Assembly: GCF_014131695.1 (NCBI RefSeq)
Contig: NZ_CP036346.1
Span: 2,914,001-2,978,000, forward strand
DNA: 64,000 bases
Reading direction: 5' to 3'
DNA from: Thomasclavelia ramosa DSM 1402
GTDB lineage: Bacteria; Bacillota_I; Bacilli_A; Erysipelotrichales; Coprobacillaceae
Below are positions 1 through 64,000 of the stretch, piece after piece; the first letter of the stretch is position 1; every line of letters starts with the position of its first letter. The notes below the pieces were generated by a model, which searched no databases, was not told where the DNA came from, and worked only from the letters and a program-made list of their open reading frames with translations. The translations under genes were made by a program, and so were the position numbers.

Positions 1-724
<724 letters not shown>

Positions 725-1012
725 TATTTTGGTGTTTGCTTGATTACTATTTTCAACTATTTACTAAAATCCATCCATCCGTTTCGATTTATGTTTTTTA
801 GTGATGAAAATTCTTAGTTTTCGACTTTTCTAGAAAGACCTCAATAATAACAATTACTATTTCGATCTCATTTTCTATTTCTATCGCAATTTATTTTCTA
901 TTATCCAGTTTTCAATGATCTCTGAGTCATACCTGAGTATCACTCAAAACTAAACAGTATCTTCGAAACATCACTTCTCTTGTGCATCATCTTCGATCAT
1001 GCGTTTCTCCTT
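725..1012 (-). other. 16S-23S internal transcribed spacer (A), no tRNA
   Basis: A 288-nt spacer in which I see no tRNA gene. Positions 939-957 are complementary to 2619-2638 in the leader beyond the 16S 5' end, so the 16S precursor can close into a long RNase III-type processing stem. The spacer also holds the 5' half of the 23S processing stem. In operon B that half is 8228-8249, which pairs with 5055-5076 after the 23S gene. Confidence 0.75.
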
Positions 1013-2541
<1,529 letters not shown>

Positions 2542-2665
2542 TTATTTAAACAACTCTTCGTTTGTTTAGCTCTTTTTTCTTTTTTATCCTTCTGGATATT
2601 GACGTGTGTTTCTTAATTCTGTTTAGTTTTCAATGATCTCTCCGGCTTCTTTTGCCGACTTGAAT

Positions 2666-2694
2666 ATCTTACACTCTTTTCGCTTTTTAGTCAA
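2666..2694 (-). promoter_or_regulatory. rRNA promoter P2, operon A
   Basis: On the minus strand, TTGACT (2689-2694), a 17-bp spacer and TAAGAT (2666-2671). It lies about 125 bp before the 16S 5' end and is repeated in operons B and C. Confidence 0.8.
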
Positions 2695-2760
2695 TCTTTT
2701 TTTTAACTTTTTTTGCTTTTTCTCTCCGGTCCTTACGTCCCTTTCCTCGAGTGCCTATTT

Positions 2761-2789
2761 AATTTACCATATCCCTTTTGTCTTGTAAA
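2761..2789 (-). promoter_or_regulatory. rRNA promoter P1, operon A
   Basis: On the minus strand, TTTACA (2784-2789), a 17-bp spacer and TAAATT (2761-2766), upstream of P2. In operon C the homology with A and B stops just beyond this -35 box, as expected if this promoter marks the functional edge of the unit. Confidence 0.6.
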
Positions 2790-3123
2790 GAGTTATTTTC
2801 ACATTATTTTGTGACTTCCCTTTTTTCTCCCATTTTTTCGACTCTTTTCTGATTTTATTTTTTATTAAATACAGCTATTTTATTAACCGTCCCTTCTTTT
2901 TTTTAAAGAATTAAAAACAGGTCTATTTTTCAATACAACGCAAAAACATCATGTCTGCTGATATTTTATCTGATTCTTCGCCAAACGCTCTTATTTTAAA
3001 TAAAATGCCTGTACCAGCTCTGTTAGAGTTTACTTTATCGCCTGCACGATCATAAATATTTTTACCTGGTATATTGTAATTGACTCATTTAATAGTCATC
3101 TACAAATATACCTTCTCCTTTCT

Positions 3124-3311
3124 ATCAACCATTTAAACCGTGGTTGATTACGGTTAAGTTAATTTGTAAAATATTTAATATGTAAATGTGGATTTGTATT
3201 TTTTCACCTTGTAGCATGACTACTTTAGGCAGGCCCTTACCACAACCTTATTCCTAAATAATGATTAGTTATATGAGTCTTGAATTCGTATTTTGCACCA
3301 GGTTTTGTGGT
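3124..3311 (+). ncRNA. Candidate IS110 bridge RNA
   Basis: The non-coding left end can fold as a bridge RNA. A 5' stem-loop is possible at 3124-3148 (ATCAACC/GGTTGAT) or 3136-3155 (AACCGT/ACGGTT). A target loop follows: TTTTCACCT (3201-3209) resembles the left target strand. Next come a GTAG/CTAC hairpin (3211-3223) and AGGCAGG (3227-3233), the reverse complement of CCTGCCT across the empty site at 10395-10401. A donor loop is closed by ACCACAACC (3239-3247) with GGTTTTGTGGT (3301-3311). Inside it TAGTTA (3266-3271) matches the right end of the element, and ACCAGGT (3297-3303) is complementary to the left-end junction ACCTGGT. The order matches known bridge RNAs. Exact transcript ends are unknown. 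Confidence 0.65.
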
Positions 3312-3365
3312 CTAAGTGTTGTGGATACCTTTTCACATATTTTTATCAAGAAAGGATCTTTTATT

Positions 3366-4547
3366 ATGAAATTAGTTGGTATCGATATTGAAAAAAAACA
3401 CTTCTTTTGTATTATGGACAAAGATAGTGGTGAAGTTTTACTTCAACCTTCTTCTTTTTCCAATACTAAAGATGGATTTGATTCTCTAATCCAAAAACTT
3501 AGTTCTTATTCTAAGGACTCTATATTGATTGGTATGGAAGACACCGGGCATTATCATTTTGCTTTATTAAAGTATCTTTTAGAAAAAAATTTTACTGTTG
3601 CTCTTATCAACCCTAAAACTACTGATTACACTCGTAAAATACAGAACGGCATCACTAAGAATGATAAACTTGACACTCTTACTATCTGTGATGTTTTGGA
3701 TACTCCTGTACGAAAAAAGCAGTATCGTATTACAAAAGTCAACAGCTTCGATCTTTATGAACAAAAGCAATTAACTAGACATCATCACAATTTAAAAGAA
3801 GAACTCAATGTTTATACAAACCGCCTACAAAAATGCATTGATATTGTTTTCCCTGAATTCAACAGCTTATTTTCATCTAAATACGGCATTATCTACATGA
3901 ATGTACTTAAAACATTTGGCAGTGCTGAAAATATCGCTAGTACTGATATTAGAACTATTCGCAAATGTTTTGAAATAAAAGGCCGAGGGAACCGCATATC
4001 TCTAACTGCACAGCAGCTTAAAGACTCTGCTAAATCTTCTATTGGAATTTCATCAGCAGCAGAAGTAATCAAAATCAAACATCTGATAAGTCAGATTGAA
4101 CTTATCAATGAACAGTTAGCTGAAACAGATAAAAAAATAGAAGAGTTTTCCATCCAAAATAACTCTCCTATCCTATCCATCCCAGGGATTTCTCATTTCT
4201 TTGGTACTTCTATTTTAGCCGAATTAGGAGAGATAAGCAACTATTCTAAGCCATCTAAGATAATAAAAGCAGCTGGTGTTGCTCCTTATCATTACGAATC
4301 AAGTCAATACAACGCACAACATACTGCTATTACCAAGAAAGGTTCACCATATTTGAGAAAGACTTTATATCAGATCATATTGCCTGTGATTAATAATAAT
4401 CCGGTATTTAAACAATATTATGATTTAAAGATTTCTCAAGGTAAAGGTCATCGTTGTGCTTGTGGACATTGTGTTAGAAAATTGCTTAGAATTATTTATC
4501 ATCTTTCAAGTACCAATCAACAATTTGATGATGCACTTTTAAGATAA
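3366..4547 (+). CDS. IS110 family transposase (recombinase)
   Basis: A 393-residue IS110 recombinase. The start chosen is the ATG at 3366, preceded by AGAAAGGA, rather than the upstream in-frame codon at 3261, which would run through the bridge-RNA region. The N-terminal RuvC-like DEDD domain shows D6 (GIDIEKK), the E of GMEDTGHY near residue 60 and the D pair in NDKLDTL near residues 98-101. The C-terminal Tnp_IS116/IS110/IS902 domain contains LSIPGISHFFG and the KGSPYLRK segment with the candidate catalytic serine. IS110 enzymes act with a bridge RNA that pairs with target and donor DNA. The frame is intact and the neighbouring site is clean, so the element may be active. Confidence 0.95.
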   Translation: MKLVGIDIEKKHFFCIMDKDSGEVLLQPSSFSNTKDGFDSLIQKLSSYSKDSILIGMEDTGHYHFALLKYLLEKNFTVALINPKTTDYTRKIQNGITKNDKLDTLTICDVLDTPVRKKQYRITKVNSFDLYEQKQLTRHHHNLKEELNVYTNRLQKCIDIVFPEFNSLFSSKYGIIYMNVLKTFGSAENIASTDIRTIRKCFEIKGRGNRISLTAQQLKDSAKSSIGISSAAEVIKIKHLISQIELINEQLAETDKKIEEFSIQNNSPILSIPGISHFFGTSILAELGEISNYSKPSKIIKAAGVAPYHYESSQYNAQHTAITKKGSPYLRKTLYQIILPVINNNPVFKQYYDLKISQGKGHRCACGHCVRKLLRIIYHLSSTNQQFDDALLR

Positions 4548-4759
4548 AATAAATGCATTAAAATTAAAAAAAGGCCAATTTTGGTTCTTTTCGTCATGCC
4601 CAAAAATTACAAATCATTATTCACATTTCAAGGATCTATACTACTTAACATATAAAATCATTTATTTTAACATTTTCAAACTTTTTCATAAAAACACTTG
4701 AATTTTATATAGTTACCTGCCTTAGATAATCTATCCTGATCCTGCAGGAAAAATCACAA

Positions 4760-4786
4760 CAGCTGTTATTATCTTAATAACAGCTG
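4760..4786. repeat. 12-bp inverted repeat in rrn spacer
   Basis: CAGCTGTTATTA and TAATAACAGCTG form a perfect 12-bp stem with a 3-nt loop, repeated at 10439-10465. It lies about 90 bp past the 5S terminator. It has no clear T tract on either strand, so its role (backup terminator, processing site or protein site) is open. Confidence 0.7.
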
Positions 4787-4874
4787 ATAACCCGGGCTAA
4801 TTAAAACTATAGCAGTAAGTCGATGATAGACGACATAATTCATCCAGAACTGCTTATATTAAAGCCGGATATAA

Positions 4875-4902
4875 AATAAAAAAAGGATACGCAGAGGTAT
4901 CC
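4875..4902 (-). terminator. Terminator of rrn operon B
   Basis: On the minus strand, GGATAC-CTCTGC-GTATCC is followed by an uninterrupted T run, just after 5S: a classical intrinsic terminator. Confidence 0.9.
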
Positions 4903-4915
4903 GTAAATAAAAAAA

Positions 4916-5026
4916 GAACCGGCAGCTTGCTATTGTCGCACCTTGGTACTATCTTCGCCGTTATGATGCTTAACTTCTGTGTTCGGTATGGGAACAGGTG
5001 TGTCCATCATGCTATCGCTACCAGAT
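4916..5026 (-). rRNA. rrf: 5S rRNA (operon B)
   Basis: About 111 nt with the conserved 5S segments (the CCGAACACAGAAGTTAAGC region on the minus strand) between 23S and the terminator. Ends are accurate to a few bases. Confidence 0.93.
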
Positions 5027-5142
5027 CTTCTTTTCTAAGCAATTCCTTTCGAGAATCACTCAAAACTAGATAATAGTTTTCTTGCGTCTTTTGTCTTCCA
5101 CTTTGTCTTCTTTCAGTTTCAAGCCTTAACCCTTTTTCTCTA

Positions 5143-8055
<2,913 letters not shown>

Positions 8056-8342
8056 TATTTTGGTGTTTGCTTGATTACTATTTTCAACTATTTACTAAAA
8101 TCCATCCATCCGTTTCGATTTATGTTTTTAGTGATGAAAATTCTTAGTTTTCGACTTTTCTAGAAAGACCTCAATAATAACAATTACTATTTCGATCTCA
8201 TTTTCTATTTCTATCGCAATTTATTTTCTATTATCCAGTTTTCAATGATCTCTGAGTCATACCTGAGTATCACTCAAAACTAAACAGTATCTTCGAAACA
8301 TCACTTCTCTTGTGCATCATCTTCGATCATGCGTTTCTCCTT
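8056..8342 (-). other. 16S-23S spacer (B), no tRNA
   Basis: 287 nt, one base shorter than in A and C because a T run near 8125-8129 has five T instead of six. No tRNA is visible. Positions 8269-8287 pair with 9949-9968 to form the 16S processing stem. Confidence 0.75.
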
Positions 8343-9871
<1,529 letters not shown>

Positions 9872-9995
9872 TTATTTAAACAACTCTTCGTTTGTTTAGC
9901 TCTTTTTTCTTTTTTATCCTTCTGGATATTGACGTGTGTTTCTTAATTCTGTTTAGTTTTCAATGATCTCTCCAGCTTCTTTTGCCGACTTGAAT

Positions 9996-10118
9996 ATCTT
10001 ACACTCTTTTCGCTTTTTAGTCAATCTTTTTTTAACTTTTTTTGCTTTTTCTCTCCGGTCCTTACGTCCCTTTCCTCGAGTGCCTATTTAATTTACCATA
10101 TCCCTTTTGTCTTGTAAA
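9996..10118 (-). promoter_or_regulatory. rRNA promoters P2 and P1, operon B
   Basis: P2: TTGACT (10019-10024), 17 bp, TAAGAT (9996-10001). P1: TTTACA (10113-10118), 17 bp, TAAATT (10090-10095). The layout is the same as in operon A. Confidence 0.7.
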
Positions 10119-10252
10119 GAGTTATTTTCACATTATTTTGTGACTTCCCTTTTTTCTCCCATTTTTTCGACTCTTTTCTGATTTTATTTTTTTATTAAAT
10201 ACAGCTATTTTATTAACCGTCCCTTCTTTTTTTTAAAGAATTAAAAACAGGT

Positions 10253-10432
10253 CTATTTTTCAATACAACGCAAAAACATCATGTCTGCTGATATTTTATC
10301 TGATTCTTCGCCAAACGCTCTTATTTTAAATAAAATGCCTGTACCAGCTCTGTTAGAGTTTACTTTATCGCCTGCACGATCATAAATATTTTTACCTGCC
10401 TTAGATAATCTATCCTGATCCTGCAGGAAAAA
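10253..10432 (-). pseudogene. Gene-tail remnant, intact copy in C/B rrn spacer
   Basis: A 59-codon minus-strand frame without a start codon, bounded upstream by an in-frame TGA and ending in TAG. It would encode a tail with GKNIYDRAGDKVNSNRAGTG and a final MMFLRCIEK. I do not recognise the family. It is the uninterrupted version of the sequence split by IS110 in the other spacer, and it contains the empty insertion site at 10396-10397. It may be a fragment of the gene that once lay after an rrn operon. Confidence 0.35.
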
Positions 10433-10438
10433 TCACAA

Positions 10439-10465
10439 CAGCTGTTATTATCTTAATAACAGCTG
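10439..10465. repeat. 12-bp inverted repeat in rrn spacer (second copy)
   Basis: Same perfect inverted repeat as at 4760-4786. Confidence 0.7.
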
Positions 10466-10553
10466 ATAACCCGGGCTAATTAAAACTATAGCAGTAAGTC
10501 GATGATAGACGACATAATTCATCCAGAACTGCTTATATTAAAGCCGGATATAA

Positions 10554-10581
10554 AATAAAAAAAGGATACGCAGAGGTATCC
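10554..10581 (-). terminator. Terminator of rrn operon C
   Basis: Same GGATAC/GTATCC hairpin and T run as after operon B. Confidence 0.9.
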
Positions 10582-10594
10582 GTAAATAAAAAAA

Positions 10595-10705
10595 GAACCG
10601 GCAGCTTGCTATTGTCGCACCTTGGTACTATCTTCGCCGTTATGATGCTTAACTTCTGTGTTCGGTATGGGAACAGGTGTGTCCATCATGCTATCGCTAC
10701 CAGAT
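10595..10705 (-). rRNA. rrf: 5S rRNA (operon C)
   Basis: Identical in extent to the copy at 4916-5026. Confidence 0.93.
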
Positions 10706-10821
10706 CTTCTTTTCTAAGCAATTCCTTTCGAGAATCACTCAAAACTAGATAATAGTTTTCTTGCGTCTTTTGTCTTCCACTTTGTCTTCTTTCAGTTTCA
10801 AGCCTTAACCCTTTTTCTCTA

Positions 10822-13734
<2,913 letters not shown>

Positions 13735-14022
13735 TATTTTGGTGTTTGCTTGATTACTATTTTCAACTATTTACTAAAATCCATCCATCCGTTTCGATTT
13801 ATGTTTTTTAGTGATGAAAATTCTTAGTTTTCGACTTTTCTAGAAAGACCTCAATAATAACAATTACTATTTCGATCTCATTTTCTATTTCTATCGCAAT
13901 TTATTTTCTATTATCCAGTTTTCAATGATCTCTGAGTCATACCTGAGTATCACTCAAAACTAAACAGTATCTTCGAAACATCACTTCTCTTGTGCATCAT
14001 CTTCGATCATGCGTTTCTCCTT
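13735..14022 (-). other. 16S-23S spacer (C), no tRNA
   Basis: 288 nt like copy A, with no tRNA seen. Positions 13949-13967 pair with 15629-15648 around the 16S gene. Confidence 0.75.
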
Positions 14023-15551
<1,529 letters not shown>

Positions 15552-15675
15552 TTATTTAAACAACTCTTCGTTTGTTTAGCTCTTTTTTCTTTTTTATCCT
15601 TCTGGATATTGACGTGTGTTTCTTAATTCTGTTTAGTTTTCAATGATCTCTCCGGCTTCTTTTGCCGACTTGAAT

Positions 15676-15799
15676 ATCTTACACTCTTTTCGCTTTTTAG
15701 TCAATCTTTTTTTTAACTTTTTTTGCTTTTTCTCTCCGGTCCTTACGTCCCTTTCCTCGAGTGCCTATTTAATTTACCATATCCCTTTTGTCTTGTAAA
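15676..15799 (-). promoter_or_regulatory. rRNA promoters P2 and P1, operon C
   Basis: P2: TTGACT (15699-15704), 17 bp, TAAGAT (15676-15681). P1: TTTACA (15794-15799), 17 bp, TAAATT (15771-15776). The conserved unit ends one base after the P1 -35 box. The rest of 15552-15875 is T-rich leader plus the terminator of the next gene. Confidence 0.7.
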
Positions 15800-15818
15800 G
15801 CCTTTTTTGTCTTTTTTT

Positions 15819-15855
15819 GTAAAAAAATACCACTCCTTCAAAAAGGAATGGTATT
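15819..15855 (-). terminator. Terminator of the PTS IIA gene
   Basis: An 11-bp stem (15826-15836 with 15845-15855, one G-U pair) followed on the minus strand by seven T. It lies between the IIA gene and the rrn promoters. Confidence 0.85.
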
Positions 15856-15875
15856 TATTCACCTAACTAGTAAAA

Positions 15876-16184
15876 TTACCCGATTTTTTTGTAAACATCA
15901 ATAAATTCTTGAGCTAAGTCAATAACTACCAAAGCAGTCATTAAGTGGTCTTGAGCATGTACCATTAATAAGTTTAATGGTGCTTTTTCTCCACGAATTT
16001 CAGCTTGAATTAATTCTGTTTGAGAATGATGAGCTTCGTTTACTGTTTCTTTAGCTTGTTGTAATGATTCATCAGCTTTTGCTAAGTCACCAGCTTTTGC
16101 ATATTGAATTGCTTCAATTGCAGAGCTACGAGCACTACCACTGTTTACAATTAGGTTAATTACGATTTGTTCTTGTTCATCCAT
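15876..16184 (-). CDS. PTS lactose/cellobiose-type IIA protein
   Basis: A 102-residue all-helical IIA of the LacF/CelC (PTS_IIA, PF02255) family, normally one of three or four parts of a lactose/cellobiose/chitobiose transporter that passes phosphate from HPr to IIB. The signature VHAQDHLMTA gives H76 as the phosphorylated histidine and D79 as the metal-trimer aspartate. The length is normal. A ribosome site (AAGGAG) precedes the ATG. It is alone: no IIB or IIC adjoins it, and it has its own promoter and terminator between tuf and the rrn array. The only other PTS-like gene here is the IIB-like gene at 21347-21718. The transported sugar cannot be told; it may serve distant permeases. Confidence 0.92.
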   Translation of the reverse strand: MDEQEQIVINLIVNSGSARSSAIEAIQYAKAGDLAKADESLQQAKETVNEAHHSQTELIQAEIRGEKAPLNLLMVHAQDHLMTALVVIDLAQEFIDVYKKIG

Positions 16185-16234
16185 TTTGATATCTCCTTAT
16201 AACAATGAATTTTCAGATTTATATCTGCTCTTAT

Positions 16235-16263
16235 ATTATACCTAAGTGAAGGGTGCTTTTCAA
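16235..16263 (-). promoter_or_regulatory. Promoter of the PTS IIA gene
   Basis: Minus strand TTGAAA (16258-16263), 17 bp, TATAAT (16235-16240), about 50 bp before the start codon. Confidence 0.75.
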
Positions 16264-16289
16264 GCGGTTTCAATTATTTTCAAAATGTA

Positions 16290-16317
16290 AAAAAAGAAAG
16301 CCACTAATGTGACTTTC
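16290..16317 (-). terminator. Terminator of the str operon (after tuf)
   Basis: GAAAGTCAC-ATTA-GTGGCTTTC stem (16296-16317) followed by T residues on the minus strand, just after the tuf stop. Confidence 0.85.
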
Positions 16318-16333
16318 CAAATTTCTGTAATTA

Positions 16334-17518
16334 TTATTCAATAATATCAGAGATATTTCCAGAACCTACAGTTCTACCACCTTCACGGATTGAGAATTTA
16401 GTTCCTTTTTCAATTGCAATTGGAGCAATTAATTCTACAGTTAATTCAACGTTATCCCCAGGCATAACCATTTCTACACCTTCTGGTAATTCAATAACAC
16501 CAGTTACGTCAGTAGTTCTGAAGTAGAATTGTGGTCTATAGTTAGCGAAGAAAGGAGTATGACGTCCACCTTCATCTTTACTTAAGATATACACTTGAGA
16601 TTTGAATTTTTTGTGTGGATTAACTGATCCAGGTTTAGCTAATACTTGTCCACGTTGAATTTCTTCACGGTTAACACCTCTTAATAAAACCCCTACGTTA
16701 TCTCCAGATTCAGCGTAATCTAATAACTTACGGAACATTTCGATACCTGTAGCAACAGTGTTTTTAGTTTCATGAATACCAACGATTTCAAGTGGATCAT
16801 TTAAGTTTAATTGTCCACGTTCAACACGTCCAGTAGCAACTGTACCACGTCCAGTGATTGTGAATACGTCTTCAACTGGCATTAAGAATGGTTTATCAGT
16901 ATCTCTAGTTGGAGTTGGAATATAAGAATCAACAGCTTCCATTAATTCATGAATAGCTGGAACCCATTTTGGATCTCCTTCTAAAGCTTTTAAAGCAGAA
17001 CCACGGATAACTGGAGTGTCATCACCTGGGAAGTCATATTCATTTAATAATTCACGAACTTCCATTTCTACTAAGTCTAATAATTCTTCGTCATCAACCA
17101 TATCACATTTATTTAAGAATACGATGATGTAAGGTACACCTACTTGACGAGATAATAAGATATGTTCTCTTGTTTGAGGCATTGGTCCATCTGTAGCAGC
17201 AACTACTAAGATAGCACCGTCCATTTGTGCAGCACCAGTGATCATGTTTTTGATGTAGTCAGCATGGCCTGGACAGTCAACGTGTGCATAGTGACGAGTT
17301 GCAGTTTGGTATTCAACGTGTGCAGTGTTGATTGTGATACCACGTTCTTTTTCTTCTGGAGCAGCATCGATAGCAGCATAATCCATTGCTTGAGCTTGTC
17401 CATCTTTTGATAATACTGTTGTAATAGCAGCAGTTAAAGTTGTTTTACCATGGTCAACGTGACCAATAGTTCCGATATTTACATGCGCTTTTGAGCGGTC
17501 AAATTTTTCCTTAGCCAT
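16334..17518 (-). CDS. tuf: Elongation factor Tu
   Basis: EF-Tu, 394 residues, the GTPase that delivers aminoacyl-tRNA to the ribosome. G1 [10 protein letters not shown] (residues 19-28), switch [12 protein letters not shown]3 DCPGHADY, G4 NKCDMVDD and G5 SALKAL are all intact, followed by beta-barrel domains 2 and 3 ending in [15 protein letters not shown]. It is the last gene of the str operon after fusA, 84 bp away, with a possible promoter of its own in the gap. A strong Shine-Dalgarno (AGGAGG) precedes the ATG. Only one tuf copy is in the window. Confidence 0.99.
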
Positions 17519-17555
17519 TTAAGGTTCCTCCTAGTTTATATTTTTGTACATATAC

Positions 17556-17584
17556 ATTCTAATTTATTTAGTTGAAAAAATCAA
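17556..17584 (-). promoter_or_regulatory. Possible internal tuf promoter
   Basis: Minus strand TTGATT (17579-17584), 17 bp, TAGAAT (17556-17561) in the fusA-tuf gap. A separate tuf promoter is common in Firmicutes; here it is only a sequence match. Confidence 0.45.
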
Positions 17585-17602
17585 TAAGATTTTGATTGGA
17601 TA

Positions 17603-19678
17603 CTAGTTGTTTCCACCGTTTTTCTTAATAATTTCTTCTCTAATAGATTTAGGTACTGGTTCATAACGATCGAAGATCATTGTGTAGTTACCACGACCTT
17701 GTGTAAATGATCTTAAATCAGTAGCATATCCGAACATTTCTGATAAAGGAATACTAGCTTGCACTGTAACAGCATTTCCTCTTTCTTCTTGTCCTTCAAT
17801 CATACCACGACGTGAAGATACGTCACCCATTACACTACCTAAGTATTCAGCAGGTGCAGTTACTTCTACAGCCATGATTGGCTCTAAGATAACTGGATCA
17901 CATTTTTTACCAGCAGCTTTTAATGCCATACTTGCAGCAACTTTATATGCCATTTCTGATGAATCGACATCATGGTAAGAACCATCAAATAATGTCGCTT
18001 TAACATCTAATACTGGATATCCAGCAATCATCCCAGTTGCAAGAGCATCTTCAAGACCTACTTTAACAGAGTTAATGTATTCTCTTGGAACAGATCCCCC
18101 AACGATAGCATCAACGAATTCAAATCCTTTACCTTCATTAGGTTCAAATTTGATCCATACGTGACCGTATTGTCCACGACCACCAGATTGTTTAACATAT
18201 TTACCTTCACATTCAGCAGCTGTTTTGATTGTTTCACGATAAGCTACTTGTGGAGCACCTACGTTAGCTTCTACTTTGTATTCTCTTCTTAAACGGTCAA
18301 CGATTACATCTAAGTGTAATTCACCCATACCTGCGATAACTGTATCACCAGTTTCAGGGTTTGTAAATGTTCTGAAAGTTGGATCTTCTTCAGCTAATTT
18401 AGATAATCCAACACCTAATTTATCTTGATCTTGTTTTGTTTTTGGTTCAATAGCAAGTTCAATAACTGGTTCAGGGAATTCCATTTTTTCAAGAATAACG
18501 AAATTCTTTTCGTCACAGATAGTATCCCCAGTAGTTGTATTTTTAAACCCTACAGCAGCTGCGATATCCCCAGCATAAACTGTTTGGATTTCATTACGTT
18601 TATTGGCATGCATTTGAAGAATACGTCCTAAACGTTCTTTCTTATCTTTTGTTGAATTTAATACATACGATCCAGAATCAACAGTTCCTGAATATACACG
18701 GAAGAAAGTTAATCTTCCTACAAATGGGTCAGCCATAATTTTGAACGCTAATGCAGCAAACGGTTCTTCGTCTGAAGCATGTTTTTCAATTTCATTACCA
18801 TCTTCATCAATCCCCTTAATTGAAGGAATATCAGTAGGAGCAGGTAAGAAATCAATAACTGCATCTAACATTGGTTGAACCCCTTTGTCTTTATAAGCAG
18901 AACCACATAATACTGGGAATAATTCTACAGCCAATACACCTTTACGGATAGCAGCTTTAACTTCTTCTTCAGTTGGTTCTTCTTCTTCTAAAACTTTCAT
19001 CATTAGATCATCATCATAAGATGCAGCAGCATCTAACATTTTAGCATGATATTCGTTTGCTTGATCTAAATATTCCTCAGGGATATCTTTGTAAATTACG
19101 TTTTCACCTTTAGTCCCTTCGAAGTAAACAGCTTTCATCTTAATTAAGTCGATGATTCCTTCGAAAGTATCTTCAGCACCGATTGGTAATTGAAGTGCAA
19201 CACCATGTACCCCTAATCTTTTTTCTAAAGATTCTAAAGACATAATGAAGTCAGCACCAGTAGCATCCATTTTATTACAGAATACAATACGTGGTACTCC
19301 ATAAGTAGTTGCTTGACGCCAAACTGTTTCAGTTTGAGGTTCAACACCTGCTTTTGAGTCTAATACAGTAACCGCACCATCTAATACACGTAATGAACGT
19401 TCAACTTCTACAGTGAAGTCTACATGGCCCGGTGTATCGATGATATTAACACGGTATCCATTCCATTGTGCAGTTGTTGCTGCAGAAGTGATTGTAATAC
19501 CACGTTCTTGTTCTTGTTCCATCCAGTCCATTTGAGAAGCACCTTCATGTGTTTCTCCAATTTTATGAATCTTACCTGTGTAATAAAGGACACGTTCAGT
19601 AGTTGTTGTTTTACCAGCATCGATATGAGCCATGATTCCGATATTACGAGTTTTCTCTAATGAGAATTCACGAGACAT
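17603..19678 (-). CDS. fusA: Elongation factor G
   Basis: EF-G, 691 residues, the GTPase that drives translocation and, with RRF, ribosome recycling. GTPase motifs are in order: [41 protein letters not shown] and a G5 SA in CGSAYKDKG. Domains II to V follow, with the domain IV segment [15 protein letters not shown] and the C-terminal [14 protein letters not shown]-type region. Length and domain order are normal for the bacterial fusA family, and it sits between rpsG and tuf as usual in the str operon. No fusidic-acid resistance state was assigned. Confidence 0.99.
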
Positions 19679-19711
19679 AATTTTTCTCCTTTCGTTATCA
19701 TTTGTTGGATA

Positions 19712-20182
19712 TTACCAACGGAAATGAGCAAATGCTTTATTAGCTTCTGCCATTTTATGAGTATCTTCTTTCTTCTTAACAGAAGCACCAGCTCCGTTAG
19801 AAGCATCAATAATTTCGTTAGCTAAACGATCAACCATTGTATTTTCGTTTCTTAAACGAGAATAATTTACTAACCATCTTAACCCTAAAGTCATTCTTCT
19901 TTCACCAGATACTTCTACTGGTACTTGGTAGTTAGCCCCACCAATACGTCTAACTTTAAGTTCAAGAACTGGCATAATGTTGTTGATTGCTTGATCAAAA
20001 ACTTCCATTGCTGGGTTTCCAGTTTTCTCTTCTACTTTTTTAAATGCATCATATAAGATGTTTTGAGCAACACCTTTTTTACCATCAAGCATAATGTTGT
20101 TGATTAATTTAGATACAGTTTTAGAATTGTACACTGGATCAGGTAGAACGTCTCTTTTAGCAACTTGACCTTTTCTTGCCAT
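19712..20182 (-). CDS. rpsG: 30S ribosomal protein S7
   Basis: S7, 156 residues, nucleates folding of the 16S 3' major domain and lines the exit site. The [20 protein letters not shown] start and the [11 protein letters not shown] segment are typical. Second gene of the str operon, 28 bp after rpsL, preceded by AGGAGG. In enterobacteria S7 represses the operon at the rpsL-rpsG gap; that gap is too short here to show such a site. Confidence 0.99.
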
Positions 20183-20210
20183 TTAATTTTCCTCCTATAC
20201 TTGATTTTTC

Positions 20211-20624
20211 TTAAGCTTTTGGTTTTTTAGCACCGTATCTTGAACGGCCTTGTTTACGATCATTAACACCAGCACAGTCCATTGTACCACGTACGATGTG
20301 ATAACGAACCCCTGGTAAATCTTTAACACGACCACCACGAATTAAAACAACACTATGTTCTTGTAAGTTGTGTCCAATTCCTGGGATATATGCAGTTACT
20401 TCCATTCCATTTGATAATCTAACACGGGCATATTTACGTAAAGCCGAGTTAGGTTTTTTAGGTGTCATAGTAGCAACACGTGTACAAACACCACGTTTTT
20501 GAGGTGAATTAGTCGTTGTTGGTTTCTTAGCTAATGAGTTAAAACCTCTGTTTAACGCTGGTGATTTTGATTTTGTGGTTTTGTCGTTACGACCTTGTCT
20601 AACTAATTGATTAATTGTAGGCAT
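20211..20624 (-). CDS. rpsL: 30S ribosomal protein S12
   Basis: S12, 137 residues, sits at the decoding centre. The conserved blocks [13 protein letters not shown] and [14 protein letters not shown] are intact, with lysine at both classical streptomycin-resistance sites (E. coli K42 and K87), so the protein reads as the drug-sensitive wild type. First gene of the str operon, with a strong promoter about 95 bp upstream. In many Firmicutes a small L7Ae-type gene precedes rpsL after rpoC; here that place holds a HTH gene and a IIB-like gene. Confidence 0.99.
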
Positions 20625-20718
20625 TCCTTGTTCTCCTTTCTTCCATACTTAAACACACGATTCCGGGTGTTTCATATTTCGTAATAAACAACGCGCCCCT
20701 ATGCGGGCACCGTAGTTC

Positions 20719-20747
20719 ATATTATTACAAAAATATAAATATGTCAA
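20719..20747 (-). promoter_or_regulatory. Promoter of the str operon
   Basis: Minus strand TTGACA (20742-20747), 17 bp, TAATAT (20719-20724): near consensus. The leader up to rpsL contains a GC-rich segment (20690-20710) able to form a small GCCC/GGGC hairpin. Confidence 0.85.
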
Positions 20748-20837
20748 TAATTTTATTTGTTTTTTTTAAAAAAATTGATTATATCATTAATAAACAAAAT
20801 AAAAACCATTTAAACGCTTTTTATATTTAAACAGTTT

Positions 20838-21290
20838 TTACTCTTTCTTTAATTTTATATCTACTGAATCTAAATAACGCTTTAAAGTATTCATAAATGC
20901 TTCTAAATCATCTCTTGTCTTAACAACCATTAAAATTCGTTCTGATTTATTTCGAGACTCAACTACCGTTATCGTTTGCCTTTTTTCAATTGCTCCAGCA
21001 ATTCGTCGGAAAATCGAATTCATCTCTAAATCTACATTTTTATGTAAATAGACTGCATCCGTTATCAATTCAGCAATCTCTTGGTAGGTAATCACTTCGT
21101 CCAATTTTCTTGGTTGACCGAAAACCCGCAGCATTGCTGCATAGGTAGTTAACCAGACATCTCCACTTTTACGAATTTCCGCTGGCAAGAATTTATTTCT
21201 TTCAACCGCCTTACGAATCGTATTGCCATTAGCAAATCCCCATTTATCTGCCGCTTCAGTAAACGTCATCACTTGATTCAAATCAATCAC
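20838..21290 (-). CDS. HTH-domain protein of unknown role
   Basis: About 150 residues. The start is taken at GTG 21290 because GGAGG lies 9 nt before it; the TTG at 21299 would be too close. The first 55 residues (MTFTEAADKWGF, then a conserved ...LPAEIRKSGDVWLTTYAAMLRVFG) look like the small helix-turn-helix domain found in many uncharacterised Firmicute proteins with phage or toxin-antitoxin links. The rest, with an EKRQTITVVESR stretch and a helical end, is not recognised. It follows the IIB-like gene by about 55 bp and precedes the str promoter. Function unknown; DNA binding is inferred from the N-terminus only. Confidence 0.65.
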   Translation of the reverse strand: MIDLNQVMTFTEAADKWGFANGNTIRKAVERNKFLPAEIRKSGDVWLTTYAAMLRVFGQPRKLDEVITYQEIAELITDAVYLHKNVDLEMNSIFRRIAGAIEKRQTITVVESRNKSERILMVVKTRDDLEAFMNTLKRYLDSVDIKLKKE

Positions 21291-21346
21291 ATTTACCAAC
21301 CTCCATTTTTATTATTATAGAACTTTTATGTGTGGTTGTATAGACT

Positions 21347-21718
21347 TTACAATGCAAGAATATCCGCTAATGCTTTAGCACCATTCATCGTTCCAAATGT
21401 TCTCATATCGATAGCTGCTACCGGGGTATTATACTTTGCAAATATTTTTTGAATTGTCGGCAACATAAAACGTTCTTGCGGAGCAATCCATATACTTGAA
21501 ATTTTTTCACCTAAATTATATTCCCTAATACAACGTTCTTTTAAAAACTCAGCCGGTCCATAAGCTAAAATTATCTCATATTTATTATCATACTCATCAT
21601 AATTCTTTAATACTGTAAAAATATCTTCCACTGTAGTTGGAACCTTAGAGGCATCCCCAATCTTTTTACAAAATAAGCTTGATGTTGCCCCACCAGCACA
21701 ACAAATATATACTAACAT
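21347..21718 (-). CDS. PTS IIB-like protein (lactose/cellobiose type)
   Basis: A 123-residue protein starting MLVYICCAGGATSS, which matches the P-loop-like phosphocysteine signature of IIB proteins of the lactose/cellobiose family. C7 would be phosphorylated. The segment WIAPQERFML fits the family's GPQ motif, and the length is about 20 residues over the usual 100-105. Ribosome site GAGGAG precedes the ATG, which overlaps the last codons of the preceding frame by a few bases. No IIC or IIA is next to it; the IIA at 15876-16184 is on the same strand about 5 kb away. It may be a true transporter part used with a distant IIC, or a regulatory relative. Confidence 0.7.
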   Translation of the reverse strand: MLVYICCAGGATSSLFCKKIGDASKVPTTVEDIFTVLKNYDEYDNKYEIILAYGPAEFLKERCIREYNLGEKISSIWIAPQERFMLPTIQKIFAKYNTPVAAIDMRTFGTMNGAKALADILAL

Positions 21719-22117
21719 TTTATTTTCTCCTCTATAAATTTGTTTATTTCTTCTGCAAAAACATCTACTTGATCCTCAAAAACAGCATCCCCACAATCAG
21801 CAAATAAAAGATATCGAATTAATTCATTTTTTATTAGTTCGATTTGCTGATTAAGATTTTGATAAGCACAAATCGGATTTTCTTTTTCCTGCATGATTAA
21901 CGTCAAAACTATTAAATTATCAAATAGGAAACCAAAATAATAACAATAAAACCAGTCGCTCATCGCAGTAATATGTTGCAATGAATTAGAGGTATTAAGC
22001 GAGCTAAAGACAAATTCTTGAGTTGATGATAATGAAAAAAAACTCTTCTGGTGCTAATCTTGCTGCTGTAGGAACTTTATCGGTAGAACAAACTTTATTT
22101 GCATAAAAAGATTTCAT
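21712..22117 (-). pseudogene. Unrecognised small gene, probably frameshifted in a T8 run
   Basis: A minus-strand frame ending at 21712 encodes a tail rich in aromatic and acidic residues (SDWFYCYYFGF, then ...FAEEINKFIEEKIKC). Within the window's reading it only opens at TTG 21981, with no ribosome site. If a run of eight T on the minus strand (22035-22042) is read one base shorter, the frame continues without stops to ATG 22117, giving about 134 residues. The family is not recognised. It overlaps the IIB-like gene downstream, suggesting former co-translation. A real mutation, a slippage site or a sequencing error would all fit. Confidence 0.4.
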
Positions 22118-22129
22118 TAAAAAAAGAAT

Positions 22130-22556
22130 TCTACTGGCTGTTGATGATTAAAAATAATCGCCGAGCTGCTTAAAAACAAGACCCGTAAACGATTGATAAA
22201 AACATACTATACATAAGCAGGCCAAATAACCTCAAAACGATCCACCCAAAGAACCACAGTTTTTCTATATCCCATTGTTTTTCATTACCTCTACAACAGC
22301 AAATACATCGGTGGTAATTTGTTCAATTGTTAAGCCGTTACGGAGATCATATTCTGACTTGCCACTACCACGTTGATCAAAATAAAAACATTGCTACCAT
22401 TTCTCAAGTTCTTGAAAAGGCGATAACTGCATAAGTGCATGTGCCCCACTGCCAGGACTACCATGAAAAAATAAAATCCCTATTTTACTACACAATTGTG
22501 ATTTACCATAAAGAGTCAAAATACATCCCTAATTCAAGATTTGAGATTCATTCATA
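22130..22556 (-). pseudogene. Decayed alpha/beta hydrolase (proline iminopeptidase-like)
   Basis: Conceptual minus-strand translation from ATG 22556 gives a recognisable N-terminal alpha/beta-hydrolase: GILFFHGSPGSGAHALMQL, then FYFDQRGSGKS and LTIEQITTDVFAVVEVM. These correspond to the oxyanion HGGPG-type motif and the DQRGSGKS block of proline iminopeptidases. In-frame stops occur after ILN and after EKW, and the frame shifts near the expected nucleophile region. The C-terminal half is missing. It is plainly not functional, and it accounts for most of the otherwise empty stretch between rpoC and the IIB-like gene. Confidence 0.7.
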
Positions 22557-22564
22557 ACCGCTCT

Positions 22565-22584
22565 TTGTCACTATATAGTGACAA
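22565..22584. promoter_or_regulatory. Perfect 20-bp palindrome, candidate operator
   Basis: TTGTCACTATATAGTGACAA is a perfect palindrome 9 bp before the start of the decayed hydrolase. Its size and symmetry suit a dimeric repressor such as a GntR, MarR or PadR type. No matching regulator gene adjoins it. Confidence 0.5.
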
Positions 22585-22633
22585 GTTTATATTAACACTT
22601 AGTAACTAGCATTGCAAGTAAATTTATTAACAT

Positions 22634-22663
22634 AAAAAACAAGCAGGGATTAACCTGCTTGTT
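22634..22663 (-). terminator. rpoC terminator overlapping the stop codon
   Basis: AACAAGCAGG-TTAAT-CCTGCTTGTT followed by T residues on the minus strand. The upstream arm encodes the last residues of RpoC (EQAG) and the stop lies in the loop. Confidence 0.85.
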
Positions 22664-25600
22664 CCATCATTTCTATTTCATTGTCATTATCAATTAAATC
22701 ATCCATATCTTCTTGACTCGCTAACATTGCTTCTTCAGCTTCGCGCGCTAATCTTTCCGGTGATTTAAGAGCTCCACGAAGACCAGTCCCTGCTGGCAAT
22801 AGCTTACCAATTAATACGTTTTCTTTCAATCCTAATAAATGATCTTTCTTACCTTTGATTGAAGCATCGGTCAAGATCTTAGTAGTTTCTTGGAATGATG
22901 CTGCAGATAAGAATGATTCAGTTTCAAGAGATGCTTTTGTAATCCCTAGTAATACTGGACGAGCTACTGCTGGATGCTTACCATCTTTTAAAACTTGTTT
23001 ATTTAATTCAGTAAAGGCGTTTACATTAATATTTGTACCAGGTAGACAACCTGTTTCCCCACCTTCAACTACTTTCATTTTTCTTAGCATTTGTTTAACG
23101 ATGATTTCGATATGTTTATCAGAAATTTCGATACCTTGAATTCGATATACCTTTTGAACCTCTTTAATAATATAGTTTTCAACTGCTTCAACATCAGCAA
23201 CTGATAATAATTCCTTTGGATCAATTGAACCTTTAGTGATTTTAGCTCCAATATTGACATGATCACCAACGTTCACCCGGATTTTAGCACCGTATGGCGC
23301 TAAATAACTACGCGTTTCTAAATCATTAGTAATAACGACTTCCATTCTTCCAGCGTTATCAATAATATTAGTAACCTCTCCTTCGATTTCACTAATAATA
23401 GATTTTGCTTTTGGATTACGAGCTTCGAATAACTCTTGGATACGAGGTAACCCTTGAGTAATATCGGCACCACCGGCAACCCCACCATCATGGAATGTAC
23501 GCATTGTTAATTGGGTACCAGGTTCCCCAATTGATTGAGCCGCCATAATACCTACAGCTTCTCCTAATTCAACCACATCCCCTGTAGCTAAGTTACGTCC
23601 GTAACATTTACGACATACTCCACCTTTAGCATTACACCCTAAAACAGAACGAATCTCTACAGCAGTGATTCCAGCATTAACAATTTCATCAGCTAATGCT
23701 TCAGTAATTAATTCTCCACCAGCAATAATTAATTCTTTAGTTTCTGGATGGAAAATATCTTTTTGTGAATAACGACCAACCAAACGGTCATGTAATGGTA
23801 CAATGACTGATTTATCATCATTATTGTATAATTCTGTAACTACAAAGCCACGATCAGTTCCACAGTCTTCTTCAGAAATAATTACTTCTTGAGCAACATC
23901 AACTAAACGTCTTGTTAAATATCCAGAATCGGCAGTTTTTAAAGCTGTATCGGTAGAACCTTTACGAGCACCATGGGTAGAGATAAAGAATTCTGATGCT
24001 GTTAAACCTTCCCTAAATGAAGACTTGATTGGCAACTCAATTGTTTCCCCTTTTGGATTTGACATTAATCCACGCATACCTACTAATTGCGTAAAGTTAG
24101 ATAATGATCCACGGGCTCCAGAATCAGACATGATGAAGATCGGGTTACGATCATCAGCTTCGAACTCTAAACGTACAACTTCTTGAACTTCGTCTTTAAC
24201 GTCAGTCCATAATTTAATTACATTTTGATATCTTTCTGATTCAGTTAATTTACCTTTATTATAGAACTTTTTAATTTGCTCTAGTTTTTCATCAGCTTTT
24301 TCAAAAATTTCATATTTAGCTTCTGGCACTTGGATATCGTATACAGATACAGTTGTACCAGCAATTGTTGAGTAATAGAAACCTTGGTCTTTTAATTTAT
24401 CAAGCATTAAACTTGTATCAGACATTGCTGAATGTTTAAACACTTCATCAATGATCTTTCCTAAAGATTTTTTATTTAAAGGTTTAATAATCTTTTGATT
24501 TCTAATGTGTTCTTTAATATCTGTTCCCATTGGAACAAAATATTTATCTGGAGTAGCGATTAAGTTTTCACTGCTTGGATCATTAATAAATGGGAATTTA
24601 CCATCAAAGATGTCATTAAATAAAATTTTCCCAACAGATGTGATTAAATAACAATCATTTTGTGCTTTAGTGAAAGTTTCATTCTTTAATGCTGACGCTT
24701 TGATTGCTACACGAGTGTGTAATTCTACTGTTTTAGCAAAATAAGCATGATCAACTTCATTACGATCAGCAAAGACAGTTCCTTCTCCTAAGCCACCTTC
24801 ATCTTCAAGTGTTAAATAATAATTTCCTAATACCATGTCCTGAGATGGTGTAACGATTGGTTTTCCATCTTTTGGACCTAAGATATTATTTGAACCTAGC
24901 ATTAATTGACGAGCTTCTTGAATTGCTTCTTCACCTAATGGTACATGGACCGCCATTTGGTCACCATCGAAATCGGCATTGAACGCTGGAGTAACCAGTG
25001 GATGTAGACGAATTGCTCGCCCTTCAACTAGTTTTGGTTCGAATGCCTGGATTCCTAATCTATGCAATGTAGGTGCACGGTTAAGTAACACTGGATGTTG
25101 TTGAATAACTTCTTCAACAATTGGCCAGATCCGATCATCCATTTTATCAATTAATCTTTCAGCAGCTTTAATATTTGTTGCTAATTGATCCCTAACGAGA
25201 CCATTAATAACGAATGGTTTGAATAGATTCAATGCCATTTCACGTGGAATCCCGCATTGATACATTTTTAAATCGGGACCAACTGCGATTACAGAACGTC
25301 CTGAGTAATCAACACGTTTACCAAGTAAGTTTTGACGGAAACGACCTTGTTTACCTTTTAGAGTATGGCTTAATGACTTTAATGCACGTCCACCAGCACC
25401 AGTAATCGGTTTTGAACGACGACCATTATCAATCAAAGCATCAACAGCTTCTTGCAACATTCTCTTTTCGTTTTGCACGATAATAGAAGGTGTTCCAAGT
25501 TCTAATAATTTCTTTAAACGATTATTACGAGTAATAACACGACGATATAAATCGTTTAAATCAGAAGTAGCAAAACGCCCCCCATCCAATTGTAACATTG

Positions 25601-26318
25601 GACGCAAATCAGGTGGTATTACCGGTAAAGCTTCAAGAATCATCCACTCTGGTTCATTTGTTGAAGTTCTAAAAGCCTCAATTGCTTCTAATCGTTTTAA
25701 TAATTTTGTTCTCTTTTGACCTTGAGCTTCTTTAAGTTCTTTAGTTACTTTTGCAAATTCAGCATCTAGATCAACTTGTTGTAATAATGTTTGAATTGCT
25801 TCAGCCCCAATTTGGGCTTCAAAAGTATGACCAAATTGTTCAAAACATTTACGATAGTCTCTTTCAGATAATACTTGCTTGTATTCTAATGGTGTACTTC
25901 CTTTATCAATAACAACATAAGAAACAAAGTAAATAATTTCTTCTAATTGTTTTGGTGACATATCTAAGATAAGTCCCATTCTTGATGGAATTCCTTTCAA
26001 ATACCAAATATGAGCGATTGGTGTTGCTAATTCAATGTGTCCCATTCTTTCGCGACGAACAGCTGATTTAGTTACTTCAACTCCACAACGATCACATACT
26101 ACACCTTTATAACGTACTTTTTTGTATTTACCGCAACTACATTCCCAGTCCTTTGAAGGACCAAAAATCTTTTCACAAAATAATCCGTCCTTTTCCGGTT
26201 TTTGAGAACGATAGTTAATAGTTTCAGGTTTTTTAACCTCACCATAAGACCATTCGCGAATCTTTTCAGGGGAAGCTAAGCCAATTTGAATTGCTGAGAA
26301 TTTATTTGTATTTGCCAT
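22650..26318 (-). CDS. rpoC: RNA polymerase beta' subunit
   Basis: Beta', 1222 residues, holds the catalytic magnesium of RNA polymerase. The N-terminal zinc site is [20 protein letters not shown] (near residues 60-80), the active-site loop [12 protein letters not shown] is intact, and the second zinc site includes CGTDRG and CRKCYGRNL. Trigger-loop and bridge-helix regions are recognisable ([32 protein letters not shown]). The length fits Firmicute proteins without lineage inserts. It follows rpoB by 11 bp. Downstream comes a terminator, not the usual L7Ae-rpsL continuation. Confidence 0.99.
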
Positions 26319-26329
26319 CTTTATTCCTC

Positions 26330-29300
26330 CTATAATGATTCACTTTCTTCGATTTCTTCTAATTCTTCATCAAAATCTTCGTCGATATCTTCGAAATCTT
26401 CCTCTTCTTCAACATCTAAATCATCCTCAAGAATTTCTTCTTCTAATTCATCTTCTGTTTCAGGAGTTTCAATCACTTCATCTTTATCGATACTACGAGG
26501 GAAACGATGTTCCTCTTCTTCGATATTACGCATATCTACTTCATTATCATTTTCATCTAATAGACGAATATCTAATGCAAGAGCTTGCAATTCTTTCTTT
26601 AACACTCTAAATGATTCAGGTAATCCTGGTTCTGGTAATGGTTGTCCTTTAACAATTGCTTCATAAGTCTTAACACGACCAACAACATCGTCAGATTTTA
26701 CTGTTAATATTTCACGTAATGTATATGCAGCACCATATGCTTCAAGTGCCCAAACTTCCATTTCCCCAAATCTTTGTCCACCATTTTGTGCTTTACCACC
26801 TAATGGTTGTTGCGTAACTAGTGAGTATGGACCAACTGAACGAGCATGTAATTTATCATCAACCATGTGGGCTAATTTAATCATATACATGATTCCAACT
26901 GAGATATTATTATCAAAATATTCACCAGTACGACCAGAAATAACAGGTTGTTTACCATCTTTAGACATTCCTGCTTCAGCCATGATATCTTCTAGATCAC
27001 TTGGATGTAAACCATCGAAGGCTGGTGTTGCAATATATAAACCTAATTGACGAGCAGCATAACCTAAATGTAATTCAAGTACTTGCCCGATATTCATACG
27101 AGAAGGTACCCCTAATGGGTTTAACATAATATCCAATGGTGTTCCATCTTCTAAGTGTGGCATATCTTCAATTGGTAAAATTTTAGAGATTACCCCTTTA
27201 TTACCATGACGTCCTGCCATTTTATCCCCTTCAGAAATTTTTCTCTTTTGAACAATATAAACTTTAACAACTTTATTAACACCTGGTTGTAATTCATCAC
27301 CATTTTTTCTTTCAAATACTTTAATGTCATGAACGATTCCAGCCCCACCATGAGGAACTCTTAATGAATTATCTTTAACTTCACGAGATTTTTCTCCAAA
27401 GATTGCAAGTAATAATTTTTCTTCTGCCGAAAGCTCAGCTTGACCTTTTGGTGTTACTTTACCAACTAGAATGTCACCCTCTTTAACTTCAGCACCAATC
27501 ATAATGATCCCGTCACTATTTAGGTTTTTACGAGCTTCATCCCCAACGTTAGGAATGTCACGAGTAATTTCTTCAGGCCCTAATTTAGTATCACGACATT
27601 CGATTGCATACTCATCAATATGAACAGATGTATAAACATCATCTTTCACTAATCTTTCAGACATAATAACCGCATCTTCATAGTTATATCCATTCCATTC
27701 CATGAATCCTACTAATACGTTTTGTCCTAAAGCAAGTTCACCTTGTTCCATAGCCGGACCATCAGCTAAAACTTGACCTTTCAATACTTTTTCCCCAGTC
27801 TTAACGATTGGTTTGTGGTTAATACATGTACCGTTGTTTGAAATCTTAAACTTAGATAAACGGTAGCGATGTTCAACCCCTTCATTATCTTCAACAATTA
27901 CTTTTTTAGCATCAACATATGTTACAATTCCATCTTCACGTGATACTACTGCCGCACCTGAATCACGAGCTGCCTGATGCTCCATCCCAGTTCCAACAAA
28001 TGGCGTATGTGGATTTAACAATGGTACAGCTTGACGTTGCATGTTGGCACCCATTAAAGCACGAGTAGCATCATCATTTTCAAGGAACGGAATACAAGAA
28101 GTAGCAACCGATACAATTTGTTTTGGTGAAATATCGATATAATCTACTTCTTCGCGCTTAGCCATGATATTTTCTCCTAAGTGACGAGCAATAACTTGGG
28201 CATCTAGAATCGTACCATCTTTATCAGTTCTAACATTTGCTTGCGCAATAATATAATTTTTTTCTTCATCAGCAGTTAAATAACGAACATCATGTTCATC
28301 AATAACACAATTATTTACTTTACGATATGGCGTTTCAATAAACCCATATTGATTAATTTTAGCATAAGAAGCTAATGTTGAAATCAACCCGATGTTTGGA
28401 CCTTCAGGTGTTTCAATTGGACAAATTCTTCCGTAGTGAGACGCATGTACGTCACGGACTTCATAACCAGCACGATCACGGCTTAGACCACCAGGCCCTA
28501 ATGCTGATAAACGACGTTTATTAGTAAGTTCGGCAAGGGGATTGATTTGATCCATAAATTGAGACAATTGTGAAGAAGAGAAAAATTCCTTAATTGCCGC
28601 AGTTAACGGACGAATATTAGTAAGTGATTGTGGTGTAATTGAATCAACTTCAGACAATGACATTCTTTCTTTTACAACCCGTTCCATTCTTGATAAACCA
28701 ATTCTAAATTGATTTTGAATTAATTCACCAACAGAACGAACACGACGATTACCTAAATGGTCAATATCATCTAATAATCCAATCCGAGCCATTAAGTTAA
28801 CACGATCTTCAGCTGTTAAATCTAACGCATCATAGATATCTACTAAGTTAAACATATATGAATAAGCAGCCATCATATCAGAAATAGTAACAAACTTACT
28901 ATCTAAAGATAAATCAGTACCAATAACTCGCATCTTTTTAGTTTTAGTATCATCTACATAAACATCTAATACTTGGATCACACCGTTTGATTCTAATCTA
29001 GGGTTGGTATCAAGTTCACGTGTATGAGCTCCAGCTTCAAAAATTGGTTTAATTGTATCACTAACTTCTTGAGTAACTACAGTACCCTCTGGGTATACTA
29101 CATTTCCGTCAACATCAACTAAATCTTCTGCTAAAATACGTCCCGCAATACGATCTAAAAGGCTCAATTTTTTTCTGAACTTAAAGCGTCCAGCTTTAGC
29201 TAGATCATAACGTTTACAATCAAAGAAACGCGTATATAATAAGTTGTTAGCACCTTCTAATGTTGCTGGTTCACCTGGTCTTAATTTATTATAAATTTCA

Positions 29301-30001
29301 ATTAAAGCTTCTTCAGTATTAGTTGTATTATCTTTAGCTAAAGTGTTGATGATATACTCGTGTTCACCAAAAACATCGATGATTTCATCGTTACTTGAAA
29401 GACCTAAAGCTCTTAATAATACAGTTCCCGGCATCTTTCTATTACGATCGATACGCACGTTTAAAACATCCTTAGCATCTGTTTCAAATTCTAGCCAAGT
29501 ACCTCTTGAAGGGATAATACTCCCATTAAATACTGTTTTACCACTTTTATCTAAGGCATCAGCAAAATATGCCCCTGGAGACCGAACTAATTGTGATACG
29601 ATAACACGTTCAGCACCGTTAATGATGAAAGTTCCTGAGTCAGTCATCAATGGGAAATCTCCCATAAATACTTCTTGTTCTTTAATTTCACCAGTACCAG
29701 AATTAACTAAACGTAAAGATGCTCTAATTGGTGCAGCATAGTTAGCATCACGGTCTTTGCTCTCTTCGACTGAATATTTTGCTTCATCAAATGTACAATC
29801 TACGAATTCTAACGACAATGTTTCGTTAAAGTTAGTAATTGGGTAGATATCTTCAAATACTTCCTTAATACCTACTTCTTTAAACCATTTATATGAATTT
29901 GTTTGAATTTCTACTAAATTTGGAAGTTCTAAAGATCCACTAATTCTTGAATAATTACGACGAGTAATCTTGCTTTTTGCTTCAGTTATTTTGTTTTCCA
30001 C
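26330..30001 (-). CDS. rpoB: RNA polymerase beta subunit, Asn in the rifampicin pocket
   Basis: Beta, 1223 residues, pairs with beta' to form the catalytic core. The rifampicin cluster reads [21 protein letters not shown], so the E. coli H526 equivalent is Asn (codon 28520-28522, residue 494). S531 and D516 equivalents are the usual residues. The catalytic regions ([19 protein letters not shown], the [10 protein letters not shown] block) are normal. The last 45 or so residues are almost all Glu and Asp, an acidic tail beyond the usual end near RSIDKDEV. It starts ATG with a gap of about 160 bp to the methyltransferase gene upstream. Drug resistance is inferred, not shown. Confidence 0.99.
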
Positions 30002-30139
30002 GTATTAACTCCACCCCTTTATATTTCTCTATCAACATGTTTTAGAGCGCGCAAAAGCGCTTGATTTTAAACATTAATAGGCATTTTAATACTCTATCAC
30101 AAGGATATTTTAAAGTCAACAAAAAAATAAAAAAATATC

Positions 30140-30176
30140 AAAAAAACTATTGACAAGTAAATTTACTTGTTAATAG
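30140..30176 (-). terminator. Terminator overlapping the end of the methyltransferase gene
   Basis: CTATTAACAAGTAA and its partner (30147-30176) form a long stem followed by T residues on the minus strand. The upstream arm encodes the last codons (AINK) and the stop. It may limit read-through into rpoB. Confidence 0.75.
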
Positions 30177-30756
30177 CTTTTAAAATATAATATCCTTTAT
30201 CCTTTTTTACGACATTTGCATTACCAAAAACACTTTCTAGATTCTTCTTAGCTGATGGCGCCCCTTGTTTCTTTTGAATCACAACCCAAATTTCTCCATG
30301 AAGATTTAAATGTTCTTTAGCTTCAACTAAAATTTTTGTAACAGTTTCTTTTCCAGCCCGAATCGGAGGATTTGTAACAATTACATCATATTTATTAGTA
30401 ACATTTTCATAAACACTACTTAAATAAACATTAGCTTCTAAATTATTAGCAGCTAGATTCTGTTTTGCTAATAACAAGGCCCGTTCATTCACATCAATCA
30501 TATCGATTTCCAAAGCCGGGTAAGCACTTTTAAGAGCAACCCCAAAAGTGCCGTAACCGCACCCCACATCCAATAAAGTAGATTTACCCTCATCTAATTC
30601 AATTGCATCTAATAAAACTCGTGATCCAAAATCAATCATTTTTTTAGAAAAAACTCCATGATCACTAGTAAATATTAGTTCTTTACCACGATAAGTAAAA
30701 ATAAATTGTTCTGGTTCACTAATTAAATCTTCATTATTTGTATAGTAATGTTTCAT
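30163..30756 (-). CDS. RsmC-like 16S rRNA guanine methyltransferase
   Basis: A 197-residue class I methyltransferase of the RsmC/YbxB type, likely the 16S rRNA m2G enzyme (SAM donor). The SAM motif LLDVGCGYGTFGVALK (residues about 60-75) and the catalytic VTNPPIRAGK (NPP[FY]-like tetrapeptide, here NPPI) are clear, with an N-terminal HYYTNN block usual for Firmicute YbxB. Position between rplL and rpoB is conserved across Firmicutes, which supports the call. The family's NPPF/Y is NPPI here. It lies between two hairpin terminators, so read-through must be regulated or rpoB must have its own promoter. Confidence 0.88.
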   Translation of the reverse strand: MKHYYTNNEDLISEPEQFIFTYRGKELIFTSDHGVFSKKMIDFGSRVLLDAIELDEGKSTLLDVGCGYGTFGVALKSAYPALEIDMIDVNERALLLAKQNLAANNLEANVYLSSVYENVTNKYDVIVTNPPIRAGKETVTKILVEAKEHLNLHGEIWVVIQKKQGAPSAKKNLESVFGNANVVKKDKGYYILKAINK

Positions 30757-30766
30757 ATGTCCTCCA

Positions 30767-30793
30767 AGATAAAAGAGCCCCGAAGGGCTCTTT
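30767..30793 (-). terminator. rplL terminator with TTCG tetraloop
   Basis: AAAGAGCCC-TTCG-GGGCTCTTT then T residues on the minus strand, between rplL and the methyltransferase gene. It may act as a partial terminator that sets the ratio of L7/L12 to polymerase mRNA, as known for this operon elsewhere. Confidence 0.85.
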
Positions 30794-30810
30794 ATTTAGT
30801 CAAATATAAA

Positions 30811-31182
30811 TTATTTAACTTCTACAGAAGCTCCAGCAGCTTCTAATTTTTCTTTAATTTCTGCTCCTTCTGCAGCAGGAATGTTTTCTTTGATTACAGA
30901 TGGTGCTTTGTCAACTAAACCTTTAGCATCAACTAATCCTAATCCAGTGATTTCTCTTACAGCTTTGATTACAGCAACTTTAGTTCCACCAGCTTCTGTC
31001 AATGTAACAGTTACGTTAGCAGGTTCTCCAGCAGCTTCTTCAGCTCCAGCAGCAGCTACAGCTACAGGTGCAGCAGCAGTTACGTCAAATTTTTCTTCAA
31101 TTGCTTTTACTAAATCATTTAATTCTAAGATTGTAGCTTCTTCTAAGTAAGCTAAGATATCTTCATGTGTTAATTTTGCCAT
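30811..31182 (-). CDS. rplL: 50S ribosomal protein L7/L12
   Basis: L7/L12, 123 residues, the stalk protein that recruits translation GTPases. N-terminal dimerisation helices, an Ala-rich hinge (about residues 37-55) and the C-terminal domain with [20 protein letters not shown] are present and normal in length. It follows rplJ by 29 bp and ends at a strong hairpin. Confidence 0.99.
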
Positions 31183-31211
31183 GTTTATTTTCCTCCAATT
31201 TATATAGCTGA

Positions 31212-31811
31212 TTATTCAGCTGTTTCTTCTTTTGTTTCTTCAGCTGTTTCTTCAACAACTGGTGTTTCTGGTGCAGCTTCCTCAACTGGTGCTGCTTCTT
31301 CTGCTGCTGCGCTACCATCTTCTGGTTTAGCTTCTGCAACAGCTTTTACTACGCGTGCAAACTTGCTAACTGGTGCTTGTAACATTCCAAGTAACATAGA
31401 GTACATACCTTCGCGGTTAGGTAATTTAGAAATTTCTTTAACTTCATCCACTGTTAATAATTTACCTTCAACCACTGCCGCTTTAATTACTAAAGCTTCA
31501 TGATCTTTCGCGAATTTTGCGATTACTCTTGCTGGTGCTACAGCATCGCTATTACCAAGTGCAATTGCGTTTGGTCCTGTTAATTCTGCATTAAGTCCTT
31601 CATATTCTGTTGCTACAGTAGCTCTTTGAACTAATGAGTTTTTATAAACTTTTAATTCAACATCTTCTGCACGTAAGTTGTTACGTAATTCTGTCATTTC
31701 TGCGACAGATAAACCACGATATTCAACTACAACTGCAGATTGAGCTCCTTTCAATTTAGCAGCGATTTCTTCGACTAATGCGCTTTTTGCTTTAATTGCT
31801 TCTGCTGACAT
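31212..31811 (-). CDS. rplJ: 50S ribosomal protein L10, acidic C-terminal tail
   Basis: L10, 199 residues from the ATG at 31811, chosen because GGAGG lies 7 nt before it. It anchors L7/L12 dimers to the ribosome. The N-terminal rRNA-binding domain ([20 protein letters not shown]) and the [18 protein letters not shown] region are typical. About 35 extra residues of Ala, Glu, Pro and Thr follow the usual end, making it longer than the 165-175 common in the family. The preceding leader has L10-type features. Confidence 0.97.
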
Positions 31812-31854
31812 TGTCACACCTCCTGTAAATTTTTATATATGCAACAATATACTC

Positions 31855-31980
31855 AAACTAAAACTCTCGTTTAAACGAGAGTCAAAGTCAATATATAATA
31901 TATATCTCTTTAACACCTCGGTAACAAATTAAGGTTTCCCAGTTACTGTCTTGGGTATATTGATTGCGCCTTGTTTAGCA
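31855..31980 (-). promoter_or_regulatory. L10 leader with attenuator hairpin
   Basis: The rplA-rplJ gap has, on the minus strand, a conserved-looking CCGAGGTG segment near 31914-31921. Then comes the perfect palindrome ACTCTCGTTTAAACGAGAGT (31863-31882) with T residues after it. This matches the L10 r-leader layout, in which L10 with L7/L12 binds the leader and tips it towards termination. Assignment is by position and these two elements; a covariance search would decide. Confidence 0.7.
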
Positions 31981-31984
31981 GCTA

Positions 31985-32671
31985 CTATTTAGCGGCTGCG
32001 ATTTTAATGCTAGGTCCCATAGTTGATGAGACAACGATGTTTTTCATATAAACACCTTTTGAAGTAGAAGGTTTGATTTTTACTAATAAATCATAGATTG
32101 CTGTAAAGTTTTCTACTAATTTATCATTATCAAATGAAACACGTCCAATTGTCATTTGAACATTTCCTTCTTTATCTGTACGGTAAGTTACCTTACCAGC
32201 TTTTGTTTCTTTAACAGCTTTAGCAACATCCATAGTTACTGTTCCTGTTTTAGGGTTAGGCATTAATCCTTTAGGTCCAAGAATACGACCTAACTTACCT
32301 AATTCAGCCATCATATCAGGAGTAGCGATCATTACTTCAAAATCTAACCATCCTTTTTTGATGTCTTCTAAAATTTCTTTACCACCAACAACATCAGCTC
32401 CAGCATCTTTAGCTTCTTGAGCTTTAGGTCCTTCAGTAACAACTAAAACTTTTTTAGACTTACCAGTACCGTTTGGTAATACTAATGCCCCACGTAATTG
32501 TTGATCAGCTTGACGAGGATCTACTCCTAATCTAAATGCAACATCAACTGCGGCATCAAATTTAACTTTACTAGTTTCTTTTACTAATGCAACTGCTTCT
32601 TCGATTGAATAAGCTTTACCTTTTTCAATTAATTTAGCAGCTTCTTGATATCTTTTACTTTTCTTTGCCAT
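31985..32671 (-). CDS. rplA: 50S ribosomal protein L1
   Basis: L1, 228 residues, forms the mobile stalk at the tRNA exit and in many bacteria represses its own mRNA. Conserved blocks [43 protein letters not shown] and a C-terminal [18 protein letters not shown] are normal. Its ribosome site (AAGGAGG) directly abuts a hairpin (32687-32711) that has a twin before rplK. Confidence 0.99.
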
Positions 32672-32686
32672 TATTTTTCCTCCTTA

Positions 32687-32711
32687 GTGGTCAAACGGAT
32701 TATCCTTCCAC
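32687..32711 (-). promoter_or_regulatory. Hairpin before rplA, candidate L1 control site
   Basis: Minus strand GTGG-AA-GGATAATCC-GTTTGA-CCAC: an outer 4-bp stem, an asymmetric internal loop (AA against GTTTGA) and an inner GGA/TCC hairpin. The 3' end of the outer stem is one base from the Shine-Dalgarno of rplA. It shares sequence and fold with 33187-33213. Protein binding is inferred. Confidence 0.6.
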
Positions 32712-32738
32712 AAATGACGATTAATATTTAATCTTTAA

Positions 32739-33152
32739 TTATGCTTCTACTTTAACACCCATGTTACGAGCAGTACCAGCGATGATTTTCATTGCTGATT
32801 CTAAATCGATAGCGTTTAAGTCTGGCATTTTGTATTCAGCGATTTCTTTTAATTTTTCAGCTGATAATGTAGCAACTTCAGTAGTTCCGGCATTGCTTGA
32901 ACCTTTTTTGATTCCACAAGCCTTTTTAATCATTTCCGCTGCTGGTGCAGTTTTTAGTACAAAACTAAAATCTTTATCTTCATAAATAGTCAAAACTACT
33001 GGTACAGTTTCACCCATACGATCTCTTGTTTGATCATTGAAAGCTGTACAGAATTTAGGCATTTGAATTCCTGCTCCTGCTAATGCTGGACCTGGTTTAG
33101 CTCCTCCAGCTGGGAATTGAATCTTCATGACTCTTGCGACTTTTTTACTCAC
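32739..33152 (-). CDS. rplK: 50S ribosomal protein L11 with shortened proline loop
   Basis: L11, 137 residues from GTG 33152 with AGGAGG 7 nt before it. It binds the GTPase-associated centre of 23S rRNA and takes part in stringent-factor activation. The C-terminal rRNA-binding domain (GSSNAGTTEVATLS...AGTARNMGVKV) is normal. The N-terminal loop reads PAGGAKPGPALAGAG, four residues shorter than the usual PAGKATPAPPVGPALGQAG: the PAPPV proline run is lost. These prolines form the thiopeptide-binding face. No frameshift is needed; the change is in the gene. Confidence 0.97.
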   Translation of the reverse strand: MSKKVARVMKIQFPAGGAKPGPALAGAGIQMPKFCTAFNDQTRDRMGETVPVVLTIYEDKDFSFVLKTAPAAEMIKKACGIKKGSSNAGTTEVATLSAEKLKEIAEYKMPDLNAIDLESAMKIIAGTARNMGVKVEA

Positions 33153-33186
33153 GTGACATACCTCCTATATAAAATTTGTCCGTGCT

Positions 33187-33213
33187 GTGGTCAAATGGAC
33201 ATTGTCCTTCCAC
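33187..33213 (-). promoter_or_regulatory. Hairpin before rplK, twin of the rplA hairpin
   Basis: Minus strand GTGG-AA-GGAC-AAT-GTCC-ATTTGA-CCAC. It has the same outer stem and asymmetric loop as at 32687-32711, with the inner stem changed from GGA/TCC to GGAC/GTCC. It is about 20 nt before the rplK Shine-Dalgarno. Confidence 0.6.
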
Positions 33214-33243
33214 GCATAGTAACACATATTGCGTCAACTAAGG

Positions 33244-33271
33244 ATTATACATTATTATTCGATAAATGCAA
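33244..33271 (-). promoter_or_regulatory. Promoter of rplK-rplA
   Basis: Minus strand TTGCAT (33266-33271), 16 bp, TATAAT (33244-33249). secE and nusG are not upstream within the window; the next gene is divergent. Confidence 0.6.
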
Positions 33272-33508
33272 TACTTTTTTATTTTTTTCTCTAAATTATT
33301 TTTATTTATGGTCAAATATCTTAGATCAGCTAATAATAAAACCTGCTTTATTTCCTTTACTATAAGATTTATACTAAAACATTTATCTTATTCATCTAAT
33401 AAAATAAATGTTTTCGGGAATATTATTATTGCATATTATTGGACAACATTAATAAATACGTCTAATATATCAAATAAGTTAGCTATAACTAACCAAAGGA
33501 GAGATAAT

Positions 33509-34270
33509 ATGAAAACATTACAAAATAAAGTCGCTATTATTACTGGTGGTGGTCGTGGTATTGGTTTTGGGTTAGCAAAAGCCTTTGCTAAAGCCGGGGC
33601 TAACCTAGTTATTACCGGGAGAAACAGAAATACTTTACACAATGCTAAAGAGAAATTAGAATCTCAATACCAAATCAATGTACTATGCATTCCTGCTGAT
33701 GGAGCTAATGAAGATGATGTTAATAATGTCATTAACAAAACCATCAAATATTATGGAAAAATTAATATCGTTGTAAATAACGCACAGGCATCTAAATCTG
33801 GCGTTATGTTAAAAGACCATACTAAAGAAGACTTTGATTTAGCAATTAATTCCGGTCTATACGCAACCTTCTTTTATATGCGAGCTGCTTACCCATATTT
33901 AAAAGAAAGTCATGGTAGTGTTATCAACTTTGCCTCAGGGGCTGGACTATTTGGCAAACTCGGACAATCTTCTTATGCCGCTGCCAAAGAAGGGATTCGA
34001 GGGTTAAGCCGTGTTGCAGCAGCTGAATGGGGTCCTGATAACATTAATGTAAATGTAATTTGCCCCTTAGCAATGACTGAAGGTCTTACTAAATGGAAGG
34101 AAGAGTACCCTGACTTATATGAAAAAACTATTCAAGGTATTCCAATGCAACGCTTTGCTGATCCTGAAAATGACATTGGAAGTGCAGCAGTCTTTTTTGC
34201 TAGCGAAGCCGGTCACTACATTACCGGAGAAACTATGACGATTCAAGGTGGTAGTGGTCTTCGACCTTAG
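33509..34270 (+). CDS. SDR-family oxidoreductase
   Basis: A 253-residue classical short-chain dehydrogenase from the ATG at 33509 (AAAGGAGA 7 nt before); longer upstream frames lack a ribosome site. The dinucleotide motif TGGGRGIG (residues 12-19), NNAQ (near 90), the serine of NFASGAG, the YAAAK catalytic pair (near 155-159) and a C-terminal GETMTIQGGSG are all present. The R in GRNRNT after beta-2 suggests NADPH. The substrate is not predictable: the family covers ketoacyl reductases, gluconate and steroid dehydrogenases. It stands alone, divergent from rplK, with a long inverted repeat (AAAGAGTG/CACTCTTT) and a T run after it. Confidence 0.9.
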   Translation: MKTLQNKVAIITGGGRGIGFGLAKAFAKAGANLVITGRNRNTLHNAKEKLESQYQINVLCIPADGANEDDVNNVINKTIKYYGKINIVVNNAQASKSGVMLKDHTKEDFDLAINSGLYATFFYMRAAYPYLKESHGSVINFASGAGLFGKLGQSSYAAAKEGIRGLSRVAAAEWGPDNINVNVICPLAMTEGLTKWKEEYPDLYEKTIQGIPMQRFADPENDIGSAAVFFASEAGHYITGETMTIQGGSGLRP

Positions 34271-34390
34271 TCGTAATTTTAAACTAAAAAGAGTGATTCA
34301 CTTGATACTACTCCTAAAACTGGAACCCCCAGACTAACAGTAAAGATAATATCAGCAGAACACTCTTTCTTTTTATTATATACGGACAAA

Positions 34391-34415
34391 AATAAAAACC
34401 CCACAATGGAGGTTT
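34391..34415 (-). terminator. Terminator of desulfoferrodoxin gene
   Basis: AAACCTCCA-TTG-TGGGGTTT stem with one bulge, followed by T residues on the minus strand, at the gene's 3' end. Confidence 0.75.
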
Positions 34416-34799
34416 CTATAGTTCGATTTCTGTTTTCCATAATCCATGAAGATTGCAATATTCATAGACTGTAGCTTTACCACTTTTACCAGCAATATTA
34501 AACTTAGCAATTGGTTCGTCATCAGAAGTTAGTGTGACCTTCTTATTGCTACCATCAGCAAATTCAATCCAAATATTACTAATTAAATGTTCTGGTGTCA
34601 TTGGATGTAAAACATCCCCTACAACAGCAGTTAAGCAATCACCTTCTACTTTTAAAACTGGAACATGTTTTTCAAGTGCCGCATCAACCGCACCTGCTTC
34701 AACCTCTTCCATTTTCTTACCACAGCACATTAATGGTACTCCATGATCCTCAACCATTTCCACAACATTTCCACAAATTGGACATTTTAATAATTTCAT
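34416..34799 (-). CDS. dfx: Desulfoferrodoxin (superoxide reductase)
   Basis: A 127-residue two-domain superoxide reductase that reduces superoxide to peroxide in anaerobes. The start at ATG 34799 is 7 nt after AAGGAGG; the TTG two codons earlier is less likely. Residues 1-37 form the desulforedoxin-type centre with CPICG and MCCGKKM (four Cys). The neelaredoxin domain has the iron ligands: His in EKHVPV, two His in HPMTPEHLI, and Cys and His in CNLHGLW. Both iron sites look complete. It has its own terminator, and no rubredoxin partner is adjacent. It points to an anaerobe that meets oxygen at times. Confidence 0.96.
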   Translation of the reverse strand: MKLLKCPICGNVVEMVEDHGVPLMCCGKKMEEVEAGAVDAALEKHVPVLKVEGDCLTAVVGDVLHPMTPEHLISNIWIEFADGSNKKVTLTSDDEPIAKFNIAGKSGKATVYEYCNLHGLWKTEIEL

Positions 34800-34942
34800 C
34801 TTCAAACCTCCTTTTTAATTTATCTATCCCTTGCAACTACACTATAGCATAGTTTAACAATAATAGTTACTAATATGCTTTATTAATTTAATTAATAAAA
34901 CTCCTTCTTTATTATACCCTATTTAAATAAAAATATACATAT

Positions 34943-34969
34943 TAAAAGAGACTTCTTTATGAAGTCTCT
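34943..34969 (-). terminator. tpiA terminator
   Basis: AGAGACTTC-ATAAA-GAAGTCTCT then T residues on the minus strand, just past tpiA. Confidence 0.85.
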
Positions 34970-34975
34970 CAATTA

Positions 34976-35719
34976 TTATCCTAAGTTTTCAATCATTGCA
35001 ATGTAAGAATCAGCTTGTAAAGAAGCTCCACCTACTAAAGCACCATCGATATCTGGTTGTTCTAATAAAGTTTTTAATCCTTCTGGTTTAACTGATCCAC
35101 CATATTGAATTCTAACTTGATCAGCAACTTCTTGACCGTAAAGTTCAGCAACAACACTACGAATATATCCACAAACATCTTGTGCAATTTCATTAGTAGC
35201 AGTTTTTCCAGTTCCAATTGCCCATACTGGTTCATAAGCAATCACAGTACGTCCTGCGCATTTAGGGCAAACATCTTTGAAGGCAGCAACTGTTTGAGTT
35301 TTAACAACATCTTTAGTAGTTCCAGCTTCGTACTCTTCTAATGTTTCACCAACACAAACGATTGGAGTCATATCATTTTTTAATACTTGTAACATTTTAG
35401 CATTAACTGTTTCATCAGTTTCACCAAAATATTGTCTTCTTTCAGAATGTCCTAGGATTACCCATTCAACTCCAATTTCTTTTAACATTTCAACACTAAC
35501 TTCACCAGTATAAGCTCCGCTATCTTTGAAATGACAGTTTTCAGCAGCAACTAATAATTTTTTAGTTCCTTCTTTTGCAGCTTGTAAAGCTAAGTATGGC
35601 GTAGCAATACCCCAATCAGCACTGTCTGATACTTTAGCATCTACAGCTTCAACAAACGCTTTTGTTTCAGCGATTGTTTTATTCATTTTCCAGTTTCCTA
35701 CGATAATTGGTTTTCTCAT
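34976..35719 (-). CDS. tpiA: Triosephosphate isomerase
   Basis: TIM, 247 residues, interconverts glyceraldehyde-3-phosphate and dihydroxyacetone phosphate. N and K of GNWKMN (near residues 8-13), catalytic His of LGHSERR, catalytic Glu of AYEPVWAIGTG and the phosphate loop VGGASL are all intact. It follows pgk by 15 bp in a two-gene glycolytic operon; gapA, gpmI and eno are not in the window. Confidence 0.99.
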   Translation of the reverse strand: MRKPIIVGNWKMNKTIAETKAFVEAVDAKVSDSADWGIATPYLALQAAKEGTKKLLVAAENCHFKDSGAYTGEVSVEMLKEIGVEWVILGHSERRQYFGETDETVNAKMLQVLKNDMTPIVCVGETLEEYEAGTTKDVVKTQTVAAFKDVCPKCAGRTVIAYEPVWAIGTGKTATNEIAQDVCGYIRSVVAELYGQEVADQVRIQYGGSVKPEGLKTLLEQPDIDGALVGGASLQADSYIAMIENLG

Positions 35720-35734
35720 TATAATTTCCCCTTA

Positions 35735-36919
35735 TTATTTATCATCGATTGCAGCAATACCAGGAAGAACTTTACCTTCCATATATTCTAATGAAGCTCC
35801 ACCACCAGTTGAAATGTGAGAAACTTTATCAGCATATCCTAATTGCATAACAGCAGCAGCACTGTCTCCACCACCGATAATAGTATTAGCACCATCTAAG
35901 TTAGCTAAAGCTTCGCATACAGCAATTGTTCCTTTAGCAAATGGTTCCATTTCGAACACACCCATTGGGCCATTCCATACTACAGTTTTAGCACCTTGTA
36001 ATGCTTCTTTGAATAATTCAACAGATTTAGGTCCGATGTCTAATCCCATGTATCCATCAGGTACATCTTCACCACATTCTTTGATATCACCATCTACAGC
36101 AAATTTATCAGAACAAATTGAATCGATTGGTAAGATTAATTTATCTCCGGCTTTAGCAATTAATTCTTTAGCGATTTCAATTCTGTCATCTTCAACTAAA
36201 GAGTTACCAATGTTATGACCCATAGCTTTAGCGAAAGTATAGCACATACCTCCACCAACGATAACTTTATCAGCAACTTTTAATAAGTTTTCGATAACTA
36301 AGATTTTATCAGAAACTTTAGCTCCACCTAAAATTGCGACCATTGGTCTTTCAGGATCATTTACAGCTTTTCCAATATAAGCGATTTCTTTTTCAACTAA
36401 GAATCCAGCTGCACTTGGTAAGTGAGCAGGGATACCAGCAGTTGAAGCATGTGCTCTATGTACAGAACCAAATGCATCTTCAACAAATACATCACCTAAA
36501 GAAGCCCAATATTTACCTAATTCAGGATCATTTTTAGATTCACCAGCTTCATAACGAGTATTTTGTACTAAGATTACTGCTCCATCAGCAGCATTTTTGA
36601 TTGCATCTTCTAATACCGGTCCTCTTGTTGCATTAACAAAAGTAACAGGTTTTCCTAAATGTTTTTCTAAACAAGGAGCTACAACAGCTAAATCATTTTT
36701 AGCTTTGTCTTCTTCTGTTTTTACTTTTCCTAAGTGTGAGAATAAAACTACACATTTTGGAGCTTGTTCTAATAGATAATTGATTGTAGGTAAAGCAGCT
36801 ACCACACGATTATCATTTGTAATTTCTCCAGTTTCTTTGTTTCTTGGTACGTTGAAGTCAACACGGCATAAAACTACTTTTCCAGCGACTTCGATATCTT
36901 TGATTGTTTTTTTATCCAT
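35735..36919 (-). CDS. pgk: Phosphoglycerate kinase
   Basis: PGK, 394 residues, makes ATP and 3-phosphoglycerate from 1,3-bisphosphoglycerate. RVDFNVP near the N-terminus, the FSHLGK basic patch, [13 protein letters not shown], nucleotide-site [12 protein letters not shown] and the C-terminal [11 protein letters not shown] and [14 protein letters not shown] motifs are all present. First gene of pgk-tpiA, with a good promoter upstream and AGGAGG before the start. Confidence 0.99.
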
Positions 36920-36942
36920 CTTTAATATTCCTCCATGGCTGA

Positions 36943-36971
36943 ATTATATCACTGTTATTCATTGTTTTCAA
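36943..36971 (-). promoter_or_regulatory. pgk-tpiA promoter
   Basis: Minus strand TTGAAA (36966-36971), 17 bp, TATAAT (36943-36948), divergent from the rhodanese gene. Confidence 0.8.
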
Positions 36972-37003
36972 TTAATTTCATACAATATAATGAGGTGAAA
37001 TAT

Positions 37004-37315
37004 ATGGAAAACAGCCAATTAATCAGTGTCGACAAATTACCCGAATTACTAAAACATGATTATACATTTATCGATTTAAGAGATCCTTTACAATTTAATA
37101 AAATTCATTTGCGCAAGTTCATCAATATCCCTTACGATACTTTTATCGCCACTCCACCACAATTCCCCAAAGATAAACCTATTTATTTAATCTGTTACAG
37201 CGGCAAAAGATCCCTTGATCTAGCTCAAAAATTAACGCGCTGTGGTTATCACGCATACAGCTTCAACGGCGGTTTTTATGCTGTTGAACACCCCATCAAT
37301 AAACAATTTTATTGA
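37004..37315 (+). CDS. Rhodanese-domain protein
   Basis: A single-domain rhodanese of 103 residues, starting at ATG 37004 after GAGGTG. The active loop is CYSGKRS with the sulfur-carrying Cys, preceded by DLRDPLQFNKIHL, a standard rhodanese entry motif. Such small proteins move sulfane sulfur; the acceptor is unknown. It is divergent from pgk and about 100 bp before the ABC operon, with no obvious link to either. Confidence 0.9.
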   Translation: MENSQLISVDKLPELLKHDYTFIDLRDPLQFNKIHLRKFINIPYDTFIATPPQFPKDKPIYLICYSGKRSLDLAQKLTRCGYHAYSFNGGFYAVEHPINKQFY

Positions 37316-37387
37316 TGAAATCATGCTAATTTATTATCACAACAATAGAAGTAAATTACCATATTCACATAAAGTACACATTTTCTG

Positions 37388-37396
37388 TGATATAAT
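37388..37396 (+). promoter_or_regulatory. Extended -10 promoter of the OpuC/EgtU operon
   Basis: TGATATAAT is a perfect TGnTATAAT extended -10, about 26 bp before the start codon. No good -35 is visible, as is usual for this class. Confidence 0.65.
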
Positions 37397-37421
37397 AGGT
37401 ACTTAAGAAGGGAATGATTAA

Positions 37422-38546
37422 ATGATTGAATTTAAAAACATCTATAAGTCTTTTAAGGACAAACATGTACTAGAAGACGTTTCGTTTTCAATTGATAAGG
37501 GAGAATTCGTTTGTATCATCGGTCCTAGTGGCTGTGGTAAAACTACCGCTTTAAAAATGATCAACCGCTTGATCAAGCCTACTCGTGGGGCTATCTATGT
37601 TGACGGTAAAGACATCAGCAAAGAAGACGAAATTGATTTAAGACGAAATATTGGTTATGTAATTCAACAGACAGGATTATTTCCCCATATGACTGTCAAA
37701 GAAAACATCGAATTAATACCAAAATTAAAAAACAAGAAGGATCCCAGCCTTGCCACCAAGGTTGTTGAACTATTGGATATGGTAGGACTCGATCCAGAAG
37801 GGTATATGAACTTATACCCTACTCAAATGAGTGGCGGTCAACAGCAAAGGGTCGGAGTTGCCCGAGCGTTCGCCAGTGATCCAGAGATCATCTTAATGGA
37901 TGAGCCATTTAGTGCTCTTGATCCAATCACCAGAGAACAACTCCAAGATGAGTTGCTAACGTTACAAAACAAGCTACATAAAACCATTATTTTTGTAACT
38001 CATGATATGGCTGAAGCAATCAAGATGGCTGATCGAATTTGTATTATGTCTGATGGCCGTGTCCAACAATTTGATACGCCTGAACAAATTTTAAAGCATC
38101 CTGCTAATGATTTTGTTCATAACTTCGTTGGAAAAAAACGAATATGGGATTCGCCAGAATTAATCAAGGTAGCTGATATCATGATTGATAAGCCAATTAC
38201 TTGTAATGTCAATTTAAAATGTATCAAAGCTGTAAACATTATGTATAATTATAAAGTTGATAGTTTGATGATCGTTGATAATCATCAAAACTTTTTAGGA
38301 ATTCTTGATGCTAATCAAGCAGCTAGAGAAAAGAATCGTGATAAAAAGGTCGATGAGGTAATGCATACCGAATGTTTATCAGTTAAACCCGATGAATCTA
38401 TCGTTGATGTCATCAATCTAGCTAACAGCAGTAATATTTACACTTTGCCAGTAGTTGATGATAAAAACAAATTAGTTGGATTAATTACTAAGAGTACATT
38501 AGTAACCACTTTATCAAAGAAATATGATGAAAGTGAGGATGATTAA
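37422..38546 (+). CDS. OpuCA/EgtUA-type ABC ATPase with CBS domains
   Basis: A 374-residue ATPase of the glycine-betaine/carnitine/choline (OpuC, ProV) family. Walker A GPSGCGKTT (near residues 34-42), Q-loop QQTGLFPH, signature MSGGQQQR, Walker B ILMDEPFSALD and the switch His of THDMAEA are intact. Two CBS domains follow (about 250-370), which in OpuA-like systems sense ionic strength or nucleotides. The next gene encodes a fused permease-binding protein, and the two start/stop codons are 1 bp apart. Substrate could be a quaternary amine or ergothioneine; see the next entry. Confidence 0.93.
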   Translation: MIEFKNIYKSFKDKHVLEDVSFSIDKGEFVCIIGPSGCGKTTALKMINRLIKPTRGAIYVDGKDISKEDEIDLRRNIGYVIQQTGLFPHMTVKENIELIPKLKNKKDPSLATKVVELLDMVGLDPEGYMNLYPTQMSGGQQQRVGVARAFASDPEIILMDEPFSALDPITREQLQDELLTLQNKLHKTIIFVTHDMAEAIKMADRICIMSDGRVQQFDTPEQILKHPANDFVHNFVGKKRIWDSPELIKVADIMIDKPITCNVNLKCIKAVNIMYNYKVDSLMIVDNHQNFLGILDANQAAREKNRDKKVDEVMHTECLSVKPDESIVDVINLANSSNIYTLPVVDDKNKLVGLITKSTLVTTLSKKYDESEDD

Positions 38547-38547
38547 A

Positions 38548-40110
38548 ATGAATGAATTTATTAATTACTTTAGTCAAAACTTTTCAACTATCTTCGGACT
38601 CTTTATCGATCATATTCAACTAACGATTCTTGCTATTATTATTTCAATTTTAATTGGAGTTCCACTAGGAATCATTATTACTTATTTTAAACCATCAAAA
38701 AAACCAGTCATGGCAATTGCAAATATTATTCAAGCAATTCCATCAATGGCCTTGTTAGGATTCATGATTCCTTTATTAGGAATAGGAACAAAACCAGCGA
38801 TTGTAATGGTTATCTTGTATTCGTTATTACCAATTATAAAAAATACCGTAGCTGGATTGGATAGCATTAATAGCGATACCCTTGAAGCAGCTAAAGGAAT
38901 CGGATTAACACCAATGCAAGTTCTTTATAAAGTTCAAATTCCTTTAGCAGCACCTGTTATCATGGCCGGAGTTAGAATCTCAGCAGTCAGTTCAGTCGGG
39001 TTAATGACTCTAGCAGCTTTTATTGGTGCCGGAGGATTAGGGTATTTAGTCTATGCGGGAATCCGAACAGTAAATAATGCACAGATTCTAGCCGGAGCTA
39101 TTCCTGCCTGTATCTTAGCATTATTGATTGATTATATTTTTTCAATTTTAGAAGTCTTAGTTACCCCTAAATGCAATCAACTAGCCAGTCCACAAAGCAA
39201 AGGAAAAAAACTTATTGATAAGATCGTTATTATCGCTACTTGTATCTGTCTAGCTGGAAGTTTTGTTTATACTAATTTAGGCAAAACTAGCGATAAAATC
39301 ACAATCAATATTGGTAGTATGGACTTTTCTGAACAAGAAATATTGAACTATATGTTAAAGTATTTGATTGAAAAAAATACCGATGTAGAAGTAAACCAGT
39401 CATTATCACTTGGCTCTTCGTCAATCGTCTTAGATGCGATGAAAACTGGTGATGTCGATATGTATGTCGATTATACAGGAACTATTTACGGTAGTGTTCT
39501 CGGCCTTGAGCCTAACAGTGACGTAGAAGCTGTCTACAACACAGTCAAAGACGAAATGAAAAAACAATATAATTTTACCGTTTTAGAACCACTAGGATTT
39601 AACAACACTTATACCTTAGCAATGAGCAAGCAAACTGCTGATAAATATAACATCGAAACAATTAGTGATCTATGTAAAGTTTCTAATCAATTAATCTTTT
39701 CACCAACATTAACATTTGTTGAAAGAAAAGACTGCTTAGTCGGTTTACAAGAAACATATCCACTTCAGTTTAAAGAAGTTATCCCAATTGACGGTTCACC
39801 TCGATATACAGCATTAGTTAATAATGAATGTGATCTAGTTGATGCTTTTTCTACTGATGGACTATTAAAGAAATTTGACTTAAAGGTGTTAACTGATGAC
39901 AAAAACTTCTTCTTACCATACAATGCTATTCCGATCATTAATCAAAGAATCAAAGATGAATGTCCAGAAATCATTGAATTAGTTAATCAATTACAAAATT
40001 ATCTAAACGAAGAAGTAATGGTAGACCTAAATTATAAAGTAGATGAAGAAAAACAAAAAACAAAAGATGTTGCTTATAACTTTTTATTAGAAAACAATTT
40101 AATAAAATAA
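38548..40110 (+). CDS. Fused permease and substrate-binding protein (OpuCBC/EgtUBC type)
   Basis: A 520-residue fusion from ATG 38548, just after the ATPase stop; an in-frame ATG 24 bp earlier would overlap that gene. Residues 1-215 are a six-helix permease with the EAA loop EAAKGIGLTPMQVLYKVQIPLAAPVIMAG-type motif (shortened here to its key E, A, G and P). A seventh hydrophobic segment (about 228-245) leads to an OpuAC-type binding domain (260-520) with NIGSMDFSEQ and YVDYTGT. Permease-solute receptor fusions occur in choline/betaine, bile-exclusion (BilE) and pneumococcal EgtU ergothioneine importers. Which of these it is cannot be settled by reading. Confidence 0.9.
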   Translation: MNEFINYFSQNFSTIFGLFIDHIQLTILAIIISILIGVPLGIIITYFKPSKKPVMAIANIIQAIPSMALLGFMIPLLGIGTKPAIVMVILYSLLPIIKNTVAGLDSINSDTLEAAKGIGLTPMQVLYKVQIPLAAPVIMAGVRISAVSSVGLMTLAAFIGAGGLGYLVYAGIRTVNNAQILAGAIPACILALLIDYIFSILEVLVTPKCNQLASPQSKGKKLIDKIVIIATCICLAGSFVYTNLGKTSDKITINIGSMDFSEQEILNYMLKYLIEKNTDVEVNQSLSLGSSSIVLDAMKTGDVDMYVDYTGTIYGSVLGLEPNSDVEAVYNTVKDEMKKQYNFTVLEPLGFNNTYTLAMSKQTADKYNIETISDLCKVSNQLIFSPTLTFVERKDCLVGLQETYPLQFKEVIPIDGSPRYTALVNNECDLVDAFSTDGLLKKFDLKVLTDDKNFFLPYNAIPIINQRIKDECPEIIELVNQLQNYLNEEVMVDLNYKVDEEKQKTKDVAYNFLLENNLIK

Positions 40111-41873
40111 TCGAGTAGGAGAAAATAAATAATTTTATATTTATTTTCGACCTCTCACACCACCGTACGTGCCGTACGACGGTTTAAATCTATATTGAAA
40201 TATGTTTTAACTGATACTGGACTACCATTGATGGTAGCCCTTTTTTATATAGTAAATTGTTTGTTATTTTTGTTTGTAGAAATGTGCTTGCACATCTTGC
40301 ATATGACTCACGACAGTTTGCCTAAGTCTTTGCTTGCCATGGTAATACTCCTAATTTTATTAGTTGCTTTTCCCTGCTTTTGTTCGTCTTCCACTTCTTC
40401 CAAAGGCACATTCTTATTCGAAATTTTATTTGTTTATCTAGTTTTCTACATACACCCATAAAATTTTCTATCCGATAGTAATTAATCCATCCAACTATCA
40501 GTTGTCTTATCTTAAGTATTCTATATTCCCAAGATACTGACCAACTTCTATTTGTTAGTTTCTTCAATTTTGTTTGCAGTTTTCTCATGTGGTTTTGCTT
40601 TCCACATAGATGAAAAAGAGTCATAGTAGAAACCAAATCCTAAATATTTAATATCATTAGGTTTCAAAATTTTGCTTTTAGTCATGTTTACCTTAAATCT
40701 ACGTTTCTTTTCTATGAATTTACTAATGTTTTCCATTACTCTATCGGCGGCTTTACTGCTACCCACTAATATAATACAATCGTCTGCATAACGTGTGAAT
40801 CTTAGCCCTCGTGCTTCCATTTCTTTATCTAGTTCATTGAGAACTATGTTACTGAGTAGGGGACTTAGATTTCCCCCTTGTGGTGTTCCTACGACTGACT
40901 CTCTATATTCATTATCAATCATAATTCCACTCACTAGGAATTTTCTAATTAGAGATACTATCTCCTCACTTTTTACACCCTTCATGACAAGTGAGATGAG
41001 TTTATCGTGATTAACTGTATCAAAGAACTTTTCCAAGTCTATATCTACTACCTACTGAAAGCCTTAATTCATATATTCTAACGCTTTGATAATTGCCATT
41101 TCGCAACACCTATTTGGTCTAAAGCCAAAACTATTGTCACTAAATATTGATTCGTAGATAGGTATTAATACTTGGGCTATGGCTTGTTGAACAAATCTAT
41201 CAAGTACTGTTGGTACTCCTAAATTTTGTACTCCGCCATCAGGTTTAGGTATTTCTACTCTTCGTACAAGTTCTGGCTTATATGTCTTGTTACGTATACT
41301 GTCCTTAATTTCTTCTAGATAACCTTTAAGTTCATCTACTCCCATCTGCTCCACTTGCACTTTTGTTTCGTTTTACTTGTGTAAATGCTAGTCCTAGATT
41401 AGTATCACTAAGCATCTGTTCAAGCAATGCATTATCAGTTTTCATATTTCCGTTACCTCCATTTCTTTCGCTATCCATTATACTCACTTCCCCTGTATTC
41501 TTCTTTCGGGCCTTCGCTCCATGACCATTACAGCCACTTCTTTGCTACTACGACCTCTGCTGACTTCCCATGATTCATTATTACTAGGATTTCTCCATCA
41601 TGAGACCTCCCAGGATAATGTCATATCTCTTTCCTTCCATATATCTGCCACATTTACATATAATAGTTTCATTCCACAACCTCTTATGACTTCATGTTGC
41701 TTTGCACACTCGTCCCCATTATATGCCTGATGTGATTCATGTTCCTCGGACCAAGATTTTGCCTCCATCTTCTTTCAGATTCCACCTCACGATAGACACC
41801 CTTGATATTGGCTAGTGGTTGGCACCCCCATAGTGGACTTTCACCACCTAGATATATGCCATGCCCGGCATAC
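40111..41873 (-). mobile_element. Degenerate group II intron (class C-like)
   Basis: The minus-strand element begins GTATGCCGGGC at 41873, immediately after the T tract of a terminator hairpin. It ends near the CTACTCGAT at 40110-40119. The 5' part shows the ATCTAGGTGGTGAAAGTCCAC-type domain I segment (about 41830-41855). The 3' part shows the ACGTACGGTGGTGTGAGAGGTCG segment typical of bacterial introns (about 40135-40160), followed by an AT-rich domain VI. Insertion just behind a terminator is the habit of class C introns. Its reverse transcriptase is broken, so it cannot move alone. Between 41446 and 41873 I see only intron RNA sequence. Confidence 0.8.
40240..41445 (-). pseudogene. ltrA: Group II intron reverse transcriptase/maturase, broken
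   Basis: Three overlapping frames make up one intron protein. The N-terminus starts at ATG 41445 (after GGAGGTAACGG) and reads LLEQMLSDTNLGLAFTQVKRNK. The frame shifts near 41361, then EIPKPDGGVQNLGVPTVLDRFVQQA and FGFRPNR (RT blocks 1-2) follow. A stop interrupts near 41064, before VDIDLEKFFDTVNH. The catalytic FTRYADD and GTPQGGNLSP lie in the next piece. A frameshift at 40548-40636 leads to the maturase part (RILKIRQLIVGWINYYR), and an in-frame TAG at 40322 precedes the ANCRESYARC end. At least four lesions make it inactive. Confidence 0.9.
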
Positions 41874-41908
41874 AAAAAAGGATTGAGATACGCAATTTAT
41901 CTCAATCC
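41874..41908 (-). terminator. agrBD terminator (bidirectional), intron landing site
   Basis: GGATTGAGATA and TATCTCAATCC (41880-41908) form an 11-bp stem with T runs on both sides. The group II intron starts right after the minus-strand T tract. Confidence 0.85.
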
Positions 41909-41916
41909 TTTTCTTA

Positions 41917-42060
41917 TTAATATCTGTCGTATTTCTTTAATGCCTCAGGTTCTTGTTCTTGATAAATATGTCTTTGTGAATATACACTTACCGCTTGAAC
42001 AGCAACTAAAAATAAACCTGAACTTAAAACTTTTAATACTTTACTTTTTAGATTTTTCAT
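41917..42060 (-). CDS. agrD: AgrD-like autoinducing peptide precursor
   Basis: A 47-residue peptide, too short for most gene callers, overlapping the end of agrB by 20 nt. It has an amphipathic N-terminus (MKNLKSKVLKVLSSGLFLVA), then QAVSVYSQRHIYQ and an acidic tail EQEPEALKKYDRY. Laid against the C. perfringens precursor as I recall it (TSACLWFT-HQPEEPKSL), S28 takes the place of the ring cysteine and SQRHI the ring. There is no cysteine at all, so the signal would be a serine lactone. AgrB would cut after I32 and close the ring. Position next to agrB and two-component genes supports the call; the exact peptide is inferred. Confidence 0.85.
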   Translation of the reverse strand: MKNLKSKVLKVLSSGLFLVAVQAVSVYSQRHIYQEQEPEALKKYDRY

Positions 42061-42613
42061 AATCAATCTTCCCTCCCAACATTAGTAGATTAATCACAAT
42101 AAATATATAAACCATTATGTCTAAATATCCATTATGAATATGGAATAATGCCGCTATTATTGTTAGATAAATTATTAAGACTATTTTTGAATAACGTATG
42201 AATACATCTTTCTTCTTTTTACTCGCAACTTTATTCACGTTATCTACTGGACCTAAAGCTAAAATATTAATTGAACCAATCAAACACACTATTAATATTG
42301 TCATTAATGTAAAATGATAATAATTTAAAAATATAACACCCGCCAAGAAAAAACCAGCATATGTACAAATACAAGCGGCATAACTTTTACAATGATACCC
42401 GCCTAAAATTGATCTTGTGCTTGATAAAACAATTTCATAAACAACTGCTTCAATAAAATGATTAGTCATTAAACCCAAAAATAAAAGCAGCAACGTCCCA
42501 ATCACTTCAGAAATAATCAGCTTAGCTCCATGAAGGTATATTTCTTTATCCTCATCTAAATAATTACCTTTGTCTAAATAATTCACTAACTTATTTGATA
42601 AACTATCAATCAT
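42041..42613 (-). CDS. agrB: AgrB-like membrane peptidase
   Basis: A 190-residue AgrB/accessory gene regulator B protein starting at ATG 42613, 8-9 nt after AAAGGAGA; the in-frame ATG at 42634 has no such site. It cuts the AgrD tail and cyclises the peptide in the membrane. Catalytic H74 and C81 in GGYHCKSYAAC keep the seven-residue spacing of the S. aureus enzyme (H77, C84), and R67 matches the conserved arginine. Four to six hydrophobic helices follow. It overlaps agrD, so the two are co-translated, and it is divergent from the regulator and kinase genes. Confidence 0.95.
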   Translation of the reverse strand: MIDSLSNKLVNYLDKGNYLDEDKEIYLHGAKLIISEVIGTLLLLFLGLMTNHFIEAVVYEIVLSSTRSILGGYHCKSYAACICTYAGFFLAGVIFLNYYHFTLMTILIVCLIGSINILALGPVDNVNKVASKKKKDVFIRYSKIVLIIYLTIIAALFHIHNGYLDIMVYIFIVINLLMLGGKIDYEKSKK

Positions 42614-42668
42614 AACCACATCTCCTTTCATCACAATATCATAACACCAAATTAATACAATATATATG

Positions 42669-42716
42669 TCGTAAAGTACTATTTTATTTCGCGAATCGTC
42701 AAGTTTCGTATATAAT
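42669..42716 (+). promoter_or_regulatory. agr divergent control region with direct repeat
   Basis: A 9-mer direct repeat TCGTAAAGT (42669-42677) and TCGTCAAGT (42696-42704), 27 bp apart, lies between agrB and the regulator gene. A perfect -10 TATAAT (42711-42716) faces the regulator gene but has a poor -35 (TTCGCG), as expected for an activated promoter. LytTR proteins bind pairs of 9-bp repeats, though usually about 21 bp apart. Confidence 0.4.
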
Positions 42717-42738
42717 AGTCACTAAAGGAGAAATAACT

Positions 42739-43443
42739 ATGTATAAGTTTGCAATTATTGATGATAATCATTTTGACCAAAAATTAATCCTATCGACATT
42801 AGAAAAGGAATGTCAGCTTCATAATATTGAATATAAACTTGATGTTTATAATAATTCATTGAATTTTGATTTGAGTATTTTTTATGACGCTATCTTCTTA
42901 GATATCGAAATGCCTAAAGAAGATGGTTTTTCATTTGCCGAACGTCTTAATAATTATTATGAAACAAAAATTATAGTTGTTACTAATAATAATGATTATC
43001 GCGCAAACGCATACAATATTCATCCATTTCAGTTTATTAATAAACAAAATATTAAAATAGAAATAATCAATGTCTGTAATCAGTTATTTAAATCATTGAA
43101 AAAGAATGATAAATTTATTACTGGTTATATTTACGATCGGAAGAAAAATATTCGCATCAAAGATATTTATTACATCATTGTAGAAGATCACTTATGTTAT
43201 ATCTTTTTATATGAAAACAAAAAATCTATTTGTATTCGTGACACTATAGGAAACATTGAAAAATCCCACCTTTCTAATGGATTAGTACGCATTAATCGTT
43301 CTACTATAATAAATATGTTACATATAAAAGATATTAAAAAGAATAAAATTTGTTTAAAAAATAATATCGAACTAATCATATCCTTAGGATATAATAAACA
43401 TTTCGAAAAACACTATCAAAGCTATATTTGGGGGTTACTATGA
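42739..43443 (+). CDS. LytTR response regulator (AgrA-like)
   Basis: A 234-residue regulator. The receiver domain (1-120) has the acidic pair D8 D9, phospho-acceptor D55 in FLDIEMP and the T/K switch positions (VVTNN, INKQN). A LytTR DNA-binding domain (about 130-230) follows, with VEDHLCYIFL and LVRINRSTIINM. It is the likely AgrA of this locus: ribosome site AAAGGAGA precedes the ATG, and its stop overlaps the kinase start (ATGA). Such regulators activate the divergent agrBD promoter when the peptide accumulates. Confidence 0.93.
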   Translation: MYKFAIIDDNHFDQKLILSTLEKECQLHNIEYKLDVYNNSLNFDLSIFYDAIFLDIEMPKEDGFSFAERLNNYYETKIIVVTNNNDYRANAYNIHPFQFINKQNIKIEIINVCNQLFKSLKKNDKFITGYIYDRKKNIRIKDIYYIIVEDHLCYIFLYENKKSICIRDTIGNIEKSHLSNGLVRINRSTIINMLHIKDIKKNKICLKNNIELIISLGYNKHFEKHYQSYIWGLL

Positions 43444-44702
43444 GCTATTTTGATTTAATTATAAATATTACTGAAGCTTTTATTTGCACATTATTTGTAT
43501 ACAAATTATTTAACAGGAAATTTTCCACCTATTTGATTGCCTCTCTCTTTTATTCGGGAGTCATAACAGCATGTAATTTTACATCATCACCCGAAATAAT
43601 AATGATTGTTCTTTCAATTCTAATTCTCTTTTCCTATTCACACTTTCTAAATAAAGCGAATTATTTACAAAATATCTTTATCGCTTTGTTCATTAATACT
43701 CTTGTTAATGTAGCAACTACTTTATCAATTTGTTTCTCTACTTTACTAGCCAAATTTCCAATCGATTCAGTTGACGGTTATCATTTAATGGCTATGATTT
43801 CAAAACCAATCTTACTTGTTCTCGTACTTGCAACAGCCAGTCATATTAAAAAGTATTATTTTTTAGAAAGTCAAGTACTTAAATATATTACAATTTCAAT
43901 TGTTTTATTAAACTTTATTTACAGCGTTACTGTTGATTACATATTTTATGGGGATAATCTTAATTCCACTCTAACATTGCTATTATTGCTTATTGATGCC
44001 CTAACAATCTGTCTTTGTTTTGTATTCTTTGAGGCCCAGCGCGAACAATATCGTATTCTCGAATTACAACGAAAAAGTATGAAAATTGAAAACTTAGAAA
44101 CTATTCAAAGTATCAATGAAAATAATTATCAACAACTAAGAAATTGGAAACATGATATTATCCATGTCTTTAATGCCATAAAATATCAACTAACTAATAA
44201 AAATTATAATGAAGCTTTTAAAATCATCAATGAATATAATCATAATTTAAATAGCAATAACTTTGTTCAATCTTCTGGAAATGAATTATTAGATTATTTA
44301 TTATTACAAAAAGTTAATCAAATAAAGGATAAAGAGATTCACCTTATAACTAGTTGTCATAATACCATTGGTCCACTGGAAGATGCCCATTTCTTTATTA
44401 TTGTGGGAAACTTAATTGACAACGCAATTGAAAATTGCGATTCAAATTTCAATAAACAACTTTGGGTTTCTATCGGGACAAAACCAGAGTATTATTTTAT
44501 TAGTATTAAAAACAGTATCAAAGATAGTGTTCTAGCTGCTAATCCAGATTTAAATACAACTAAAGTTGACTCTGAGCATCATGGAATTGGTATTAATAAC
44601 GTACGACTATTAGTCAACCATTACCAAGGTTTAATTAAATTCGAAGAAGATGAAGGTTACTTTATTGTCAAAATACTAATACCAAATAATCCCGCCAGTT
44701 AA
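43440..44702 (+). CDS. AgrC-like sensor histidine kinase
   Basis: A 420-residue kinase from ATG 43440, overlapping the regulator stop by four bases; the TTG at 43428 lies inside that gene. Residues 1-200 form about six membrane helices, the peptide-sensing part in AgrC-type kinases. The H-box is LRNWKHDIIHVFNAI with the phosphorylated His near 238. The GHKL ATPase has the N-box VGNLIDNAIENC and a G-box HHGIGINNVRLL. It is the expected partner of the regulator and peptide genes next door. Its 3' end lies in a terminator hairpin. Confidence 0.93.
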   Translation: MSYFDLIINITEAFICTLFVYKLFNRKFSTYLIASLFYSGVITACNFTSSPEIIMIVLSILILFSYSHFLNKANYLQNIFIALFINTLVNVATTLSICFSTLLAKFPIDSVDGYHLMAMISKPILLVLVLATASHIKKYYFLESQVLKYITISIVLLNFIYSVTVDYIFYGDNLNSTLTLLLLLIDALTICLCFVFFEAQREQYRILELQRKSMKIENLETIQSINENNYQQLRNWKHDIIHVFNAIKYQLTNKNYNEAFKIINEYNHNLNSNNFVQSSGNELLDYLLLQKVNQIKDKEIHLITSCHNTIGPLEDAHFFIIVGNLIDNAIENCDSNFNKQLWVSIGTKPEYYFISIKNSIKDSVLAANPDLNTTKVDSEHHGIGINNVRLLVNHYQGLIKFEEDEGYFIVKILIPNNPAS

Positions 44703-44722
44703 ACTAACGGGATTATTTTTAT
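44685..44722. terminator. Bidirectional terminator between the kinase gene and yitT
   Basis: AATAATCCCG and CGGGATTATT (44685-44717) form a 10-bp stem, with T on one side and A on the other. The left arm is coding sequence for the kinase's last residues. Confidence 0.8.
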
Positions 44723-45573
44723 AATGGTGCATTGTAAAAACGACCAACATATTTTTCTGACTTACTTACATTAATAATTATCTTGGGGTCAACTTCTTTT
44801 AAAGCAGTAACAACATCATCAACCTCATAACTTGAAACAATTGCCGTTAACATAGAAACCGGCGTCTTAGAATATCCACCCATTCCATCTAAAGCTGTAA
44901 TCCCATGATGAAAATTTTTGCAATATATTGCCATAACATCATCTTTGTTTTTTGTGAAAATCTGCATCATTACACGTTTATAACGGGTATGAAAATTAGA
45001 AACTGTTTTTGTTGACATAAATTGGAATAAAATTGAATATCCTGCTGCCTCAAAACCAAAAATATATCCAAATACACACAACATTATTGTATTAAAAATG
45101 AACACTTGATTCCAGATTTCCTTTCCGCTCTTATTGGAAACATACAATGCTATAAAATCGGTTCCACCACTTGAAGCATTACCTTTCAAAGCAATTACAA
45201 TACTTCCGCCAAACATAAATCCACCAAAAATAACATTTAATATCTTGTCATCAAATAATGGAACTTGTGGCATCAATGGTAAAAACAACGATGTCAGACC
45301 AACCTGCAAAAGCGAAAAGAAAACAAATCGTGGTGATATTTTTTTTGCACAAAATAAAGCTACTGGGATATTTAAAAACAATAAGCCAATTGAAGTAGGT
45401 ATATTGTGCCCGATTAGTTCAGCAATCATATCGATCATTATTGCGATTCCCATAAATCCGCCTGATAAAATCCCGGCTGGCCGAACTAAATTTTTTGTTG
45501 CAAAAGCCATGATTAACGATGATAAAAACACAGCACCAAAGCTAATCAAGCATTTCTTCTTTTTTATATCCAT
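44719..45573 (-). CDS. YitT-family membrane protein
   Basis: A 284-residue YitT/DUF161 protein. Five or six membrane helices occupy residues 1-190 with the family's GILSGGFMGIAI and GNASSGGTDFIALYV segments. A soluble DUF2179 domain follows (about 210-284), including HHGITALDGMGGYSKTP. The function of the family is not known; a role in transport has been suggested. It is alone between the kinase gene and the PHP gene. Confidence 0.9.
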   Translation of the reverse strand: MDIKKKKCLISFGAVFLSSLIMAFATKNLVRPAGILSGGFMGIAIMIDMIAELIGHNIPTSIGLLFLNIPVALFCAKKISPRFVFFSLLQVGLTSLFLPLMPQVPLFDDKILNVIFGGFMFGGSIVIALKGNASSGGTDFIALYVSNKSGKEIWNQVFIFNTIMLCVFGYIFGFEAAGYSILFQFMSTKTVSNFHTRYKRVMMQIFTKNKDDVMAIYCKNFHHGITALDGMGGYSKTPVSMLTAIVSSYEVDDVVTALKEVDPKIIINVSKSEKYVGRFYNAPL

Positions 45574-45652
45574 GTTACTGATCCCCTTTTATACGCCCCG
45601 ATTATAGCACAGTGATTGTATCAATTAAAGAACAATTATAATTTATTTTTGA

Positions 45653-45679
45653 TAAAAAAGAGCGCTCCATTACGCTCTT
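45653..45679 (-). terminator. Terminator after the PHP gene
   Basis: AAGAGCG-(8 nt)-CGCTCTT and a T run on the minus strand. Confidence 0.8.
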
Positions 45680-45683
45680 ATAA

Positions 45684-46574
45684 TTAGATTAATTTATATT
45701 CTTTTAATTGATTTTCAATATCATGTTCATCGATCGTACAGCGACATTCACCAAGCTCAATTGCCGGCTTAGTTTTACCATGATAATCACTACCACATGT
45801 AATCAAAATCTGATGTTTTTTTCCTGCTTGATAGAAATATTCAACTGTTTCAGGACTATGATAATTACTAAAAGCTTCAACCCCTTCTACACCTAATTCC
45901 ACCATCTCATCAAAAATCTCAAATTTACCTTTTAAATTATTCCCAGGATGAGCTAAAACAACTGTTCCTCCATGCCTCTTGATTAAATCAATCGTTTCTT
46001 TTAAAGTCGGATAAACTATTTCTGTATAACATGGTTTCCCTTGAGCATAGAAATCCCAATAAAAATTAACATATGGATTATCGCTACGTTCTCCCCCGCT
46101 ACGATATGGTTTTAATAAAGAATTTTCATTATAACGTTGATCATTTAATAATACTTCACCAAACATTTCCCCCGTATAAACACCATTATCACTTAAAGCA
46201 TCTAACGCTGCTTGATCAACATCAAAACCTAACATATTTGTTAATTTTACCTTTTCTTTTGAACATGCTAGTTCTTGGTTCAATACATTTTCTTCTAACG
46301 TCACGAAATCCGCATGATGATAATCAACCCCATAACCTAAAACATGTAGGTTGATTCCCTTATAAGTACAGTCAATTTCGACACTAGGAATATATTTAAT
46401 ATTTAATTTAGCTGCTGCTTCTTTCGCTTCATCAATCGCTTTAACACTATTATGATCAGCAATTGCCATAACCTTAATTCCTGCTTTGTGGCATTGTTCA
46501 ACTAATTGAGTCGGAGTAAATTCACCATCATCACTATATTTTGAATGCATGTGTAAATCAATATACTTTTCCAT
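45684..46574 (-). CDS. PHP-domain phosphoesterase
   Basis: A 296-residue PHP protein of the YciV/TrpH group, metal-dependent phosphatases for small phosphorylated nucleotides or sugars. Metal ligands are in order: HMHSKYSDDG (H8, H10, D15-16), AIADHNS, PSVEID, a His in HVLGYGVDYHH, HPGNN and CGSDYHGK near the end. Its ATG follows the ROK regulator stop directly (TAAATG), so the two genes form an operon. The substrate is not predictable from the sequence alone. Known relatives cleave 3',5'-bisphosphates. Confidence 0.88.
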   Translation of the reverse strand: MEKYIDLHMHSKYSDDGEFTPTQLVEQCHKAGIKVMAIADHNSVKAIDEAKEAAAKLNIKYIPSVEIDCTYKGINLHVLGYGVDYHHADFVTLEENVLNQELACSKEKVKLTNMLGFDVDQAALDALSDNGVYTGEMFGEVLLNDQRYNENSLLKPYRSGGERSDNPYVNFYWDFYAQGKPCYTEIVYPTLKETIDLIKRHGGTVVLAHPGNNLKGKFEIFDEMVELGVEGVEAFSNYHSPETVEYFYQAGKKHQILITCGSDYHGKTKPAIELGECRCTIDEHDIENQLKEYKLI

Positions 46575-47561
46575 TTATCTATCTCTCTTTCGCATTTTAT
46601 TTTTTAATACTTCAATTCCTAAACTATACAATCCATCTTTAATTAATTGATCTAAATTATCGATATCAATAATTTTAGGCCAATGTTCTGCGGGTAAATA
46701 ATTAATTAATTGACTCGAATCAAACTCTTTAAATACATCACTGCAAACACCAATAATTTCCGGATTGATAACACAACAAATCGTTGCTAATTGTTTTAAT
46801 AGTAAATCATTTGGAGCTTTAAACAACATTTCATCTTGCTCATGATGGCTCATAAACGGCAAATATGATAGTTCACCCGCAAAGTTAGAATATCCGCTGC
46901 ATAATCGATGATTAATTAAAATACCACATCCAACATATTTAATCTTAGGCTGATACATTAACGCTAAATTGTTAGCATTTGGATAATGAATTCCAAACCC
47001 TATGCTAGCCGCATTAACATCATTGTCCATTATTATATCAAGATTGAAATGCTCTTTCAGCAGCTTTAACAACTCACAATTTCGTAACGCTTCAAAATCA
47101 CAAATTCCAACTTTTCCATCTTTACACACTCCCGGGATACTTAGTGCTAGCACTGTTACTTTATAATCATCACAAATTAAATTACTTATGGCTTCTAGTA
47201 ATTCATCGATTGAACCCTCTTCACTAATAAGCTTTTCTTCCTTTAAAATATTCCCTAATAAATCTGTAATTTTAACAAGAAAATAATAATATTGATCATC
47301 TCTTTTTAAACTTACGTTACCTAAATGATAATAATCTTTATTTAGAATATATTGTTTTGATTTGCGACCACCAGTTGACTGCGCTTCTCCAACAAGCTTA
47401 ATTTCATCATCTTTTAGTAATAATTGTAAGATGTTTGTTGTTGCTGCAAGTGATAGACCAGTATGTTTAGCTAAATCGTTTTTAGTCCAAATTTCACCAT
47501 TATAAAAACATAATCGTACTTGATGAATATTATTCGTTTTTAATTCTGTAATTTTAACCAA
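46575..47561 (-). CDS. ROK-family transcriptional regulator
   Basis: A 328-residue protein with an N-terminal winged helix (about residues 20-75, TKNDLAKHTGLSLAATTNILQLLL) and a ROK sugar-kinase-like fold (90-328). The kinase-like part keeps DNDVNAASIGFG but lacks the zinc-binding CxCGxxGCxE block, so it is a regulator and not a sugar kinase. XylR/NagC-type relatives sense sugars or sugar phosphates. It directly precedes the PHP gene and may control it; no sugar operon is adjacent. Confidence 0.85.
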   Translation of the reverse strand: MVKITELKTNNIHQVRLCFYNGEIWTKNDLAKHTGLSLAATTNILQLLLKDDEIKLVGEAQSTGGRKSKQYILNKDYYHLGNVSLKRDDQYYYFLVKITDLLGNILKEEKLISEEGSIDELLEAISNLICDDYKVTVLALSIPGVCKDGKVGICDFEALRNCELLKLLKEHFNLDIIMDNDVNAASIGFGIHYPNANNLALMYQPKIKYVGCGILINHRLCSGYSNFAGELSYLPFMSHHEQDEMLFKAPNDLLLKQLATICCVINPEIIGVCSDVFKEFDSSQLINYLPAEHWPKIIDIDNLDQLIKDGLYSLGIEVLKNKMRKRDR

Positions 47562-47691
47562 ATATCTCCCCCCTTTTTTTGCCTTTCGTCACAATAAAAT
47601 GAAAGATTATATACTTATTATAACAAGATTATTATTAATGTAAATGTTTTATTCATAAAAATTTGTTACAATAATCATCGAGGTGAACTAT

Positions 47692-48249
47692 ATGTCTGAT
47701 TCTTTAATCACTAAACGGGCTTTGGCTAAAACTTTAAAAGAACTTTGTCAGTATCGAAACTTTGAAAAAATTTCCATTAACGATCTAACTAATAAATGTG
47801 GTCTAAATCGTCAAACTTTTTATTATCACTTCCAAGATAAATATGATTTATTACAGTGGTTATATTATGATGAATTATTTGCAGATATCGAGAATATCAT
47901 TACTTTTGACAACTGGGATCAATGTCTATTAACAGTTTTAGAAAAAATATATCAAGAAAAAGATTTTTATATTAGCACTATCAATACCAACGAACAATAT
48001 TTTTATCATGATCTATATAATCTGGCTCAGAAATGTTTTTATGATGCGATTACTAAGCTTGATGTAAACAAAACCGTTTCCCCACAAGAAAAGAATTTTT
48101 TTAGTGAATTTTATGCTTATGGAATTGCCGGAACAGTACTCCGCTGGATAAAAACCAATATGAAAAATGAGCCTGCAAAACTTGCACACGGACTAAAAAA
48201 AATCGCTACTCAAAGTGAAACTTTTGCTGCTAGTTTATTAAATAATTAG
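47692..48249 (+). CDS. TetR-family regulator
   Basis: A 185-residue TetR protein starting at ATG 47692 after GAGGTG. The HTH domain (about residues 1-50) contains ISINDLTNKCGLNRQTFYYHFQDKYDL, close to the DhaS-like subgroup, with a matching all-helical C-terminal domain. It is 110 bp upstream of the oleate hydratase gene on the same strand, so it probably controls that gene and its own expression. The ligand could be a fatty acid, but nothing in the sequence proves it. Confidence 0.88.
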   Translation: MSDSLITKRALAKTLKELCQYRNFEKISINDLTNKCGLNRQTFYYHFQDKYDLLQWLYYDELFADIENIITFDNWDQCLLTVLEKIYQEKDFYISTINTNEQYFYHDLYNLAQKCFYDAITKLDVNKTVSPQEKNFFSEFYAYGIAGTVLRWIKTNMKNEPAKLAHGLKKIATQSETFAASLLNN

Positions 48250-48359
48250 ACAATTAATTATATCTGTCTAGTATTTAGACAAAGTTAAATCTTTGTTTAA
48301 ATACTTTTTATTTTTTCTGGCTATACTAGTATTTGTTAGAAGAAAGAAGGATATTAAAA

Positions 48360-50051
48360 ATGAAAACTAAAACAAAATTATTAACTGGAGCAGCTCTTCT
48401 AGCTGGAGCTGGAGCAGTTGCAGCAAAGAAATACGCTGATAACAAAGATACAGTTAGAAAACCTGTTGAAATTACAAACCAACAATTTTATTTAATTGGT
48501 GGCGGGCTTGCCAGTATGGCCGCGGCTGCCTATTTGATTCAAGACGGTCATGTTGATGGTAAAAATATTCATATTTTTGAAGGCATGAAAATTCTTGGTG
48601 GTAGTAATGATGGTGCCGGATCAATTAAAGATGGATTTGTTTGTCGTGGCGGACGAATGTTAAATGAAGAAACTTATGAGAATTTTTGGGAATTATTCGA
48701 TCGAATTCCTTCACTTGACCATCCTGGTCAAAGCGTAACTAAAGAAATACTAGATTTTGATCATTTACATCCAACTGAAGCTCGGGCACGTTTAATTGAT
48801 CGTCATGGAAAAATTCTTGACGTTAAGTCAATGGGCTTTGATAATAACGATCGCTTAACTTTAGGAAAATTAATGATTACTCCTGAATCTAAACTTGATG
48901 ATATTACGATTGAACAATGGTTTAAAGATGCACCTCATTTCTTTACAACTAACTTCTGGTATATGTGGCAAACAACTTTTGCCTTTCAAAAATGGTCAAG
49001 TGTTTTTGAATTAAAACGCTATATGAACCGCATGATTTTTGAATTCCCACGTATCGAAACATTAGCCGGCGTAACAAGAACACCATATAATCAATTTGAG
49101 TCAGTTATTTTACCAATCAAGAAATACTTAGATAGTCATCATGTCAACTTTGTAACAAACGCTACTGTTACAGATATTGATTTTAAAGATGATGATACTA
49201 TTACTGTTAAAGTGCTTTACTTAAATAAAGATGGCAAAGATGAAAAAATCATTCTCAATGATAATGACATTTGTATTATGACTAATGCATGTATGACTGA
49301 CAGTGCTACCTTAGGAGATTACAAAACTCCTGCTCCTAAACCTCTTGAAAAACCAATTTCTGGCGAACTCTGGTATAAGGTTGCCCAAAAGAAACCAAAC
49401 CTCGGTAATCCTGAGCCATTCTTTGGTAACATTAAAGAAACAAACTGGGAGAGTATTACTGTGACATTTAAAGGAAATAAATTCCTTAAAATAATTGAGG
49501 AATTCTCAACTAACATCCCTGGTAGTGGTGCTTTAATGACCTTTAAAGACTCATCATGGCTAATGTCGATGGTCGTTGCAGCCCAACCGCATTTCAAAGC
49601 ACAAGATGCTAACACTACAATTTTTTGGGCTTACGGCTTATACACTGATCGTTTAGGCGACTATATTAAAAAACCAATGAAAGATTGTACTGGAGAAGAA
49701 ATTTTTGATGAATTACTATATCATCTTCATTTAATTGATCGTAAAGAGGAAATTAAAAAAGACATCATCAATGTCATTCCATGTATGATGCCATATGTAG
49801 ATGCCCAGTTCCAGCCTCGAAAAATGAGCGATCGACCTCATGTTGTTCCCAAAGGATCTACTAACTTTGCGATGATTTCTCAATTTGTAGAAATCCCTGA
49901 GGATATGGTCTTTACCGAAGAATATTCTGTAAGAGCCGCAAGAATTGCAGTTTATACATTACTAGGAATCAATAAACCAATCTGTAAGGTCACACCATAT
50001 AATAAAGATCCTAAAGTCTTGAAAAAAGCTTTAGAAACCGCTTATCGCTAG
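48360..50051 (+). CDS. ohyA: Oleate hydratase (FAD-dependent) with hydrophobic N-terminus
   Basis: A 563-residue oleate hydratase (MCRA family) from ATG 48360 with GAAGGAT before it. It adds water to the cis-9 double bond of oleic or linoleic acid, which detoxifies these fatty acids in gut bacteria. FAD motifs YLIGGGLASMAAAAYLIQDG, GGSNDGAGS and RGGRMLNEETYENFWELF (with the family's catalytic acid region) are intact, as are TFAFQKWSSVFELKRYM and PYVDAQFQPR. Residues 7-23 are a hydrophobic, alanine-rich stretch not usual in this family, perhaps a membrane anchor. The TetR gene upstream is its likely regulator. A terminator overlaps the 3' end. Confidence 0.95.
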   Translation: MKTKTKLLTGAALLAGAGAVAAKKYADNKDTVRKPVEITNQQFYLIGGGLASMAAAAYLIQDGHVDGKNIHIFEGMKILGGSNDGAGSIKDGFVCRGGRMLNEETYENFWELFDRIPSLDHPGQSVTKEILDFDHLHPTEARARLIDRHGKILDVKSMGFDNNDRLTLGKLMITPESKLDDITIEQWFKDAPHFFTTNFWYMWQTTFAFQKWSSVFELKRYMNRMIFEFPRIETLAGVTRTPYNQFESVILPIKKYLDSHHVNFVTNATVTDIDFKDDDTITVKVLYLNKDGKDEKIILNDNDICIMTNACMTDSATLGDYKTPAPKPLEKPISGELWYKVAQKKPNLGNPEPFFGNIKETNWESITVTFKGNKFLKIIEEFSTNIPGSGALMTFKDSSWLMSMVVAAQPHFKAQDANTTIFWAYGLYTDRLGDYIKKPMKDCTGEEIFDELLYHLHLIDRKEEIKKDIINVIPCMMPYVDAQFQPRKMSDRPHVVPKGSTNFAMISQFVEIPEDMVFTEEYSVRAARIAVYTLLGINKPICKVTPYNKDPKVLKKALETAYR

Positions 50052-50065
50052 CGGTTTCTTTTTTT
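50034..50065 (+). terminator. ohyA terminator overlapping the stop codon
   Basis: GAAACCGCT-(7 nt)-AGCGGTTTC and seven T. The upstream arm encodes the last residues (ETAYR) and the stop codon is in the loop and downstream arm. Confidence 0.85.
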
Positions 50066-50180
50066 ATTTTTGTTTCTTTTTGCGATAAATCAATACTCCT
50101 GCGATAACAACGATAGCAATTACCATAATTACTATGTATGGTGTAATATTTGTATTATCACCCGTTAACACTACATTCAT
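50064..50180 (-). CDS. 38-residue membrane peptide resembling a sorting-signal tail
   Basis: A small frame starting ATG 50180 after a strong GGGGGA site and 21 bp past the stop of the neighbouring gene. It encodes MNVVLTGDNTNITPY, a single hydrophobic helix IVIMVIAIVVIAGVLIY and the basic end RKKKQK. TGDN followed by a helix and basic tail is how LPxTG cell-wall sorting signals end, but here there is no protein in front of it. It could be a gene relic, a small membrane protein or a modulator of the gene beside it. No homologue is recognised. Confidence 0.55.
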   Translation of the reverse strand: MNVVLTGDNTNITPYIVIMVIAIVVIAGVLIYRKKKQK

Positions 50181-50201
50181 TTATATTCCCCCTTTTCCTC
50201 A

Positions 50202-50705
50202 TTACGCTTTAACATAGCGATCTTTTTTTCGCATTTCTTCAACTTGAAATTGTTTTTTAATTTTCTCAAGGTTAATTGCAAAATATTTTTCAATCGCCCA
50301 ACGATCATCCATTGAAATAATCTCCAATAAATTCATCGGATCATATACATAGATATGTAATTCTGCAAATTTCTTTATCAATGATACAACCCCTCGAAAA
50401 CTTCTAAATTCTAAAGTAAATAATGAACCATCATGAAAATAAATATTTAAATCAATTTGATAAATTGTCGCACGATTAATAGTGATTCGTGTTGCTGCAC
50501 CTGTGGATAAAGTCATCTTTACTTTTTCAATCTCATTAAAATAAACGCTCCTATCTTTAGCATTTAGATGATTAACCGGCATTAATACAAAACGCTCATT
50601 CTCCACAATCACCTTGAATAATCCAAGAATACTACTACCGTTTTTTGTTAACCTGTCAATTTGCTGATCATCATAATCATAGACACATTTGTATACGTTT
50701 TGCAT
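50202..50705 (-). CDS. Unknown 167-residue protein
   Basis: Not recognised. A soluble-looking protein rich in beta-type segments (SVYFNEIEKVKMTLSTGAATRITINRATIYQ) with a basic helical end (NLEKIKKQFQVEEMRKKDRYVKA). A PH-like or GRAM-like fold, as in several Firmicute proteins of unknown function, would fit the pattern but is a guess. The start ATG has GGAGGC a few bases before it. The 38-residue membrane peptide gene follows 21 bp downstream on the same strand, so the two are probably one transcript. Confidence 0.7.
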   Translation of the reverse strand: MQNVYKCVYDYDDQQIDRLTKNGSSILGLFKVIVENERFVLMPVNHLNAKDRSVYFNEIEKVKMTLSTGAATRITINRATIYQIDLNIYFHDGSLFTLEFRSFRGVVSLIKKFAELHIYVYDPMNLLEIISMDDRWAIEKYFAINLEKIKKQFQVEEMRKKDRYVKA

Positions 50706-50799
50706 TGTCTTGCCTCCTTATAACCTTATCCTATATTTCAATTATTACACTTGATATTTAGATTTTCAATGCATATTATAATAAATACTTTTAAAAAAC

Positions 50800-50827
50800 A
50801 AAAAGATAGTAATTAAAAATTACTACC
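50800..50827 (-). terminator. Terminator of the ilv-leu operon
   Basis: A 10-bp stem (50805-50814 with 50818-50827) followed by a T-rich stretch on the minus strand. Its first arm begins at the last base of the ilvB stop codon. Confidence 0.8.
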
Positions 50828-52509
50828 TATTGTTTATTCTTTAAATCAGTATCGTCAAAAGCTTCCGCAATTGCACCACCTGGAGCAACCATCGGGAATA
50901 CTTTATCATCTTTACCAATCATACATTCAATCACTACAGGACCGTCATGCTCCATTGCAATTTTGATTGCTGAAGCAACTTCTTCTTTAGTTGTAACTTT
51001 AATTGCTTTACAACCTAAACCTTCAGCAACTTTACAAAAATCAACTTTATCTTCGAGAATTGTGTTGGAATAACGTTGTCCATAGAACAATGTTTGCCAT
51101 TGACGAACCATTCCTAAAACTTGATTATTCATAACGACTTGAATTACTGGAATATTATAACGGCTTAGAGTTGCTAATTCATTTAAATTCATTCTAAAAC
51201 ATCCGTCTCCAGCAATATTAAAGACAGTTTGGTGGGGATTAGCTAATTTTGCTCCCATTGCTGCTCCTAAACCAAATCCCATGGTTCCAGCACCACCTGA
51301 AGAAATAAATTGACGAGGGCGACGATAATTAAAGTATTGAGCCGCCCACATTTGATGTTGTCCAACATCAGTACAAATTATTGCTTCACTATTAGTGAGA
51401 TAATCAATTTGTTCAATTACATAAGGACCTGTTAAACCTTCATCATCATAACTTAAAGGATAACGTTCTTTTAAATCACGAATTTCTTTTAACCATTGAG
51501 GATGATTTTGACGTGTTAATTTTTCATTAAGTTCTTTAAGTACATTTTTAGCATCACCAACGATCCCTAAATCAACAACAACATTTTTATTAATTTCAGC
51601 AGCATCAACATCAATATGAATAATCTTTGCATCTTTAGCAAAACGATTTGTATCTCCAGTAACTCGATCAGAGAACCGAGCCCCTACAACAATCAATAAA
51701 TCACATTGACTAACCCCAAAATTTGAGGCTTTTGTTCCATGCATCCCTAACATTCCAGTATAACGAGGACGGGTATTATCATATGCGCCTTTACCCATTA
51801 AAGAATCCGTAACAGGAGCATCAATTTTTTCTGCAAATTCTTTCAATTCGCTGGCCGCATCACTAGCGATTGCCCCACCACCAACAAAAATAAATGGTTT
51901 TTCACTTGCTTCAATCATCTTGATAGCTTGATCTAATTCTTGAGCACCATAAGTATATTTACGTGGTTCGATCACTTCTGGAACAATTGGCTCAAAATCA
52001 AATTTAGCCGCTGTAACATCCTTAGTTATATCCACTAATACCGGCCCAGGACGACCTTCGCTCGCAATATGAAAGGCTTTACGGATCGTTGGTGCCAAAT
52101 CTTTAATATCTTTAACAATAAAATTATGTTTAGTAATTGGCATAGTAACTCCAGCGATATCAATTTCTTGGAAGCTGTCACGCCCAAGCAGCGATACTGC
52201 AACATTAGCAGTAATTGCAACTAATGGTGTTGAATCCATGTAAGCCGTAGCAATCCCTGTAACCAGATTCGTAGCTCCCGGCCCAGAAGTCGCCATACAC
52301 ACTCCAACCTTTCCTGTTGAGCGCGCATAGCCGTCAGCAGCATGGGCCGCACCTTGTTCGTGAGATGTTAAGATATGATGAATCTTATCTTGATATTGGT
52401 ATAAAGCATCATAAATATTTAGAATTGTTCCACCTGGATAACCAAACACTGTATCAACACCTTGTTCAATTAAACATTCAGCAACAATTTGGGAACCTGT
52501 TAATAACAT
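50827..52509 (-). CDS. ilvB: Acetolactate synthase large subunit
   Basis: AHAS large subunit, 560 residues, joins two pyruvates (or pyruvate and 2-ketobutyrate), the first common step to Val, Leu and Ile. The ThDP-activating Glu lies in TSHEQGAAHAADGYAR, the FAD region in the middle domain, and the ThDP/Mg motif in AGDGCFRMNLNELATLSRYN. Last gene of the operon. Its regulatory partner ilvN is near the front, six genes away, an unusual split of a pair that is normally adjacent. Confidence 0.97.
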   Translation of the reverse strand: MLLTGSQIVAECLIEQGVDTVFGYPGGTILNIYDALYQYQDKIHHILTSHEQGAAHAADGYARSTGKVGVCMATSGPGATNLVTGIATAYMDSTPLVAITANVAVSLLGRDSFQEIDIAGVTMPITKHNFIVKDIKDLAPTIRKAFHIASEGRPGPVLVDITKDVTAAKFDFEPIVPEVIEPRKYTYGAQELDQAIKMIEASEKPFIFVGGGAIASDAASELKEFAEKIDAPVTDSLMGKGAYDNTRPRYTGMLGMHGTKASNFGVSQCDLLIVVGARFSDRVTGDTNRFAKDAKIIHIDVDAAEINKNVVVDLGIVGDAKNVLKELNEKLTRQNHPQWLKEIRDLKERYPLSYDDEGLTGPYVIEQIDYLTNSEAIICTDVGQHQMWAAQYFNYRRPRQFISSGGAGTMGFGLGAAMGAKLANPHQTVFNIAGDGCFRMNLNELATLSRYNIPVIQVVMNNQVLGMVRQWQTLFYGQRYSNTILEDKVDFCKVAEGLGCKAIKVTTKEEVASAIKIAMEHDGPVVIECMIGKDDKVFPMVAPGGAIAEAFDDTDLKNKQ

Positions 52510-52523
52510 TTAAATACCTCCCT

Positions 52524-54197
52524 CTACTTATTTTTTTGTACTTCTAAAATAGCACCACGATCACCTGAAGTTACCATTGCCGCATATCTCGCTAGGTAAC
52601 CAGTCGTTACTTTTGGTTCTCTTGGCTGCCATTTAGCTTTACGTTTTGCCATTTCTTCATCAGAAATTTTTAAATTGATTTTATATTCAGGAATATTAAT
52701 TTCTATAATATCGCCTTCTTCAACTAAAGCAATCGGTCCACCTACTGCCGCTTCAGGTGAAACATGTCCAATCGAAGCTCCACGAGATGCCCCTGAGAAT
52801 CGACCATCAGTAATTAAGGCTACTGTTGATCCTAAGCCCATTCCGGCAATTGCAGAGGTTGGATTCAACATTTCGCGCATTCCAGGCCCACCCTTAGGTC
52901 CTTCGTAACGAATCACAACAACGTCTCCCGCTACGATCTTACCACCTTTAATTGCTTCAATCGCATCTTCTTCACAATCAAAGACCCTTGCAGGACCACT
53001 ATGTTCCATCATTTCCGGCACAACTGCTGAGCGTTTTACTACACTACCATCAGGCGCTAAATTTCCCGATAAAACAGCTAATCCGCCTGTTTTACTATAT
53101 GGATTTTCAATTGTTCGAATTACTTCAGGATCAAAGTTAACTGCATCTTTAATATTTTCACCTACTGTTTTACCAGTAACAGTCATACAATCAAGATTCA
53201 ATAAATTTAATTTACTGATTTCTTTCATTACTGCATAAATACCGCCTGCTTCGTTCAAGTCTTCCATATAAGTAGGTCCAGCTGGCGCCAAATGGCAAAG
53301 ATTAGGTGTTTTTTCACTTATTTCATTAGCAAACTTTATATTGAAATCAAAACCAATTTCATGAGCAATAGCTGGCAAATGTAACATTGAATTAGTTGAA
53401 CATCCCAACGCCATATCCATCGTTAAAGCATTCATCATTGATTCTTTAGTGATAATATCACGAGGACGAATGTCTTTCTTTAACAATTCCATAATTTGCA
53501 TTCCCGCATGTTTAGCTAATTTAATTCTTTCAGAATAGACAGCAGGAATAGTCCCATTCCCACGAAGCCCCATTCCTAACACTTCAGTCAGACAGTTCAT
53601 TGAATTAGCCGTATACATCCCAGAACATGAACCACATGTTGGACAAGCATGATTTTCATAATAACGAACTTCTTCCTCATCAATTTTACCTGCACTATAG
53701 CTTCCTACCGCTTCAAACATTGATGATAAACTAGTTTTTTTACCATGTACGCGTCCAGCTAACATTGGCCCCCCAGAAACAAAGATAGTTGGTATATTGA
53801 TCCTTGCAGCCGCCATCAATAATCCTGGTACATTTTTATCGCAGTTGGGTACCATAACTAAAGCATCAAATTGATGAGCTAAAGCCATTGCTTCAGTACT
53901 ATCAGCAATTAAATCTCTAGTTACTAACGAATACTTCATTCCAATATGTCCCATAGCAATTCCATCACATACCGCAATAGCCGGGAATTCTCTAGGTACT
54001 CCACCCGCTAGGGCTACTCCCATTTTTACTGATTCAACGATTTTATCAAGATTCATATGTCCAGGGACAATTTCATTATATGAACTAACAATTCCAATTA
54101 ACGGTTTATCCATCTCTTCTTCAGTTAAACCTAAAGCATTAAATAATGATCGATGTGGTGCCTGCTGCATCCCTTTTTTTACATTATCACTTTTCAT
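52524..54197 (-). CDS. ilvD: Dihydroxy-acid dehydratase
   Basis: DHAD, 557 residues, dehydrates 2,3-dihydroxy-isovalerate (and the Ile analogue) to the keto acid with an Fe-S cluster. Cluster cysteines are in CDKNVPG and [19 protein letters not shown]; the end [18 protein letters not shown] is typical. Spacing to leuB is 12 bp and to ilvB 14 bp, so it is internal to the operon. Confidence 0.97.
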
Positions 54198-54209
54198 TTT
54201 CTATCCCCC

Positions 54210-55292
54210 TTATAAATTTGCAACAATTAAGTCACCCATTTCTTTAGTTCCTACTAAAGTTTTATTATCTGACATGATATCACTTGTTCGATATCCTTGT
54301 TGTAATACTTTTTCAATTGCATTTTCAATCACTTTCGCTTCATCATCTAGATCAAACGAATAACGAAGCATCATTGCAGCTGATAAAATAGTAGCAATTG
54401 GATTAGCAATATTTTTACCAGCAATATCAGGCGCACTACCATGACTTGGTTCGTACATTCCAAATTTATCAACACGTAGTGATGCACTTGCCAGCATCCC
54501 AATCGAACCTGTTACCATACTAGCTTCATCACTTAGAATATCCCCAAACATATTCTCCGTCAAAATAACATCAAATTGTTTTGGATCCTTTACCAGTTGC
54601 ATTGCACAGTTATCAACTAACATATGCTCCAGCACAACTTCAGGATAATCTTTTGCAACTTCACTTACAACTTTACGCCATAATCTTGAAGTATCAATAA
54701 CATTAGCTTTATCAACACTCGTGACTTTTTTATTACGTTTCATAGCAATATCAAACGCTCTTTTAGCAATTCTTCTAATTTCAGTCTCACTATAACTCAT
54801 TGCATCTCGAGCCACTAATTCACCATTTTCTTCTTTCGTTGAACGTTCACCAAAATATAACCCACCGGTAAGTTCACGCATGATCATCATGTCAAACCCA
54901 CCCTCAGTTAATTCTTCCTTCAAAGGACAAGCACCCTTTAATTCATCATATAAGACCGCCGGTCTTAAATTAGCAAACAATCCTAACTCTTTACGAATTT
55001 TCAATAACCCCGCTTCAGGACGAAGATTCGGTTCTAATTTATACCAAGGTGATGTTGTAGTATCACCACCAATTGACCCAAGTAAAACACTATCACTATT
55101 TTTAGCAATCGCCAACGCCTCATCAGTTAGAGGAACGCCATGAACATCGATTGAAGCACCACCCATTAAAATTTGAGTATAATTAAATTTATGATTATAT
55201 TTATCAGCGATAGCATCTAAAACTTTCATCGCTTCAGTTACAATTTCTGGTCCGATTCCATCACCTTTTATTACAGCAATATTTTTTTCCAT
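54210..55292 (-). CDS. leuB: 3-isopropylmalate dehydrogenase
   Basis: IPMDH, 360 residues, oxidises and decarboxylates 3-isopropylmalate with NAD. The signature [13 protein letters not shown], the [11 protein letters not shown] segment, [13 protein letters not shown] and the NAD-site [14 protein letters not shown] are intact. It follows leuD by 5 bp. Confidence 0.98.
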
Positions 55293-55297
55293 TATCC

Positions 55298-55777
55298 TTA
55301 CCCCTTTTTACTATTAACATAGTTGACTAAACCATCTAATTCAATCATCTTTTGTAAGAACTCTGGGAAAGGTTGACTTTGATAAGTTTCACCTTTTGTA
55401 ATATTAGTAATTAAACCAGTGGTAAAATCTACTGTAACTTCATCACCTTGATTAATTCCTGCTACTGCTTCTGGACATTCCATGATTGGAAATCCAATAT
55501 TAATTGAATTACGATAGAAAATACGAGCAAAACTTTCTGCAATGACGCATTTAGTTCCTGCTGTTTTTAAACATAGAGGAGCATGTTCTCTTGAAGAACC
55601 GCAACCAAAATTTTTTCCAGCAACAATAATATCACCCGATTCAACCGTTTTAGCAAAATCAGGATCAATATCCACCATCGCATGACTAGCTAATTCTTTA
55701 GCATCAAATGAATTTAAATAACGTGCTGGAATAATTACATCCGTATCAACATTATCACCATATTTATATATTTTCAT
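55298..55777 (-). CDS. leuD: Isopropylmalate isomerase small subunit
   Basis: LeuD, 159 residues, the short form used in archaea and clostridia. [10 protein letters not shown] gives the swivelling-domain substrate loop. Its ATG overlaps the leuC stop by one base (TAATG), so the subunits are translationally coupled. Confidence 0.97.
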
Positions 55778-57051
55778 TATTCTTCACCTACTTTTTCAGG
55801 ATTTGCAATATATCCCGCAATTGCACTTGCGGCTGCTACTTCTGGAGAAGCTAAGTAAATTAACGCTTCTGTGTCGCCCATTCGACCAACAAAATTGCGG
55901 TTAGTTGTAGAAACACACTTTTCACCTTTAGCCATAACTCCCATATGTCCACCCATACAAGGTCCACAGCTTGGGGTATTAAATGCACATCCAGCTTCAA
56001 CAAAAATTTCTGCTAAACCTTCATGAATACATTGAACAAAGATTTTCTGAGTCGCTGGAACAACCATTACACGAACATTTTTAGCTACTTGTTTTCCCTT
56101 AAGGATTGCTGCCGCTTTACGTAAATCAGACAAACGCCCATTCGTACATGAACCAATTACGACTTGATCGATCATAATCTTATCCATTGCTTCAATTTCA
56201 TCAATCGTATGCCCATTCCCTGGTAAATGTGGGAAAGCTACTGTTGGTCTAACTTTACCTAAATCTATTTCAATCACTTCATCATATTCAGCATCCTCAT
56301 CAGCTTCATAGACAGCATATTCTTTCACTGAGTGTTTTTCCATATAAGCAATCGTTTGCTCATCAACAGGAAAAATCCCGTTTTTAGCCCCAGCTTCAAT
56401 TGCCATATTACAAATCGTAAAACGATCATCCATTGTTAAGTGTTGAATTCCTTCACCAACAAATTCCATACTTTTATAACGGGCCCCATCAACTCCAATA
56501 CGAGTAATAATATCCAAAATAATATCTTTACCACTAACAAATTGACTAGGCTTTCCGGTTAAGACAAATTTGATTGCACTAGGCACTTTAAACCATAATT
56601 CACCAGTTGCCATTCCTGTTGCAATATCAGTAGTTCCAACACCAGTTGAAAAAGCTCCTAAAGCGCCATAAGTACATGTATGTGAATCAGCCCCAATGAT
56701 ACATTCACCAGCGACAACAATTCCTTTTTCTGGTAAAATTGCATGTTCAACCCCACATTTACCTTGTTCCATATGATGAGTTAAACATTGATCATTTGAA
56801 AAATCTAAAATTGCTTTAGAGTTTTCAGCCGACTTAATATCTTTATTTGGTGTAAAATGATCAGGAACTAAAATCACCTTATCTTTATCAAAGACTTTGT
56901 CAGCCATTTGATGAAAAATTGGTAATGCCATCGGTCCTGTGATGTCGTTAGCCATTACAACATCAAGTTTTGCTTCGATTAGCTGCCCCGCCACAACTGC
57001 GTCTAATCCTGCATGTTTTGCTAATATTTTTTGTGTCATTGTCATTGCCAC
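55777..57051 (-). CDS. leuC: Isopropylmalate isomerase large subunit
   Basis: LeuC, 424 residues, the short homoaconitase-like form. [4Fe-4S] cysteines lie in VIGSCTNGR and in [11 protein letters not shown]. The GTG start at 57051 has AAGGGGGA 8 nt before it; an ATG two codons later is possible. It works with LeuD to move the hydroxyl of 2-isopropylmalate. About 100 bp before it, two strong hairpins separate it from ilvC. Confidence 0.97.
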
Positions 57052-57084
57052 TTTTATATTCCCCCTTATCTTTACCTTTGTAGG

Positions 57085-57140
57085 TTGTAATTAGGGAGTA
57101 AGAAATTACTCCTTAATTACAACACACAAAAGTGTGTTGT
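57085..57140 (-). other. Two overlapping hairpins between ilvC and leuC
   Basis: One stem is 17 bp (57085-57101 with 57106-57122, one mismatch, 4-nt loop); the second is a perfect 9 bp (57119-57127 with 57132-57140, 4-nt loop). They share 57119-57122, so both cannot form fully at once. Neither has a proper T tract on the minus strand, so this is more likely a processing or stability site than a plain terminator. Confidence 0.7.
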
Positions 57141-57149
57141 TATAATAAA

Positions 57150-58696
<1,547 letters not shown>

Positions 58697-58713
58697 GTTC
58701 GGCTCCTTTCCAC

Positions 58714-60390
58714 TTATTTTAGCGTCTTATACAGACGATTCATTCCAGATATTATCGCTTTTACAGTTGCAGTTGTAATATTTGGATGAATCCCCACTCC
58801 GTATTCTTGTCTAGCACTTCCCTTAGCTCTTAAATAAACATAAGCCGCTGCTTTTGAGCTTGATCCTGAAGTTAATGCATGTTCACTATAATCTAATAAG
58901 TGTGAATGCATTTCTGGAAGTGAGTTTAAAGCATTTTTAACAGCATCGATTGGTCCATTACCATATCCTGTTAAAGTTGTAACTTCACCATGCGCCTCAA
59001 TCGTAATCTCAGCACGACGTTCAAACTCACTATCATCTTCACTTATATCAATCAGCTTTTGTTTAATAAAGCGATAAGGTTCATCAATATCTACATATTC
59101 TTCAATGAATGTATCGTAGACTCTTTCTGGAGAAACTTCTCCTTCTTCTTCACTTATATCTTGAATTACTTTAGCAAAATCTACTTGTAATCCTTTTGGT
59201 AAATGGAAACCATACATACTTTCCATTACATATGCTACACCACCTTTACCAGATTGTGAATTAATACGCACAATCGGTTCATATTGGCGGCCTAGATCAC
59301 TAGGATCAATCGGCAAATAAGGTACTTCCCAAATTTGACTGTCACGTTCATGCATTGCATGAGTTCCTTTATTAATTGCATCTTGGTGACTACCTGAAAA
59401 TGCGGTAAACACTAACTTTCCTACATATGGTTGACGAGGTGGGATTTCCATTTTCGTTACTTTTTCATAAACATGTTTTATATTATTGATATTGCTCATA
59501 TCTAGTTTTGGATCAATTCCTTGGGTAAACATATTTAAGGCTACTACGACAATATCAAGATTTCCTGTTCTTTCACCATTACCAAATAGTGTTCCTTCAA
59601 CACGATCAGCTCCTGCCATAATTCCTAATTCAGTAGCCGCTACACCACAACCACGATCATTGTGAGTATGCAACGATACAATGACACGATCACGATCACT
59701 AAAGTGAGTACACATCCATTCAATTTGATCAGCATACACATTAGGTGTTGCCATTTCTACTGTTGACGGTAAATTGATAATTACTTTATTATCTTTAGTA
59801 GCGCCCCATTCATCCATCACCGCTTCACAAACTTCTAAGGCATATTCCAGTTCAGTTCCAGTAAAACTTTCTGGTGAATATTCAAGAATTACTTCCCCAT
59901 CAAATTCTCTACTTAATTCTTTGACTAATTTAACACCATCGACTGCAATCTGTTTAATTTCTTCTTTACTTCGATTAAAGACGACATCACGTTGTAATAC
60001 TGAAGTTGAATTATAAACATGAACGATTGCTCTCTTTAATCCTTTTAATGATTCAAAAGTCTTTCTAATTAAATGTTCACGTGCTTGAGTTAGAACTTGA
60101 ACAGTCACATCATCAGGAATTAAATTTTCATCAATCAAAATTCTTAAAAAATCATATTCAATTTGACTAGAAGAAGGAAAACCAACTTCTATTTCTTTAA
60201 ACCCCATATCAACTAAAAGTTGAAACATTTCGACTTTTTCTTCGATTTTCATAGGGGTAATCAACGCCTGATTGCCATCACGTAAATCTACAGAGACCCA
60301 AGTTGGCGCTTTTTCAATTTGTTTATCCGGCCAAGTACGTTCTTTAAAGTTGATTGGTTCAAATCTCTTATACTTTTGATAATTCATCAT
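58714..60390 (-). CDS. leuA: 2-isopropylmalate synthase (type 2)
   Basis: IPMS, about 558 residues, condenses acetyl-CoA with 2-ketoisovalerate, the first Leu-specific step. The start is the ATG near 60390 after GGGAGGAAG; an earlier in-frame GTG lies inside the terminator. It has the FKERTWPDKQIEKAPTW block of the longer actinobacterial/yeast-like LeuA group, the HMGL-like catalytic VDLRDGNQA and SLHTHNDRGCG, and a C-terminal leucine-sensing domain (about 430-558). First gene of the operon, behind the T-box. Confidence 0.97.
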   Translation of the reverse strand: MMNYQKYKRFEPINFKERTWPDKQIEKAPTWVSVDLRDGNQALITPMKIEEKVEMFQLLVDMGFKEIEVGFPSSSQIEYDFLRILIDENLIPDDVTVQVLTQAREHLIRKTFESLKGLKRAIVHVYNSTSVLQRDVVFNRSKEEIKQIAVDGVKLVKELSREFDGEVILEYSPESFTGTELEYALEVCEAVMDEWGATKDNKVIINLPSTVEMATPNVYADQIEWMCTHFSDRDRVIVSLHTHNDRGCGVAATELGIMAGADRVEGTLFGNGERTGNLDIVVVALNMFTQGIDPKLDMSNINNIKHVYEKVTKMEIPPRQPYVGKLVFTAFSGSHQDAINKGTHAMHERDSQIWEVPYLPIDPSDLGRQYEPIVRINSQSGKGGVAYVMESMYGFHLPKGLQVDFAKVIQDISEEEGEVSPERVYDTFIEEYVDIDEPYRFIKQKLIDISEDDSEFERRAEITIEAHGEVTTLTGYGNGPIDAVKNALNSLPEMHSHLLDYSEHALTSGSSSKAAAYVYLRAKGSARQEYGVGIHPNITTATVKAIISGMNRLYKTLK

Positions 60391-60425
60391 TTTTTCTTCC
60401 TCCCTTTTGCATAATAAATACTTAT

Positions 60426-60724
60426 AAAAAAACTCTCGCACTCAAAATGACAGACTATGTCATTTTGAGGACGAGAGTATAGTAACCCCGTGGTTCCACC
60501 TCAATTTATTAATACCTCACGATATTAATCTCACCAAGTACGCTATTATATATAGTTCATACTTTTGCTAGATAACGGTTGCACTCCGTAGCCACCTACT
60601 TGATTCAGCGCTCCACTCAAGGATGAGTTCAACAAATCATCAACAATTCTTTTCACCACCCAGAATCTCTCTATGCTCGATAAATTTATTTACTAGTTCC
60701 TATCAAAGTATTTAAGTTATGTTA
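60426..60724 (-). promoter_or_regulatory. T-box riboswitch (leucine type) of the ilv-leu operon
   Basis: The leader has the T-box sequence TGGAACCACGG (complement near 60486-60501). The antiterminator region is followed by a terminator (60426-60477) with a long stem, ACTCTCG then CTCAAAATGACA against its complement, and then seven T. Stem I lies at 60600-60724. The best specifier is CTC (Leu) at 60625-60627 in GAACTCATCC. Uncharged tRNA-Leu would keep the operon on. Firmicute leu operons commonly use such leaders. Confidence 0.88.
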
Positions 60725-60730
60725 CTGAAT

Positions 60731-60759
60731 ATAATAGCCCGTAATTTTGTCGAAGTCAA
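60731..60759 (-). promoter_or_regulatory. Promoter of the ilv-leu operon
   Basis: Minus strand TTGACT (60754-60759), 17 bp, TATTAT (60731-60736), starting the T-box transcript near 60724. Confidence 0.75.
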
Positions 60760-60781
60760 CCCTTTTTCATAAATTTTATAG

Positions 60782-60812
60782 ATAATTAATTATCTGATTA
60801 ATAATTAATTAT
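60782..60812. repeat. Repeated AT palindrome upstream of the leu promoter
   Basis: ATAATTAATTAT occurs at 60782-60793 and 60801-60812, 19 bp apart, 25-50 bp upstream of the -35 box. It could be an UP-like element, a protein site or just AT-rich sequence. Confidence 0.4.
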
Positions 60813-60879
60813 TTCACAAGTCGATTCAATATAAAAGTCCTGATTTTATCAAGTATTTTACCAATATCATCTATTTATT

Positions 60880-61503
60880 CTAATGACAATTTAGTTTCAA
60901 ATTATTGAACTTATTTAGACGTAAAACCGTTCTAGAAGCAAAGAGCCTATCTACTATATAATCATTAGCCAAACAACGATTATACTTCTTTGTTAAAGTC
61001 AAATAATCTTGCTTATTAAACATAAATATCTTAATAACTTCATTATCTGGATATAATAAAACAAACTCTAGTCCTTGTCCATCTCTTAATACCAATTGAT
61101 AAGACGCTTTGCTCCTTAAAGTAGTTTGAATATTATGTTTCATTATCTCAACAATTCGATCATCTAAACCATTTTCTTTAATAACGATTTTTTCTTTTAA
61201 TTCACTTACACTTTTTACAAAACGAAGTTGATAAGCGGTTAAATCTATTTTCACTTTCTTTAAAAAACGGTGTCCATCATGGCTCAACACCACCGCATAT
61301 TTTAATTTCTCATCATAATACATACATTCATACGAAATCCTTTGATAATGTCCACAATGCGGACAACGATATAAAAACAAATCTTCTTCAAAAATATTCT
61401 GTTTTGCCTCTAAATCTTGTCTATTAATTATTGGATATAACTGTTTTTCCCCAACCCCTAAGCAATGAACACAGGTAACTTCCAGCTTAATCTCATTAGT
61501 CAT
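60880..61503 (-). CDS. CpXC-domain protein
   Basis: A 207-residue protein with two CxxC pairs near the N-terminus (CVHCLG and, after about 35 residues, CPHCGHYQ), the mark of CpXC proteins, a family of unknown function thought to bind zinc. The C-terminal part is helix-rich and not recognised. Its start follows GAGGAATG, and it is separate from both neighbours. No function is assigned. Confidence 0.75.
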   Translation of the reverse strand: MTNEIKLEVTCVHCLGVGEKQLYPIINRQDLEAKQNIFEEDLFLYRCPHCGHYQRISYECMYYDEKLKYAVVLSHDGHRFLKKVKIDLTAYQLRFVKSVSELKEKIVIKENGLDDRIVEIMKHNIQTTLRSKASYQLVLRDGQGLEFVLLYPDNEVIKIFMFNKQDYLTLTKKYNRCLANDYIVDRLFASRTVLRLNKFNNLKLNCH

Positions 61504-61662
61504 CTTTCATTCCTCCTCAATGTCCTTGCATACATTCTACTAAACTAAATAAATCTAACTACCAAATCTTCTATAATTTATCTTAAGAATATGCAAAGAT
61601 TTTTCAGCTTATTTAAGACAATTAGCATGATTGATCATGTTACAATATAAAGGGTGATAAAA

Positions 61663-62868
61663 ATGTCAAAGAAAAAATTAAAACTAAAACGTCCAATTAA
61701 AATATTTCTTAATTTTCTCCTGCTTTTATCCCTCGTAACGGGGACGTATTTATTTATCAATAGAAAAGAAACATCAATCAAATCACCAAACAAATCCACT
61801 TCTACTAAAAGGCCAAGAATAGTTAATGCATCTTTTATCGGCGATTTATTATATGAACAGCCATACTATGATTGGATTGGAACAAGTTACAATGATAAAG
61901 GCTATTATGACTTAGTAAAACCATATTTTTTAAATGACGATCTAACATTAGCCAATATGGAAGTCCCTATCGGCGGCAAAGGATTAGGAGTATCCGGAAC
62001 TGGTTATAGTTTTAATGCTCCTGAGGAAATTGGTAATCAAGTTATCGCTATGGGTGTCGATGCTGTTAATCTTGCTAATAATCATGCTAACGACGCGGGT
62101 CCTCAAGGACGTATCAATACATTAAGCTTCTTTAAAAAACACCAGATTCTAACAACCGGAATCTATGAATCAAAAGAAGTCCGAACACAAATCCCTACAA
62201 AAACCATAAATGATATAACCTTCAGTTTTCTTGGCTACACTTATAAAACTAATAAGCCTGATAATCAAAACAGAGAACTGATTGGTTATTATCGCAACCT
62301 TGACACTATGAAACTCGATAATGCTCATAAAGAAATCATAAAACAAGAAGTTGCACAAGCAAAACAGCTTAGTGATATAGTTATCGTTAGTGTTCATTGG
62401 GGCAATGAGTTTACATATGCTGTCAATAGTGAACAAAAAGAATTAGCTAATTATCTAAACGAATTAGGGGTTGATGTCATTATCGGTCATCATTCACATT
62501 GTATTCAGCCAATTGAATGGTTAGAAACTACCAACCATAAAACACTTGTTGTATATTCATTAGGATCATTTATTTCAGCTGATAATCAGGTAACTAGAGC
62601 AACACCAGAATTTGCCAATGCATATAATGTTTCAATGATCCTGCAAATAACTTTTGAAAAGAATAATAATTCTACCATAATTAAAAATATTAATTCTCTC
62701 CCAGTCATCAACTATTATGATCAAAAATTTGAAAATTTTAAATTGGTGCCTATAGATAAATATAATGAAAAATTAGAAAAAAGTCATAATCGTTATTCAA
62801 AAGGATTAACTAAAGACTTCATTACCAATAGTTTTAACAATGTGATTGATCAACAGTTTAAACAATAA
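61663..62868 (+). CDS. CapA-family metallophosphatase-like protein
   Basis: A 401-residue secreted or anchored protein from ATG 61663 (AAGGGTGATAAAA precedes it). Residues 1-20 are basic and a hydrophobic helix follows (LNFLLLLSLVTGTYLFI). The PGA_cap domain has FIGDLLYE, LANMEVP, NLANNHANDAG, VSVHWGNEF and IIGHHSHCIQP, the metal-binding pattern of CapA. In bacilli CapA helps make or export poly-gamma-glutamate, but lone copies occur widely without capBC. None is near here, so the substrate is open. Confidence 0.88.
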   Translation: MSKKKLKLKRPIKIFLNFLLLLSLVTGTYLFINRKETSIKSPNKSTSTKRPRIVNASFIGDLLYEQPYYDWIGTSYNDKGYYDLVKPYFLNDDLTLANMEVPIGGKGLGVSGTGYSFNAPEEIGNQVIAMGVDAVNLANNHANDAGPQGRINTLSFFKKHQILTTGIYESKEVRTQIPTKTINDITFSFLGYTYKTNKPDNQNRELIGYYRNLDTMKLDNAHKEIIKQEVAQAKQLSDIVIVSVHWGNEFTYAVNSEQKELANYLNELGVDVIIGHHSHCIQPIEWLETTNHKTLVVYSLGSFISADNQVTRATPEFANAYNVSMILQITFEKNNNSTIIKNINSLPVINYYDQKFENFKLVPIDKYNEKLEKSHNRYSKGLTKDFITNSFNNVIDQQFKQ

Positions 62869-62907
62869 AAAGCACTAAATCAGCTTGTACTAATTTAGGC
62901 TTTTTTA
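62867..62907. terminator. Shared terminator after capA-like and ABC permease genes
   Basis: AAAAGC-A-CTAAAT and ATTTAG-GCTTTT with a loop of about 12 nt; T run on one side and A run on the other, between converging genes. Confidence 0.75.
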
Positions 62908-63624
62908 ATCTTCTTTTCTTATCTGCTTGATCTTGAAACTTGCTACAATTAGCATTATCATAAAAATTATTAACTGAACAGCCACATTAAGCCACAAAAA
63001 ATCATTTGTACACATTAATTCAAATCCCCATGTGGCCGGTAAAATTCTGCCTATCACCTGTAATACGTTAGGGAGCATTGCTACAGGGAACATTATTCCT
63101 GATAACATGATCGACGGTAAAAAAACTAGTTGCGTTGCCATTCCCATTTTCGCTGCACTTTTGAAAAATACACCAAAAACCATTCCAATACTCAAACTAA
63201 CTATGATAAATAAAATCACCCCCAATAAATATATAAAAATATTTTCAGGTATTTGTGCTTTAAAAATAATCGGGGCACTTATTAAAATTATCAAACTCAT
63301 CACAAATAAATGCATAATCCCAGAAATAAAATTACTTGCGGCAATCGTCCATAAAGGAATCTTTCCTACCTGATAAGCCTTTTTTATGTCACTATGATAA
63401 AATTCCACTAACGGATATGGAGAACCTAAGACTCCACCCATGGTAATAGCAAAAACACTCATTACTTGAATTATCGTTTTATCAGCATCGGGCAAAATCG
63501 ATATAAAACCCCCCCCAATAAACAAATAAAAGACTAAGGGAACCACATAATAATGAACTAATAATTCTTTACTGCGAAGATTTAATTTCCAGTTTAATCC
63601 AATTTGATAGATGAAAGCCCTCAT
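62905..63624 (-). CDS. ABC-2 type permease
   Basis: A 239-residue membrane protein with about six hydrophobic helices and the ABC-2 topology (a cytosolic start, then helix pairs, ending in the basic KIKQIRKED). It overlaps the ATPase gene upstream by 4 bp (ATGA), so the two form one exporter. The substrate of such two-gene exporters, drug or lipid-like, cannot be told. Confidence 0.88.
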   Translation of the reverse strand: MRAFIYQIGLNWKLNLRSKELLVHYYVVPLVFYLFIGGGFISILPDADKTIIQVMSVFAITMGGVLGSPYPLVEFYHSDIKKAYQVGKIPLWTIAASNFISGIMHLFVMSLIILISAPIIFKAQIPENIFIYLLGVILFIIVSLSIGMVFGVFFKSAAKMGMATQLVFLPSIMLSGIMFPVAMLPNVLQVIGRILPATWGFELMCTNDFLWLNVAVQLIIFMIMLIVASFKIKQIRKED

Positions 63625-64000
63625 GATTGCACCTCTTTTAAAAATCTTTCTTCCAGCTTTGGCTGAACAGTATTTATTTCCATAATTTTAATACTTTGTT
63701 CCTCGGTTAATTGAATAATTGCTTTTAATGTTATCTCTAAGTTTGTAGTCTCAAAGATATAATACTCCTGTTCCTGAGAAACTATTTCAAACTGCTCATT
63801 TAATCGGGGCACCTTTGAAAAACGAACCTTTAATTTAAATTTACTTTGCATTGTTTGATGCAATTGATCAGGAGCCCCAATAAAAACAATTTTCCCATGA
63901 TTTAATACTCCGATTCGATCACACAACTCTTCAACCTCGGTCATATCATGACTCGCTAATAAAATTGTTTTACCTTGGGTTTTTAGTCGTTTAATTTCTT
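63621..64000 (-). CDS. ABC transporter ATPase, C-terminal part (runs off the window)
   Basis: The gene begins beyond the right edge; its last 126 or so codons are here. SHDMTEVEELCDRIGVL contains the switch histidine and what follows the Walker B region of an ABC ATPase. A C-terminal domain with KLKVRFSKVPRLN follows. An internal ATG at 63944 is not the true start, since the frame stays open to the edge with IKRLKTQGKTILLA. It pairs with the ABC-2 permease gene. Confidence 0.9.
   Translation of the reverse strand, partial: EIKRLKTQGKTILLASHDMTEVEELCDRIGVLNHGKIVFIGAPDQLHQTMQSKFKLKVRFSKVPRLNEQFEIVSQEQEYYIFETTNLEITLKAIIQLTEEQSIKIMEINTVQPKLEERFLKEVQS

Follow-up and report, generated by a model that had tools for sequence, protein, structure and literature searches.

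A predicted left-end bridge RNA in an IS110-group insertion sequence of Thomasclavelia ramosa, and Shine-Dalgarno-like target guides among its relatives

Results and discussion

A 64,000-nucleotide stretch of the genome of Thomasclavelia ramosa DSM 1402 (the window) carries an insertion sequence that is best explained, at a probability of about 95%, as an autonomous element of the IS110 group with a bridge RNA in its left end, which guides target and donor pairing for strand exchange at a CT core (Table 1). It was compared with relatives of 42-84% protein identity from Erysipelotrichales genomes. In this gut clade of IS110 elements, it is probable that the right target guide is the Shine-Dalgarno sequence of the host, used as a genome-wide address, that the handshake rule of IS621 fails in the target loop, that the DNA of the guide can itself be hit (as in the relative L044), and that the copy in the window has been retargeted to an rRNA spacer.

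Table 1. Features of the IS110 element, its predicted bridge RNA and its target sites (window coordinates unless stated otherwise)
Feature	Position	Strand	Details
IS110 element	3066..4718	+	1653 bp, core CT 3066-3067 to core CT 4717-4718; from empty-spacer comparison, ends agreeing with 25+ relatives
Recombinase gene, 393 aa	3366..4547	+	one recombinase gene in the element; RuvC-like DEDD domain and Transposase_20 domain
Bridge RNA (predicted)	3169..3342	+	match to covariance model R1, 157.7 bits, E 3.6e-28
Bridge RNA 5' hairpin	3124..3148	+	ATCAACC 3124-3130 with GGTTGAT 3142-3148
Left target guide TTTTCACCT	3201..3209	+	left target TTTTTACCT, one mismatch
Stem-loop between target guides	3211..3223	+	GTAG 3211-3214 with CTAC 3220-3223
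Right target guide AGGCAG	3227..3232	+	pairs with CTGCCT of the top strand; followed by handshake base G3233
Donor-loop stems	3240..3324	+	CCAC 3240-3243/GTGG 3321-3324; CTTA 3247-3250/TAAG 3313-3316; compensatory changes
Left donor guide TAGTTATAT	3266..3274	+	donor TAGTTACCT; covaries with donor ends across subgroups
Right donor guide ACCAG	3297..3301	+	pairs with CTGGT at left end; handshake bases GT 3302-3303
-35-like TTGAAT	4698..4703	+	right end; in the excised circle 17 bp from -10-like TATATT (3070-3075)
Empty target TTTTTACCTGCCTTAG	10389..10404	+	situated in the next rRNA spacer; core CT at 10396-10397
Relict L002, decayed relative	L002 1498-2252 (G000:C1:3101397-3102151)		guides and target differ from those of the window element

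The element and its insertion locus

The beginning of the window (1-15551) contains on its minus strand at least three tandem rRNA operons, with 16S genes at 1015-2541, 8345-9871 and 14025-15551. The spacers of these operons are closely alike, and only one of them within the window contains an IS element, which is flanked by the 5S gene of one operon (4917-5025, minus strand) and by the 16S gene at 1015-2541, which belongs to the following operon; an element-free copy of the spacer is present at about 10,000-10,590. The insertion is at a short core without any extra target duplication: TTACCTG is common to the empty site (10396-10397) and the junctions because donor and target each carry it. 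The aligned ends are unambiguous across the relatives (left CTGGTATATTRTAA, right TATATAGTTAGCT). An inverted repeat at the extreme left end (3068-3112), GGTATATTGTA...TACAAATATACC, is kept in relatives. In L058-L062 and L075-L079 the right ends have the core AT and the left junction is AT or TT, only the T being common to both junctions. Viral contigs were also searched for relatives of the element, and none were found there.

The recombinase matches the Pfam families PF01548 (4.8e-36) and PF02371 (7.8e-18), both above the cut-off, and its only sequence relatives in the PDB are the recombinases of ISCro4 (9t56) and IS621 (8wt6). Residues D7, E57, D100, D103 and S312 align with residues of the IS621 and ISCro4 proteins in the alignment to the PDB chains, S312 falling on the catalytic S241 of IS621 if the PDB chain is taken to carry a tag of 2 residues. 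In keeping with the IS110 group, the element has a noncoding left end of 298 nt (3068-3365) against a shorter right end of 171 nt (4548-4718) and lacks long terminal inverted repeats. Judged from sequence, the domains, the catalytic serine, the lengths of the ends and the short core all fit assignment of the element to the IS110 family, IS110 group. Elements of the IS1111 group have their RNA in the right end and possess long subterminal inverted repeats (PMC11187229), whereas the RNA of the present element is in its left end.

Structure of the bridge RNA

Covariance model R1, which was built from relatives only, with the sequence of the window excluded, has its best match in the window at the left end of the element, and the next-best score in the window is 14 bits. 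The 5' hairpin consists of 7 pairs, 6 of which show two-sided compensatory changes (RNAalifold, 26 left ends). In the stem between the target guides, which was also found by RNAalifold in the 26 left ends, 99.2% of cells are paired and 2 pairs have two-sided changes. Over all of the named stems in 33 sequences, 91.6% of cells are paired, and two-sided changes number 39, versus 12.0 +/- 2.6 when shuffled. Covariation links CCAC (3240-3243) to both GTGG 3188-3191 and GTGG 3321-3324; the two pairings may represent alternative states of the RNA.

The evidence for structure is comparative, since the minimum-free-energy fold of the single sequence is no better than those of its shuffles (z = +0.84) and was rejected as evidence for that reason. 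A search of Rfam with positions 2700-5000 gave no match to a bridge RNA family even at E 5. The first-pass annotation of this DNA had suggested folding the region with a covariance model from related left ends, and it is such a model that finds the RNA at 3169-3342; the GTAG/CTAC hairpin that it had noted is likewise kept in relatives. The stem ACCACAACC/GGTTTTGTGGT, with which it had closed the donor loop, was rejected: L048, L050 and L030 are among the relatives that lack this stem, and the conserved pairs are instead CCAC with GTGG 3321-3324 and CTTA with TAAG.

Target guides and their sites

The RNA in the window has the layout of the IS621 type, with a target loop 5' of a donor loop, each containing two guides complementary to the top and bottom strands. 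When CT sites of the 64-kb window were scanned in a register fixed from the relatives, both target guides (left at least 6 of 7, right 4 of 4) fitted only one site out of 7,157, namely the native empty site. The 16-bp target is found as an exact match at only two places in the genome, 2911379 and 2924389, the latter being window position 10389.

Guides and targets change together across 18-21 related elements. Right guides match their own right targets at 69 of 90 positions (39.9 +/- 4.6 when shuffled; 18 distinct elements), and left guides match their own left targets at 116 of 147 positions (88.6 +/- 4.0; 21 distinct elements); in the fixed register, none of 20,000 shuffles equalled the real match for the right guide, nor did any of 20,000 for the left. 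Each permutation set contained one representative per distinct element, copies in the same genome being treated as separate insertions that share guides. The left target guide is T-rich, and part of its match therefore reflects low complexity. Across insertions, the core CT and the C at target position 7 hardly vary. L048 and L049 have left ends that are nearly identical except for the left guide, and their left targets differ too. Among the relatives, the right guide GGCAG is found in the window element only. The relict L002, in the same genome, has a left guide TTTGCCTTCT and a right guide GAAAAG that match its own site, TTGACTT-CT-TTTC; it sits in a ribosome-binding site, before a gene that we take, from its translation, to encode a phosphoglycerate-mutase-like protein.

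Donor guides and donor ends

By inspection across subgroups, in which at least three states were distinguished, the donor guides follow the donor ends in sequence. Elements of the close group combine the donor TAGTTAG with the guide TAGTTAG, the G006, G232 and G078 groups combine TAGTTGT with TAGTTGT, and L058 combines the donor TAGTTCA with the guide TAGTTCG; in the AT-core subgroup the right donor guide is ACCAT, replacing ACCAG. In the window the left donor guide forms a U-G wobble at position 7 (donor TAGTTAC, guide TAGTTAU) and is mismatched at core position 8 (A opposite C8), as in CT-core elements. Position 7 is not always paired, since L013, L054 and the relict L002 have a guide G against donor T, T and A, respectively. 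For L053, whose guide TAGTTTGAT predicts a donor end, a search of 1.5 kb revealed no right end.

The proposal of the first-pass annotation, that the left end is a bridge RNA with guides matching its own insertion site, is thus supported by the permutation tests, the relatives-only model and the unique fit to the empty site. Both of the complementarities that it had reported are exact: AGGCAGG (3227-3233) is the reverse complement of CCTGCCT (10395-10401), and ACCAGGT (3297-3303) that of the left junction ACCTGGT (3064-3070). Its likening of a segment beside the hairpin to the left target strand holds for TTTTCACCT (3201-3209) and TTTTTACCT except at one position, and TAGTTA (3266-3271) does equal the right-end donor TAGTTA[C]CT, the wobble and the mismatch just described appearing when the full guide is considered. 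The left-end location and the order of target loop then donor loop agree with the published model of IS621 (PMC11208160, PMC11208158). Its two questions about other insertions and homologues were answered in its favour, as other insertions have guides that match their own sites, including the different guides and different site of L002, and guide segments in homologues covary with targets (by permutation) and with donor ends (by inspection).

Handshake bases and apparent insertion into a guide

Strand exchange in IS621 is locked if the base that follows the right target guide pairs with position 7 of its own target (PMC11208158). In the present clade, 26 of 29 insertions combine a G in this place with a C at target position 7, a cognate pairing that seems to break the rule and corresponds to the state in which IS621 was locked in vitro. 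The G of the donor-loop handshake is also able to pair with target C7. Donor position 7 is usually G in the clade; the window donor has C7, making both handshake pairings possible in the window. Either the IS621 handshake rule lacks generality or a different register applies here.

In L044 (in genome G285), the left flank repeats 143 bp of the element's left end without a change and stops right at the core CT of the left target guide; the complete element follows this duplicate, and its right flank is an ordinary target. The simplest reading seems to be that the element inserted into its own guide, after which one copy was lost by homologous recombination.

Probable targeting of Shine-Dalgarno sequences

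The right target guide in the clade is usually AGAAAGG, AAGGAGG or GGAGGAT, which is a Shine-Dalgarno sequence, and most insertions lie in or just beside Shine-Dalgarno sequences because the guide itself spells one. Reconstructed sites of the clade include AAAGGAGGAATATTTCATG, AGAAAGGAGTGAAACGATG and GGAGGATATGTATG, among others. Shine-Dalgarno sites were defined, with the left flank read on the bottom strand, by an ATG 5-16 nt beyond the core and an open reading frame of at least 50 codons. By this definition 39 of 57 insertions of the clade (68%) qualify, versus 201 of 2,035 AGG sites in the same flanks (9.9%; binomial p 3e-26). The insertion cuts the Shine-Dalgarno string at a fixed base and in a single orientation. 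In a distant group of 32% identity (L032, L088-L091), an ATG is found at most 11 nt from the junction in 5 of 5 insertions, with the right flank CTCCTTT.

Several distant IS110 groups (L123-L138, L032, L088-L091 (G041), L097, L102, L108, L114, L118 (G022)) also appear to be bordered on the right by a CCTCC-like sequence and on the left by a CAT start. In some distant groups, the apparent left end reads as a Shine-Dalgarno sequence and ATG for the host gene, e.g. CATATATTCCTCC.

The copy in the window is an exception, with the right guide GGCAGG and a target in the spacer between rRNA operons. It is read as a natural retargeting from ribosome-binding sites to the rRNA spacer, a direction suggested by the rarity of its target among relatives. 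An open reading frame of ATG, 7 codons and a stop beyond the window target was considered as evidence of a ribosome-binding-site target and rejected.

Comparison with known systems

The element is of the known IS110/bridge-RNA kind. Like IS621 (PMC11208160, PMC11208158) it has, as far as sequence can tell, an RNA in the left end with a 5' hairpin, a target loop followed by a donor loop and two guides around a stem in each, as well as a CT core, a promoter at the circle junction and a recombinase with DEDD and serine residues. Unlike IS621, the recombinases of the clade have about 400 aa (326 aa in IS621), their right target guide is longer, and their target is a ribosome-binding site or, in the window, an rRNA spacer, whereas that of IS621 is a REP element. 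The seekRNAs of IS1111 and IS110 elements (Siddiquee et al. 2024, PMC11187229) similarly come from a noncoding end and match each target strand, and their natural reprogramming has been reported (ISEc11 versus ISXne4; PMC11187229).

Shine-Dalgarno targeting was not judged to be wholly new, as IS900, an IS110-family element of Mycobacterium avium subsp. paratuberculosis, offers a precedent: by the account in PMC8141618, IS900 inserts in the interval from ribosome-binding site to start codon, with the motif CATGNNNNNNTCTCCTT, and its 1997 description (Doran et al.) is titled 'IS900 targets translation initiation signals'. IS900 is actinobacterial, unlike the present clade, and no guide RNA was known when it was described. 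A search of the literature on IS110 or bridge RNA together with Shine-Dalgarno, with most subscription journals outside its reach, found no report tying this class of target to a guide RNA.

Proposed mechanism and alternative explanations

Excision of the element as a circle would join its ends and create the promoter TTGAAT-17-TATATT, from which the bridge RNA should be transcribed, as published for the circle junction of IS621 (PMC11208160, PMC11208158); a TTGANT-N17-TATATT junction is shared by almost all CT-core relatives for which both ends are available. The RNA, presumably bound by the recombinase, would use its first loop to pair with the two target strands and its second loop to pair with the two strands of the element's joined ends, and the DEDD/serine recombinase would then swap strands at the CT core. 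Right guides with a Shine-Dalgarno sequence would bring most copies of the clade to rest between ribosome-binding site and start codon, and the changed guides of the window copy (GGCAGG) would direct it to the spacer between the tandem rRNA operons of its host.

Were the recombinase alone to read DNA, with guide-like strings in the left end as by-products, the near constancy of the core CT and of the C at target position 7 would be accounted for, and contacts between protein and core are known in IS621; however, where near-identical elements differ in their guide segments, their sites differ accordingly, L048 and L049 differing in both left guide and left target, and RNA was required in the experiments with IS621 (PMC11208160), all of which makes this explanation very improbable. 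Still less credible is a chance likeness of a T-rich left end to its flanks. The T-run of the left guide is indeed of low complexity and the single-sequence fold is not significant, but the guides jointly fit only 1 of 7,157 CT sites, the relatives-only model scores 157.7 bits, and the permutation tests of covariation refute chance.

For the Shine-Dalgarno pattern, insertion might instead be random with respect to ribosome-binding sites, only those copies just upstream of genes surviving. All of the insertion sites observed are those of survivors of selection, purifying selection against gene disruption is expected, and the enrichment may partly be survivorship, insertions within genes being purged. 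As a full explanation this is unlikely, though somewhat less so than a recombinase reading DNA alone: survival by itself predicts neither the Shine-Dalgarno right guide of most elements nor the splitting of the string at a fixed base in one orientation, and AGG sites in the same flanks yield a rate of 9.9%.

Conclusions

The bridge-RNA reading of this element, backed by a native empty site and by a retargeted relict in the same genome, is a confirmation by natural comparison of bridge-RNA targeting in Firmicutes. The apparent breach of the handshake rule matters for the engineering of IS110 recombinases. A guide that spells the Shine-Dalgarno motif offers an RNA explanation for the occurrence of some IS110 elements at translation-initiation sites, observed since 1997 in IS900.
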